Positions 1 to 44,964 of a stretch of 44,964 nucleotides of DNA are shown here, piece after piece. The notes beneath the pieces were generated by a model. That model did not search any database, had not been told where the DNA came from, and was given only the letters and a program-made list of their open reading frames with translations. The stretch is from a virus. Position 1 is the stretch's first letter. Every line of letters starts with the position of its first letter. The position numbers and the translations under genes were made by a program. The stretch spans positions 1 through 44,964 of IMG/VR virus record IMGVR_UViG_3300049793_000014, one strand, 5' to 3'.

Positions 1-127
1 TTGGGGTTATTCAGCAGCCGCTTTGCCTTCTTTAAGCTGGGCTGCTAAAGCAGCGGGCGAAAGCTTCGACAAATCGGCCGGTTGTTGTTGCTGGTTATTT
101 GCGGCACCGCCGACAGTCGTTTGCTTT
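1..127. repeat. Contig-end overlap, left copy (127 bp)
   Basis: Bases 1-127 are identical to 44838-44964. An exact 127-base overlap equals a common maximum assembly k-mer, so this is most simply a circular or circularly permuted genome cut open inside the scaffold gene. It is not evidence of a biological terminal repeat. The scaffold gene is complete only at this end. Confidence 0.9.
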
Positions 128-711
128 CCGGCACCGCCAGAAGCTTTACTAGCTACGATTATAGACGAAAAATCTTTATTTGCAACAAATTCCGCTTGCA
201 GTTGGTCGAGGGTCAGGGCCGACACTTTGCCGTCAGCGCCGAGAACCTTAGTAACTGGTTCATCGCCTTCAAAATCCGCTTGAAGGCGGGCTTTAATGTG
301 CGGCAGCATCAAGGCCGGTGCCGTGCTGATTTTGTGCGCGATTTGCGCAGCGACGTTATCGACTAGCGTTTTTGTCGTGTGCGCGGTCAATTTGCCGATG
401 CGTGCTTCGTATGCGGCCTTTGTTTCGTCGGCTGTTTTCTGCCATGCTTTTTCAAGCGTGGCAATGTCGCCTTTCTTTTTGGCGTCATCGGTGCCGAGTG
501 CGTCCAGTGCGTCTTGCGCTTGTTTAAGCTTCGCTTCTGCTTCGCGGCGCAACTGCGATTCCCGATCTTTGGCACGTTTCAAAGCGCCCGTATCTTCTTC
601 GCCGCCTTCAATATCGAGCCGGAAACCGTCGCCGTCTTCGATGTATTCGGTTTTAAAGTGCGCAGCAAGTGCGGCGTGTTCTTCTTTGGTAATACGCTTT
701 TTAAGTGCCAT
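7..711 (-). CDS. Putative capsid scaffolding protein
   Basis: The 234-residue protein lies between the Mu F-like gene and, across the contig join, the major coat gene, the usual place for a scaffold. It is highly charged, with an N-terminal alpha-helical, probably coiled-coil stretch rich in K, E, A and Q (about residues 40-110). The C-terminal part is Gln/Asn/Ala-rich and low in complexity, ending in GKAAAE. The ATG at 711 is chosen over an upstream TTG at 717 because AAGGAG lies 9 bases before it. The scaffold role is inferred from position and composition; no protease domain is seen, so a plain scaffold is more likely than a protease fusion. Confidence 0.7.
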   Translation of the reverse strand: MALKKRITKEEHAALAAHFKTEYIEDGDGFRLDIEGGEEDTGALKRAKDRESQLRREAEAKLKQAQDALDALGTDDAKKKGDIATLEKAWQKTADETKAAYEARIGKLTAHTTKTLVDNVAAQIAHKISTAPALMLPHIKARLQADFEGDEPVTKVLGADGKVSALTLDQLQAEFVANKDFSSIIVASKASGGAGKQTTVGGAANNQQQQPADLSKLSPAALAAQLKEGKAAAE

Positions 712-717
712 TTTCAA

Positions 718-748
718 GGACTCCTTGCGGTTAAGCTAATACACTGTA
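718..748 (-). promoter_or_regulatory. Weak candidate extended -10 promoter before the scaffold
   Basis: On the minus strand the gap upstream of the scaffold RBS reads TGA-TACAGT, an extended -10-like element, but no good -35 hexamer lies 16-18 bases upstream. A local promoter would suit the high demand for scaffold and coat. Support is weak. Confidence 0.25.
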
Positions 749-1810
749 TCAGCGGGATAAAACTAAATTAATCTTCTGTCTGAATTCTTTAATGGTTAAA
801 GGTCTTGCTTCAAACTTCGTTGCGCTTGCTTCTTCGATTGTCTCGCCGTTTAACAATTCGTCTTGTACGTCTTGCGGCTGCATCGCAAGCCAAGTATATA
901 GCGATTCTGCCGCAATGTCACTATTTTCTAAAACCGGCGAAGTATGCGAACGACAGCGAATATGCGCGGGCGGTAATGGGCCTTTGCCGTAACGATAAAT
1001 ACGCAGGTTGCGACTTATGCAAATTTCGCTAGTCTTTCCGTCCATGACCGAAAACCAGCCATAAAACCCGAACAGTGCGGAAGCTACAGCAGCCGCAGAA
1101 ATGGTGCCGATGTGTTGAACAGCGGTCGCGGTAACTGCGGCGTTCTGTACGCCGATACGCTGCAATTGTGACGAAGTGCCCTGTTTAGCATCTTCGCCAG
1201 TAATCAACGCGATTGTTTCTTCAACCGACGTTCCGTTAGCCCAAGCCATGCGAACGATATTTTCAATGCTGGCTTGCGCCGACGTTGAAAACGTTTTCAG
1301 GAACGGCATTAGATACAGGCCATTGGCCGGGATCGGCTCATTGTGGGCAAACGCCCAAAGGCGGCTTTCGTTGTTGGTAACTGCGGCGCTGCCGTAAAGC
1401 GGTATAAAATCGCGTTGATCTTCAATAAACCGAATTGCAATTTGGTCGCTTACCGGCTTTTGATCTTCCGGCTTATCGGTATCCAATTCAAAGCGCGCCG
1501 TTACATAAGCGCGGCGATTGATATAGATAGATGCGTGCATGAATTCTTGAAGCTGTTTCAAAACTTGTTCGGTGTAGTTGCTGTAAATACGATGCTGCGA
1601 AGCTCGCAACGACAAAACAAGTTTAGTAAGTTCGGCCTTGGTCAAGCCGTCCAATGTTTTGTATTGAACGCGGCCTAACAGCTTTTTAAATTCTTCGCGC
1701 AGTTCAAAAAGAACAAAGCTAAATTCTTTTGCAAACTGCGCTTTTACGCCTTCGGTGTAGACCTGAACGCGGGTTGAAATGTCGTATAAACGGCGGTTAT
1801 CCGATAGCAT
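749..1810 (-). CDS. Head morphogenesis protein, phage Mu F-like
   Basis: The 353-residue protein sits directly downstream of the portal gene (2-bp gap) and upstream of the scaffold, as in many siphoviruses. Its C-terminal third carries the family signature: a WFSVMDGKTSEIC segment, then PPAHIRCRSHTSPV at about residues 280-295. The N-terminal half is helical and unremarkable. Family members are minor head proteins needed for capsid assembly; the molecular activity is not settled. Two copies of the genome-wide TGCCCACATTA-like word fall at or near it: one inside (1339-1349) and one just upstream in the portal C-terminus (1833-1843). Confidence 0.85.
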   Translation of the reverse strand: MLSDNRRLYDISTRVQVYTEGVKAQFAKEFSFVLFELREEFKKLLGRVQYKTLDGLTKAELTKLVLSLRASQHRIYSNYTEQVLKQLQEFMHASIYINRRAYVTARFELDTDKPEDQKPVSDQIAIRFIEDQRDFIPLYGSAAVTNNESRLWAFAHNEPIPANGLYLMPFLKTFSTSAQASIENIVRMAWANGTSVEETIALITGEDAKQGTSSQLQRIGVQNAAVTATAVQHIGTISAAAVASALFGFYGWFSVMDGKTSEICISRNLRIYRYGKGPLPPAHIRCRSHTSPVLENSDIAAESLYTWLAMQPQDVQDELLNGETIEEASATKFEARPLTIKEFRQKINLVLSR

Positions 1811-1812
1811 GA

Positions 1813-3318
1813 TTACGCCCCTTTGGGTTTGTTGCCCACATTAGCCGGGGCAGGCACGCCGGGCACGTTAGGAGGCATTGCAAGCGCCATAGCGGCGGCT
1901 GTTTCGGCAGCAATGGCCGACTTAGCCTTTACGTCGTCTTCGGTCGCTACGCCAGCCTTGCGCAAGCATGACCTCATTTCTTCAAACGTCAGCGCACCGG
2001 CTTGCCATTCTTTGATTACTTCGGCGCGTTCTTCTGGCGTCTTCGTGGCAATGTCGTAATCGGTATTAAGTTCAAATTCGATTTCGGTTTCAGGTACGCC
2101 CAACAACTTAGCGCACCATTTCAGCGCCCAAAGATACGCCGCCGAAACGTTCTTTGTTGTAGTGGAAAGCGTCGAGCTTTCTCCGGTAGATTCCATCTTT
2201 GCTTCAAAGGCGGTTCGCTGAACTTGCTTTTCTTGAACCAGCTTCGCGCCGAGTGCAACCATTTGGCGCTCTTTGGTATCCATCGCTTCTTTAATCATCG
2301 TGTTCTCTTGCGCTTGCAAAAGTTCGGCGCTTGCGCCTGCGGGCAATGGAATGCCGCCACGACTGCCAAAATTAATAGTCCCTTTCAAAACCTTGTCTAC
2401 CCATTCTTCCGTAAGTCCGGTAAGAACTGGCGTAGGTTGCCCGACGATAAAACAGGTTTCTTCGTAGTCGGCGGAATTGCGGTAGTGTGCGACGTTCAGC
2501 GAAGCCAGATCATAAAGATTCGGATTATCCGGCGTAGGGTCGTTGTTTTCCGAACCGATAAACATAAACGGGATTTCGCGTAACTTGTTGCCATCTGCGC
2601 CGAGCATTTCGATTGATGGCCCCGGTTCAAAATTGCCTTGAATTTTCATCTTGCCGTTCCAAGGCGTAGGCAGTTTTTCGCGCCAAATTTCTTGGACATA
2701 TTCGCCTTTGGCGTCCAGTTTCAAAACGCGGAATTGCACGGCCTTTTTCATTTCAAAACCGTCATCTTCGATTTCGTACAGTTCAAACAATACGACCAAA
2801 GCTAACAGTTCTTCCGCGCCACGTTGAATAATACGCCAGTTGATAATTTCCAGCGGTTCGTATGTGCTGATTGTTGGATGAATCTTGCCGCTTGCAAGAT
2901 CGGCCATTGTTGCGCCGCCTTCGGTAGTTGGATAGTCAACCAATACGCCGGAACGCGAATATGCCAGCGTCAGCAATTCGGAACGCTTCGCCGATTGCAC
3001 CAGTGTTACGCCTGTTCCGCTTGCGTTGTCTACAATTGGTTGCAACAGCGCCGGAACCTTCAAGACAGGTTCGCGCATGAAGACTTGGCCCAGCAAGCCG
3101 GTCATGGTGCGGCGGGTTACGTTGTAGAACACGGCGCGCTTGATATAAGCATCGTACCGCGATTTGTTTTCGGCTGATTTGTCGGTTGCGTTCGGCATTG
3201 GCAAATAAACCGTCTTTGCGTCTTTGATTGCCGTTTCGCCTGCCAAGCAATCCCGAATCAAAGTGTATTGAGCCGTCAAGCTTACGACTTCGGGACGGAT
3301 AAAAGAGACGTTAGGCAT
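1813..3318 (-). CDS. Portal protein (DUF4055-like)
   Basis: The 501-residue protein follows the terminase large subunit (14-bp gap) and precedes the Mu F-like gene. The N-terminal region with RPEVV, the segment FYNVTRRTMTGLLGQVF and the later ISTYEPLEIINWR stretch match my memory of DUF4055 portal proteins, which form the dodecameric DNA channel at the capsid vertex. The C-terminal 40 residues are Ala/Pro-rich (PPNVPGVPAPANVGNK) and probably disordered. A perfect copy of the dispersed word (1833-1843) is read there as A-N-V-G-N. Length is typical of siphovirus portals. Confidence 0.85.
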   Translation of the reverse strand: MPNVSFIRPEVVSLTAQYTLIRDCLAGETAIKDAKTVYLPMPNATDKSAENKSRYDAYIKRAVFYNVTRRTMTGLLGQVFMREPVLKVPALLQPIVDNASGTGVTLVQSAKRSELLTLAYSRSGVLVDYPTTEGGATMADLASGKIHPTISTYEPLEIINWRIIQRGAEELLALVVLFELYEIEDDGFEMKKAVQFRVLKLDAKGEYVQEIWREKLPTPWNGKMKIQGNFEPGPSIEMLGADGNKLREIPFMFIGSENNDPTPDNPNLYDLASLNVAHYRNSADYEETCFIVGQPTPVLTGLTEEWVDKVLKGTINFGSRGGIPLPAGASAELLQAQENTMIKEAMDTKERQMVALGAKLVQEKQVQRTAFEAKMESTGESSTLSTTTKNVSAAYLWALKWCAKLLGVPETEIEFELNTDYDIATKTPEERAEVIKEWQAGALTFEEMRSCLRKAGVATEDDVKAKSAIAAETAAAMALAMPPNVPGVPAPANVGNKPKGA

Positions 3319-3332
3319 GATATAAGATTCCT

Positions 3333-4922
3333 TTAAGACGGTAGTAATACTTTGAACTTCTTGTAATTGGCACGGCCTGCGCCTTTTAAAACACGATAGC
3401 GCGTCATATCATACGGATGGTCTTCGGCCTTCGTGTCAACGTCATCAATCTTGTCCGGGTCGCGGGGCAACGTCGGCAAAATCTCAATTGACGCAACGCA
3501 ATTTGCCATGAAGTATATACCCGGTTCTTCCTTTTTTACAGAAGCTTCTAGCCTATCGCGTAATAACTGCAATCCAATGATGCGCGAACCGGGCGATTTG
3601 TCGGACTCTAACCAGCGAACGCCCTTTTTAGACATTAACTTTTCCGTCGTATCTAGTTCCGAATCAATCACTTGACGAATGCGGTTATCCGCTGGGCCGG
3701 GCCAAGGTTGCGACGAAATCCAGCCGTTTGCCATCATCGAAATTTCACGGTCAATAATGCCTTGCGCAATAGCCGAAGCAGAAAGTTTTAAACCTTTGTT
3801 TGTTCCTACTTCTTCGGTTCCGTACCATTCATAAAATTGGATTAATGAACCCGGTTGCGGTGTAAATAAAAACTCGCTGCCGTCTTGTAAAACAATCGTT
3901 GCGGATTCGCCGTTAGCTTCGGCCCACCAGCCCACACTAAACGGGTGCGAACTGCCGTCATCGAATGTTCTATCAAGATTCCAGCCGGGCGGAATAACGA
4001 AGCGCGGCACCACATGAATATGCGACTGCCAAACGTCATCAAGTGCGCCGCCTGCGGTAACGTCCCAATCGCCATAGAGCCAAGCTTTTCTAAGGTTCGG
4101 GTCTTTGATGCTTTCAAGTTCGGCGATGTAGCCGGGAGGCAGATAGATATTTTCGCGGTACGATCCGAAGATTGCAACCTGCGTTTTTGTTACGATTTCG
4201 TTTAACTGCGTTTGCGGGTTGAAGATTTCAACTTGCGTTCTAACTACGCTGCCGCGTGGCGCGCAGATAATGAAACGACGTTTCACCCAATTGTGGCCGG
4301 GGCCATTCGGGTTAGTCGTGCTAAAAACTTCAAGCGGAATTGGTGGCAGCGGCAAGCCATTCGGCGTTAAATACCGGCCTTTTTTATCGCGTGGTGTATC
4401 GCGGATGGGGTCAAACGAACTACGATTGACCGACATAAACTTATCGTATAAGTTGCCGTTCGGATGCTTAGTTAATTCGTTCCATCCGATGAAAGGGTAT
4501 TCGTGACCGTGAAAGCCTTCGTAGTCTTGAATCTTCTTTACATGGCGGAATAAAAGTTCTTCGCCTGTCGGCCAAACCCATTTATATGCGCTGGTTGATT
4601 CGTAGAACTTTGCGCCGTCGCCGAACTTGCCGAACCATTTCTTAGATTCGGTTACAAGTCCGTTCAAATGGTCGAATTCAAGATCAAAGATAACGCCGCG
4701 CCAATACTGGCCGTAACCCTTGCCAACGTGGCGCAGGAAGCGCATAAGCTGCGTTATGGTCTTACCGGGGCCGCGTGCGCCTTCGTATAGCGTGTGATCG
4801 CATCGGGAGTCAATGGCGATGCTTTGCGAGCCGGGAAGGGGCCGCCATACGATTTCAGGGGCCGGAAGGTTGCATAGGCTGGCGGCTATCGCCGTTTGCT
4901 TAATGGCGGCTTCGGCTGACAT
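3333..4922 (-). CDS. terL: Terminase large subunit
   Basis: The 529-residue packaging motor has an N-terminal ATPase with Walker A GARGPGKT at residues 48-55 and a Walker B-like YPFIGWNELTK, in which Asn replaces the usual Asp before the catalytic Glu. The C-terminal half has acidic segments (DWDVTAGGALDDVW, GPADNRI, KAEDHPYD) compatible with an RNase H-like nuclease. It overlaps terS by 23 bp, and the portal follows. The family hydrolyses ATP to pump DNA and cuts concatemers. A divergent copy of the dispersed word (AGCCCACACTA, 3929-3939) lies in the nuclease-coding half. Whether packaging is cos or headful cannot be told from this contig. Confidence 0.93.
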   Translation of the reverse strand: MSAEAAIKQTAIAASLCNLPAPEIVWRPLPGSQSIAIDSRCDHTLYEGARGPGKTITQLMRFLRHVGKGYGQYWRGVIFDLEFDHLNGLVTESKKWFGKFGDGAKFYESTSAYKWVWPTGEELLFRHVKKIQDYEGFHGHEYPFIGWNELTKHPNGNLYDKFMSVNRSSFDPIRDTPRDKKGRYLTPNGLPLPPIPLEVFSTTNPNGPGHNWVKRRFIICAPRGSVVRTQVEIFNPQTQLNEIVTKTQVAIFGSYRENIYLPPGYIAELESIKDPNLRKAWLYGDWDVTAGGALDDVWQSHIHVVPRFVIPPGWNLDRTFDDGSSHPFSVGWWAEANGESATIVLQDGSEFLFTPQPGSLIQFYEWYGTEEVGTNKGLKLSASAIAQGIIDREISMMANGWISSQPWPGPADNRIRQVIDSELDTTEKLMSKKGVRWLESDKSPGSRIIGLQLLRDRLEASVKKEEPGIYFMANCVASIEILPTLPRDPDKIDDVDTKAEDHPYDMTRYRVLKGAGRANYKKFKVLLPS

Positions 4923-5376
4923 TCAATAACTCCCGCTGTTGAATTTCGGCGGCTGCTTCCCAAGCTTCGTTACTGCCATGCGTAGGGACTTCGATAGCAC
5001 GCGGAACGATTACATTTACTTGCGGGCCTGTACCGGGCTTTTCGATAAAGCCGCGAACTTCGGCGTAAAGCTTTGCAAGCTTCGCGTAATCTTCGGTAGT
5101 TGGTACGATTACCCGGCCTTCGCTGTTCGTAGTGCCTTCCATCTTCTGCCAAATGGCGCGGGCAAGATCAGCTTTGGACGGCAGAAAGTCGCCGCCGTCT
5201 TCATTAGCAAGGCGTTCTTGTTCGGCCTTTACTTCGGCGTCATGGGGCCAGTTATGGGCAACCCATAAGGCGCGGTTCGTATTGTCGGGGAATAGTGAAA
5301 GCGCGACTTTAAACGGGTCGTTAGGCTGCTTTAAAAGCCCAACGGCGAAAGCGGCTTTTTCTTCGGCTTCGGTCAT
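4900..5376 (-). CDS. Putative terminase small subunit
   Basis: The 158-residue protein is placed immediately upstream of terL and overlaps it by 23 bp, which indicates translational coupling. The sequence is mostly helical (PNDPFKVALSLFPDNTNRALWVAHNW, ending in a hydrophilic tail) and resembles DNA-recognition subunits found before terL. A classical HTH is not obvious, so the call rests mainly on position and size. Its ribosome binding site (AAGGG) lies in the stem of a 12-bp hairpin at 5380-5429, which could limit translation. Confidence 0.75.
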   Translation of the reverse strand: MTEAEEKAAFAVGLLKQPNDPFKVALSLFPDNTNRALWVAHNWPHDAEVKAEQERLANEDGGDFLPSKADLARAIWQKMEGTTNSEGRVIVPTTEDYAKLAKLYAEVRGFIEKPGTGPQVNVIVPRAIEVPTHGSNEAWEAAAEIQQRELLNVSRSRH

Positions 5377-5379
5377 GGC

Positions 5380-5429
5380 AACGGCCCTTGGAATAGTCTA
5401 TTAGTTTGAACTATAACCCAAGGGCCGTT
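5380..5429 (-). promoter_or_regulatory. 12-bp stem-loop covering the terS ribosome binding site
   Basis: AACGGCCCTTGG (5380-5391) and CCAAGGGCCGTT (5418-5429) form a perfect inverted repeat with a 26-base loop. In the minus-strand transcript the 3' arm holds the AAGGG of the terS RBS and ends three bases before the ATG. There is no U tract after it, so it is a better candidate for translational control or processing than for termination. The loop also contains a TAGACT hexamer like the -10 of two other leftward promoters. Confidence 0.6.
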
Positions 5430-5435
5430 AATTGT

Positions 5436-5702
5436 CTATTTCGTTTTCTTGCAATGCCGGGCGTAGGTTTCGTTGTGTGCCAAAATCTGCGCGGCGGTTT
5501 CACGGCTGATAACGCCCTTTTCAATTAACACAACTTCGTCAATCGAAAGCAAAATAGGCTTGACCCATTTGCAGGACGTATCTACGATAACCGGCGCTGT
5601 TCTAACTACGTCGGCCATCGTATGCGGCTTATCTTGTCCAGTTGTCGCGCAACTTGCCAGCAATATCAGCGGTAGAACTCTGATTAACTTCGACTTGAAC
5701 AT
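5436..5702 (-). CDS. Outer-membrane spanin lipoprotein (Rz1-like)
   Basis: From the ATG at 5702 this is an 88-residue protein with a short basic N-terminus, a hydrophobic segment and lipobox LLAS-C, followed by a Thr/Gln/Asp-rich mature region. This is the pattern of an o-spanin exported as an outer-membrane lipoprotein. It starts inside the i-spanin gene in another frame and overlaps it by 74 bp, the arrangement of lambda Rz/Rz1. The mature part is unusually long (about 70 residues) and not Pro-rich. With the i-spanin it would fuse inner and outer membranes in the last step of lysis. The frame stays open upstream of 5702, but that portion is a shadow of the i-spanin gene. Confidence 0.8.
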   Translation of the reverse strand: MFKSKLIRVLPLILLASCATTGQDKPHTMADVVRTAPVIVDTSCKWVKPILLSIDEVVLIEKGVISRETAAQILAHNETYARHCKKTK

Positions 5703-5940
5703 TTTGTGCCTCTTGAATGGTTTCGACTTCGACTTTTGCCGCCGCTTGTGTTTCTTCGACCTTACGAACTGCCAAAGCTTCGCGGTCGTCGGCGCGTTGA
5801 TTCGCTGCTTCGGTCTTAGCTTCGGCTTTACCTGCGCGCTTAGACGAAAACCAAACAGTAACAAGGATTACGGCGAATCCTGCAAACGCCGCAATCCATC
5901 CTTTAAACTTGTTGCCCCATACTGCCGCAAGTGCCCACAT
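5629..5940 (-). CDS. Inner-membrane spanin (Rz-like)
   Basis: The 103-residue protein has one N-terminal transmembrane helix (about residues 14-32, WIAAFAGFAVILVTVWF) followed by a long charged, Ala/Glu/Gln-rich coiled coil. This is the i-spanin topology. The ATG at 5940 overlaps the endolysin stop as TAATG, which points to translational coupling and is better than an in-frame ATG six codons upstream inside the endolysin gene. The start region is itself a perfect copy of the dispersed word (5932-5942). The o-spanin is embedded in its 3' end. Confidence 0.82.
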   Translation of the reverse strand: MWALAAVWGNKFKGWIAAFAGFAVILVTVWFSSKRAGKAEAKTEAANQRADDREALAVRKVEETQAAAKVEVETIQEAQNVQVEVNQSSTADIAGKLRDNWTR

Positions 5941-6467
5941 TATAGCCCCCGTTCGCAAAGGGCGCGTTCAGCCGCCCGCCTGTCAATCAAACCCTTTAAG
6001 GTTTTGCCTTTTGCTGTGACCCATTGCGCCCGGCCCGTATCCGATTCGTTGATGGCTTTGCAAGCGCCTTTGTAATCGCCTGCGTTGAATCGCTTCGCTG
6101 TCGTGCTGTTGCAATAGTTCGCCGCACCGATATTATAGCCGAAGGATACGGCGGCGGCAAGTTGATATGTTCGGCCTGCGAGTGCGGGCGTACATTTAAG
6201 GATTGGTTCGGCGTGGCGGATCAAGCCAGATTCTAACGATTCCTTACATTCGGCTTCGGTGTACTTTTGATTAACGACTACGTTTTGCGTGTCGCCCATA
6301 CACTTTGTTGGAATGCCGACAGGATCAAGATAGCCGCGTAATATAGTGCCTTCGTATGTGGGCACAAATGCAATCAAAAGAGCCGCCGCAGCGGCCCCAA
6401 CTACGCCCGCAAGCGTCTTTTTATTGCTGGGCTTCGTCGGGATTCGGGATATTGGCTTCGGTTCCAT
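5940..6467 (-). CDS. SAR endolysin, GH24 lysozyme
   Basis: The 175-residue muramidase has the E-x8-D-x5-T catalytic triad at E39, D48 and T54 (YEGTILRGYLDPVGIPT), as in lambdoid R21-type lysozymes. Residues 19-35 (LAGVVGAAAAALLIAFV) form a weakly hydrophobic Ala/Gly-rich segment typical of a signal-anchor-release domain. The enzyme would therefore be exported by Sec and held inactive at the inner membrane until the pinholin or holin collapses the potential. Four to five Cys (C56 onward) could control activation through disulfides. The 5' end overlaps the putative holin gene by 47 bp. The RBS is weak, so coupling to the holin is likely. Confidence 0.9.
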   Translation of the reverse strand: MEPKPISRIPTKPSNKKTLAGVVGAAAAALLIAFVPTYEGTILRGYLDPVGIPTKCMGDTQNVVVNQKYTEAECKESLESGLIRHAEPILKCTPALAGRTYQLAAAVSFGYNIGAANYCNSTTAKRFNAGDYKGACKAINESDTGRAQWVTAKGKTLKGLIDRRAAERALCERGL

Positions 6468-6717
6468 TTTCGGCTTTCAATGACTTTTGTTTGACAACGC
6501 GGGCAAACATGGACATTGCCGTAATGAATACGGCGACGAATTGAACGGCCTTTTCGGGAATCATGGCTTTGGCTTCTTCGGGCATGGACGCCCAAATGTA
6601 CAGCGCCGAATCGGGCCACAAGAGGAACAGCGACGTTAGCAGGCTTCCGAGTGCGGCCAAGCGCACAGACCAAAACTTAGTAAATAAGTGCCAGTCTTCG
6701 ATAAGTTCAAGCTTCAT
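6421..6717 (-). CDS. Putative holin
   Basis: The 98-residue membrane protein begins with a charged helix (LIEDWHLFTKFWSVRLAALG) followed by two hydrophobic segments at about residues 20-40 and 57-76 and a charged C-terminal tail. I recognise the pattern W-SVRLAALG...WP...ARVVKQ from phage holins annotated as DUF7940. It sits just upstream of the SAR endolysin, which is the right place for a holin or pinholin setting lysis time. The next upstream gene encodes another single-TM protein and may be its partner. Confidence 0.75.
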   Translation of the reverse strand: MKLELIEDWHLFTKFWSVRLAALGSLLTSLFLLWPDSALYIWASMPEEAKAMIPEKAVQFVAVFITAMSMFARVVKQKSLKAENGTEANIPNPDEAQQ

Positions 6718-6718
6718 T

Positions 6719-7033
6719 TTAGCGCCCCTTAATTGCCGATTGGCGAACGTCGATAAGATCGCGGCGAACGTCGATAAGGTCGGTTTGCACGCGGTCGATT
6801 TGCGACTGTTGCATACTGTTAACGCCTTTAACTTCGGTCAAGCCTTGAATGAGCATTGTCATGCGGTCGTCACGACTTTCGATTTTTGCTTTAAGTTCCG
6901 AAACTGCCGATGTGGCGTTATCGACCTTTACGAACAATCCGCCGAAAGCCAACACGACGGATAACACCGAAGTTACTAGCCAAGTTAAGGGGATTTTCGT
7001 TTCGATGATTCGGCTGCCTGATACGTTTGCCAT
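6719..7033 (-). CDS. Single-TM coiled-coil protein, possible antiholin/XhlA-like
   Basis: The 104-residue protein has a hydrophobic helix near the N-terminus (IPLTWLVTSVLSVVLAFGGLFV) and a long coiled coil (about residues 40-95) containing a tandem DLIDVRRDLIDVRQ repeat. The ATG at 7033 is preferred to an upstream TTG (7090) because AAAAGGGG lies about 10 bases before it. It is the first gene of the lysis cassette, directly after a terminator/promoter junction at 7111-7170. Topology and position resemble haemolysin-XhlA-type accessory lysis proteins, but no signature residue proves this. Confidence 0.55.
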   Translation of the reverse strand: MANVSGSRIIETKIPLTWLVTSVLSVVLAFGGLFVKVDNATSAVSELKAKIESRDDRMTMLIQGLTEVKGVNSMQQSQIDRVQTDLIDVRRDLIDVRQSAIKGR

Positions 7034-7110
7034 GATAAAAGACCCCTTTTCTTTTAATAACTTCGCTAACAAATTCGGTAACATAATCAAAAGCCCTTGA
7101 TATTTCTGGA

Positions 7111-7139
7111 AGTCTACACCTTATTTTTATGATATGCAA
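7111..7139 (-). promoter_or_regulatory. Leftward promoter for the lysis/late genes
   Basis: On the minus strand TTGCAT (7134-7139) and TAGACT (7111-7116) are separated by exactly 17 bp. The same -10 hexamer is used by the candidate leftward promoter at 18607. It lies just downstream of the intrinsic terminator at 7142-7170, so it would restart transcription for the lysis, terminase and structural genes. Confidence 0.55.
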
Positions 7140-7141
7140 AG

Positions 7142-7170
7142 AAAAACCCAGCCGGGGTTAAGGGCTGGGT
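7142..7170 (-). terminator. Intrinsic terminator after the 7217-7930 gene
   Basis: On the minus strand an 8-bp stem ACCCAGCC/GGCTGGGT with a 9-base loop is followed by TTTTTCTTT. This is a standard rho-independent terminator separating the early/accessory block from the lysis and late block. Confidence 0.85.
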
Positions 7171-7175
7171 CTGTC

Positions 7176-7200
7176 TGGAAGGCCCGCTAGGGCGCTTCCG
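7176..7200 (-). terminator. Additional hairpin upstream of the 7142-7170 terminator
   Basis: On the minus strand GGAAG-C-GCCC-TAGC-GGGC-CTTCC folds into a stem with one bulged C just before the main terminator. It has no U tract of its own and may reinforce termination or protect the upstream mRNA 3' end. Confidence 0.5.
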
Positions 7201-7216
7201 GGGCCGGGCTGGGCTG

Positions 7217-7930
7217 TTAGGCCATGCGCCATACGCGAGCGCCACCTTCCACCGAACGAACGATGAATTTGCGCGTTTCGTGCATGATCGGGCGCAATTC
7301 GTCGTGCTGGCCGATAACGATTGGTTTGCCGTCTTCGCCTTTTTCGCGCTTGCCTTCGGCGTCCACTTTGTAATCGGTCACTTTAACGGCTTCGGTTTTG
7401 CCGTCCGGGTCGGCGACGGCATAGCGAGCGGTCGCGCTGGAAACGGTCGAAGCCAGCGATTTTGCGGCGTTCGGCTTGTCGGTCGTGTTCGCCACGAAGA
7501 ACGATTGACCAACGGCCAGTTCATCGAACGGATAGACGTTCGCGCCACGGCCCCGGCCAGTGATCGCAGGAACCGGGATGTTCGATTCGATGACAAAGCC
7601 GGATTTGATCGTTTCGGCGACTGCGCCGACTTCTTCTTTATTGTTGTCCATGATTGCGTCTTCTTTCTCGTGAGTTGCAAGGGCACGCACACCGGCAACG
7701 GTGGCGCGTGTGGCGATTTCGCCGGATTCGTTGACGATGCCGGGATTGATTTCAACAAGCCCAGCTTCGACCAACGGGCCATGAATCGCCGTCGCGGTGA
7801 ACATGCCTTGCTCACCTGCGGCGACAATATCGGCGAGCGTTACGACAGGCCCGGCGATGGCATTTGCTGCGGTTGCGGCAAGGGCTTTAGAAGCTGCGCC
7901 TTTGCTGCCGTTCTTCTTGGAAGTAGCCAT
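7217..7930 (-). CDS. Conserved phage protein, insulated single gene (DUF7303-like C-terminal half)
   Basis: The 237-residue protein is not functionally assigned. Residues 1-25 are Lys/Ala/Ser-rich. Residues 30-85 (VTLADIV...ALVEAGLVEIN-like, ending ATRATVAGVRAL) have the look of a small winged-helix-type fold. A GRGRGANVYPFDELAVGQSFFV motif in the middle recalls DUF7303-type phage proteins. It has its own strong promoter (TTGACA at 8002) and tandem terminator hairpins after it, so it is transcribed as a single well-expressed gene at the accessory/lysis boundary. That setting suits an abundant DNA-associated or regulatory protein, but this is inference. Confidence 0.6.
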   Translation of the reverse strand: MATSKKNGSKGAASKALAATAANAIAGPVVTLADIVAAGEQGMFTATAIHGPLVEAGLVEINPGIVNESGEIATRATVAGVRALATHEKEDAIMDNNKEEVGAVAETIKSGFVIESNIPVPAITGRGRGANVYPFDELAVGQSFFVANTTDKPNAAKSLASTVSSATARYAVADPDGKTEAVKVTDYKVDAEGKREKGEDGKPIVIGQHDELRPIMHETRKFIVRSVEGGARVWRMA

Positions 7931-7978
7931 TTTGAAAAACTCCTTTTCTAAAGTTGTCCGGCAACCGGATTAACTACA

Positions 7979-8007
7979 GTATGCCGGGTCAGATTACGAT
8001 TGTCAAG
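7979..8007 (-). promoter_or_regulatory. Leftward promoter for the 7217-7930 gene
   Basis: A consensus -35 TTGACA (8002-8007, minus strand) lies 17 bp from CATACT (7979-7984). An alternative -10, TACTGT (7977-7982), would give 19 bp. The GGAG RBS and ATG at 7930 follow. Confidence 0.65.
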
Positions 8008-8021
8008 CGGTTCGATGAAAA

Positions 8022-8204
8022 TTATTCGTCAATCTTCGTTACACATTCGGCCTGATAAGCGTGCCTGAAATCGGGCCAAATACCGGCCTTAACGTTTTGA
8101 CAGTACGCCAAGGCGTCTTTTTGGTTGTCCTGCATATCCATATAGCCGACGACCATATAGAGCAACAGGACAACCGCGACGGCCAACAGGTTAAGAAGTC
8201 GCAT
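8022..8204 (-). CDS. Small membrane protein
   Basis: The 60-residue protein has one N-terminal hydrophobic helix (LLNLLAVAVVLLLYMVVGY) followed by a hydrophilic tail with two Cys. It could be a membrane-anchored or exported protein. It overlaps the upstream gene by 14 bp and ends just before the promoter of the 7217-7930 gene. I do not recognise the family. Confidence 0.6.
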   Translation of the reverse strand: MRLLNLLAVAVVLLLYMVVGYMDMQDNQKDALAYCQNVKAGIWPDFRHAYQAECVTKIDE

Positions 8205-8583
8205 GATAGCCCGCTTTCTTCTGTGCCTGTTGCTGGTTTGCGATCTTGTCCAGCCCTTCGCGTGCGATGAATTGCACGTTAAGAATACCGTTTTGCATTT
8301 CGGTCAACGCGGCTATAAACTTGCTCATACTGTTGGCGTTTGGCGTTGCCTCTGCGATGCGCAAGAACGTTTCCAAGCATTGAAAATGTTCCGTGTGCAA
8401 CTGGTACATCAACGATGCGGCGGCAAGCAGGTTATAAACCCGGCTATCGCACGCGCCCGGCGACAGCACAAGAAAATCGTTTGGGTTGCCGGTGCGCTTG
8501 TTGTAGTTGAAGACCGCGCCCGTTTGGGCATCGCGCCAGAATAGCAACTGGTTAATCTGGTCATGCGAAATGTAAGTTGCCAT
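8191..8583 (-). CDS. Hypothetical protein
   Basis: The 130-residue protein has a good RBS (AAGGGG) and sits in the leftward accessory operon between the DUF4406-like gene and the small membrane protein. The sequence is predicted soluble and mostly helical in its second half (TEHFQCLETFLRIAEATP...), with a Gln/Lys-rich tail. I do not recognise the family. Confidence 0.6.
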   Translation of the reverse strand: MATYISHDQINQLLFWRDAQTGAVFNYNKRTGNPNDFLVLSPGACDSRVYNLLAAASLMYQLHTEHFQCLETFLRIAEATPNANSMSKFIAALTEMQNGILNVQFIAREGLDKIANQQQAQKKAGYHATS

Positions 8584-8594
8584 GATCGTTCCCC

Positions 8595-8921
8595 TTAGAT
8601 GCCCACATTAACAGGCCCGACTACAATACTCGCTGCGTCGATAGTCGGCAGTTCCAGATCGCGGGCAAGCCTGTATTCGATGTTCGTACCACGCGAACTA
8701 TACCAGTTTGGCAGCAATGCGACGGCATCGCAAGTAACCATTTGCCCAATATCGTATTTCATGTACCACACATAAGGCCGGTTTGGGAATGCTTCGTTGA
8801 TTTCTGCCGGGTTGCATACGATATAGCCCAGCGCACGAAGGCGGGCCGCTTCGGCGTTGAACGCGGCTGAGTTTTCGTTATCGTGCCCGGTCATTGGCCC
8901 GGCTAAGTAAATGCGTTTCAT
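8595..8921 (-). CDS. DUF4406 / nucleoside 2-deoxyribosyltransferase-like protein
   Basis: The 108-residue protein begins MKRIYLAGPMTG, the hallmark of DUF4406 proteins, which share the nucleoside deoxyribosyltransferase fold. LLPNWYSSRGTNIEY in the middle matches the family's second conserved segment. Related enzymes act on N-glycosidic bonds of nucleosides, so a nucleotide-salvage or base-exchange role is possible, but the reaction is not shown for the phage members. It has its own extended -10 promoter (8952-8979) and a strong RBS (AGGGGGAG). The final codons hold a perfect dispersed word (8600-8610), read as N-V-G. Confidence 0.75.
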   Translation of the reverse strand: MKRIYLAGPMTGHDNENSAAFNAEAARLRALGYIVCNPAEINEAFPNRPYVWYMKYDIGQMVTCDAVALLPNWYSSRGTNIEYRLARDLELPTIDAASIVVGPVNVGI

Positions 8922-8951
8922 TTTCTCCCCCTAAACTTGTTTTGATACTTC

Positions 8952-8979
8952 ATTGTAGCATGTTATAGATACAAATCAA
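8952..8979 (-). promoter_or_regulatory. Extended -10 leftward promoter
   Basis: On the minus strand TTGATT (8974-8979), 16 bp, then TG-C-TACAAT (-10 at 8952-8957), followed by GAAGTATC. It belongs to a four-member promoter family with near-identical -10 regions (also at 9645, 12237 and 14855). Confidence 0.7.
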
Positions 8980-8982
8980 GGT

Positions 8983-9204
8983 TTATTCGTAATCTTCGTT
9001 AAGCTGCGTTGATGCAACTGCATATGTGTCTGTTCCGTCTTTCGCCTTGGGTTTGCACTTGGCGCACAATACGCCATGCTTTCCGCATGTTGCGGTTTTG
9101 ACTTCGCCGATAAAGGAGTATGAAAAGCCTTGACAAACTTTAGCGCCGCAACCGTCTTTAGCAGCGGCGCTAATACGTTGCAGCTTTTTAGCGTAGGTTT
9201 CCAT
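8983..9204 (-). CDS. Small Cys-rich protein, possible zinc binding
   Basis: The 73-residue protein contains six Cys and a His (CGAKVCQ, TATCGKHGVLCAKCK), arranged like a small zinc ribbon or treble clef. A strong RBS (AAGGAG) precedes the ATG. It lies last in the 9503-8983 transcription unit. The family is not recognised; the zinc-binding idea rests on the two CxxC/CxnC pairs. Confidence 0.6.
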   Translation of the reverse strand: METYAKKLQRISAAAKDGCGAKVCQGFSYSFIGEVKTATCGKHGVLCAKCKPKAKDGTDTYAVASTQLNEDYE

Positions 9205-9216
9205 TGCTAGTACTCC

Positions 9217-9492
9217 TTAATAATACGTTGTGTCGTTACCGTCGTCAAAGTCTTCATGGCACAAATCATCCATGACGGCATAGCAGGCTTGCAAGATACG
9301 TTCTTCTTCGCCCTTGGTTGCGTTGATGCGGTCATACAACCAGTTGGGCGGCTTTTTGCAAATGCGGTCGTTGATTTCGACAATGCCCCAATATTCGACG
9401 CCTTCTTCAAGGCCGACAGAATGATCTGCCGCGTAAGGTACGAATTCGACGGTTACTTTAAGACCGCCGAGAACTTTTACAGTTGCGCGCAT
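9217..9492 (-). CDS. Hypothetical protein, acidic C-terminus
   Basis: The 91-residue protein starts with a beta-rich stretch (MRATVKVLGGLKVTVEFVPY) and ends in an acidic tail (DDLCHEDFDDGNDTTYY). The RBS is AAGGGG. It lies between the 37-residue membrane peptide and the Cys-rich gene in the same transcript. I do not recognise it. Confidence 0.6.
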   Translation of the reverse strand: MRATVKVLGGLKVTVEFVPYAADHSVGLEEGVEYWGIVEINDRICKKPPNWLYDRINATKGEEERILQACYAVMDDLCHEDFDDGNDTTYY

Positions 9493-9502
9493 GATTGGCC
9501 CC

Positions 9503-9616
9503 TTACTGCGCCAGCATGGCGGCTACGTGGTGGAAAGTTGGAGCGACTACGCTATAGACGACGGTAGCGAGTGCGGCAGCAAGGATAAAAGCTGCAATGA
9601 TTGTGGCGTATTTCAT
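9503..9616 (-). CDS. 37-residue single-TM microprotein
   Basis: An ATG at 9616 preceded by AAGGGG opens a 37-codon frame encoding MKYATIIAAFILAAALATVV followed by a short tail ending MLAQ. It would be one transmembrane helix or a signal-like peptide. It is the first gene after an extended -10 promoter (9645-9672), and the next gene starts only 10 bases after its stop. The RBS, position and tight packing support a real gene despite its size. Confidence 0.6.
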   Translation of the reverse strand: MKYATIIAAFILAAALATVVYSVVAPTFHHVAAMLAQ

Positions 9617-9644
9617 TTTGTGCCCCTTGTCAGTTGATAAGTTC

Positions 9645-9672
9645 ATTCTAACATACGGGGCACAAAATACAA
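9645..9672 (-). promoter_or_regulatory. Extended -10 leftward promoter
   Basis: On the minus strand TTGTAT (9667-9672), 16 bp, then TG-T-TAGAAT (-10 at 9645-9650), followed by GAACTTATC. It is the second member of the repeated promoter family. Confidence 0.7.
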
Positions 9673-9675
9673 GGA

Positions 9676-9906
9676 CTATTTACAGTTCGTGGCTCGCTTC
9701 GTCGTTGCAAGGATGCCGGTAGCGGATTTACTGCGGCTAATAAATACGTTAAGCGGTTTGCCCTTGCGATAGAGAATCCACACCGGGCCGTCGTTGTCGT
9801 GACCTTCATACACAAAACAGTTGCCTTCGCGGGCAATGCGCTTTGCTTCCTTGACGGCTTCGGTATCGGCTTTGCTCAATACGTAGTGCGATGCGGCGTT
9901 AGCCAT
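9676..9906 (-). CDS. Hypothetical protein
   Basis: The 76-residue protein has RBS AAGGGG. It begins with a helix (MANAASHYVLSKADTEAVKEAKRIA) followed by beta-like segments (CFVYEGHDNDGPVWILYRKGKPLNVFISRSK) and a basic C-terminus. It lies in the leftward accessory operon after the 89-residue gene. I do not recognise it. Confidence 0.6.
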   Translation of the reverse strand: MANAASHYVLSKADTEAVKEAKRIAREGNCFVYEGHDNDGPVWILYRKGKPLNVFISRSKSATGILATTKRATNCK

Positions 9907-9917
9907 GACAGTTCCCC

Positions 9918-10187
9918 TTAACGTAAGTACACTTCGGCCAAGTATTCGGCTTCCAGTGGGTCAACAATGCGAACATTGCCGCGCAAAACTTCGGTAGGCC
10001 AATACTTAAACTTCTTCTTATCATCGGGCCAGAAGTGCGAGCAATAACGATAAATGCGGTTGTCTTCTTCGTCAGCGGCAATAACATAAGTTACCGGCCT
10101 ACCGTTAAGCAGAACGATTGCGCGGTGCGCCAGTTCGCGCCGGTAGTCATCCGGCGTAGTCAGATCATAAACCGATATGCGTGCCAT
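9918..10187 (-). CDS. Hypothetical protein
   Basis: The 89-residue protein has RBS AAGGGG three bases downstream of the nuclease stop, so it is co-transcribed with the VRR-NUC gene. It is mixed alpha/beta with several aromatic and charged residues (YRYCSHFWPDDKKKFKYWP). I do not recognise it. Confidence 0.6.
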   Translation of the reverse strand: MARISVYDLTTPDDYRRELAHRAIVLLNGRPVTYVIAADEEDNRIYRYCSHFWPDDKKKFKYWPTEVLRGNVRIVDPLEAEYLAEVYLR

Positions 10188-10190
10188 GAT

Positions 10191-10703
10191 TTACCCCTTG
10201 TATTCGATATAACCGCGCAGCATATCCGCAGCTTCGCGCCACGAATAACATACGCACCAGCCGTAACCTACGGCCCTTGCATGATAGCTAAACGCGATTT
10301 GTTCGTCCGACAATCCGCCTTTACTACTTTCCTTCTTCGGCTTTTCGCTAGGCTTCTTCATTTCGATATAAAGCCCGTGATACCCCGCGATAGGCCAAGG
10401 TAGAAACGTGTCAGCTACGCCGGTTCGCACGCCTTCGGCCTTCATCTGGCCGCCGCGAATGGCCCTTGACTTGGCATTGTCGCCCCGGCTACCGCCGTTA
10501 GGGATTGCGTGAAACCATGCGAGCGCGGGCACTGTTGGCGTTTCATACATTGCATACGGCGAGTTGCAAGGCATTACGCCAGTTTTGGCCCATTCGTCGG
10601 CGATGTCAAAGCCGTGTAAGTGAGCAAATGCTACGTAAGCAAACAATGCCGTTTGGTGGCCGTGTTCAGTGCCTGACTTCGCCAATTGATCCGGCGTAAT
10701 CAT
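10191..10703 (-). CDS. VRR-NUC family nuclease
   Basis: The 170-residue protein has the VRR-NUC pattern: an N-terminal helix with E13 and HQ, then GVRTGVADTFLPWP (Asp) and GLYIEMKKP (E-x-K) as the PD-(D/E)xK core, then SDEQIAFSYHARAVGYGWCVCYSWREA. Family members are structure-specific nucleases, and phage forms are often proposed as Holliday-junction resolvases. It would resolve branched replication or packaging intermediates. The start codon overlaps the upstream stop as ATGA (10700-10703), so translation is coupled. Confidence 0.85.
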   Translation of the reverse strand: MITPDQLAKSGTEHGHQTALFAYVAFAHLHGFDIADEWAKTGVMPCNSPYAMYETPTVPALAWFHAIPNGGSRGDNAKSRAIRGGQMKAEGVRTGVADTFLPWPIAGYHGLYIEMKKPSEKPKKESSKGGLSDEQIAFSYHARAVGYGWCVCYSWREAADMLRGYIEYKG

Positions 10704-10960
10704 TCAAACACACAATAGTCAGCGTATTGTATGCGCTTCGTATCCTGTTCTTCGTCCGATGCAACGCCGAGCGATTCGCTGCGGCCATAGCATTGTTTGA
10801 GCATCGGCGAGATAAAACCAGCCGAATGCACCGTGAAGCCCTTCAAAGGCCCGGCAAGCAGCGATTCGACCATTTCAGCATGGATGATAAGATCGCTAAA
10901 AATTACAGGTACGAACTGCATCATACCAACGACAGGCCGTTTTAACATTACGTATTTCAT
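10700..10960 (-). CDS. Hypothetical protein
   Basis: The 86-residue protein is preceded by RBS AAGGGG and coupled to the nuclease gene by an ATGA overlap. It has two beta-like hydrophobic stretches (YVMLKRPVVGMMQFVPVIFSDLIIHAEMV) and a conserved-looking HSAGFISP segment. The coupling suggests it works with the nuclease or is needed in similar amount. I do not recognise it. Confidence 0.6.
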   Translation of the reverse strand: MKYVMLKRPVVGMMQFVPVIFSDLIIHAEMVESLLAGPLKGFTVHSAGFISPMLKQCYGRSESLGVASDEEQDTKRIQYADYCVFE

Positions 10961-10963
10961 TTC

Positions 10964-11116
10964 CTACCCCTTATAAGTTCGATGTATGAATACAGCATAG
11001 CATACGCCGCCCCAAAAGGAAAGCAACATAATTACGCCGTATAACTTGTAATGCTCTGCGAGTAGGCCGGGTGCCATACATGCGGCACACACGGCCAGAT
11101 TCCGAAGCGCGTTCAT
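10964..11116 (-). CDS. Small membrane protein (50 residues)
   Basis: From the ATG at 11116, which overlaps the upstream stop as ATGA, this encodes 50 residues with two hydrophobic segments (NLAVCAACMAPGLLAEHY and YGVIMLLSFWGGVCYAVFI) and a basic end. An upstream in-frame TTG (11149) is less likely because it lies well inside the preceding gene. It is probably a two-pass membrane protein of unknown function. Confidence 0.55.
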   Translation of the reverse strand: MNALRNLAVCAACMAPGLLAEHYKLYGVIMLLSFWGGVCYAVFIHRTYKG

Positions 11117-11397
11117 TTGACCGTTCCAAGTGCGCGGCGGCTGTCGCAATGCGCGATTGCGTCTTTCATCGCCGTATCGTTTTCGGCAAAGAATTCGTTC
11201 AGTATTTCGACTTGCTTGTTATGGAACATGACCCATTCGGCGTACTGTGAGGCCTGATCCTGCATACGCTTGGAACGTTCATACTTCGTAGAAGTGCGAA
11301 TAACCTGCATCGTGCCGCGATAGCTTACGGCCTGTTGCCAGTGCCAAAGCCGCAAGATACGAAGCTTTGCTAATGTGTTGGCGTAGACGAATTGCAT
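11113..11397 (-). CDS. Hypothetical protein, helical
   Basis: The 94-residue protein is preceded by a perfect AGGAGG. It is rich in Gln, Arg and Lys, and is predicted helical (KYERSKRMQDQASQYAEWVMFHNKQVEILNEFFAEN). It is coupled by ATGA to the small membrane protein downstream. I do not recognise it. Confidence 0.6.
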   Translation of the reverse strand: MQFVYANTLAKLRILRLWHWQQAVSYRGTMQVIRTSTKYERSKRMQDQASQYAEWVMFHNKQVEILNEFFAENDTAMKDAIAHCDSRRALGTVK

Positions 11398-11407
11398 GAT
11401 GTACCTC

Positions 11408-11806
11408 CTAATGGATCATGTGGTTGCCATCGCACGAATTGGCGATGAATGTTTGCAGGGCGCGAATGCCTGCGGCTGTTAAATCTTCGCCTTCGTGTTG
11501 GATGATTGCGACGTAATTAACTGCTTCTACGTCTTCGCCGTCTTCGCCTGAAAAGACAATTTCGCCTTCAAGCGGTTCTTCGTCGGCTTCAATCTCGCTT
11601 TCGCCTTCGACGCTTGGGCCGTCTTTAAGCGCGTTAAGCACGCGGGTAATCTCTTTGCTTTGCGCTTCTGTGAACACATTCGGATTGTTGTTCTGCGAAT
11701 CGGTAATAACTTCGCACATGATTTCACAGCACTTGAACAAACGGGCAATAACGTCTTCCGTTTCTTCGTCAATGTCCAAAGCGCGAATCTCGTTAATGAT
11801 GCTCAT
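11408..11806 (-). CDS. Acidic hypothetical protein
   Basis: The 132-residue protein is strongly acidic, especially at residues 70-100 (EGESEIEADEEPLEGEIVFSGEDGEDVE). The N-terminal half is helical. The charge is like that of DNA mimics or of proteins that bind basic surfaces, but no family is recognised. RBS GGGGAG. It lies just after the zinc-knuckle microprotein gene. Confidence 0.6.
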   Translation of the reverse strand: MSIINEIRALDIDEETEDVIARLFKCCEIMCEVITDSQNNNPNVFTEAQSKEITRVLNALKDGPSVEGESEIEADEEPLEGEIVFSGEDGEDVEAVNYVAIIQHEGEDLTAAGIRALQTFIANSCDGNHMIH

Positions 11807-11824
11807 AACGTTCTCCCCAAGTGA

Positions 11825-11941
11825 TTAGACGCGAGTGTATGCCCACATTACACCGGAAGCAAGCCGCTTGCACTGGCGGGCCGTCCAAGGGCAATTGGCG
11901 GGTGTATGGCCCGATGCCCCGCAAAGTGTGCATACTTTCAT
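11825..11941 (-). CDS. 38-residue zinc-knuckle microprotein
   Basis: An ATG at 11941 with a strong upstream AAAGGAG opens a 38-codon frame: MKVCTLCGASGHTPANCPWT followed by a basic stretch. C4, C7, H12 and C17 form a C-x2-C-x4-H-x4-C zinc knuckle, the nucleic-acid-binding motif of retroviral nucleocapsids and CNBP. Three Arg/Lys follow it. A single-stranded RNA or DNA ligand is a reasonable inference. The end of the gene holds a perfect dispersed word (11840-11850). Confidence 0.7.
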   Translation of the reverse strand: MKVCTLCGASGHTPANCPWTARQCKRLASGVMWAYTRV

Positions 11942-11954
11942 GGCGGTTACTCCT

Positions 11955-12206
11955 TTAAACTTCGTCGGAACATTGACGGATAAAACCCCAAACGCTTGCA
12001 ATGATTCTTTCGGCGTTGCGAGCTTTGCTGTGATTGACTACGTAAGGCTTACTACGTTGAATCCATTCGCCGTTTTTCTTGTATTCGGTGCGAACGATAT
12101 GCCCCGGCGATTGTAAGGCACGAACTTCGGTGCCGTCGCTGTACGTGATTTGATAAGCAATTTCGCCTTTTGTGCTGTAGACGCTGGCGTTTGTAATTTC
12201 AATCAT
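11955..12206 (-). CDS. Hypothetical protein
   Basis: The 83-residue protein is the first gene after the strongest member of the extended -10 promoter family (12237-12264). RBS CGGAG. It begins with an antiparallel-beta-like segment (VYSTKGEIAYQITYSDGTEVRAL) and ends with a basic helix (KARNAERIIASVWGFIRQC). I do not recognise it. Confidence 0.6.
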   Translation of the reverse strand: MIEITNASVYSTKGEIAYQITYSDGTEVRALQSPGHIVRTEYKKNGEWIQRSKPYVVNHSKARNAERIIASVWGFIRQCSDEV

Positions 12207-12236
12207 GTTCGCTACTCCGGTTCGTTTGATAGCTTC

Positions 12237-12264
12237 ATTCTAGCACGACTTTGTGCTATGTCAA
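12237..12264 (-). promoter_or_regulatory. Extended -10 leftward promoter with consensus -35
   Basis: On the minus strand TTGACA (12259-12264), 16 bp, then TG-C-TAGAAT (-10 at 12237-12242), followed by GAAGCTATC. It drives the 12206-to-9676 run of small genes. Confidence 0.75.
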
Positions 12265-12887
12265 GGTTCGTTTTTAACTTCGTTGATGCGGTACATAAGC
12301 GCGGTACTATCGTAAATGCCTTTTGCAATTTGCTTTGGAACTTCGGTTAGCAAACCAGAACGGCAAAGCGCGTTGATTGCGTCCTGTAGACGTTTTCCGT
12401 TGTTGTAAAAAAGTGTGGTTGAAGCCAGACGCCTATGCAAATAGCTTTTGGCAACTACGTTTTCAGCTTTCATCTTTTCACTTGCAGAACGATATTTGGT
12501 AATCTGTTCATATGATGCCGCTTTGTATTGGACAACAATACGTTTAACTTCTGCTATGGCGCGTTCTGCATCGTCAGGATGCCCACATTGAGGCGTCACA
12601 CAAGCTACCGGGCGAGCGTTCAATTCGTAATATAGCTTGCGGTTATGACCGTCAGGCAAGCGCCCCATTTCGTAACAGTCATCGTGTTCAACAACGACAT
12701 ACCGCCGCTTGCCCCGGCTGGCATCGTTTGCGAAGGCTTCTAACTGTTCCCAGCTTTCAAAATCTTCTTTAGCAAGCTTAATGCTAAAACCAACTTCTAA
12801 TGAATGCGATGCTTTGTCAACCAAATCCATACGGTTAATAAATTCGATGACCGACGAAGACGATTGATAAGTTTCGATTGGTTGCAT
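12261..12887 (-). CDS. Stand-alone paralogue of the primase C-terminal domain
   Basis: The 208-residue protein ends with about 70 residues that align with the last 70 of the prim-pol/helicase encoded at 16018. Shared positions are SYxxRRLAS, a following Phe, A-(I/L)-x2-LC-x2-G, an acidic residue, and YxxxAxxYxI. The pattern looks like a winged-helix-type DNA-binding domain. The N-terminal 130 residues are unrelated to the primase and not recognised. It is the first gene next to the AT-rich iteron island (12953-13268), with its own promoter (12924-12952) and RBS (AAGGA). It may bind the origin, load the primase or compete with it; all three are inference. Confidence 0.65.
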   Translation of the reverse strand: MQPIETYQSSSSVIEFINRMDLVDKASHSLEVGFSIKLAKEDFESWEQLEAFANDASRGKRRYVVVEHDDCYEMGRLPDGHNRKLYYELNARPVACVTPQCGHPDDAERAIAEVKRIVVQYKAASYEQITKYRSASEKMKAENVVAKSYLHRRLASTTLFYNNGKRLQDAINALCRSGLLTEVPKQIAKGIYDSTALMYRINEVKNEP

Positions 12888-12923
12888 AATAAAGTTCCTT
12901 CAAAGTTCGTTAATGACCATATC

Positions 12924-12952
12924 ACTATACGCCTATATTTAAGATACATCAA
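12924..12952 (-). promoter_or_regulatory. Leftward promoter for the primase-domain paralogue
   Basis: On the minus strand TTGATG (12947-12952), 17 bp, then TATAGT (12924-12929). It is located at the edge of the AT-rich island, so binding there could also control this gene. Confidence 0.6.
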
Positions 12953-13268
12953 GCATTATATGGATTGAAAGGAAAAGTGAAAGGCTAACTCATTGATTTT
13001 AAATAAGTAATAATGAATATAATAAGTATAATAATAAATAAGTAGTATATAAAGATATAGCGTGATAGAGGTATAAAGCAGGATTTAGAGTGTATATCAT
13101 CATTTCATACACTATCTTTTTATACATGGGGGTATTAATCGACGTTATACTTATTAATGGATTTTTTGCCTGATTTCACTGAATAATCAATGACTTAACT
13201 GCTTTAACAATGATCGGCAAATCGTTATTATCATTCAACGAGATTTGTATGAAGTATAAAGGTATAAC
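12953..13268. other. AT-rich non-coding island with short iterons; candidate replication origin
   Basis: About 315 bases carry no convincing gene and are strikingly AT-rich compared with the rest. AATAAGTA occurs three times in one direction (13002, 13021, 13037) and once inverted (13148-13155). GTATAAAG occurs at 13071 and 13254. AGTGTAT (13089-13095) and ATACACT (13107-13113) form a 7-bp inverted repeat. It is bounded by a terminator on one side and a promoter on the other, so leftward transcription is interrupted here. This is the classic look of a DNA-unwinding element with iterons, but no function is shown. Confidence 0.5.
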
Positions 13269-13293
13269 AAAAAAGGGGCCACCGAAGTGACCC
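13269..13293 (-). terminator. Intrinsic terminator
   Basis: On the minus strand GGGTCAC-TTCG-GTGGCCC (one G-U pair) forms a 7-bp stem with a stable UUCG loop, followed by C and TTTTTT. It ends the 14820-13314 unit before the AT-rich island. Confidence 0.85.
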
Positions 13294-13313
13294 AAAGGGG
13301 AGTAACGTAGTTA

Positions 13314-13583
13314 TTAAACGTGTTGACCGCACGCCCGAAGCATGTATTGATAATCGGCCAAAGCGTTTTGCATTCCAGACTCGTAACCGCCGAATAGCTT
13401 AAACACAATCGAGAGTTCAATGTGTCGTTCGACGTAAGACTGTGCGCGCTCGCCTTCGCGTAAGAGTTTGTGCATGGCGAAGGAGTAGCCTAGTTCGGCA
13501 CGTTCGCCGTAAATGCGGGCCTGCTTGCGTTGTGTGTGACGGTGCAAAACACCGGCCATTACTTCTTTGAAATAGCGGATCAT
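13314..13583 (-). CDS. Hypothetical protein
   Basis: The 89-residue basic helical protein (VMAGVLHRHTQRKQARIYGERAELGYSF...) starts by an ATGA overlap with the upstream gene and is the last gene before the terminator at 13269-13293. I do not recognise it. Confidence 0.6.
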   Translation of the reverse strand: MIRYFKEVMAGVLHRHTQRKQARIYGERAELGYSFAMHKLLREGERAQSYVERHIELSIVFKLFGGYESGMQNALADYQYMLRACGQHV

Positions 13584-14206
13584 TTCGCGGCCTCTTTAAT
13601 AGCATCTGCAATAAGTTTCAAAACATCAACGCGATTAAGCCAATTGCCTGTTCTGTCTTCTTCCATGTACGTAATTAAGTTTTCCTTAACGTTGGGCGTA
13701 TAGCGGAATAGGTGTATAAGCCGCGCTTCAAGGTTATCAAGTGGCCGCACCGCGTTAGCTTTATCTAGCAATACTTGCGCTTGCTTCTTGCCTAGGGCTT
13801 CGGCTTCGGCCAGCTTCTTAGCGAATTCGGCATCATGTGCGGCCACGGTTGCAAGGCGCGTTGCTTCGGCTTCGTGATAGTCGGCAGGCGCAACCAAGCC
13901 CCCGGAACGATGTACACGGCCTTGCCATTGCTGTACATCGGGCATGGCTGACGCTGCTGGGGGCTGGCGCTCGCCTATCATTACCTTGCGCTCGCTGTAG
14001 GCCGGAACAGCCGTCAGCGGGCCGTGTTCGTCTTCTGCGGCGCGTGCTGCACGGCTATTGGCACTTGGGTAAATGGTAGCGTGGCCGATGTTGGTTACAG
14101 CCGAATACGACGGCTTAAAGCCAACGTGTGTTTGCCGTAAGCTTTCGGAAATATAGAGGCCATCGCTTGTAACCATTACGAAGCCTTCCTTAGTGTTGGT
14201 TGCCAT
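13580..14206 (-). CDS. Hypothetical protein
   Basis: The 208-residue protein has RBS AAGGAG. The N-terminal 90 residues are beta-like and Ser/Tyr-rich. Residues 110-150 are a charged helix (EAEATRLATVAAHDAEFAKKLAEAEALGKKQAQ), probably coiled coil. The C-terminus (LEARLIHLFRYTPNVKENLITYMEED) looks like a small helical domain. It is coupled to the 89-residue gene. I do not recognise the family. Confidence 0.6.
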   Translation of the reverse strand: MATNTKEGFVMVTSDGLYISESLRQTHVGFKPSYSAVTNIGHATIYPSANSRAARAAEDEHGPLTAVPAYSERKVMIGERQPPAASAMPDVQQWQGRVHRSGGLVAPADYHEAEATRLATVAAHDAEFAKKLAEAEALGKKQAQVLLDKANAVRPLDNLEARLIHLFRYTPNVKENLITYMEEDRTGNWLNRVDVLKLIADAIKEAAK

Positions 14207-14212
14207 TTTGGT

Positions 14213-14515
14213 TCACTCCTTCAATGTGGGTACGCTGCGAACATGCAACGAATAAAATACAGGGTCGCCGGAATTAATGCCGTAGAACGCCGGATGAACT
14301 TCAATTGAACGTGCAATTTCTTTTAAAGCTTCGTTCGGTACTAATTTGATTTTGTTGCATTCCCGGTAGGCTTGCTGGTAATCATCGTAATCAGATACGA
14401 CGATTTCGCCAAAGTGTTTTGCCGGTTCGTTGTTCTCGTTAAGCCGTTGGATTGTGTGGAAGTCGGCCAGAACGAAATATTTTAACTTGGTGCCCACACT
14501 AAGCCGGGCGGTCAT
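14213..14515 (-). CDS. Hypothetical protein
   Basis: The 100-residue alpha/beta protein (GTKLKYFVLADFHTIQRLNENNEPAKH...) is coupled to the upstream membrane-protein gene by ATGA (14512-14515). Both ends carry copies of the dispersed word: TGCCCACACTA at 14491-14501 near the start and the variant CAATGTGGGTA at 14222-14232 near the stop. I do not recognise it. Confidence 0.6.
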   Translation of the reverse strand: MTARLSVGTKLKYFVLADFHTIQRLNENNEPAKHFGEIVVSDYDDYQQAYRECNKIKLVPNEALKEIARSIEVHPAFYGINSGDPVFYSLHVRSVPTLKE

Positions 14516-14820
14516 TTCCGATACTCCCCGGTTGCGTCAGCATTGCGGCGGGCTTCTGCCATCATGCGGTTATCGTCGCGTTCGCGGATTTCAATCATGT
14601 TATGGATGACGTAAGCAAAGAAAATAACCACGGACAAACCAATAAAGAAGTGCGGCCAGTATTGGCTAATGTTTTCGCTGTTTGCGTAGACAAGGTGCAT
14701 GATGCCGAACACGATGCAACCGGCGATAGCCATGCCGACCAGTTGCAACAGCACGCCGCCCAATGCGCGAAGAAATACGTTAAACAGCGACGGACGGTTG
14801 ATTTTTGAAAAGTCGTTCAT
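14512..14820 (-). CDS. Two-TM membrane protein
   Basis: The 102-residue protein has two hydrophobic segments (FLRALGGVLLQLVGMAIAGCIVFGIMHLVY and FFIGLSVVIFFAYVIHNMI) with a charged C-terminal tail. It is probably a two-pass inner-membrane protein. It is first after the promoter at 14855-14882, with a strong RBS (AGGAGG). An early membrane role such as superinfection exclusion is possible but unproven. Confidence 0.65.
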   Translation of the reverse strand: MNDFSKINRPSLFNVFLRALGGVLLQLVGMAIAGCIVFGIMHLVYANSENISQYWPHFFIGLSVVIFFAYVIHNMIEIRERDDNRMMAEARRNADATGEYRK

Positions 14821-14854
14821 TTTGGGTTCCTCCTAAAGTTCGTTTGTATGATTC

Positions 14855-14882
14855 ATTGTAGCATACGATTGCGCTACGTCAA
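14855..14882 (-). promoter_or_regulatory. Extended -10 leftward promoter
   Basis: On the minus strand TTGACG (14877-14882), 16 bp, then TG-C-TACAAT (-10 at 14855-14860), followed by GAATCATAC. It is a member of the repeated promoter family. Confidence 0.7.
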
Positions 14883-15172
14883 GAAGTTTTATTTGTTGTG
14901 TGGTTGTGGTGCTTTTTAAGTGCGGCCCAAACCTTCGTTCTAAATTCCTGCGGGCTTTGGCCCTTGCGAAACTTGACAAGGCCCGTTGTAGGCCAGAAGT
15001 CAGCCCCGACTTTGCCTTCGTGCATAAGCATAATATGGACGCCCTGATTGTTGGTTATGTATTCGATTTCGGCTTTCCAAAGATCGTATTCGGCTTCTGT
15101 AATCATTTCAAGTTTGTAATACAACTGAACCGGGACGCTTTGAAAGCCTAGCTTGTGTGAGTTATGTTCCAT
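14879..15172 (-). CDS. Hypothetical protein
   Basis: The 97-residue protein contains an EAEYDLWKAEIEYITNNQG helix, then ADFWPTTGLVKFRKGQ, which recalls small phage domains built round a WPTTG-type turn. RBS AAGAGG. Its 3' end overlaps the -35 of the next promoter. Function unknown. Confidence 0.6.
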   Translation of the reverse strand: MEHNSHKLGFQSVPVQLYYKLEMITEAEYDLWKAEIEYITNNQGVHIMLMHEGKVGADFWPTTGLVKFRKGQSPQEFRTKVWAALKKHHNHTTNKTS

Positions 15173-15184
15173 TTCTTTTGCCTC

Positions 15185-15676
15185 TTATTTGATAGTTACC
15201 AAAACACGGATATGCGCGCACTGAATATTATAGCCGCCTGCGTAGACGATGCGGATTTTAATATATTTCTCGCCTGCGTTCGTTGTAACTTTGTAAACGC
15301 CTTCAAAACCGTCTTGGCTGTTCGTTGTAACCTTGCCAGTGATTGCGGTAATGTTTTCTTTGTAAAGCTTCTGCGCGATCTTATGGAAACGTTGATCGGC
15401 GATAGCTGCGCAGCTTTTGGCGATAAACGTTTTTGTGTGGTTCGTATATACGCCACACTTCAAGATTTCATACCAGCCCTTGCCGCCTGCAATCGAGTAC
15501 AAACGGGCGTACAGCTTCCATGCGTTGTGTCGAAGCTGTTCATACTCTGCGCTGTTGTGGAAGGCCGCCAAGGCTTCGCAACGGCCCTTGGCCCATGCCT
15601 GCGTATCTTCGCAAAGCTTGGCATCGTAGACGGCAAACTCTTGTTTAAGGCCGCTGATAAGTTGTTCGTAGTTCAT
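15185..15676 (-). CDS. Hypothetical protein
   Basis: The 163-residue protein is the first gene after the 15751-15773 terminator and the promoter at 15707-15735, with RBS AAGGAG. The N-terminal half is helical with two Cys. The C-terminal half is beta-like (TNAGEKYIKIRIVYAGGYNIQCAHIRVLV). I do not recognise it. Confidence 0.6.
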   Translation of the reverse strand: MNYEQLISGLKQEFAVYDAKLCEDTQAWAKGRCEALAAFHNSAEYEQLRHNAWKLYARLYSIAGGKGWYEILKCGVYTNHTKTFIAKSCAAIADQRFHKIAQKLYKENITAITGKVTTNSQDGFEGVYKVTTNAGEKYIKIRIVYAGGYNIQCAHIRVLVTIK

Positions 15677-15706
15677 GGCGCTTACTCCTTCGTAGTTGAT
15701 GAACGT

Positions 15707-15735
15707 AGTTTAGTCGAAAGTCTGGACGAATACAA
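15707..15735 (-). promoter_or_regulatory. Leftward promoter
   Basis: On the minus strand TTGTAT (15730-15735), 17 bp, then TAAACT (15707-15712). It restarts transcription after the terminator that ends the primase operon. Confidence 0.6.
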
Positions 15736-15750
15736 GAAACATTTTCAAAC

Positions 15751-15773
15751 AAAAAAAAACCGCCCGAAGGCGG
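15751..15773 (-). terminator. Intrinsic terminator after the primase operon
   Basis: On the minus strand CCGCC-TTCG-GGCGG is followed by nine T. The short stem with a UUCG loop and long U tract is typical of an efficient rho-independent terminator. Confidence 0.88.
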
Positions 15774-15795
15774 CAAACAGGGGAACCGGCGCGGC

Positions 15796-15999
15796 TTAGA
15801 TATAGAAGCTGGTAACGTCCACCAACGACATTGACGGCAACCAGCGTTGCAAGTCTTCAAACGTGAAAGCGGAAGAAAAACCTATAGTGTGCCAATGGTC
15901 AACACAAAATTCTGAACTGCCTTCGTATTCAACAATCTTTACTTCCCAATGGAAGTTTGCAACCGTCTTACGGGCAACGGCTAAAGTTGGCTTTTTCAT
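15796..15999 (-). CDS. Hypothetical protein
   Basis: The 67-residue protein starts 18 bases after the primase stop with RBS AAGGA, and is last in the HTH-primase operon. It is mixed alpha/beta with several Trp and His (HWEVKIVEYEG, VDHWHTIGFSS). I do not recognise it. Confidence 0.6.
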   Translation of the reverse strand: MKKPTLAVARKTVANFHWEVKIVEYEGSSEFCVDHWHTIGFSSAFTFEDLQRWLPSMSLVDVTSFYI

Positions 16000-16017
16000 C
16001 GCTTCGTTCCTTAGTAG

Positions 16018-18345
16018 TTAAAGCCCGAAGGCTTTAGGGTTTGCAATCATATATGAGACTGCCGAAGTATTGTAATCTTTGGACATAATCGCCCGGCTCA
16101 TTTCTTGAGCATCGCCGCGTTCGCATAACGTTTTAAGTGCGCGCTTGATTGCACCTGACGAACCTATGCGATCTTTCTTGAATATTGAAACCGAAGCTAA
16201 CCGCCGTTGACAATACGAATATGGAATGATGCGGGCTGAATGCAAATGGCCCATTCCTTCGCCGGAGTATTTCATAACGTCAGGCCATGCGGAAGTGACG
16301 TATTCTTTAATCGTAGTCATCATCTTAGCAAGCTGCTTTGTTTCGTCGTTCTCTACGCCAATTTCCCCGGCATCAAAACGTGTAAGCAAGTTGCGAACGT
16401 CGGCGACAACTAGATTAATAGCCCATGATAAAACATCGCTAGTAATTTGCGGGTCATATGGGTTGCAACCAACGGCGACGGTTGCGGCCAACTTCAACGC
16501 CTTCATGTGGGCACGACTCCAAAGCTGGCGCTTAACGTCCCGGTCTGTGCTGTTCGTGTTCGCCCTACAATATTCTTCAAAATCATAAGCTTGCTGCTCT
16601 ACGCCTTGAACGAATTGAACGTGAATTGCTTTGTGCTGACTATTTAACATAAGCGAATGCGCGCACAGTGTAGAAAGCCGGTCAATAAGTTCAAACGAAG
16701 GCTTTGCACTTGCCCCGGCACGATTCAAAGGCGGAACAATGCCTTTGTATTCAATCATGGTAAAGCGCGGTAACAAACCTTCGCTAATTAAACCTTCGTG
16801 CAAACCTTCGTAGAACTTTTCAGGCGTCGATTCGCCCATAAGGGTAAAAGCTGGCGCGGTAATCGCTGCCGTGTTCTTATCCTTATCCGAATAGATTGAC
16901 GGCCTTAATACTTTGCCTTCGCCCGATTTGTTATATGCGTCAAGCAGGAAGCGGCGCAGGCCCAGCAAATGCGGCGGCGCGTTGAACGCTGCCATTTGCT
17001 GCAAGTACATACCAAATTCGCCGACCAACGAAACAAAACACGTTGGCCCCCGCGACATATATTTGATGACTGCCTGCGACGATGCGATTTCACCGGGGCC
17101 AATAAAATCAACAGCGGCGGGAACTGTGCGAATAACTTGTTGCATAAGCTTGTCAATGCCGCTTGCAATAGCTTCTTTGCCTGTTCCTGTAGGTGCGAGT
17201 AATAGAACGTACTGATTAAGGCCGGTTGCGGATATGTTGTATGACCTGCCCACAATACCAGCCACCAGACCCAGCGCACCGGCAAGCGCGATTTCAGGCA
17301 CCGGGCGCGGCGCGGCTGCATAGATGAATTGGGCAATCTCGCCAACAAGTCCGGGAGGCACACTGTAGACCGATGACGTTACAGGCATTTCAATATACGG
17401 CGTGCATTCGACAGGCGGCGGAAGTGCTGCGGCTTGACTATTTTGGCTTGGCGGCGGCAAGGCTTCGCGGCTACGTTGGGCCAAAATTTCTTCCAAAAGG
17501 TTGCGCAGGCCGTCAATATCTACAGGCGGCAACATACGATCAAACGTTTTGCCTAACATATAGTTCATGTAGTCATCGCGCCATGCTTTATCACGCGCCC
17601 CCAAACCGGACGCACGAAACAACCGCGTTATCTGCGTCCGATTGTACGTATAAAACGCGATAATATCGACCAGTGCGAAATCAGCTTCCGATTGCGATTG
17701 ATACATACCTTGCCACCGCCCGGCATACAGTTCGGCAAATTTGTCGCCGTTCGCTGCGGTAATAGCGCGGTTAATAACTTGTTCGTCGGTTTCTTTTTCT
17801 TCTGCGCAACCCGCATAGATCGCAGCAGCTACGCCACCATGCCCCATTTGTGAATGAAGCGCATTGAGCATATCGTTATATTCGACAATAGGCGCGGCGC
17901 GGTACACATTGCCGGTCATAGTCATATACCGTTCTGACGTATAGATTTCGATAGAGCTACGGCGACGGCCTGACGGAAGATCGCCTTTAACTATAATATG
18001 GATGCCGTGCCCGGAAGGCGACAATTCGGCGTAACTGTTGAATTCAGTATAAATCTTAAACTGGCGGTCGAAAACTGTTTGATCGCCTTTAGGGTCGTCC
18101 AGATCAATAAAGCCGTAAGGGTCTTCGCGGGTTAATACGAAGCCAATGCCGGAATAAAAACCGTAAGACATTGAGGCAATAACTTCGGCATAAGTTGCCC
18201 ATGTACTAGGGTCTGTTACGCTTGCAAGACCGCCAGATCGTGCGGAATACGGAACCTTAACCGGCTTCGGTGCGTCAAGGTCTTCGTAACGCCAGCAAAT
18301 CCATTGCACGTAAGTTTGCATTTCAAGGGGGATATTCTCAAACAT
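16018..18345 (-). CDS. Primase-polymerase/helicase fusion (prim-pol + DUF3987-like ATPase)
   Basis: The 775-residue protein has an N-terminal prim-pol (AEP) domain: D81-L-D83 in GFIDLDDP, S111-G-H113 in SPSGHGIHI, and an acidic IEIY near 132-135. A linker rich in Pro/Gln/Ala (about 293-320) leads to a P-loop ATPase with Walker A APTGTGKE at 384-391 and DUF3987-like sequence (LVGEFGMYL, TLMGESTPEKFY). The last 70 residues are a probable winged-helix domain, copied in the protein at 12261. It would make primers and unwind DNA for the family B polymerase encoded on the other arm. It overlaps the HTH gene by 8 bp. Length and domain order match NrS-1-like or P4-like primase-helicases. Confidence 0.85.
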   Translation of the reverse strand: MFENIPLEMQTYVQWICWRYEDLDAPKPVKVPYSARSGGLASVTDPSTWATYAEVIASMSYGFYSGIGFVLTREDPYGFIDLDDPKGDQTVFDRQFKIYTEFNSYAELSPSGHGIHIIVKGDLPSGRRRSSIEIYTSERYMTMTGNVYRAAPIVEYNDMLNALHSQMGHGGVAAAIYAGCAEEKETDEQVINRAITAANGDKFAELYAGRWQGMYQSQSEADFALVDIIAFYTYNRTQITRLFRASGLGARDKAWRDDYMNYMLGKTFDRMLPPVDIDGLRNLLEEILAQRSREALPPPSQNSQAAALPPPVECTPYIEMPVTSSVYSVPPGLVGEIAQFIYAAAPRPVPEIALAGALGLVAGIVGRSYNISATGLNQYVLLLAPTGTGKEAIASGIDKLMQQVIRTVPAAVDFIGPGEIASSQAVIKYMSRGPTCFVSLVGEFGMYLQQMAAFNAPPHLLGLRRFLLDAYNKSGEGKVLRPSIYSDKDKNTAAITAPAFTLMGESTPEKFYEGLHEGLISEGLLPRFTMIEYKGIVPPLNRAGASAKPSFELIDRLSTLCAHSLMLNSQHKAIHVQFVQGVEQQAYDFEEYCRANTNSTDRDVKRQLWSRAHMKALKLAATVAVGCNPYDPQITSDVLSWAINLVVADVRNLLTRFDAGEIGVENDETKQLAKMMTTIKEYVTSAWPDVMKYSGEGMGHLHSARIIPYSYCQRRLASVSIFKKDRIGSSGAIKRALKTLCERGDAQEMSRAIMSKDYNTSAVSYMIANPKAFGL

Positions 18346-18568
18346 CCTTAACCCCCTTCGTTAAGAAGTCGAAGATAGCGCCAACTTTATTAACGGAAGG
18401 GTCTTTGATTTCGCCCCGCGTCATCTTCTTAATCCAAGCTTCGGACGCCCCGGCAACTTCTGCCAAGTCTTGCAGCGATACACTACGCGGGCGGTTCGCT
18501 ATTAAGGTTCGTGTCTTCTTTAGCCATTCATGCGCTTCAAGACTCGTTGCGTTTTCTTCTTCAATCAT
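18338..18568 (-). CDS. Small HTH DNA-binding protein (Cro/CI-like)
   Basis: From the ATG at 18568 this is a 76-residue protein whose SLQDLAEVAGASEAWIKKMTRG segment fits a helix-turn-helix of the XRE/Cro type (A-x3-G-x-S core, followed by a recognition helix). An upstream TTG (18607) is rejected because it overlaps the candidate -10 and lacks an RBS. It is the first gene of the leftward arm, directly at the divergent promoter pair, as phage early regulators usually are. A copy of the dispersed 11-bp word lies in its leader (18586-18596). Autoregulation through that site is an inference. A primase accessory role is the alternative. Confidence 0.7.
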   Translation of the reverse strand: MIEEENATSLEAHEWLKKTRTLIANRPRSVSLQDLAEVAGASEAWIKKMTRGEIKDPSVNKVGAIFDFLTKGVKDV

Positions 18569-18585
18569 GGCGCGGCTTCCCGGTT

Positions 18586-18596
18586 CAATGTGGGCA
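18586..18596 (-). promoter_or_regulatory. Candidate operator: dispersed word in the HTH gene leader
   Basis: The sequence read on the minus strand is TGCCCACATTG, one base from the consensus TGCCCACATTA. It lies between the -10 (18607-18612) and the HTH ATG (18566-18568), within about 20 bp of the expected transcription start. A protein bound here would block initiation or early elongation. Confidence 0.45.
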
Positions 18597-18606
18597 ATTG
18601 GAAACA

Positions 18607-18635
18607 AGTCTAGGGGATAGTATGTTATACGTCAA
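18607..18635 (-). promoter_or_regulatory. Leftward early promoter
   Basis: On the minus strand TTGACG (18630-18635), 17 bp, then TAGACT (18607-18612). It drives the HTH-primase operon and is back to back with the rightward promoter at 18649-18677. Confidence 0.65.
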
Positions 18636-18648
18636 GGATATTTTTGGC

Positions 18649-18677
18649 TTGACTTGTGCAAACCGCTTGACTATCAT
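18649..18677 (+). promoter_or_regulatory. Rightward early promoter
   Basis: TTGACT (18649-18654), 17 bp, then TATCAT (18672-18677) precede the MazG-like gene. The two -35 boxes of the divergent pair are only 13 bp apart, so a single bound protein could control both arms. Confidence 0.75.
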
Positions 18678-18727
18678 TGTTCTTACGTTGTGGCCGCTTG
18701 CCGCAATACAACATTGAAGGGTATGCC

Positions 18728-19312
18728 ATGAACCAACAGCCCCAAACGTTCGACTACATCGAAGAAGCACACAAGACAGCATCGAACCAATTCCACGGCG
18801 ATATGGTGCCTTACGCTCATTTCTGCGAAGTTATGGCCCGCGTCATCGCAGCAATCAACGAACTTGACGCAATCAAGAAAACGATCTTTTACGGCAAGCA
18901 ATTGCCGGACTTTCATATCAAACAAGCCGAGTGCAAGCACAGCTTGAAATTCGTGCATTTCCACCTTGTTGACGACGACACAACGCCAGCACAAGCCAAA
19001 AACATCATTCATGGCATCATCGGCAAGGCCACCGAATCCGGCGAACTTCTGGAAGCTTTGGCCGCGTGCATGATGGACGGCGTATCGTTCGATAAAACAA
19101 ACTGTCTTGAAGAAGTAGGGGATGGCATGTGGTATGACGCACTTATCGCCAAAGCCTGCGGCTTCAACTTTGGCGAAGCGCAAACGGTCAATATCGAAAA
19201 GCTGCGCGCACGCTTTCCGCATCAATTTGCCGAAGCTGACGCGGTTAATCGTAACTTGGCCGTAGAGCGCGCGATCTTGGAGCAACAACCGAAAGACGGC
19301 CATGAAAAATAG
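18728..19312 (+). CDS. MazG-like nucleotide pyrophosphohydrolase
   Basis: The 194-residue protein has the all-alpha NTP pyrophosphatase pattern: GKATESGELLEAL (E-x3-E) and CLEEVGDGMWYDAL (E-E-x2-D), followed by NIEKLRARFPHQF, A-x-NRNL and ER near the C-terminus, as in phage MazG-like proteins. These enzymes hydrolyse (d)NTPs to NMP and pyrophosphate. In phages they are proposed to tune nucleotide pools or ppGpp. The ATG at 18728 follows GAAGGG and is better than an in-frame upstream start at 18677, which would overlap the -10. It is first in the rightward operon. Confidence 0.85.
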   Translation: MNQQPQTFDYIEEAHKTASNQFHGDMVPYAHFCEVMARVIAAINELDAIKKTIFYGKQLPDFHIKQAECKHSLKFVHFHLVDDDTTPAQAKNIIHGIIGKATESGELLEALAACMMDGVSFDKTNCLEEVGDGMWYDALIAKACGFNFGEAQTVNIEKLRARFPHQFAEADAVNRNLAVERAILEQQPKDGHEK

Positions 19313-19313
19313 C

Positions 19314-19342
19314 TTGACAGGCCGAAGTAATCAACGTATCTT
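19314..19342 (+). promoter_or_regulatory. Rightward internal promoter
   Basis: TTGACA (19314-19319), 17 bp, then TATCTT (19337-19342), directly after the MazG-like stop. It would provide extra transcripts for the recombination/SSB genes and supports the later ATG (19392) for the next CDS. Confidence 0.65.
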
Positions 19343-19391
19343 TATACCAGACCGGCGCGATTCGCTACGGCAACCAAAGAAAGGCAAAATC

Positions 19392-19883
19392 ATGTTTGAA
19401 CTCAAAGATCCAGACGGCGGCCCATCGCGGTTTTTCACCGAAGAACAAATGACCGCTGAACGCGACCGCCTTTTGTTGGCATGGGAAAAGGCCAAAAAGG
19501 CGCTTGAAGTTGCCAAAGAAGACGAAATGAAAGCGCGTAAAGCATCCGTCGCGTTCATGTTCGATGAAACGACGACCGGGACGCAAAAAGTTGACCTTGG
19601 CGGCGGCTACGTAGCCAAAGCCGTGATTAAGATCAACTACGGTTTTATCAAAAACGAAGATGGAAAAGTTGACAAGCGCCGGATTGAAATGGCGCTTTCC
19701 AAAATCGAACACAACAGCGCAGCGGGCGAACTGATCGCCGAACGTCTGGTGAAATGGACGCCTGATTTGTCGTTGACCGAATACAAATTGCTTTCGGAAA
19801 AAGACAGAAAGATCATTGACGCGGTTATCATTACGACTGACGCCGCGCCAACGCTGGAAATCGTCGCACCAAAAAGCAAGTAA
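19392..19883 (+). CDS. Conserved phage protein (DUF7173-like)
   Basis: From the ATG at 19392 (RBS GAAAGG) this is a 163-residue protein. An upstream in-frame ATG at 19302 is rejected because the internal promoter (19314-19342) lies after it. The N-terminus is a charged helix (TAERDRLLLAWEKAKKALEVAKEDE). The C-terminus (ALSKIEHNSAAGELIAERLVKWTPDLS..EYKLLSEKDRKIIDAVI) resembles phage DUF7173 proteins found next to Sak4 and DUF669 genes. Its neighbours suggest an accessory role in recombination or ssDNA handling. No catalytic motif is seen. Confidence 0.65.
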   Translation: MFELKDPDGGPSRFFTEEQMTAERDRLLLAWEKAKKALEVAKEDEMKARKASVAFMFDETTTGTQKVDLGGGYVAKAVIKINYGFIKNEDGKVDKRRIEMALSKIEHNSAAGELIAERLVKWTPDLSLTEYKLLSEKDRKIIDAVIITTDAAPTLEIVAPKSK

Positions 19884-19890
19884 CCAAACC

Positions 19891-19921
19891 CGGCCCCGGA
19901 TGCCCACATTAACCGGGGCCG
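19891..19921 (+). promoter_or_regulatory. 9-bp stem-loop whose loop is the dispersed word
   Basis: CGGCCCCGG (19891-19899) pairs with CCGGGGCCG (19913-19921). The 13-base loop ATGCCCACATTAA contains a perfect TGCCCACATTA. It sits 17 bases before the Sak4-like ATG and has no U tract. It could be an mRNA processing or translational element, or a cruciform presenting the site. Confidence 0.55.
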
Positions 19922-19937
19922 CACTTGAAAGGCATGT

Positions 19938-20657
19938 ATGCAGCAATCGAACTTGAAACCAGCCGGGCAACTGGCCCAGCGGTTCGGCGTCAAGGCTATC
20001 TTGTATGGCAAGCCGGGCACCGGCAAAACGCCGCTAATGAATACGGCCCCGCGTCCGGTCTTGCTCGCAACCGAACCGGGTTTGCTTTCGATGCGCAATA
20101 GCCAAGTGCCAACTTGGGACGCATTTAACCCCGAACGCATCGAAGAATTCTTTAAATGGTTTTTTGAATCGAAGGAAGCGGCCAACTTCGACACATTGGG
20201 CGTTGACTCCGGTTCGCAACTGGCGGAAATCATTTTGGCGCAGGAACAGAACCGCCAGAAAGACGGGCGCAAAGCATACGGCGAACTTTCCCGCCGTTGC
20301 ATGGTGTATTTCGACCAACTGTTTTTCATGCCGCAGAAGCATATTGTTTTGATCTGCAAGCAAACGCAGGCCGAAACCGGCAAAACCATCGTTCAAGCTA
20401 ACGGCGCGTTTAATGTCGAATTTACGTATCAAGCGCAACCGTATTTTCCCGGCAACGATTTGAACGTAAAAGTTCCGCACCGCTACGACGAAATTTTGTA
20501 TATGGCAGAAGCAACCGTACCCGGTCAACAGCGGCCAGTAATGGCACTAAGAACCAAAGGCACCGCCGAAATATTGGCGCGGGATCGTAGCGGCAATCTT
20601 GCCGAACTTGAACCGCCCGATTTGTCGGCACTGTTTCAAAAGGCAATGATTCAATAA
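19938..20657 (+). CDS. Sak4-like RecA/AAA-type recombination ATPase
   Basis: The 239-residue protein has Walker A LYGKPGTGKTPL near residue 24 and a Walker B-like FDTLGVDSGSQLAE near 95. Its size and arrangement match AAA_24/Sak4 phage proteins, single-domain RecA-like ATPases that promote single-strand annealing with the help of a cognate SSB. The DUF669-type SSB is encoded immediately downstream, a pairing seen in many phages. It probably works in recombination-dependent replication. RBS GAAAGG. Confidence 0.82.
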   Translation: MQQSNLKPAGQLAQRFGVKAILYGKPGTGKTPLMNTAPRPVLLATEPGLLSMRNSQVPTWDAFNPERIEEFFKWFFESKEAANFDTLGVDSGSQLAEIILAQEQNRQKDGRKAYGELSRRCMVYFDQLFFMPQKHIVLICKQTQAETGKTIVQANGAFNVEFTYQAQPYFPGNDLNVKVPHRYDEILYMAEATVPGQQRPVMALRTKGTAEILARDRSGNLAELEPPDLSALFQKAMIQ

Positions 20658-20669
20658 ACGGCCCCTTTT

Positions 20670-20707
20670 GTCGCTTTGCCGTAGTTTAAAAGGCGACTTT
20701 CTTTAGA
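20670..20707 (+). terminator. Weak terminator or attenuator before the SSB gene
   Basis: GTCGC-TTT (20670-20677) pairs with AAAGGCGAC (20689-20697) with one bulged base, and TTTCTTT follows. It would reduce, but probably not stop, read-through into the SSB gene. Confidence 0.45.
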
Positions 20708-20721
20708 AAGGTGTACCCAAA

Positions 20722-21486
20722 ATGGCACAACTTATTACCCCGTTTGATGCAAACCAATTTGACCCTTCGCAGGGCGTAGGCGGTTTGCCGCTGGGTCGTC
20801 ATCCTGTCGTAATTGATTCGTCGGAAGTCAAGGCGAACAGCAACAACGACGGCGGCTATTTGCAACTGAACTTGAAAGTTATCGACGGCCCGGCTACCGG
20901 CACCATCGGCGCTTACCGGCTGAACCTGTACCACAACAACCCGCAAACCGTGCAAATCGCGCATCAACAGCTTTCGGCTGTTTCGCACGTAATCGGCGTG
21001 TTCCAATTTGCTGATTCGCAGGCGTTGCACGGCAAGCCGTTCATCATCGAAGTTCAGCCGCAGAAGAACAACGCGCAATACACCGAAGTTAAAAAAGTGT
21101 TCGATATGAACGGCAACGAACCCGGCAAGCAGGGCAACGGCCCGGCAGCTTCGGCACCAATGCAGGGCGCACAAGGCGGCGGTTTCGGCCAAGGCGCGCA
21201 GCAGCAACCGGCAGCGGGTCAAGGCGGCTTCGCGCAGGGCGGCCAAGCGGCCCCGGCAGGCAATGCGGCCCCTGCGGCTGGTGGCTGGCAGCAGGGCGGC
21301 CAAGCAGCGGCACCAGCGGGCAACCCAGCAGGCGGCGCAGCGCCGGGCGGCTGGAATCAAGGCGGCGCAGCGGCAGGCAACACGGCACCGCCTGCAACGG
21401 GCGGCGGCTGGCAGCAAGGCGGCGCACCAGCAGCGGGCGCACCAGCCCAAGGCAACCCGAACGGCCCAGCATGGGGCCAACGCTAA
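20722..21486 (+). CDS. Single-stranded DNA-binding protein, DUF669 type
   Basis: The 254-residue protein has an OB-fold-like N-terminal 130 residues typical of DUF669 (GRHPVVIDSSEVKANSNNDGGYLQLNLKVIDGP, QFADSQALHGKPFIIEVQ). Residues 135-254 are a long disordered linker made of imperfect Gly/Gln/Ala/Pro repeats around GGWQQGGQAA. Unlike bacterial SSB it ends in PAWGQR and has no acidic DDIPF tip; that tip is found instead on the clamp encoded at 24824. It would coat ssDNA and partner the Sak4-like ATPase. RBS AAAGG. A terminator follows at 21500-21536. Confidence 0.8.
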   Translation: MAQLITPFDANQFDPSQGVGGLPLGRHPVVIDSSEVKANSNNDGGYLQLNLKVIDGPATGTIGAYRLNLYHNNPQTVQIAHQQLSAVSHVIGVFQFADSQALHGKPFIIEVQPQKNNAQYTEVKKVFDMNGNEPGKQGNGPAASAPMQGAQGGGFGQGAQQQPAAGQGGFAQGGQAAPAGNAAPAAGGWQQGGQAAAPAGNPAGGAAPGGWNQGGAAAGNTAPPATGGGWQQGGAPAAGAPAQGNPNGPAWGQR

Positions 21487-21499
21487 GTAAGGCGTAATG

Positions 21500-21536
21500 T
21501 TCGCCGGGGTTTTAACCGGCCCCGGCGAATTCTTTT
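21500..21536 (+). terminator. Intrinsic terminator after the SSB gene
   Basis: TTCGCCGGGG (21500-21509) and CCCCGGCGAA (21520-21529) form a perfect 10-bp stem followed by TTCTTTT. Partial read-through would keep SSB in excess over the nuclease, helicase, clamp and polymerase genes downstream, for which I see no clear promoter. Confidence 0.8.
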
Positions 21537-21548
21537 CAAGGGCTAAAT

Positions 21549-22091
21549 ATGTTAATGGAAGATATTACAGACGTATTAGCCAAGCCCATTCATTGCGATA
21601 ATTGCTGTTCTCTGAATATTCAATTCGTCAATAACAAATGTGTTTATGGTCAAGAGTTCGGCGACTGGCCCTATATTTATTTCTGCAACGATTGCCGCGC
21701 TTCTGTCGGCTGTCATCCGGGCACAGATATTCCACTTGGCAGAATGGCGGATCGTGCTACGCGGGCGCTTCGCTCAAAAGCTCATTTGGCGTTTGATAAA
21801 CTTTGGAACGGCGGTTTAATGACCCGCACAAAGGCATACGCTTGGCTTGCAGCGCAATTAGAAATCGAACATAGCCAATGTCATATTTCATGGCTTTCAA
21901 TGGATCAATTAAGAAAAGTCGCAGTTTTATCAACGGCGTTTCTTGAACAGAATTTAAAGGCGCTTATGCGCCGTAAGGCAAAAGCAAATGAAAAAGAACA
22001 CAAACGCAGAGAACGCGAATTTGAGTCTAAGCGCCGGGAGTCAGACGGAAAGCTTAATCGGAAAAAATCCCGGCACCATCATCGCGCTTGA
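21549..22091 (+). CDS. Zinc-finger protein, DUF3268-like
   Basis: The 180-residue protein has two Cys pairs near the N-terminus (CDNC and CNDC), then VGCHPGTDIPLGRMAD, and a later CHISWLSMDQLRKV. This is the arrangement I recall for DUF3268 zinc-finger proteins. The C-terminal 50 residues are extremely basic (KRREREFESKRRESDGK, ending HHHRA) and suit nucleic-acid binding. The last 104 bp overlap the nuclease gene in another frame. The exact role in replication or recombination is unknown. Confidence 0.7.
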   Translation: MLMEDITDVLAKPIHCDNCCSLNIQFVNNKCVYGQEFGDWPYIYFCNDCRASVGCHPGTDIPLGRMADRATRALRSKAHLAFDKLWNGGLMTRTKAYAWLAAQLEIEHSQCHISWLSMDQLRKVAVLSTAFLEQNLKALMRRKAKANEKEHKRREREFESKRRESDGKLNRKKSRHHHRA

Positions 22092-23124
22092 TTCGCCGGG
22101 CGTTTCAAGTCAAGTTGCAAAACAAATTAGCGAGAACATTGACCGCTATTGTGTTGAAACGTATGACGGCGGGCACCGTACCCATTTGGGCGCTTCCCTG
22201 ATCGGCGACGAATGCAAACGCAAACTTTGGTATATCTTCCGCTGGTGCCTGCAAGAACCAACGGACGGACGCAAACAACGGCTTTTCAATCGCGGCCACC
22301 GCGAAGAAGCCCGCTTTATTGAATGGCTGGAAGGCATCGGCGTTAAAGTCTGGTATGAAGATCGGGAAAGCAACCCTCTTTATTACTGCGTCGAATCCGA
22401 TTCATATCATTTGAAAAGCGAAGTTTTCAAAGACGAAAACAGTACGTTAGCAAATCTGGCCGTAGAAATAACCAAAGACCGGCCCGACTATATCAAGCAC
22501 ATTGCCCGCGCCAAGGCTGACGGCATCGAGTTCCCGCAATACCGTATATCAGACTGCGGCGGCCACTTCGGCGGATCGCTGGACGGCATCGGCATCCTGC
22601 CCGACTGGTTCCATATTGACGAACCCGTTTTGCTGGAATTCAAAACGAACGGAACCGGCGCAGGCTTTAATAAACTAATGGCGGAAGGCATGGCCGTATC
22701 AAAAGGCCAGCACTACGCCCAAACGTCCACATATGGCAAGAAAGGCGTACAGGGTACGAAGTTCCGTTATGTGCTTTATTTGAACATCAATAAGAACGAC
22801 GACACAATACACGTTGAACTTGTCAAACTTAGTGATACGCTTGGCGGTCAAATGCTTATAAAGGCCGAACAAATCATTACATCGCAGGTTCCACCGTCGC
22901 GCCTGTCGGACAATCCGACATATATTAAATGCGGTTACTGTCACTTTAAAGAAATCTGCCACCGTGGCGCGATGCCTGAAATGAATTGCCGCAGTTGCAA
23001 ATCGGCGGTTCCTGTCGATAACGCAGAATGGTTTTGTGAAGTTCATAAAGGGATAATCCCTAAAGACTTCATTAAAAAGGGTTGCGAATCCTATATCCCA
23101 ATTACGGCGATTACCCAAAAATGA
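21988..23124 (+). CDS. PD-(D/E)xK exonuclease, Cas4/RecB-like
   Basis: The 378-residue protein has a RecB-type nuclease core: GGHFGGSLDGIGI (Asp) followed by VLLEFKTNG (E-x-K) and QHYAQTSTYG (the Q-x3-Y motif). Four or more Cys near the C-terminus (YIKCGYCHFKEICHRG, MNCRSCK, WFCE) could ligate an iron-sulfur cluster or zinc, as in Cas4 and AddB. It would resect DNA ends to feed the Sak4/SSB annealing system. The ATG at 21988 gives a 104-bp overlap with the upstream gene; I saw no better start after 22091. The SF2 helicase follows by ATGA coupling. Confidence 0.82.
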   Translation: MKKNTNAENANLSLSAGSQTESLIGKNPGTIIALDSPGVSSQVAKQISENIDRYCVETYDGGHRTHLGASLIGDECKRKLWYIFRWCLQEPTDGRKQRLFNRGHREEARFIEWLEGIGVKVWYEDRESNPLYYCVESDSYHLKSEVFKDENSTLANLAVEITKDRPDYIKHIARAKADGIEFPQYRISDCGGHFGGSLDGIGILPDWFHIDEPVLLEFKTNGTGAGFNKLMAEGMAVSKGQHYAQTSTYGKKGVQGTKFRYVLYLNINKNDDTIHVELVKLSDTLGGQMLIKAEQIITSQVPPSRLSDNPTYIKCGYCHFKEICHRGAMPEMNCRSCKSAVPVDNAEWFCEVHKGIIPKDFIKKGCESYIPITAITQK

Positions 23125-24818
23125 TTCCTGCTATCCTTCCCGAAACTCGTTGGTATCAAGAGGAAGCCGAATTCGCCGTCTTTGATTATTTTGAACGCGG
23201 TAATGTGGGCAATCCTGTCGTGTGTATGCCAACGGGCACCGGGAAATCTCACGTTATCGCTAATCTTATTCGGCGCATCTTTTGGCTTTGGCCGACGCAA
23301 CGGGTAATGATGCTGACGCATGTAAAACAACTGATCGTTCAAAATGCCGAAAAGCTTTTGCAGGCTTGGCCGACTGCGCCGCTGGGCGTGCATAGCGCCG
23401 GGCTTAATTCGCGTGATATTGTCATGCCTATTATCTTCGGCGGCGTTCAATCGGTTGCCAACGTTATTAAGAAAAGTTTAGAAACTAACGACGGAAGGGC
23501 TTTTTATCAAAAGCATTTCGGGCATCGGGATTTGGTCTTTGTTGACGAATGCCATTTGATAAGCCCCGAAGAAGATACTGAATATCAGTACGTAATCGCA
23601 GAACTTAAAAAAATAAACCCATATTTAAAAGTAATCGGCTTTACTGCCACGCCTTACCGAATGAGGCAGGGTATGATTACAGACGGCGGATTATTTACCG
23701 ATATTTGTTATGACATTACCGGCGTTGAATCTTTCAACCGCCTTATTTACGAAGGCTATATTTCGCCTTTGGTGCCAAAGCCTACAGTAACAGAAATTGA
23801 CATTTCAAACGTTGGTATTAGCAGGGGCGATTTCAATAAAGGCCAATTGGAAGCGGCAGTAGATAAAGACGAAATAACTTATAGCGCCGTTTCCGAAATG
23901 GTCAACGCCGGGCAGGATCGCCGAAGCTGGCTTGTATTTTCGGCGGGTATTGATAACGCGGAACACATAGCGGCAATGTTCCAAATGTTCGGCGTTCAAG
24001 CTGCCGCCGTTCATTCCAAGTTAAAAGATAGCGAAAACGACGAACGCATAAGGGATTATAAAAACGGCGCTTTGCGCTGTCTCGTAACGAAAGACAAATT
24101 AACAACCGGGTTTGACGATCCAAAAACGGATATGATTGGCGTCTTGCGTCATACTCTTTCACCGGGCCTATGGGTTCAATTGTTGGGACGCGGAACGCGG
24201 CCAAGTTGGGCCACCGGCAAAGAGAATTGCCTAGTGTTGGACTTCGCACGTAATACGCCGCGCCTTGGCCCTATTAATGATCCGCGTATCCCGCAAAGGC
24301 CGGGCAAAGGCGGTGGCGATGCTCCCATAAGAATATGCGATTGCTGCAAAATGTATAACCACGCTGCGGCGCGCTTTTGTGGTGGCGGTCGTAGTCCAGA
24401 AGAAGGCCGACGTTATGGCGGTTGCGGCAATGAATTCGTATTTGAAAACAAGATATTTGCCAAGGCTGGCGAAGCCCTTTTAATTCGCCCCGATGATGCA
24501 GTTATCGAATATTTCGACGTAAAGAAAGTGATTTACAATCTACACGAAAAGAAAAATGCAAATGGCGTATTGACTTCGCCACCAATGATTAAAGTTTCGT
24601 ACTTCTGCGGGTTCCAAATGTTCAACGAATATATTATGTTGGAGCATAACGGAATGCCGGGGAAGAAGTCGCGGGATTGGTGGCGGCAACGCCATTCAGA
24701 AGAACCCCCGATGACTACACACGAAGCTTTGCGCCGAGTATCCGAGCTTCGCAGTCCTGCGCGAATTCGGGTGCATGTAAATAAGAAGTATCCTGAAATT
24801 TTATCTGCCGAATGGTGA
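23121..24818 (+). CDS. SF2 DEAD/DEAH-type helicase
   Basis: The 565-residue protein has motif I MPTGTGKS (about residues 36-43), motif II VDECH, motif III GFTATP, the C-terminal RecA-like domain (WLVFSAGIDNAEHIAAMF, KDKLTTGFDDP) and motif VI QLLGRGTRPS. After it come Cys clusters (CDCCKMYNHAAARFCGGG, GGCGNEF) that probably bind zinc. The ATG at 23121 overlaps the nuclease stop as ATGA; a start 13 codons upstream lies inside that gene. It is likely a duplex or branch-unwinding helicase for recombination or replication restart. A perfect dispersed word (23201-23211) lies at G-N-V-G-N, just before motif I. Confidence 0.88.
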   Translation: MIPAILPETRWYQEEAEFAVFDYFERGNVGNPVVCMPTGTGKSHVIANLIRRIFWLWPTQRVMMLTHVKQLIVQNAEKLLQAWPTAPLGVHSAGLNSRDIVMPIIFGGVQSVANVIKKSLETNDGRAFYQKHFGHRDLVFVDECHLISPEEDTEYQYVIAELKKINPYLKVIGFTATPYRMRQGMITDGGLFTDICYDITGVESFNRLIYEGYISPLVPKPTVTEIDISNVGISRGDFNKGQLEAAVDKDEITYSAVSEMVNAGQDRRSWLVFSAGIDNAEHIAAMFQMFGVQAAAVHSKLKDSENDERIRDYKNGALRCLVTKDKLTTGFDDPKTDMIGVLRHTLSPGLWVQLLGRGTRPSWATGKENCLVLDFARNTPRLGPINDPRIPQRPGKGGGDAPIRICDCCKMYNHAAARFCGGGRSPEEGRRYGGCGNEFVFENKIFAKAGEALLIRPDDAVIEYFDVKKVIYNLHEKKNANGVLTSPPMIKVSYFCGFQMFNEYIMLEHNGMPGKKSRDWWRQRHSEEPPMTTHEALRRVSELRSPARIRVHVNKKYPEILSAEW

Positions 24819-24823
24819 AAACT

Positions 24824-26002
24824 ATGTCTAGCCCCATTGAAGAAAACGTACCTGTTCCGCCTGTCGATAAGCCTAAAAAGACAAGGGCACGACGTAAAGC
24901 CGCCGAAGAAATCGCCGCAGTTAATCCAGCGGCAAAACTGGCCGCTGCATTAAAGTTTCTGCTTCCGGCACAAAAGAAGATCGGGCCAACAGGTTTGCAG
25001 TTTGCGAACCTTTGCGGGCACTACGCTTGCGCATCGGACGGAATTCGGACAATAGCAACGCCAATTGACGAAGATTTGACCGCGTGCCCACATACACACC
25101 AGTTTATCGAAGCCCTTTCAAACGTCGGTTCCGAACTGGCGATAACGCAACTGTCGGCACAAGCCCTTTCCGTGGCTTCTGGCCGCTTCCGGGCGCTGGT
25201 GGCGTGCGTCGAACCGAACGAAGTGCCTATCAGCGCGCCGGATGCCTGCATTGCCGTCATTGACGACCGGATCAAGGCCGCGCTTGCTGCCGTTGGGGTA
25301 CTGGCTACCGATGGCGCACCGGACGCTATAAAAGCCGCCGTTCTGTTGCAAGCAAATACCGCAGTTGCAACGAACGGGTTTGCGCTTATGGAATACTGGC
25401 ACGGCATTGATTTGCCGCCCGGCCTGTTGATCCCGAAGCTTTCCGCCGTAGCAATCGCCAAAGCCGATAAGAAGCTTACAGGCTTCGGCTTTTCGCAAAC
25501 ATCGGCGACGTTCTGGTATGAAGACGGTTCGTTTATCAAAACGCAGCTTTACGGAGAAACGTTCCCCAACTACAGCATCTTCTTTAACGTCGAAGGCTTG
25601 GAAGCTAGGCCGCTGCCTGACGAATTCTTTAAGGCCGTCAAGGCAATGGAACCATTCAGCGAAAACGGCGTACTGTACTTCGCAAATGGCACGATCCATT
25701 CATCGGCCCGCGAAGCGCAGGCAAGCACGTTCAAGGTTGAAGGAATCCCCGAAAGTATGGGCTTCAACGCAAAATACTTGCTTTCTCTTGAAGATCATTT
25801 TAAACTGGCTCACTTCGACCAATCAAACCGCAAAGTTGTGTTCTTCAACGCAGAAAGCACAGTCCGGGGCGTGTTGATGGGCGTAGGCCAGCAGGAAAAG
25901 CCAGCCGAAGAAACGTATGTTAAAACTTGGGACGGCGGCGAAGCGGCACCGGGTCAAGTCAAGCCGAACTTTTCCTTAATGGACGACGACATACCTTTTT
26001 GA
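24824..26002 (+). CDS. Beta-type sliding clamp homologue with SSB-like DDDIPF tail
   Basis: The 392-residue protein aligns by eye with DnaN. VATNGFALMEYWHGIDLPPGLLIP, then KTQLYGETFPNYSIFF, match domain II of E. coli beta (VATDGHRLA, SKLVDGRFPDY). SMGFNAKYLLSLEDHFK and RGVLMGVG match domain III (IGFNVSYVL). The N-terminal 35 residues are Pro/Lys/Arg-rich. The protein ends NFSLMDDDIPF, identical in its last six residues to the E. coli SSB tip. It would be the processivity ring for the family B polymerase encoded 15 bp downstream. The ATG at 24824 is preferred over 24812 because GGTGA precedes it. A copy of the dispersed word is at 25085-25095. Confidence 0.78.
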   Translation: MSSPIEENVPVPPVDKPKKTRARRKAAEEIAAVNPAAKLAAALKFLLPAQKKIGPTGLQFANLCGHYACASDGIRTIATPIDEDLTACPHTHQFIEALSNVGSELAITQLSAQALSVASGRFRALVACVEPNEVPISAPDACIAVIDDRIKAALAAVGVLATDGAPDAIKAAVLLQANTAVATNGFALMEYWHGIDLPPGLLIPKLSAVAIAKADKKLTGFGFSQTSATFWYEDGSFIKTQLYGETFPNYSIFFNVEGLEARPLPDEFFKAVKAMEPFSENGVLYFANGTIHSSAREAQASTFKVEGIPESMGFNAKYLLSLEDHFKLAHFDQSNRKVVFFNAESTVRGVLMGVGQQEKPAEETYVKTWDGGEAAPGQVKPNFSLMDDDIPF

Positions 26003-26017
26003 AACCGAGTTTATAAC

Positions 26018-28102
26018 ATGCCGAACGACTTAGGTTTTGTAGTTGCCAAGAATAGCCGGAAGATTGATAAACTTTCGGCTAATCTTGGTCGTTCGCTTCG
26101 TCCGATTGACGAAATGAACGAAATAGAATTAATGGCCGTTCCGGCTGGCGATTTGTTTGTTTTTGACGTTGAATGTTATAAGAACTTTTTCTTTGTAGCG
26201 TTTAAGCATCTTAAAAGCGGCAAGTACGTAACCTTTGAACAGTCGCCCGACTTTGCGTTAAACGTTAATAAGCTGCGCTGGATGCTTTGGCGCTTTTGTA
26301 TTGTGGGCTTCAATTCAAAATCATATGACGTACCTATAATCGAGTACGCGCTATCCGGGGCAACCTGCGAAGACTTGAAGTATGCAACAGACTTTATTAT
26401 CAAATGTGGCCCGCAATACGGCACGCCTAAAACAACCGTCTTTGATTTTGAAAAGCGGTTCCATGTAAAAATCAATCGCTACAATCACATTGACTTAATC
26501 GAAGTGGCACCGCTTCAAGGTTCGTTGAAGCTTTACGCGGGCCGCCTGCATTGTGATCGTATGCAAGACTTGCCATTCCCTGACGATTACATACTGTGCC
26601 GCGAAGATGCCGCAGTTGTTCGCCCTTATTGCTGCAACGATCTGAATAATACAGAATTGCTCTTTAACGAACTGGCGGGCGAGATTCATTTACGTAATGA
26701 AATGTCGCAGGAATATAACGTAGACTTGCGTTCTAAGTCGGATGCACAAGTTGCCGAAGCTGTCATCAATAGCGAACTTCAAAAGATTCTAGGATGGTGG
26801 CCTAAGAAGCCAACAGTATCCGAAGGAACGGTATTGCAATACAACGTTCCTGATTTTATCAAGTTTCAAACGCAGGAATTAAACGACGTATTGAACAAGG
26901 TTCGCAATGCACGCTTTCAGCTTGACGGCTTGGGTTCGCCGCTTTGGCCTGCCGGGCTTGGCGAACTGGAAAAGACAAAGGGCAAAGAATCCAAATGGGT
27001 TTTGAAAGTCAAGCTTGCCAATAGCGTTTATAAGCTTGGAATGGGCGGCTTGCATTCACAAGAAAGCTGCATAGCATTTAAAGCCGATGCTAACACAATC
27101 ATTGCAGATAACGACGTAGAATCTTTTTATCCGCGCATCATACTTAATCAGCGGCTTTACCCTGCGCACTTGGGCGAAGCGTTCTTGCAAGTTTATGAAA
27201 AGATTGTCAATGCCCGTATTTACGCCAAGGCACAAGCCAAGGCTTGCGAAAAAGCGCATGACCGCGCAGGCAAGAAACACTGGAAGCAAATAGCCGACAG
27301 CTTAAAGATTACGATTAACGGAAGCTTTGGCAAACTCGGGAACAAGTATTCGACGTTGTATGCACCGCAATTGATGTTGCAAGTAACGATTACCGGCCAG
27401 CTTGTCTTGCTTATGTTAATCGAACGCTTGAACCTTGCAAACATTAACGTAGTTAGCGGAAATACAGACGGCATTGTGTCGGTGTACGAAACCGCACGGC
27501 ACAACGAAGTGCGCGCAATCATTGCGCAATGGGAAAGCGAAACGAACTTCAAGACAGAAGAAACCCGCTATTCGCAAATCTATTCCCGCGACGTTAATAA
27601 TTACGTAGCCGTTAAACTTGAAGGCGGCGACGCAGAAGCGCGGTTCTTAGATGAACGTTTAGGATGCAAGACTAAAGGCACGTACAGCGAACGCGGCAGC
27701 GCGCTTAATTCGGTTCTGTCGAAGAATCCAGAAAGCCTTATTTGCACCGATGCAATGCTGCAATACATCGTAAGCGGCAAACCTGTAATTGAAACTATTA
27801 AAGAATGTACCGACATTAAACGCTTCGTTAGCGTTCGCAATGTCAAAGGTGGCGGCGAGAAAAACGGGAAGTATTTAGGTAAGGTTGTTCGCTGGTATTA
27901 CCCTAAGAACGAACCGGGTTACATAGCGTATCTTGAAAGCGGAAATAAGGTCAACTTGACGCAAGGCGGGCGGCCATTGATGGATTTGCCCGATGCGTTC
28001 CCTAGCGATGTTGATTACGAATATTACGCGAAACAAGCAACCGCAATGTTATATGAATGCGGTTGCTTGAAGAAGCCGAAGACGGCCCCGCTTTTCTTTT
28101 AA
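26018..28102 (+). CDS. Family B DNA polymerase with 3'-5' exonuclease
   Basis: The 694-residue replicative polymerase is compact for family B. Exonuclease motifs are FDVE (D50, E52), GFNSKSYD (N99-D104) and Y204-CCN-D208. Polymerase motif A is DVESFYP (D366), motif B is KITINGSFG (430-438), and motif C is GNTDGI, with only D484 kept of the usual DTD. It ends KTAPLFF, a plausible clamp-binding peptide next to the clamp gene. The last codons contain a 12-bp hairpin (28034-28069), and the stop overlaps that of the convergent tail gene. No TPR1/TPR2 protein-primed insertions are evident, so RNA or prim-pol primers are likely. Confidence 0.88.
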   Translation: MPNDLGFVVAKNSRKIDKLSANLGRSLRPIDEMNEIELMAVPAGDLFVFDVECYKNFFFVAFKHLKSGKYVTFEQSPDFALNVNKLRWMLWRFCIVGFNSKSYDVPIIEYALSGATCEDLKYATDFIIKCGPQYGTPKTTVFDFEKRFHVKINRYNHIDLIEVAPLQGSLKLYAGRLHCDRMQDLPFPDDYILCREDAAVVRPYCCNDLNNTELLFNELAGEIHLRNEMSQEYNVDLRSKSDAQVAEAVINSELQKILGWWPKKPTVSEGTVLQYNVPDFIKFQTQELNDVLNKVRNARFQLDGLGSPLWPAGLGELEKTKGKESKWVLKVKLANSVYKLGMGGLHSQESCIAFKADANTIIADNDVESFYPRIILNQRLYPAHLGEAFLQVYEKIVNARIYAKAQAKACEKAHDRAGKKHWKQIADSLKITINGSFGKLGNKYSTLYAPQLMLQVTITGQLVLLMLIERLNLANINVVSGNTDGIVSVYETARHNEVRAIIAQWESETNFKTEETRYSQIYSRDVNNYVAVKLEGGDAEARFLDERLGCKTKGTYSERGSALNSVLSKNPESLICTDAMLQYIVSGKPVIETIKECTDIKRFVSVRNVKGGGEKNGKYLGKVVRWYYPKNEPGYIAYLESGNKVNLTQGGRPLMDLPDAFPSDVDYEYYAKQATAMLYECGCLKKPKTAPLFF
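28034..28069. terminator. Hairpin at the convergence of the two arms
   Basis: CAAGCAACCGCA (28034-28045) and TGCGGTTGCTTG (28058-28069) form a perfect 12-bp stem with a 12-base loop, inside the polymerase 3' end. U tracts are poor on both sides (CTTGTTT leftward, a TTTTCTTTT about 22 bases later rightward). As no other structure separates the converging operons, it may work as a bidirectional terminator. Confidence 0.45.
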
Positions 28103-30492
28103 GTCAAAACAATCGTAAGCGTGTCGGTAATGCGCGATGCAAGGCTAGAACGCACAGCCCAAACTTCAACGGTCAACGTCCCAACTAAGCCGGTTACAGG
28201 CACGGCGTAAGTGTTTGTCGCAATGCCTGTAACCGTAGTCCATGCACCAGCCCCGAGTTTATAACGTAGCGTGTACGTCGTGCCAGCTTCCGGCGTTTGC
28301 GTGGTGTCGTCGTAATAAACAAGCGTAGACGCCAGCCGCGAACGTTCCCGCCAGTCAGCCGTTACGGTCGTTGCGCTAACCTGCGTGGCTGGCGTCCGAG
28401 AACCGGCCAAGGTCAGGTATGCAGGGGCCGCAGGGCGGAAGGCGCGGCGGTCGAGCGTAAGCGTATCGACCAGCGCCGAAGACGCCGCCAGCGTCGAACT
28501 AGCCGTGTTGTCGCGCATTCTGGCCTTGACCGTTGCCGTGTCAGGCAGCAGGGCATCGGAAAGCCCCTCTTGACCGACGATAAAGAAGACCTGAACCCCG
28601 CTAGTGTGGGCAGAAGGCAGGGTATCGAGGAAGCCCCGCGAAATGTTTTGAAGCGTGTATGAACCGTCCAAGTTATCAACAAAGGCGGTGTAGGACATAA
28701 TCTCACCTTCAATTACGAACAATGACCGGCCATCGCTTCCAGTAGACCTTGACGCAGTTTGAAGTATTGCAATGTTCGTAAGGCCATCAATACGAACGCC
28801 GGTTGTTGTGTCGTATTGCAGCGTGCCGCCTGCCGTTGATGCGTAGGTTGTCACTAAGCGAGCCGAAGCGCAATAGATAGCGGCATCAATCGCAAGTGTC
28901 GTTGTTGCGAACGTATCCAACGAAGTTTCAAAGTCATAGCTAAGACTGTGCGCCGTTGGCGCTTTGCCCACACTATATAGCGTGCCTTGATCGTCGGCAG
29001 GCGTCATGCCAGCGGCTTTCATAAGGAACATCGGCGACTCAAACACATAACGCACAGTGACCGGGGCCGCTGCATCGTTTGGTGCCGTCCATGTTCCAGT
29101 TTCAGGCGGCGCAAAGATCGTATTATTAACGGCGAACTTATCTTGTAAGCATGTGATCGTAACAACGCCGTTCGTCAAATCGCCCAAGTCGATACGCTGA
29201 ACGCGCATAACCATTTTAACGATGAAAAACGGTTCCCAAGTCAAACAAAACACATCGCCCGGACGAAGGAACGAAGCGGCCCGCGTACATTTCAACGTAC
29301 ATTTGTAAAGCGGAACCGAATAGATAGCCAGAACCCGCGAAGCTAATTCGCTTGCCAAATCGGCGCGGGTGCAAGCTGGGAATGAAACTTCTGTTGATTT
29401 AACCCGCGCTTGAAAGTTGATGTTTGCGAAGTCCTGCGCAGCGGCCACCGAATCGGCGTAATCTTTATCGCGGTTTGGGAACGTGACACGGCACTGGTTA
29501 AAGGTCGCGTCCCAAGTCGATTTTGAAAAGTTGGAAATATCTTTAACAATGGCTTGGGTCAAAACTGGCAACGTATTCGGGTCGTAGTCAAACCGGATAA
29601 GCTTGGCTTTAATCTTCGACGTTTCCGGGTCTTGATACAGGATTCCATCGGCTTGTCTTAGCACTTCTTCCGCAACGGCTTTACCGTCGTTTGGCTGTTC
29701 AAGCTTCAACGACATACCGTTATCTTCGGTGTAAAGCGTATTCGCCGCAGCAGCCCATGACGCGGTATCAATGCCAGCAACATCAATTCCCAGCCGCCCC
29801 CATTTCGACGTAAGAGCATCGTACAGGATTTCCATAGGATTTAAGTCAAGGCCGTTTGCCATGACGCCGTGGCCGGGCGAAACAACGTCAGAAAACCGGC
29901 CCAATTCAAAATGGAACGGTTCAAGCTGCGCTTGCGTGCCGAAGTAAAAAGCCTTAAACACAATATGCGAAATCCCGCCGTAGCGGGGCGTATTCGCATC
30001 GCAGTTTGTGACTAGATAAGCGTCCTGCGCCTGCGAGAATCCGCCGCTATAGAAAGCCGCAGTTCCGACCAAGCCGCCGCGCTGCTTTTCGCCGCCGTAC
30101 AATTCAGGTTCTGTAATTGTCACGTTGCCGTCAACGGCTTGCGAGCCAGTCCATGCAACGTATTTACCGGCCCAAATCTTCGTAAGCTTTACGCCACCGC
30201 CAAGGCATAAAGCCAAGTCCAAGCCGAGATAGTATTTATATCCGGTAATGACAGTTTTGGAACTAAACAAACCTGTCTTAACCTTTTCCGTAATCGGTAC
30301 GGCTTTGAAGTCGCCGTACCAAATTGTGTTAGGCGATTTTAGCCGAACAGTTCCCCAAATCAGCGGCACCGGGTCGCCTTCCTTTGCGCGGGGAAATTGG
30401 AAATCGCCGAGATTTGAAGCGCGGGCATTTTCGATTTTTGGCTTTGGAAGCAAAACCATTAAAACGATGAACGCAGCAAGTAGCCACCACAT
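28099..30492 (-). CDS. Tail tip/central tail protein (PF13550-like)
   Basis: The 797-residue protein starts with a hydrophobic helix (WWLLAAFIVLMVLLP) and then ARASNLGDFQFPRAKEGDPVPLIWGTVRLKSPN, the opening typical of putative phage tail proteins of the gpJ N-terminal kind. The middle region is rich in beta strands. The C-terminal 90 residues (TTYTLRYKLGAGAWTTVTG..) look like a fibronectin-III-type domain. It is last in the leftward arm, after the tail hub, and is a candidate receptor-contact protein because no separate tail fibre was found. Its stop overlaps the polymerase stop by three bases. Confidence 0.78.
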   Translation of the reverse strand: MWWLLAAFIVLMVLLPKPKIENARASNLGDFQFPRAKEGDPVPLIWGTVRLKSPNTIWYGDFKAVPITEKVKTGLFSSKTVITGYKYYLGLDLALCLGGGVKLTKIWAGKYVAWTGSQAVDGNVTITEPELYGGEKQRGGLVGTAAFYSGGFSQAQDAYLVTNCDANTPRYGGISHIVFKAFYFGTQAQLEPFHFELGRFSDVVSPGHGVMANGLDLNPMEILYDALTSKWGRLGIDVAGIDTASWAAAANTLYTEDNGMSLKLEQPNDGKAVAEEVLRQADGILYQDPETSKIKAKLIRFDYDPNTLPVLTQAIVKDISNFSKSTWDATFNQCRVTFPNRDKDYADSVAAAQDFANINFQARVKSTEVSFPACTRADLASELASRVLAIYSVPLYKCTLKCTRAASFLRPGDVFCLTWEPFFIVKMVMRVQRIDLGDLTNGVVTITCLQDKFAVNNTIFAPPETGTWTAPNDAAAPVTVRYVFESPMFLMKAAGMTPADDQGTLYSVGKAPTAHSLSYDFETSLDTFATTTLAIDAAIYCASARLVTTYASTAGGTLQYDTTTGVRIDGLTNIAILQTASRSTGSDGRSLFVIEGEIMSYTAFVDNLDGSYTLQNISRGFLDTLPSAHTSGVQVFFIVGQEGLSDALLPDTATVKARMRDNTASSTLAASSALVDTLTLDRRAFRPAAPAYLTLAGSRTPATQVSATTVTADWRERSRLASTLVYYDDTTQTPEAGTTYTLRYKLGAGAWTTVTGIATNTYAVPVTGLVGTLTVEVWAVRSSLASRITDTLTIVLT

Positions 30493-30494
30493 AT

Positions 30495-31313
30495 CTATAT
30501 CCCGCTTTCAAATGGGTTAATCGAAGGAATAAAAGGAAAGCCACCGAAGTTAATTTGATTCGCAAATTTAAGCTTGCAATCGGAACTAAAGCCATGATCG
30601 CAACCAAGCGTAACATCAACCGCAGCGCCTACGCTCATATTTGAAAAAGCATAATTAACGGTCAGTAAATCGGCAACGTGTGCCGTTATCATACGCCGAT
30701 CATTCTTTGCCGTGTCAGCAATTTCGCCACCGACGAAAGCCCCATCGGGGAAGCCGCCAACGCTGGCAATTTGTACGCTTGTTCCCGATATTGCCAGAAC
30801 CGAAGTCGTTACCGTATTTGCGGCCCGGCTGATTTTGCAACCCGAATCAAACAGAACATGATTGCAGGGCGATTGATAAAAGACGCTGGGCAAATTGCCG
30901 TTCATGGCTTCGCCGAATACCGAAGGAATTGTAATAGTGGCCGTATTGTTTTCAATTTCAAAGCCGAGAATGTTACCTTTCCAGACAATAGCGTAATCGG
31001 CGGCGAAGTCCGTGCCGCGATGAACGCGGTAGATTGTCAGCGTAAGCCGTGGCGGCGTATTTTGAAAGCCATAATCTTTGATAAGCGCAACGCTGATTGG
31101 CATTTCAATTTTAATTTCAATGTTGTCTTCGTCGTGTACGCCCGCTTTAATATTGGTGCGCTTGATTGGCGAAGGCGTGTAAAGCTGGCCCGCAACAGTA
31201 ACCGGCAGATCGCCGGAAGTGTAGCGATATGTTTTATAGGAACCGACGAAGGCGAAACACTCGATAGGCTGGCCGCCGTGAACTGAAGTTTCTTTATCGC
31301 TGTAGATAGTCAT
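30495..31313 (-). CDS. Tail hub protein (DUF2163 / BR0599-like)
   Basis: The 272-residue protein matches the DUF2163/phage BR0599 pattern. It has an N-terminal ECFAF.YRYTSGDLPVT segment, a conserved LYRVHRG-like segment, and then the C-terminal CNHVLFDSGC ... GCDHGFSSDC pair followed by KFANQINFGGFPFIPSINPF. The four Cys could hold an iron-sulfur cluster or zinc, as suggested for lambda gpL-type hub proteins. It is translationally coupled to the 560-residue tail gene (ATGA, 31310-31313). Confidence 0.8.
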   Translation of the reverse strand: MTIYSDKETSVHGGQPIECFAFVGSYKTYRYTSGDLPVTVAGQLYTPSPIKRTNIKAGVHDEDNIEIKIEMPISVALIKDYGFQNTPPRLTLTIYRVHRGTDFAADYAIVWKGNILGFEIENNTATITIPSVFGEAMNGNLPSVFYQSPCNHVLFDSGCKISRAANTVTTSVLAISGTSVQIASVGGFPDGAFVGGEIADTAKNDRRMITAHVADLLTVNYAFSNMSVGAAVDVTLGCDHGFSSDCKLKFANQINFGGFPFIPSINPFESGI

Positions 31314-32992
31314 TCTGGCACCGTGCGGGCAGTTAGGGTTAAAACGCTTTCTAATCCGTAATGTTCAAGTTTCACTTCGTCGCTTGCAAGCCGAGATTTA
31401 AGCAGGAAGCTAATAAAGCTAATCGAACGATAACCAGAACCGGAAGGCAACGCAATCGAAAGCGTGCAAAGCGAATCGCCGCCCGTTGTAATTGTAACGC
31501 CGGTTACTTTAACGCACACTTGACCGCTTGCCGTCCAAAGATACAGATATTTGTAAGGCGCATTAGGCCAGAAGTTTGACCCGTAATCGCTTCCCGAAAT
31601 CAAAAGCGTAATACTTGCATCGGCTGGCGTTGCGGCCATGTACAAATCTTTTCTATATGTGGGCATCAAGAACGGATTCAAACGACCGCGCAACTGGTCT
31701 AGGAAGTCGCGCCAGTAATCCATTTCTGCCGGTTGCTGGGCACGATGAATAAGGTATTGGCGCGGGCCTTCGTCGCGTGTGAACTTCCACCGCGTAATCT
31801 GTTCAATAGTGCCAGTGTCATAGTCGAAGCGTTCGTAACCTGTATCGAATTGCTGTTCAACAAGTTCATTTGCCAATGGCCGTTTGTCCAAAACTGGATA
31901 GCCGTCAAACGTCGTAATTGTGGCCGTCGAACCGGGACGCGAGAAAGCAGCGCGGGCGGTTGCAACGGTCGAATCAACCGTGATTTCGGAAACTTCATTT
32001 ACTGCATAACGGCGTAGCGATTGGCGGTTTTCAATTACCGATGCAAACGCAGGCGCAATAATCGAACCGGCAGGAACATCAATCAACAAGGCCGAATCGA
32101 GCGTTGCAGTTCCAGCGCCGAAAGACGCAATTTTACAAAGCATTTGGCTTGTTTTGGTAAGAATCAAAGCGTATTCGCCAACGCGCATATCCGTAGCGGC
32201 TTGATCGAAGGTAACAATTAACGCGCCAGTCAATACAGAAACAGTGATCGGCGTTGCGTATTGGAAGTAAGGAATAACAACTTGGCCCGCAACGTCGAAC
32301 AAGAATTGTTTAACCTTTTCTTTAACTTCTGGTTCGGTCAATGAAATTAATTTAGATTCCATCGAACGGCGCGGAACGGCCCGCAATCCTGCGCGCTGTT
32401 CTGTTCCATCGGTCGCAACGATAACATCCGTAAGCCATGCCCACATTTCATTAAGCGGAATATCGGGCACAATCGAGAGAACAGAGGCACGGTCAGCGAC
32501 GAAATAAAACAGCCCTGAACCGAACGTGAAGTTAAACAAATACGTTGCGCTAATTGACAAAGGCGCGCTAGGCTGGATTTGAAGATTTACCGTTCTGTAT
32601 TCGATTTCACGGAATACCGAAGGCGGCGTAACGTCCAACACAAGGCCGTCGGTTGCCGTTTCAGTGATCGAAGTTAAAGTATTGCCCCAAGGATAGGCGT
32701 TCCAAATAGCAAACGGAATATCAACGTTCGTTCGTGCGTTGCGAACTTCAAGCCGCAAAGGGAAAACCCAAATGCGAAAATAGAAGTCATAAAGAAAGTC
32801 GTTGCTATCTAATGAAGTTACGAACGGTGCGCCAACAACAATAGGCGCACGCGCTGAACCCGACGTAGCGCCTACGCCTGTAAATGTCACAACGTCGAAC
32901 ACACCGGCCCCGTAAGGCGGGCAGGAATAATCCCAAACAGGGTAAATGTCGCCTGTCGGGGCGTCGAATAACTCAAAGATAGAATAAGACAT
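31310..32992 (-). CDS. Tail tip-associated structural protein
   Basis: The 560-residue protein is beta-rich. The region YRKDLYMAATPADASITLLISG, preceded by DFLDQLRGRLNPFLMPT, resembles the part of Chi-like tail proteins that ends in a LPTxRxDL motif. It lies between the duplicated tail genes and the hub, so a distal-tail or tail-tip role is likely. Two near copies of the dispersed word (31655 and 32438) are inside. Confidence 0.65.
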   Translation of the reverse strand: MSYSIFELFDAPTGDIYPVWDYSCPPYGAGVFDVVTFTGVGATSGSARAPIVVGAPFVTSLDSNDFLYDFYFRIWVFPLRLEVRNARTNVDIPFAIWNAYPWGNTLTSITETATDGLVLDVTPPSVFREIEYRTVNLQIQPSAPLSISATYLFNFTFGSGLFYFVADRASVLSIVPDIPLNEMWAWLTDVIVATDGTEQRAGLRAVPRRSMESKLISLTEPEVKEKVKQFLFDVAGQVVIPYFQYATPITVSVLTGALIVTFDQAATDMRVGEYALILTKTSQMLCKIASFGAGTATLDSALLIDVPAGSIIAPAFASVIENRQSLRRYAVNEVSEITVDSTVATARAAFSRPGSTATITTFDGYPVLDKRPLANELVEQQFDTGYERFDYDTGTIEQITRWKFTRDEGPRQYLIHRAQQPAEMDYWRDFLDQLRGRLNPFLMPTYRKDLYMAATPADASITLLISGSDYGSNFWPNAPYKYLYLWTASGQVCVKVTGVTITTGGDSLCTLSIALPSGSGYRSISFISFLLKSRLASDEVKLEHYGLESVLTLTARTVPE

Positions 32993-32995
32993 AGC

Positions 32996-34096
32996 TTAAA
33001 TCTTTTTAAGAGCGATACCCCATTGACCGGAACTAGCGGCGTCAACAACTTTAACATCCGTCCAAGGCGTTTGCCGAAGCATTGGAAAGACTTTCCAAGT
33101 ATCAGCGCCCAAAACGATTTCTTGTTGAGGGGCCATGTTGGTTAAGTTTATTACCCGAATATCAGGAACCGAACCAACGGCGCACGCTTGAGTTTTAGCT
33201 ACGTTGGTTGCCATAAGCGGAATGCCGATCATAGGAACGTAAGGCGTATGACCCGGCGCGCTCATCATCGTAATATTGTCAAGCAGATTGCCAGCGGTTG
33301 ACAGGTTTTGATAATCAGTAGGCCGCCGAATAAAACGGCCATTCGATTTCATTGATACAGGACTTGCCGCCGTTCTTGCAACGCTGGTTGAAGGGAATCC
33401 GCTTGCCATTGTTTGCTGATTGATGAAACCGGCAGGCAAAGCATTTTCACAGTAAAGATGGAATTGCGAATAGCTCCAACGGCTTGAAACTTCGCCAAAG
33501 AACGGCGTAGTTTGATCTGGACTATTCCATTGCACGCTTTCCGACGAAGGCGCAAACGAAGATAGCGGGCCTTCTCGATACCATTTACGCCCGGCGTCCG
33601 AAGCCATGTAAGCCGCGCCGGAATGGGTAAGGGTTCCTTTGTCGGCGTTGCCGAAGAAAAGATAACCGTACATATCCGCCGAAGTTTGAACAATAGCGTG
33701 AATGTAATCCCCTGTCGCGTTTGTGAAAAGGAACCATGAAACATACGGCCCTTGCATGTTCGACATTGCTACCAAAGGGCCGCTTGTGTTAATCCAGCCG
33801 CTAACCGCAGCATTCCCCGCAAACGTCGTATAGTCGTTTGAAGCGCCTAGCGTTTGGCAAAGTGTACCCCTAATCCAGCCTTCGGAAACCGTAACGAGCG
33901 TGCTAGTCCCGTTTGTGTAGGTATTGACGTTTGTGTTAAACCATTCCATTGCAACATGGCAAACGCCTTTTTCTAAGTACAGGCGTTTATTGGTCGTATC
34001 CCATTTCGTAACCGTCCATCCGGCAGTAACGGCGAAGGCGCGCAAGGCGTCCAAAAAATCTTGCTGGGTTGAACCCGTTCCGGTCGAATAAGCCAT
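32996..34096 (-). CDS. Tail protein, paralogue B of a tandem pair
   Basis: The 366-residue protein begins MAYSTGTGSTQQDFLDALRA and has a GWT, like the upstream neighbour. Both end in a (I/L)GAxTxxxFPxL segment. It is rich in Gly, Ser, Thr, Asn and aromatic residues, as expected for an exposed beta-structured tail component. It may be a distal tail or side-fibre-type protein. The starts of the two genes align, which indicates tandem duplication followed by divergence. Function is not assigned. Confidence 0.6.
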   Translation of the reverse strand: MAYSTGTGSTQQDFLDALRAFAVTAGWTVTKWDTTNKRLYLEKGVCHVAMEWFNTNVNTYTNGTSTLVTVSEGWIRGTLCQTLGASNDYTTFAGNAAVSGWINTSGPLVAMSNMQGPYVSWFLFTNATGDYIHAIVQTSADMYGYLFFGNADKGTLTHSGAAYMASDAGRKWYREGPLSSFAPSSESVQWNSPDQTTPFFGEVSSRWSYSQFHLYCENALPAGFINQQTMASGFPSTSVARTAASPVSMKSNGRFIRRPTDYQNLSTAGNLLDNITMMSAPGHTPYVPMIGIPLMATNVAKTQACAVGSVPDIRVINLTNMAPQQEIVLGADTWKVFPMLRQTPWTDVKVVDAASSGQWGIALKKI

Positions 34097-34098
34097 GA

Positions 34099-35094
34099 TT
34101 AAATTTCCTCTACTGCGAAGTAGTCATTGCCGGATACGCGGGCGATGTTTGGGAAGAAGCGGAAAGTACGCGCCCCGATAGTGGCGGTTTGTTCTGGCGT
34201 CAAGCCACCGCCGCCGCATGGGAAATAAACGCCGTCTAAAGCGCCGAATCCTGCCGATTCAACAGCGCGGGTTAAGACAACAGGCAAAAGCATTCTTTCA
34301 CCTTGCGCCGTAGCAACAAGGTTATCCATTGCACCGCTGTCGGAAGTAGCGCCGCTGCCGTAAGCGTTGCCAATCCAGCTTTTAACCGTCCCGCTTCCCT
34401 GCATTCTTGTCGTGTACGGCCACATAAACGGCAACGTAGTTTGATAAAGCCAAGGCTTATCATTGCCTGAACCATCGGCGCGGTTAGCTACTGAAATCCA
34501 TGTGTTTTCAGGCGAACGAACTTTGCCGCTTCCGTAGTCGCCCGCGCCGCTGCCAGAAAGCGGCCAACTTGGATCAACCATTGAAGTGTGCGCCGAATCA
34601 GTGCTTGAATACGGGCGCAAAATGCCGTCACTACCGCCCACATACAATGGGAACGGATATTGTGCCGGGGTCGCCCAAGGCAGGAAGAAGCCCGCATAGA
34701 GCGAGAGATAAACCGTATTAACTTTAATGACCATGACTAAACGCCGGTCGTTGGCGTAGAACCAGTAAGTAATCGTAGACTTCCACGACGAAATCAAAGT
34801 TTGGGCCGATTCGTTAAGCTGCGAACCGAAAGCGACAGCGCCGTTATAATCCATAGCGGCGCGAACGTCCCAAGCGTAGGCGGGCGTAGCGTCATTAAAT
34901 ACGCTTTGAAAGTTCAGGAAGACTTGTTTATCGGCGGCGGCACCAGCGCCACGAAGCGAAAGCCGCATACCTCCCGTATTGACGTTGCCAGCCGTCCAAG
35001 CTAATTGCGTCCATCCTGCCGTGCCTGTCATCCAAACGCGAAGGATGTTCGCAAGGTCAATCCAATCTGTCGCCGTGCCGGTAGTAAAAGCCAT
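34099..35094 (-). CDS. Tail protein, paralogue A of a tandem pair
   Basis: The 331-residue protein is encoded directly after the tape measure gene. It begins MAFTTGTATDWIDLANILRV with TAGWT near residue 25. The C-terminal GARTFRFFPNIARVSGND is shared in pattern with the next gene. The centre has Ser/Gly-rich loops (VGGSDG, LSGSGAGDYGSG). It is likely exposed on the tail tip. With its paralogue it replaces the usual single distal-tail gene at this position. Confidence 0.6.
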   Translation of the reverse strand: MAFTTGTATDWIDLANILRVWMTGTAGWTQLAWTAGNVNTGGMRLSLRGAGAAADKQVFLNFQSVFNDATPAYAWDVRAAMDYNGAVAFGSQLNESAQTLISSWKSTITYWFYANDRRLVMVIKVNTVYLSLYAGFFLPWATPAQYPFPLYVGGSDGILRPYSSTDSAHTSMVDPSWPLSGSGAGDYGSGKVRSPENTWISVANRADGSGNDKPWLYQTTLPFMWPYTTRMQGSGTVKSWIGNAYGSGATSDSGAMDNLVATAQGERMLLPVVLTRAVESAGFGALDGVYFPCGGGGLTPEQTATIGARTFRFFPNIARVSGNDYFAVEEI

Positions 35095-35106
35095 GATAGA
35101 AATCCT

Positions 35107-38100
35107 TTATCGTGCCGCCCGACGAATTGCGCCGGGGTTACGTTCGATGACGTTCAAAATAAGTTTTTGCCCGGCTTCTGTTTGCATAGCGGCCAAAGCT
35201 TCGGAAGGGTCGATAACATTGATGACTTTAACCGGAACATTGATGTTTGTCGAGTTATTCCCGTTGCCGCCGTTCGATGCCCCGCCATTGCCTGCGCTTT
35301 GTGTGGGCACGCCTTGAACAGCAGCCGCGCCCGATTGCAAAGCCTGCAAGTTATTAACGCCGATACGTTCGGTTGCTGCGGCGTTCATAACGAATTCTTT
35401 GCCATGAACTACGCCCGCGACTTGATCGGTTGCGATGTTGCCGGTAAAGCCGCCCTTTTCAAATCCGGCCATGCCTGCGAGCGCCAAGCCTTGCGTAAGG
35501 GCGTTCGTTGCGGTAATGCCTGCCATTGCTGCCGCGCTGTTAGCGCCGAAACTGGCAAGCGATACCATTGCGGCGGCGGGTGCCCATGCTGCGGCAGTTG
35601 CACCGCCTGCCGCTACGCTCATTGCGGTTTGCGATGCCATTGCCGTACTCGCCAGCGTTTGACCAAGCAGCGAATTCACGACCCATTGAACGCCAAGTTT
35701 TACAAGTGCGGTAATCAATCCGGCAATCGCTTCGTCGGCAATCTTGCGCATTGCATCGCCCAAGTTTTCCGAATAGACGATAGCCCGGCCAACGCTGTTT
35801 GCAAAGCCGTCCGTAAAGCTGGTAAAGAAGTCGCCAAACGCCTGCGACAACCCCGGCAAGATGCCTTGGAAGTTCGATACCATCGAAAACAAAGATGCGT
35901 TCATTGCGTCCGTAAAGGTTGCGTCGCCCATTTGCAATTTCAGGTTTGCAGTTTCGGCGGCAATCTTGTTAAGACGAACTGAATATTGGTCAGCGTTCAT
36001 CATGCCATTGCCAAACGCAATGTTAAGTGCCGCTTGCTGCGCGGCCAATGCGGTAGTGCGTCCCGTCGTTCCTTCGTAAATCGAATCTAGTTCGGTTTGA
36101 ATGTCTTTCTGTTTTTGCAGCAGCGTTAAACGTTCGGTCAAGCCTGCGCGTTCGGTTTCCGAAAGGCCCGTACCGCGTTTGCTTAACAGTTCGTTATTCG
36201 CTTGAATCAATTGCTGTTCAATTTCGCGGGCTGGTTTCAGCATCGCCAGCAATTTAAATTGGTCGTCTAAATCTTTGTTAAACTGTCGCAATGGGTCAAC
36301 AGCGTTTTTATACGTTTCCGTAGCGCGTCCTACTGCTTGCTGATATTGATCTTGCGAGATTGCGCCCATTTTAAACAGCTTATCCGCTGCGGTCAGGTTC
36401 GCATTGTAATCACGTTGCGGCCCGGTTGCTGCTTCGTAGATTGCATCGAAAGCTTGTTGCACTTCCTTGGCTTCTTGCACGGCTTTAATCTTCGCCTTGA
36501 TAGATGCGGCTTCGCTTTGAGTCAACTTAATTTTCTTGCTCAAAAACTGTTCTTCGATTTGGTCAAAGCGCGCTTGTGCTTCGCGTTCTGGCTTCAACAA
36601 GAAAGTACGTTGCAATTCATTGTCAAGTTCAAGATTAACTTTGGACAAAGCGAGCGCACGCGCTGCCGCTGCGGCTGCGGCTTTAAGGTCTGTCGCTGGC
36701 GGCTGGGCTTTGCCGGGGCCGCGCAAGGCCGCTGTAGGCGCTTTAAGCTGGCCTGCGCGTCCGTTCATGCGGCGCAATTCGTCGTCAATTGGCGCATTCT
36801 TACCAAACGACAAAACTTTAGCTTGGAATGCGTCAAGCTCTTTGCGAGCGCGTGCGGCGTCAGCACGTACCGATTCCGAAATTGCGCTAAAGCCGTTGAA
36901 GTCCAAATGAGCAAGCGCGACTAATTGCGCTGCAATCGCGCCAATCTCTTGACCGACCATCTTAAACACGAAAACAACATCGGACGAAATGATCGCAACT
37001 GATTGGAATACTTCAATCAATGCGGTAATTGCTTCGCGCAACAAATATGTTTTGAGCGAAAAGTCTTTTTCCAGTCCGATCAAGTTGCCGAAGAAGTCGC
37101 CGATTTCGCTAAGGATTGGGCCGAAGTAGCTAGACAGCAAATCAATCAGGTTTTGCAGTTCGGTATAAACCCCGGCAACTTCCGAACCGCTTGCCATGAT
37201 TTCATCTTTGAACACGATAATCATTGCGACAGCAGCGGTTAAAGCGATGACAAGCAGGCCGACAGGGTTAGCGGCAATTGATGCAGTAAATGCCCACATT
37301 GCCCGAGTAGCCGATGTAATGCCGATCAGCAGCGCCGGGCCGAAGTACACCAGCAGGGCGGCACCAGCGACGACAGCCGCCAATGCAACGATGTTTAGGT
37401 TTTTGGAAAGCGCGATAATTTCTTGCGAAAGACCGTTAGTAAAGCCGGTTGATGCGTTGATCTTTCCAATGAACTGTTCGGCGTTGTTTTTAAGAATGGT
37501 GAAAGCTTGGCCGACTGTCGGGGTTGTCTTCGCAAAGGTTGCGTCTACTTGCGATTCCATAAGCTTAAAGGCGTCGAACAAAACGGCGGCGGTAATCTTG
37601 CCTTGTGTCGCAAGCTGTTTCACTTCGCTAACTGGTTTCTTCAATGCCTTGGCTACGGCATCAAGTACGATTGGCATATTTTCAGCAACAGCCCGGAATT
37701 CGTCGCCTTGCAGCTTACCGGCGTTAAAAGCTTGGGAAAGTTGCAGCAATGCCGATGCTTGTTCTGTTGTGGTTGCGCCGGAAATAACAAGCGCCTTATT
37801 GACTGTTTCGGTAAGGCGTAGGCTTTCTTCTTGCCCCTTGCCCATGATCTTTAAAGCACGATCAAACCGAACGAATGCGGTAGAAGTTTCATCAACTGCG
37901 GAACGGGTACGGTTTGCGAGTTCAAACAGCCGTTCGGTCAAAACATTAACTTGGCCTGCGCTATCCGTCACATTCTGCAATTTGTTTTGCAGCGTAGTAT
38001 AAGCATCGGCAAGGCCAATAACGCCGTTTGCTGCTACGGCGGTTGCGATTACTGCGGTTGCGGCGCGAACATAGCCCAGCAGGCTAGAAGCAGCCGACCG

Positions 38101-38652
38101 GCTGGCGTCAGCTTGTTGATTCTGTGCCCGTTGCAGGCGCAAGGCGGCCAGCGCCGCCCGATCCGCTGCATTGGCCGCGTTCGCGCTTTGCGTGGCTGTG
38201 CGGGCCTGTTCCGTGGCTAGGCGCTGCGCTGCCGTCATACCGGCTGTCTGTGCCGTGTTGGCCTGCGTTTGGGCCTGCGCCAGCCGTTGCGCGGCGGTCT
38301 GCCCTTGGGTCTGTGCGGTACTGGCGCGGGCCTGCGCTGCGGCGGCAGCAGCGGCAGCGGCGGCGGTACGCTGTTGTTCGGTTGTCAGGCGTTGCGCTGC
38401 TTCGGCTGTACGTTGCTGTTCGGTGGCGAGACGTTGCAACGAAAAAGCGTTTTGCTGAATTGCGCGGGTTGCGTTGTTGCTGTTCAATGTCAGTTGGTTA
38501 AGCGCGTTGCTGTTAATCGCGCCAAGTGCGGTTTGAAGCCGCGTAACTGCATCATTTGCCGTGCGGGCATTGTCAGCGATGCGCAGAATTTTAGAAGCGA
38601 CGGAAGCGGAAACTTTATCCGTAATTTCAATGCTGATATTTTCGTCGCTCAT
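35107..38652 (-). CDS. Tape measure protein
   Basis: The 1181-residue protein is the longest in the genome. The N-terminal 180 residues are an Ala/Gln/Thr-rich coiled coil with repeated QRLATEQ-type units and an Ala run. Residues 225-370 match the tape-measure N-terminal family (DETSTAFVRFDRALKIMG, ALLQLSQAFNAGKLQGDEFRAVAENMP). Two or three hydrophobic segments follow (VVAGAALLVYFGPALLIGI, LLVIALTAAVAMIIVF). The C-terminus has GGFTGN...VVHGKEFVMNA. At about 1.5 angstrom per residue the tail would be roughly 175 nm long. It also helps DNA enter through the inner membrane in related phages. Confidence 0.93.
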   Translation of the reverse strand: MSDENISIEITDKVSASVASKILRIADNARTANDAVTRLQTALGAINSNALNQLTLNSNNATRAIQQNAFSLQRLATEQQRTAEAAQRLTTEQQRTAAAAAAAAAAQARASTAQTQGQTAAQRLAQAQTQANTAQTAGMTAAQRLATEQARTATQSANAANAADRAALAALRLQRAQNQQADASRSAASSLLGYVRAATAVIATAVAANGVIGLADAYTTLQNKLQNVTDSAGQVNVLTERLFELANRTRSAVDETSTAFVRFDRALKIMGKGQEESLRLTETVNKALVISGATTTEQASALLQLSQAFNAGKLQGDEFRAVAENMPIVLDAVAKALKKPVSEVKQLATQGKITAAVLFDAFKLMESQVDATFAKTTPTVGQAFTILKNNAEQFIGKINASTGFTNGLSQEIIALSKNLNIVALAAVVAGAALLVYFGPALLIGITSATRAMWAFTASIAANPVGLLVIALTAAVAMIIVFKDEIMASGSEVAGVYTELQNLIDLLSSYFGPILSEIGDFFGNLIGLEKDFSLKTYLLREAITALIEVFQSVAIISSDVVFVFKMVGQEIGAIAAQLVALAHLDFNGFSAISESVRADAARARKELDAFQAKVLSFGKNAPIDDELRRMNGRAGQLKAPTAALRGPGKAQPPATDLKAAAAAAARALALSKVNLELDNELQRTFLLKPEREAQARFDQIEEQFLSKKIKLTQSEAASIKAKIKAVQEAKEVQQAFDAIYEAATGPQRDYNANLTAADKLFKMGAISQDQYQQAVGRATETYKNAVDPLRQFNKDLDDQFKLLAMLKPAREIEQQLIQANNELLSKRGTGLSETERAGLTERLTLLQKQKDIQTELDSIYEGTTGRTTALAAQQAALNIAFGNGMMNADQYSVRLNKIAAETANLKLQMGDATFTDAMNASLFSMVSNFQGILPGLSQAFGDFFTSFTDGFANSVGRAIVYSENLGDAMRKIADEAIAGLITALVKLGVQWVVNSLLGQTLASTAMASQTAMSVAAGGATAAAWAPAAAMVSLASFGANSAAAMAGITATNALTQGLALAGMAGFEKGGFTGNIATDQVAGVVHGKEFVMNAAATERIGVNNLQALQSGAAAVQGVPTQSAGNGGASNGGNGNNSTNINVPVKVINVIDPSEALAAMQTEAGQKLILNVIERNPGAIRRAAR

Positions 38653-38655
38653 TTT

Positions 38656-39090
38656 CTACACCTTTAGTTTAAAGTTGGCCTTTTTACGACGGCCAATCAA
38701 AACGGAACGTTCTACAAAACCGGCAGGCTGTTGCCCCGAATAGCCGTTGTTCAAGCGGCGAATGTAAGGCAAGTTGTTCGTAATAAAAATTGGTTGTCCG
38801 GGCTTCTTATGCTTCAAAACTGCTTTAGCCAAAGCAAGGTTTGTTTCGGCGCTGGCTTTTTGTGTCGAGCCGCCTTTGCCGGGATAATGTGGGCTGATCT
38901 TATCGCCACTTGCAGCGCCCAAAGTTACTATCCAGTTAGACAAGGCTTTTGATGTGTCAACCGGCGTTTTAAACGATAGATCGCCAACAATGGCTAAAGC
39001 CGTTTCAACGGCTAAATCCGAAGCTGCCTTCGGCAATGCTTTAGCGATCTTTTCCATACGTTCGGCAAGATCAAGTAAAGTTTTAGCCAT
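38656..39090 (-). CDS. Minor tail protein (HK97 gp10-like)
   Basis: The 144-residue protein has an N-terminal helix (MAKTLLDLAERMEKIAKAL), then TPVDTSKALSNWIVTLG and later IFITNNLPYIRRLNNGYSGQQPAGFVERS, the pattern of gp10-like joining/tail-completion proteins. Here it lies after the chaperone genes and before the tape measure. The ATG at 39090 has AAGG nine bases upstream and overlaps the chaperone stop by 8 bp; an earlier ATG at 39147 is deeper in that gene and less likely. Confidence 0.72.
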   Translation of the reverse strand: MAKTLLDLAERMEKIAKALPKAASDLAVETALAIVGDLSFKTPVDTSKALSNWIVTLGAASGDKISPHYPGKGGSTQKASAETNLALAKAVLKHKKPGQPIFITNNLPYIRRLNNGYSGQQPAGFVERSVLIGRRKKANFKLKV

Positions 39091-39418
39091 TGCTGGGAAC
39101 CTTTTTAGCAAGCCTTTTGATATGTTCGGCATCCAAACGACGAACAAAAAAGATTAAGTCTTCTGTCTGTTCTTCGTCAAGTTCGGCGGCTTCTGCGTAA
39201 TCCCTAATTCGCGTCCAAGGTATTTGCGTAAGTCCTGCGCCGTGCGAACGTTCCGAATCTAAATCAAAGAAAGCTTGAATATACAACTGCAAGCCCATTT
39301 GTAGTTCTGGTGCGTTTGCAATCCGATCCGGCATCGGTTGCCCGGATCGGAAAGCCTGCTTTGCTATGTTCTGTTCGATTGGGCCAAGGTCTAACAGATA
39401 CGCCAGAACTTCGGTTAG
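39083..39418 (-). CDS. Tail assembly chaperone, frameshift extension (T part)
   Basis: This is the -1 frame read after slippage at 39418-39424. It starts with codon CTA (39416-39418) and runs open for 111 codons: LTEVLAYLLDLGPIEQNIAKQ, then the rest to ...KRLAKKVPSNG. An internal ATG (39334) would give an 83-residue product but lacks an RBS, so this segment is probably made only as a 252-residue fusion with the upstream protein, as lambda gpGT. The role is to bind the tape measure protein and recruit the tail tube protein. Confidence 0.75.
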   Translation of the reverse strand, partial: LTEVLAYLLDLGPIEQNIAKQAFRSGQPMPDRIANAPELQMGLQLYIQAFFDLDSERSHGAGLTQIPWTRIRDYAEAAELDEEQTEDLIFFVRRLDAEHIKRLAKKVPSNG

Positions 39419-39840
39419 TTTTTTGCTTCTTCTTCCAGTGCTTCGTCGCGGAAGTTCGCGGCCAATTTCGCTTCTTCTTGCAGCCGGTCATAAACATCCG
39501 GCAAATCGGTAAGAACCTTTTTGGCGTTCGTTTTGTTGAATTCCAAAACGTTGCCTTTTTCGTCTTGAACGTTTTCCCAGCCTTTCAGCAGGGTATTAAT
39601 AAACACGGTCAAGAAGATTTCTTCGGCGATGGCGTTTTGCATGGTGCCGAGTTCGATTTGCCGACGATATGGCCGGGTCGCTGCTTCGAGCGCCTTGCTA
39701 TAAACCTTGTTGGACTTGCCCATGCGCGAAACCCAAAACGTAGGGATTGTTTTATCCGCGTTTTCAGCTTCGGTCATTTTGATTTTTACGCCTTCGGTTT
39801 CTTTGGCGGCGTTCGTTTGGTATTCGGAATAAAGGCCCAT
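39415..39840 (-). CDS. Tail assembly chaperone (G part)
   Basis: The 141-residue acidic helical protein lies between the tail tube and tape measure genes, as G does in lambda. It has a good AGGAG nine bases before the ATG at 39840; an in-frame upstream start at 39870 is rejected. It ends EEEAKN-stop, with the final codons GCA AAA AAC forming the slippery site. It is a chaperone rather than a virion component in related phages. Confidence 0.82.
   Translation of the reverse strand: MGLYSEYQTNAAKETEGVKIKMTEAENADKTIPTFWVSRMGKSNKVYSKALEAATRPYRRQIELGTMQNAIAEEIFLTVFINTLLKGWENVQDEKGNVLEFNKTNAKKVLTDLPDVYDRLQEEAKLAANFRDEALEEEAKN
39418..39424 (-). promoter_or_regulatory. -1 ribosomal frameshift site A-AAA-AAC
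   Basis: On the minus strand the heptamer A AAA AAC sits in the correct register (GCA AAA AAC TAA) directly before the G stop. It is a standard X-XXY-YYZ slippery site. A 9-bp hairpin CCGATCCGG/CCGGATCGG (39323-39350) lies about 68 bases downstream, farther than usual stimulators. Confidence 0.85.
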
Positions 39841-39868
39841 TTTATAAACTCCTAATAAAGTTAGATGC

Positions 39869-39898
39869 AAAAAGGGCGGCTTAATTGCCGCCCTTTTA
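39869..39898 (-). terminator. Intrinsic terminator after the tail tube gene
   Basis: AAAAGGGCGGC (39870-39880) pairs with GCCGCCCTTTT (39887-39897) over a 6-base loop, giving a stem flanked by A and T runs. It reads as a terminator leftward. Partial termination here would keep tail tube protein in excess over the chaperone and tape measure. Confidence 0.8.
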
Positions 39899-39931
39899 AT
39901 ATAGCTGATTTAAATCAACTTTACCAGCAGT

Positions 39932-41461
39932 TTATACAGGCATTGCCAAAGTCGGCAGATAGGCGAACGAATCAAACATCATCGTATAGCCCTGCGCATT
40001 TTCTGCGCCGCTTGGCGTAAGGGGCAATTTGATCGGCGCGTCTTTTTCGACGTTCAACCGGCCACCGCCCAAACCAAGCAAAGGAATGTCGAACACGAAA
40101 CCGGCGTTATGCGAAGCGCCGATAATCGAGAAACCAACATCCGAATTGCCGCGCACGGCCTTGACTGCGGAAACGGTCGAGAAATAAGCGGTAACGCTGC
40201 CGCCTGCTTCAAAGTTGCCCGCCGTAGCGTCGAACGCGCCGAGAATGCCAACGGCTTTATCCGGCTTGATGTTGTTTTTAACCGTTACCGTCGCTTCCGA
40301 CACGTAACCAAACAACTGCGTAGGGTTCGACGTAGCCGGATCGAGAACAGCCATTTTCATCCGGTAAATGTCGGACGAAGTATTGAAGGCTTGTTCGCCG
40401 AGCGTGCCGATACGGGTGCCGCTTTTGATCGTATCGCCGACTTCGCCGGTTTTCTGCGTGTTGTCGCAGGCAACGAAAGATACGTCGGCGTGCAACTTGT
40501 CGGCCTGCGGAATGTTCAACGTAAATTCGTTGGGGATCGCGCCTTCCAGATATTCGGCCTGCGTAGCTGTCGGGCCGCTGCCAAGCTGGCGTTCGATGTT
40601 ATACGAACGACGTTTGATAAGGCTTGGCGTCTTTTCGTTGCGGATCGTAGTACCGGCGAAAATGCGGATTGTTTTGCCGGTGCCGGTTTCGTCGACCGCC
40701 GTAAATGTCGTGTCATCGAAAACCAACGAATGCGCGGCAATGCTTTTAATGCGGCAGTAGCCCACATTATTAGCGAAGCGTTCGCCCGCCGTGTCGCTGC
40801 CGAGGAAAATCCACTTGCCGGGCGTCAGGCCGGGCAACGTGGTAAAGTCCATTACCGTAGAAATCAGCGCAGGGATACCGGACGTTACCGCCATGTTAAT
40901 GTCGGCGCTTGCGAACTGGAAGCCGACCGATTGGAAGCCAGCCGCAGCAGGTGGCGAAGCTTCGTCAATCAGGGATTCGACCGTAACGACCGTGCCAGCC
41001 GTCGAACTTGCTACCGTTTTCAGGCCGTTGTTTGCCGAATTGGTAAAGCCGCTGCCGAAGATCAATTGACCAGCAACGAAGACGGCAAGGCCGGATGCAG
41101 CGGCGTAAGTCTTCGTGCCTGCCGTTACGCTGGTCAATGCAATGGCCGTAGCGTTAAGCGGTTTGGTCGAAGGCAGTTCGCGGGCGTCAGCGAAGAAAAA
41201 GCCTTGCAGCAGCCGCACCAAGTTGGACTTGGTAAAGTCGATATTGAACGCGCCCGCCGCGTCCAGATCGGTAACGGTGCCTTTCTTGTTCTGCCGGGAA
41301 GGGTCGATAGGAGCGCGGGCAACGGTTTTAATGTCGCCGCCGAAGTCCGAATAGCTGTTTGGTTCAACGCCGTACCAAACAGGGGTTCCGGGCAGAGTTT
41401 TCAAACTCGTTTCTTCCGCGAAGGCAAGCCCGGTAATGTTGCTGTCGATTTTGTTAGCCAC
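39932..41461 (-). CDS. Major tail tube protein
   Basis: The 509-residue protein is preceded by the tail terminator gene and followed by a terminator and the chaperones, the standard position of the tube protein. It opens MANKIDSNITGLAFAEETSLKTLPGTPVWYGVEPNSY, like phage tail tube (Phage_tail_2-like) proteins. It is beta-rich and Thr/Ala/Gly-rich throughout. It is longer than many tube proteins, so an additional surface domain is likely. An AGCCCACATTA copy of the dispersed word is at 40759. Confidence 0.82.
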   Translation of the reverse strand: MANKIDSNITGLAFAEETSLKTLPGTPVWYGVEPNSYSDFGGDIKTVARAPIDPSRQNKKGTVTDLDAAGAFNIDFTKSNLVRLLQGFFFADARELPSTKPLNATAIALTSVTAGTKTYAAASGLAVFVAGQLIFGSGFTNSANNGLKTVASSTAGTVVTVESLIDEASPPAAAGFQSVGFQFASADINMAVTSGIPALISTVMDFTTLPGLTPGKWIFLGSDTAGERFANNVGYCRIKSIAAHSLVFDDTTFTAVDETGTGKTIRIFAGTTIRNEKTPSLIKRRSYNIERQLGSGPTATQAEYLEGAIPNEFTLNIPQADKLHADVSFVACDNTQKTGEVGDTIKSGTRIGTLGEQAFNTSSDIYRMKMAVLDPATSNPTQLFGYVSEATVTVKNNIKPDKAVGILGAFDATAGNFEAGGSVTAYFSTVSAVKAVRGNSDVGFSIIGASHNAGFVFDIPLLGLGGGRLNVEKDAPIKLPLTPSGAENAQGYTMMFDSFAYLPTLAMPV

Positions 41462-41473
41462 TTTAATTACTCC

Positions 41474-41923
41474 TTAACCTATTTCGTCATATTCATATTC
41501 GGCTACGACGTTCAACCGATAATACAAGGCTTCTTCGGGTACTTCTTTGATTCGCGCATTGCGAAATATGACCTTGGACGGCGTTGTTTTGCCCCTATAT
41601 GCGTTGCGTGCTACTACGGCCAAAGCACGCGCTACGACAGGGGCATTACCTGCCGATTTTGGCGCGTAGATTTCAACAAAGATTAAACCGTATGCCGTAT
41701 AACGCCGTTCGCCGTTTTCGTCGCGCAACGTCGTTTGTTCTTCCAGTACACCTTGCTTCGATACCCGCGTCCAATATTTAGAGCCGTCCGGTACATCAAC
41801 CGGCGTAATCAGCGGCCAATATACGATAGGCACATAACCAGCGATAGCGGCGGTTTGCGCCTGCCACGCTGTATTAAACTGTGCAAACATTTCATCTGTT
41901 GCGATTTGATATGTGGCGCTCAT
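41474..41923 (-). CDS. Tail terminator/completion protein (DUF4128-like)
   Basis: The 149-residue protein starts TYQIATDEMFAQFNTAW and has WTRVS, a central LIFVEIYAPKSAG, and VIFRNARIKEVPEE with a YRLNVVAEYEYDEI end, as in DUF4128-type tail completion proteins. It would cap the tail and join it to the head. It is coupled to the upstream gene by ATGA (41920-41923). Confidence 0.75.
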   Translation of the reverse strand: MSATYQIATDEMFAQFNTAWQAQTAAIAGYVPIVYWPLITPVDVPDGSKYWTRVSKQGVLEEQTTLRDENGERRYTAYGLIFVEIYAPKSAGNAPVVARALAVVARNAYRGKTTPSKVIFRNARIKEVPEEALYYRLNVVAEYEYDEIG

Positions 41924-42297
41924 TTTTGGAATACAATCGTATGCAAGATTGCAGGGCCGTCAGGTGCCAAAGTGTTGACGGAAAAAAGTTTCAATTCTAC
42001 GCCGTCGCGTATGACAATATCTTTTGCGCTTGGCGTAAATGAATATGCGCCCATTAGGCCCATAGTCATTCCAATCAATAATTCGGTATCGCCAAAGAAT
42101 GCAAGCGTTTCGCGCATTTCTTTATTAATCGGTAAAAATACAATAGATACGTCCGTGTCAGTATGGGACGCTGCGCCAGTGTTCCAAGGCTGGGCGGCAT
42201 CCGGCACAGTGTCGCGGATTTGACGCCATTGCACCAACTGCCCTTTTTCGGCAATCAGTTCAAGCGTAGATGCAATCTGATCGGCGTAAATAGTCAT
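41920..42297 (-). CDS. Head-tail joining protein (putative)
   Basis: From the ATG at 42297 this is a 125-residue protein (MTIYADQIASTLELIAEKGQLVQWR) in the connector cluster. An upstream in-frame ATG at 42375 lies inside the previous gene and is unlikely. Small alpha/beta proteins at this position are usually head-closure or neck components. The family is not recognised with certainty. Confidence 0.65.
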   Translation of the reverse strand: MTIYADQIASTLELIAEKGQLVQWRQIRDTVPDAAQPWNTGAASHTDTDVSIVFLPINKEMRETLAFFGDTELLIGMTMGLMGAYSFTPSAKDIVIRDGVELKLFSVNTLAPDGPAILHTIVFQK

Positions 42298-42301
42298 GGT
42301 T

Positions 42302-42820
42302 TTAAACTCGGATCGTTTGCAGCGAGAAACCGCCACCGCTGGATTGTGCGAACAACGGTGCAAGCAACGCATCAACAGCGGTAAATGTGGGCTGCATTCC
42401 GACTTGCAGCGGATTTGCCCATTCGGTTTTAATTGGGCCTAGCGTTTCGCTGATCTTATAATCTTTGTTGGTCAAGTTCGGTTGCAGTTTGAAACCTGCA
42501 TTAACCGCCATAACCAACTGGCATTGCGCGGCAATTACGCCGTTTGGAATGTCGTCGGCGGGCCAGTCGAAGCCGTTAATAACTACGTCAAGGCGCGGCC
42601 AATCCATCGCTTGTGTAACGCTGGCGCGCTCGCCTTGCCAACGAGGGGCAAGCGCGGCCAGATAGTCCGAAGCTTTGATAAGCTGGGCGGCAACCGTATC
42701 ATCTACGACGGAAAGGGTTACGCCGCGATTCGCTGCGTAAATGCGGCAATCGGCGATGCTTACATAAGCATTAGCGGTTGCGCTTCCGGTTCCGTCTTCA
42801 ACAATAATTGCGATTGCCAT
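42302..42820 (-). CDS. Head-tail connector/adaptor (DnaT-like fold)
   Basis: The 172-residue protein opens IIVEDGTGSATANAYVSIADCRIYAANRG, then LIKASDYLAALAPRWQGER, DWPR and IPNGVIAAQCQLVMAVN. This is the pattern of phage adaptor proteins annotated as 'DnaT-like ssDNA-binding', which in siphovirus heads is the connector beneath the portal. The location after coat-associated genes supports the connector role. Confidence 0.78.
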   Translation of the reverse strand: MAIAIIVEDGTGSATANAYVSIADCRIYAANRGVTLSVVDDTVAAQLIKASDYLAALAPRWQGERASVTQAMDWPRLDVVINGFDWPADDIPNGVIAAQCQLVMAVNAGFKLQPNLTNKDYKISETLGPIKTEWANPLQVGMQPTFTAVDALLAPLFAQSSGGGFSLQTIRV

Positions 42821-42830
42821 TTTATGCCCC

Positions 42831-43349
42831 TTATGCGGTTACGGTGACAACGGTTGTTGCTGTAATCGTTTTGCCGGTCGTGTATGTATGCGTTGCCGTA
42901 ATCGTTGCAGTTCCGGCAGCAACGCCCGTTACCAGACCGCCGCCCGATACGGTAGCTTTGGCTTCGTTGGAACTGGCGTAAGTCGTCGTGACGGCGGTAA
43001 CATCGGCCAGCGTCAACGCTGATACGTCGGTGCCGTTTGCCTTCAACGCCTGCAATTGCTTCGTTTCGACAGCGGCGAGCGTATGCGTAGCAGGCAGCAA
43101 GGCAAACTTGACAGGCCGCAGCGCGTTAGGTTCGCCGTAGTTCGTCTTTGCGTTGAATGCCGTAGGGATCGTGCCTGCGACGAAATCGCACGACTCGATA
43201 CCATGACCATACGAACCGCTTGCAACGGCGCTACGAACGCCGACCGAATAGCCCGGCGAAGTCAGCGCGTTCAGTGCGTCGATTTGCAATTGTTCGGCGC
43301 TGGTTGCGCCAATGCCTGCGGTAAAAAACAGAATCTTTTTGGTTGCCAT
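42831..43349 (-). CDS. Capsid-associated protein with a BIG2-type Ig-like domain
   Basis: The 172-residue protein is encoded between the coat and the connector genes. The C-terminal 85 residues (TTYASSNEAKATVSGGGLVTGVAAGTATITAT) have the SxNxxVATVxxxGxVTGxxxGTATIT signature of bacterial Ig-like group 2. The N-terminal half is unrecognised (KILFFTAGIGATSAEQLQIDALNAL). It is probably a capsid decoration or head protein whose Ig domain is exposed and may bind cell surfaces or polysaccharide. RBS GGAG. Confidence 0.7.
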   Translation of the reverse strand: MATKKILFFTAGIGATSAEQLQIDALNALTSPGYSVGVRSAVASGSYGHGIESCDFVAGTIPTAFNAKTNYGEPNALRPVKFALLPATHTLAAVETKQLQALKANGTDVSALTLADVTAVTTTYASSNEAKATVSGGGLVTGVAAGTATITATHTYTTGKTITATTVVTVTA

Positions 43350-43365
43350 GTTAAAAACTCCTTTT

Positions 43366-43390
43366 GCGTGCCCACATTAAGCAGGCACGC
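43366..43390 (-). promoter_or_regulatory. Perfect dispersed word within an inverted repeat
   Basis: GCGTGCC (43366-43372) and GGCACGC (43384-43390) form a 7-bp inverted repeat. The perfect TGCCCACATTA at 43369-43379 covers one arm and the loop. It lies in the 48-bp gap upstream of the Ig-domain gene, one of the few copies that are clearly non-coding. Confidence 0.5.
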
Positions 43391-43397
43391 GGGCCGG

Positions 43398-43784
43398 TTA
43401 CTGCGGGTTAGGGTTCCATGCGGGAGTGCCGCCCGGCGCTGGTGGCGTGGCCGCCGCTGGCGTGTCGGTCTTGGCTGGCGCTGCTACGGCGGTCTTCTTG
43501 GCGGGTGCGCGCTTCGGTGCCGGGCTGTCGCCGACGCTGGCGGCCAGTGCTTGCAGCTTGGCGGCGTGCGTGTAAATCGCTTCTTCCGCATCTGGGAACT
43601 TTTGGGCGTAGAGATCGGGAACGCAACCGGCAACGCCGTCGCAGATTTCCATCGAATGCGGTTCAAGCGGAACGGCGCGGGCATTGCGGAACACGACCTT
43701 GGCAGGCATTGCCGCAGCTTGGGCGAAGTCTTCCGCCGTAGGCGCTGGGCCATCAACGAAGAACAGGATATATGCGGGTTTCAT
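43398..43784 (-). CDS. Head-associated hypothetical protein
   Basis: The 128-residue protein lies between the coat and the Ig-domain genes. The N-terminal 75 residues are alpha/beta (AYILFFVDGPAPTAEDFAQAAAMPAKVVFRNARAV). The last 40 are a Pro/Ala/Lys/Thr-rich disordered tail (KRAPAKKTAVAAPAKTDTPAA). It may be a minor capsid component. I do not recognise the family. Confidence 0.6.
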   Translation of the reverse strand: MKPAYILFFVDGPAPTAEDFAQAAAMPAKVVFRNARAVPLEPHSMEICDGVAGCVPDLYAQKFPDAEEAIYTHAAKLQALAASVGDSPAPKRAPAKKTAVAAPAKTDTPAAATPPAPGGTPAWNPNPQ

Positions 43785-43812
43785 TTGCGAAAACTCCTTG
43801 AAGTTTGAAGAA

Positions 43813-43830
43813 GCGGGGCCGAAGCCCCGC
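43813..43830 (-). terminator. Hairpin after the coat gene
   Basis: On the minus strand GCGGGGC-TTCG-GCCCCGC forms a 7-bp stem with a UUCG loop, followed by TTCTTCAAA. The weak U tract suggests partial termination or 3'-end protection, leaving coat mRNA in excess over downstream connector genes. Confidence 0.65.
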
Positions 43831-43838
43831 CGCGTTCA

Positions 43839-44822
43839 TTACTTGGATTTGATGACGACCCCGGCAAGGTCTTTATTGGACGTTGCGTACTTGTCCCAAT
43901 TGGTCGAAGTCAACAGCGCCGCATCGGTAGGCGATTTGCCGCCGTTGGCCTTGTCCCAAGCGTAACCCTTGATGCCGAGTTGATACGACCATTCCGCCTG
44001 ATACGTGCGCGTAATGTTTTCGTCGCCGTTCTTCGTTTCTTCGTTGGCGTCGAAGTCGTTGTTTTGACCGACCATCAACGCGCCCGGCACCAAGCCGAGA
44101 GTGTAATAGTAGTCAACGCCAGCGCCGCCCGCTTCGTCGCCGAACAGGGCCGGGGCATCGGTCATAATCAGCAGTTTGCCGAACGGGTCGCGCACGACGT
44201 TGACCGAACCGAAGGAAAACAGATTGGCGGCGTTCGCCAAGTTTTTGCCGTACAGGTCGAACATCGGCTTGGAGTGCATGACCCATGCCACCAGTTGCGA
44301 AGCTTGATCGCCGAACTTCGCTTGACCTTTGTTAAGGTTGATGAAGCTCATCGTGTCTTCTGGCGGGGTCAAGCCGGTGGCATCGTGGACGACTGCCGTA
44401 GTTTGGGACAGGGCGGCGTAGCCAACGCCAATTGCCGTATTCAGCATATCGGCCAGCGTGTCGATTGCCAACTGTTGACCCAACGCAGCGCCCGCGACTT
44501 CGGGGTTTTGTTGAATCCACTTGAACTGGCCCGGATCGAGACGAACCGGGGCCGTACCCGCTGCCACCTTTACCAGCGTGTCAATCAGGTGCGCCATGCT
44601 CTTTTCGGCGACGGTGCCCGAACCGTAGGCGTTGCGGCGACGAACCAGCCCCGAAATTTTGGCGAAGAACGCCGTATCGGAAAAGTCGCCTTGATGGCTG
44701 GAATGGGTCAATTGAATCGAGCCGCCCGAAGCTGCGTTGAACAGGTCGATTTTTTGCCGGAGAACTTCGGACATTGCCAAGTAGGCGTATTCCGAATAAA
44801 CTGCAAGGTCTGAAAGTGCCAT
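43839..44822 (-). CDS. Major capsid protein
   Basis: The 327-residue protein follows the scaffold gene across the contig join. It opens MALSDLAVYSEYAYLAMSEVLRQKIDLFNAASGG, with HQGDFSDTAFFAKISGLVRRRNAYGSG and PVRLDPGQFKWIQQNPE, which I recognise from coat proteins of Chi/Sano-like phages (HK97 fold). The hairpin after the gene and the strong RBS region (AAGGAG) suit high expression. It would assemble the icosahedral shell together with the scaffold and the Ig-domain protein. Confidence 0.88.
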   Translation of the reverse strand: MALSDLAVYSEYAYLAMSEVLRQKIDLFNAASGGSIQLTHSSHQGDFSDTAFFAKISGLVRRRNAYGSGTVAEKSMAHLIDTLVKVAAGTAPVRLDPGQFKWIQQNPEVAGAALGQQLAIDTLADMLNTAIGVGYAALSQTTAVVHDATGLTPPEDTMSFINLNKGQAKFGDQASQLVAWVMHSKPMFDLYGKNLANAANLFSFGSVNVVRDPFGKLLIMTDAPALFGDEAGGAGVDYYYTLGLVPGALMVGQNNDFDANEETKNGDENITRTYQAEWSYQLGIKGYAWDKANGGKSPTDAALLTSTNWDKYATSNKDLAGVVIKSK

Positions 44823-44837
44823 GATATAAAGCTCCTT

Positions 44838-44964
44838 TTGGGGTTATTCAGCAGCCGCTTTGCCTTCTTTAAGCTGGGCTGCTAAAGCAGCGGGCGAAAG
44901 CTTCGACAAATCGGCCGGTTGTTGTTGCTGGTTATTTGCGGCACCGCCGACAGTCGTTTGCTTT
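44838..44964. repeat. Contig-end overlap, right copy (127 bp)
   Basis: This is the second copy of bases 1-127. It contains the stop codon (44844-44846, minus strand) and the last codons of the scaffold gene, so the partial ORF here duplicates the gene at 7-711. Joining the copies places the scaffold gene immediately upstream of the coat gene in the leftward operon. Confidence 0.9.

Follow-up and report, generated by a model that had tools for sequence, protein, structure and literature searches.

Why should the sliding clamp of a phage end in the peptide by which bacterial SSB calls its partners? Among the signals that recruit proteins in bacterial DNA replication and repair, the SSB tip holds a central place, and the SSBs of proteobacterial hosts end in DDDIPF. 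The same residues close a clamp-like open reading frame (ORF) in the stretch of DNA analyzed here (the window), a virus record of 44,964 bases related to Pseudomonas phage 73 (Septimatrevirus), Burkholderia phage KL1, and Rhodobacter phage RcTitan; the known hosts of these relatives are Proteobacteria. As listed in Table 1, the clamp gene is flanked by those of a RadD-like helicase and a family B polymerase, and a DUF669 SSB, Sak4, and a Cas4-type exonuclease belong to the same cassette; the primase is encoded on the opposite strand. In the relatives examined, Sak4, SSB, exonuclease, helicase, clamp, and polymerase form a single cassette as well. The C terminus of the polymerase resembles a clamp-binding motif (KTAPLFF, positions 28079 to 28099; QVDMFA, RPDLFDD, and KSSLFD in relatives), and a stand-alone protein similar to the C-terminal part of the phage primase (PHROG 29311 and 3022) is encoded at 12261 to 12887 on the minus strand.

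Table 1. Features of the replication region in the window
Feature	Positions	Strand	Remarks
Primase/prim-pol, DUF3987-like region	16018..18345	-	
Sak4-like annealing ATPase	19938..20657	+	
Phage SSB (DUF669 / PHROG 6015)	20722..21486	+	Ends PAWGQR, no DIPF tip
Cas4-type exonuclease	21988..23124	+	Homologue in a related locus (L289) has DSDIPF tip
RadD-like SF2 helicase	23082..24818	+	Tipless here; best solved match RadD, E 1.3e-83
DnaN-type sliding clamp, SSB-like tail	24824..26002	+	392 aa; alternative in-frame start 24812
Predicted folded three-domain clamp core, residues ~35-355	24926..25888	+	AlphaFold2 pLDDT mostly above 90; Foldseek to DnaN
Predicted disordered C-terminal tether, residues ~356-386	25889..25981	+	pLDDT about 50-55
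SSB-Ct-type tip DDDIPF, residues 387-392	25982..25999	+	Directly before stop; conserved in relatives
Family B DNA polymerase	26018..28102	+	Ends KTAPLFF

The clamp ORF matched PHROG 947, annotated as a DNA polymerase processivity factor, with an E value of 2.8e-66, and gave no match in Pfam at E 0.1. A single-chain AlphaFold2 model built on 39 relatives reached a pLDDT of 89.6, with residues ~35 to 355 rigid, and a Foldseek search of the model against solved bacterial DnaN returned a probability of 1.00 and an E value of about 1e-17 over ~360 columns. By these profile and model comparisons, the tip-bearing ORF is a three-domain DnaN-type clamp in its predicted fold. The initial annotation had recognized domains II and III only; all three domains are present, and its expectation of a clamp fold was borne out by structure prediction. 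Bacterial DnaN shares this fold with the phage protein over the full length, but the latter is about 15% identical to it, is extended at the N terminus, and adds a C-terminal tail of 37 residues that bears the docking tip. The in-frame ATG at 24812 that could serve as an alternative start overlaps the helicase stop.

The final residues of the ORF are FSLMDDDIPF, followed by the stop, exactly where this end had been annotated. They finish a tail of ~37 residues that is predicted to be disordered (AlphaFold2 pLDDT about 50 to 55, and about 50 over residues 361 to 392) and, as proposed earlier, may therefore be free to recruit partners. The tail combines the features of an SSB-Ct peptide, namely, an acidic stretch, I/V-P-F exactly at the C terminus, and a disordered tether, on a protein that has a clamp fold instead of an OB-fold ssDNA-binding domain. 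The initial annotation had made its reading depend on the presence of the tail in homologues, and the tip is indeed kept in the clamps of KL1 (MDDDIPF), phage 73 (YEDDIPF), PaMx42 (YSDDIPF), and RcTitan (DPDDEIPF); of 57 more clamps covered by a second survey (see below), 18 have it too. The clamps of Septimatrevirus, Kilunavirus, and Titanvirus (73, KL1, and RcTitan; PHROG 947) are orthologous to that of the window and lie in the same cassette with the same tip, but they differ in linker sequence, and the annotation consulted does not mention their tail. Between relatives, the tip codons differ at each position while the residues stay constant. Across 77 tips, D at position −5 and D or E at position −4 occur in most, position −3 is I or V, P and F are fixed, and the C terminus is free.

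In relatives with a tailless clamp, the tip was found elsewhere in the same cassette. One carrier is a small Cys4 protein of 65 to 88 aa, encoded at or beside the helicase end, which finishes in FDIPF, FDVPF, GEIPF, or DKIPF in the Lokivirus-like phages Shy and Pavpe01, Achromobacter phages Axy18 and nyashin, Variovorax phages VCLv21 and VPv64, and Sphingomonas phage Lucius. It corresponds to phrog_23504, a family of unknown function with the pattern CxxC...C...PP...C followed by I/VPF, and its matches extend to the final residue in 54 of 54 isolate records. A Foldseek search with its model gave no match. The window has no match to phrog_23504, and there is no space between its helicase and clamp genes. 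The other carrier is the helicase itself, whose extension ends in YADLDDDIPF in Nipunavirus NP1 and in DPDYVPF in CAjan. Among more distant relatives, no tip was found near the helicase loci of Mycobacterium and Cylindrospermopsis.

The distribution of the tip was determined in two surveys, using a regular expression (C-terminal I/V/L/M-P-F with an acidic residue within the preceding four) that was set after the first cases had been seen and applied unchanged to the second sample. Survey 1, a helicase-seeded scan of viral contigs, yielded 80 loci; with isolates included, 68 loci had two or more of the carriers (clamp, helicase, and small protein) complete and were counted. Survey 2 was a clamp-seeded scan from which repeats of survey 1 had been removed and to which a few separately fetched isolate loci had been added. 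One tip was present in 55 of the 68 loci of survey 1, none in 13, and two in 0; the corresponding numbers for the 53 loci of survey 2 with a helicase end and a clamp were 42, 11, and 0. Altogether, exactly one strict tip occurred in 97/121 loci, two in 0/121, and none in 24/121 (about 20%), counts obtained with a single profile each for helicase and clamp, on loci that are related and hence non-independent.

Many tipless loci show degenerate ends, such as NFPPF, EIPY, DDIPY, and NDCPF. Where the clamp is tipped, the neighboring small protein has lost or weakened its tip in six loci (L049, L050, L074, L265, L269, and L280), ending, for example, in ELKG (L049 and L265), GTSGT (L050), or DPCPF (L074). 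Tips on the small protein and on the clamp were mutually exclusive (3/3/23/0; Fisher P = 0.005, kinship ignored), and all loci with a helicase tip lacked the small protein (27/27). In two near-doubles, L264 and L273, the clamp is tipped and the small protein still ends in IPF, though without the acidic residues. Endings of this kind were found in 2 of 22,684 background ORFs of the surveyed loci (1/16,758 and 1/5,926), the second being the Cas4-type exonuclease of L289 (positions 2613 to 3638 of that locus), which ends in LDSDIPF and constitutes a fourth carrier; the small protein of L289 is tipped as well. A strict law of one tip per genome is ruled out by this double and weakened by the IPF ends of L264 and L273, and the rule is therefore a strong tendency. 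In Acinetobacter phages Loki (L013) and IMEAB3 (L020), which have the same cassette, a clamp, and no loader, no carrier is tipped; thus, the tip appears dispensable in some hosts.

The SSB of the window had been described from the outset as ending in PAWGQR without the tip, and this description holds for the lineage, in which 0 of 122 SSBs carry a DIPF-type tip (0/78 in survey 1 and 0/44 in survey 2). These DUF669-type SSBs end in PPW or APWGQR (21466 to 21483 in the window), with W among the final nine residues in 74 of 78, versus 1.9% overall. The PxW ending is possibly a second, phage-specific tip. DUF669-type SSBs ending in DDDIPF occur in other phages (L186), so that the tip may have been lost from the SSB at an older stage. 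A pattern search of viral contigs for DDDIPF-ending ORFs gave 119, among them 1 clamp and 5 helicases that fit the RadD-like profile; the largest cluster comprises 64 proteins that are SSB-like in look, not identified individually.

To follow the carrier through the lineage, we used a helicase tree of 93 rows from which the extension was left out. On this tree, the tip-bearing loci require at least six carrier changes; thus, the tip was retained and the carrier was not. Helicase carriers fall into roughly one group, small-protein carriers are widely scattered, and clamp carriers arose several times. The window's clade adjoins a small-protein carrier, suggesting that the local step led from the small protein to the clamp; because the root of the tree is not known, we infer the direction of this change. 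The initial annotation had supposed a move of the tip from the SSB to the clamp. That supposition is upheld in part: the tip is on the clamp, the SSB is tipless, and an older loss from the SSB may have taken place, but the local step appears to have started from the small protein, and the SSB has a PxW end of its own. Judged by sequence, the tip looks like a portable, movable handle for replication helpers, most likely those of the host.

We consider it reasonably probable that this phage has one portable SSB tip, placed on its clamp, and that on the phage fork the tip would bring in host SSB-interacting proteins. The clamp ring would display a true SSB-Ct docking peptide on a flexible tether of ~37 residues, in a lineage that appears to keep the tip on the clamp, the RadD-like helicase, or the small Cys4 protein and not on its own SSB. 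Phage ssDNA would be coated by a tipless SSB that would not call host SSB-interacting proteins, and a separate tip would supply the recruiting signal at the phage fork; it is because the ssDNA-coating SSB is tipless that we infer host recruitment. What the pockets for SSB-Ct grip is the terminal Phe with its carboxylate, together with the preceding acidic residues (PMC10238739). The phage tips possess all of these, and their I or V is the residue expected from proteobacterial SSBs. If a single partner is preferred, it would be the host clamp loader, reached via chi (HolC), since the phage encodes its own clamp and the window ORFs scanned, a set that covered part of the small ones, gave no recognizable loader. 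A further reason is that CAjan and NP1 keep the tip although they encode their own RNase H and ligase; thus, replacing those host functions leaves the need intact. Chi is perhaps the specific partner, a choice made from the absence of a recognized loader. More broadly, and only tentatively, we propose that the SSB hub has been uncoupled from SSB in a large phage lineage: a host-reading tip would hop among clamp, helicase, and small protein, usually in one copy per genome, the PxW tip of the SSB would serve phage partners, and in the window this hub would be the clamp, which would summon the host clamp loader together with further SSB-binding proteins.

The main alternative is that a protein of the phage itself reads the tip, Sak4 being the most plausible one and the primase and the helicase further possibilities; phage recombination and replication proteins would then be held together on the clamp. 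Phage HK620 offers a precedent, for it also has a replication module with Sak4 and an SSB-type C-terminal hexapeptide, and its Sak4 binds SSB-coated ssDNA only when the SSB has its last six residues, NDYPPF (PMC5928155). The genes concerned share one cassette in the relatives examined, which is in line with such a reader. In HK620, however, the tip is on the SSB and not on the clamp; the conserved PxW end of the phage SSB, which is nearer to the HK620 PPF, could serve Sak4, and the DIPF form is the code of the host rather than one specific to phages. As for the helicase, E. coli RadD, its best solved match, binds the SSB tip in a pocket framed by arginines 21, 49, and 145 (PMC10238739), but R21 and R49 are mostly replaced in the phage helicases and only R145 is kept, as K or R. 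Reading of the tip by the helicase through this pocket is disfavored by the loss of two of the three arginines; some phage helicases, unlike RadD, bear the tip themselves. We therefore regard a phage reader as possible but unlikely.

The tip could act as a decoy or inhibitor, filling the SSB-binding pockets of host ExoI, RecQ, and RecO and so protecting phage forks or slowing host replication. Free SSB-Ct-type ligands are able to block the pockets of SSB partners, and the phage peptide is identical to that of host SSB; inhibitor work on such ligands is in line with this (PMC5872125). Yet the carriers are all fork associated and should be present in modest numbers, a situation better suited to recruitment than to titration, and a genome usually has a single tip, making a decoy improbable. 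Alternatively, the tail might fold back and occupy the protein-binding cleft of the clamp, thereby regulating access to it (autoinhibition), or the tip might be a clamp-binding peptide. The C terminus of DnaN, where the phage tail starts, borders the binding cleft, and endings in hydrophobic residues and F resemble clamp-binding motifs. This explanation is very improbable in view of the disorder of the tail in the AlphaFold2 model, the absence of the usual Q from DDDIPF, the clamp-binding-like end that the polymerase already has, and the occurrence of the same tip on proteins other than clamps. A chance or neutral C-terminal extension would be compatible with the one-fifth or so of related loci that have no strict tip, but it is rejected by the 2/22,684 background ORFs versus 97/121 loci; moreover, the tip was kept through repeated carrier change and its residues are conserved while codons vary, so that we give this explanation practically no weight.

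With host recruitment by the clamp tip as the preferred reading, the arrangement can be set against the bacterial one. The SSB-Ct of E. coli (MDFDDDIPF) and the clamp tail both place DDDIPF at the extreme C terminus of a disordered tether; the former, however, is borne by an SSB tetramer coating ssDNA, and the phage peptide by a clamp with the stoichiometry of a ring, a helicase, or a small Cys4 protein, usually once per genome. No description of an SSB tip on a clamp, helicase, or small protein, or of switching with one tip per cassette, was found in the open-access literature (subscription papers were outside this scope). The novelty is the combination; the peptide and the clamp are each already known, and it does not lie in the motif, because DDDIPF-ending SSB-like proteins and tipped DUF669-type SSBs exist elsewhere. 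As a natural experiment, viruses that retain the signal and swap its carrier several times suggest that it functions independently of SSB, and a question becomes testable: which host protein, callable only by an SSB tip, does the phage fork need?

The tip also gives a lead to the function of the small phage proteins of phrog_23504 and of the tailed clamps and helicases of many isolates. In Salmonella phage triss (L221), a small Cys4 protein ending in FDYDVPF is encoded at 10646 to 10873, where the record has no CDS, and the helicase of Moraxella phage Mcat26 (L223) ends in LDDMPF. Two tipped clamps, L062 and L260, have several cysteines in the tail (CADCPKRTNPNEICDCDIPF and CRCADCEIPF, respectively), possibly forming a small metal-binding element beside the tip.
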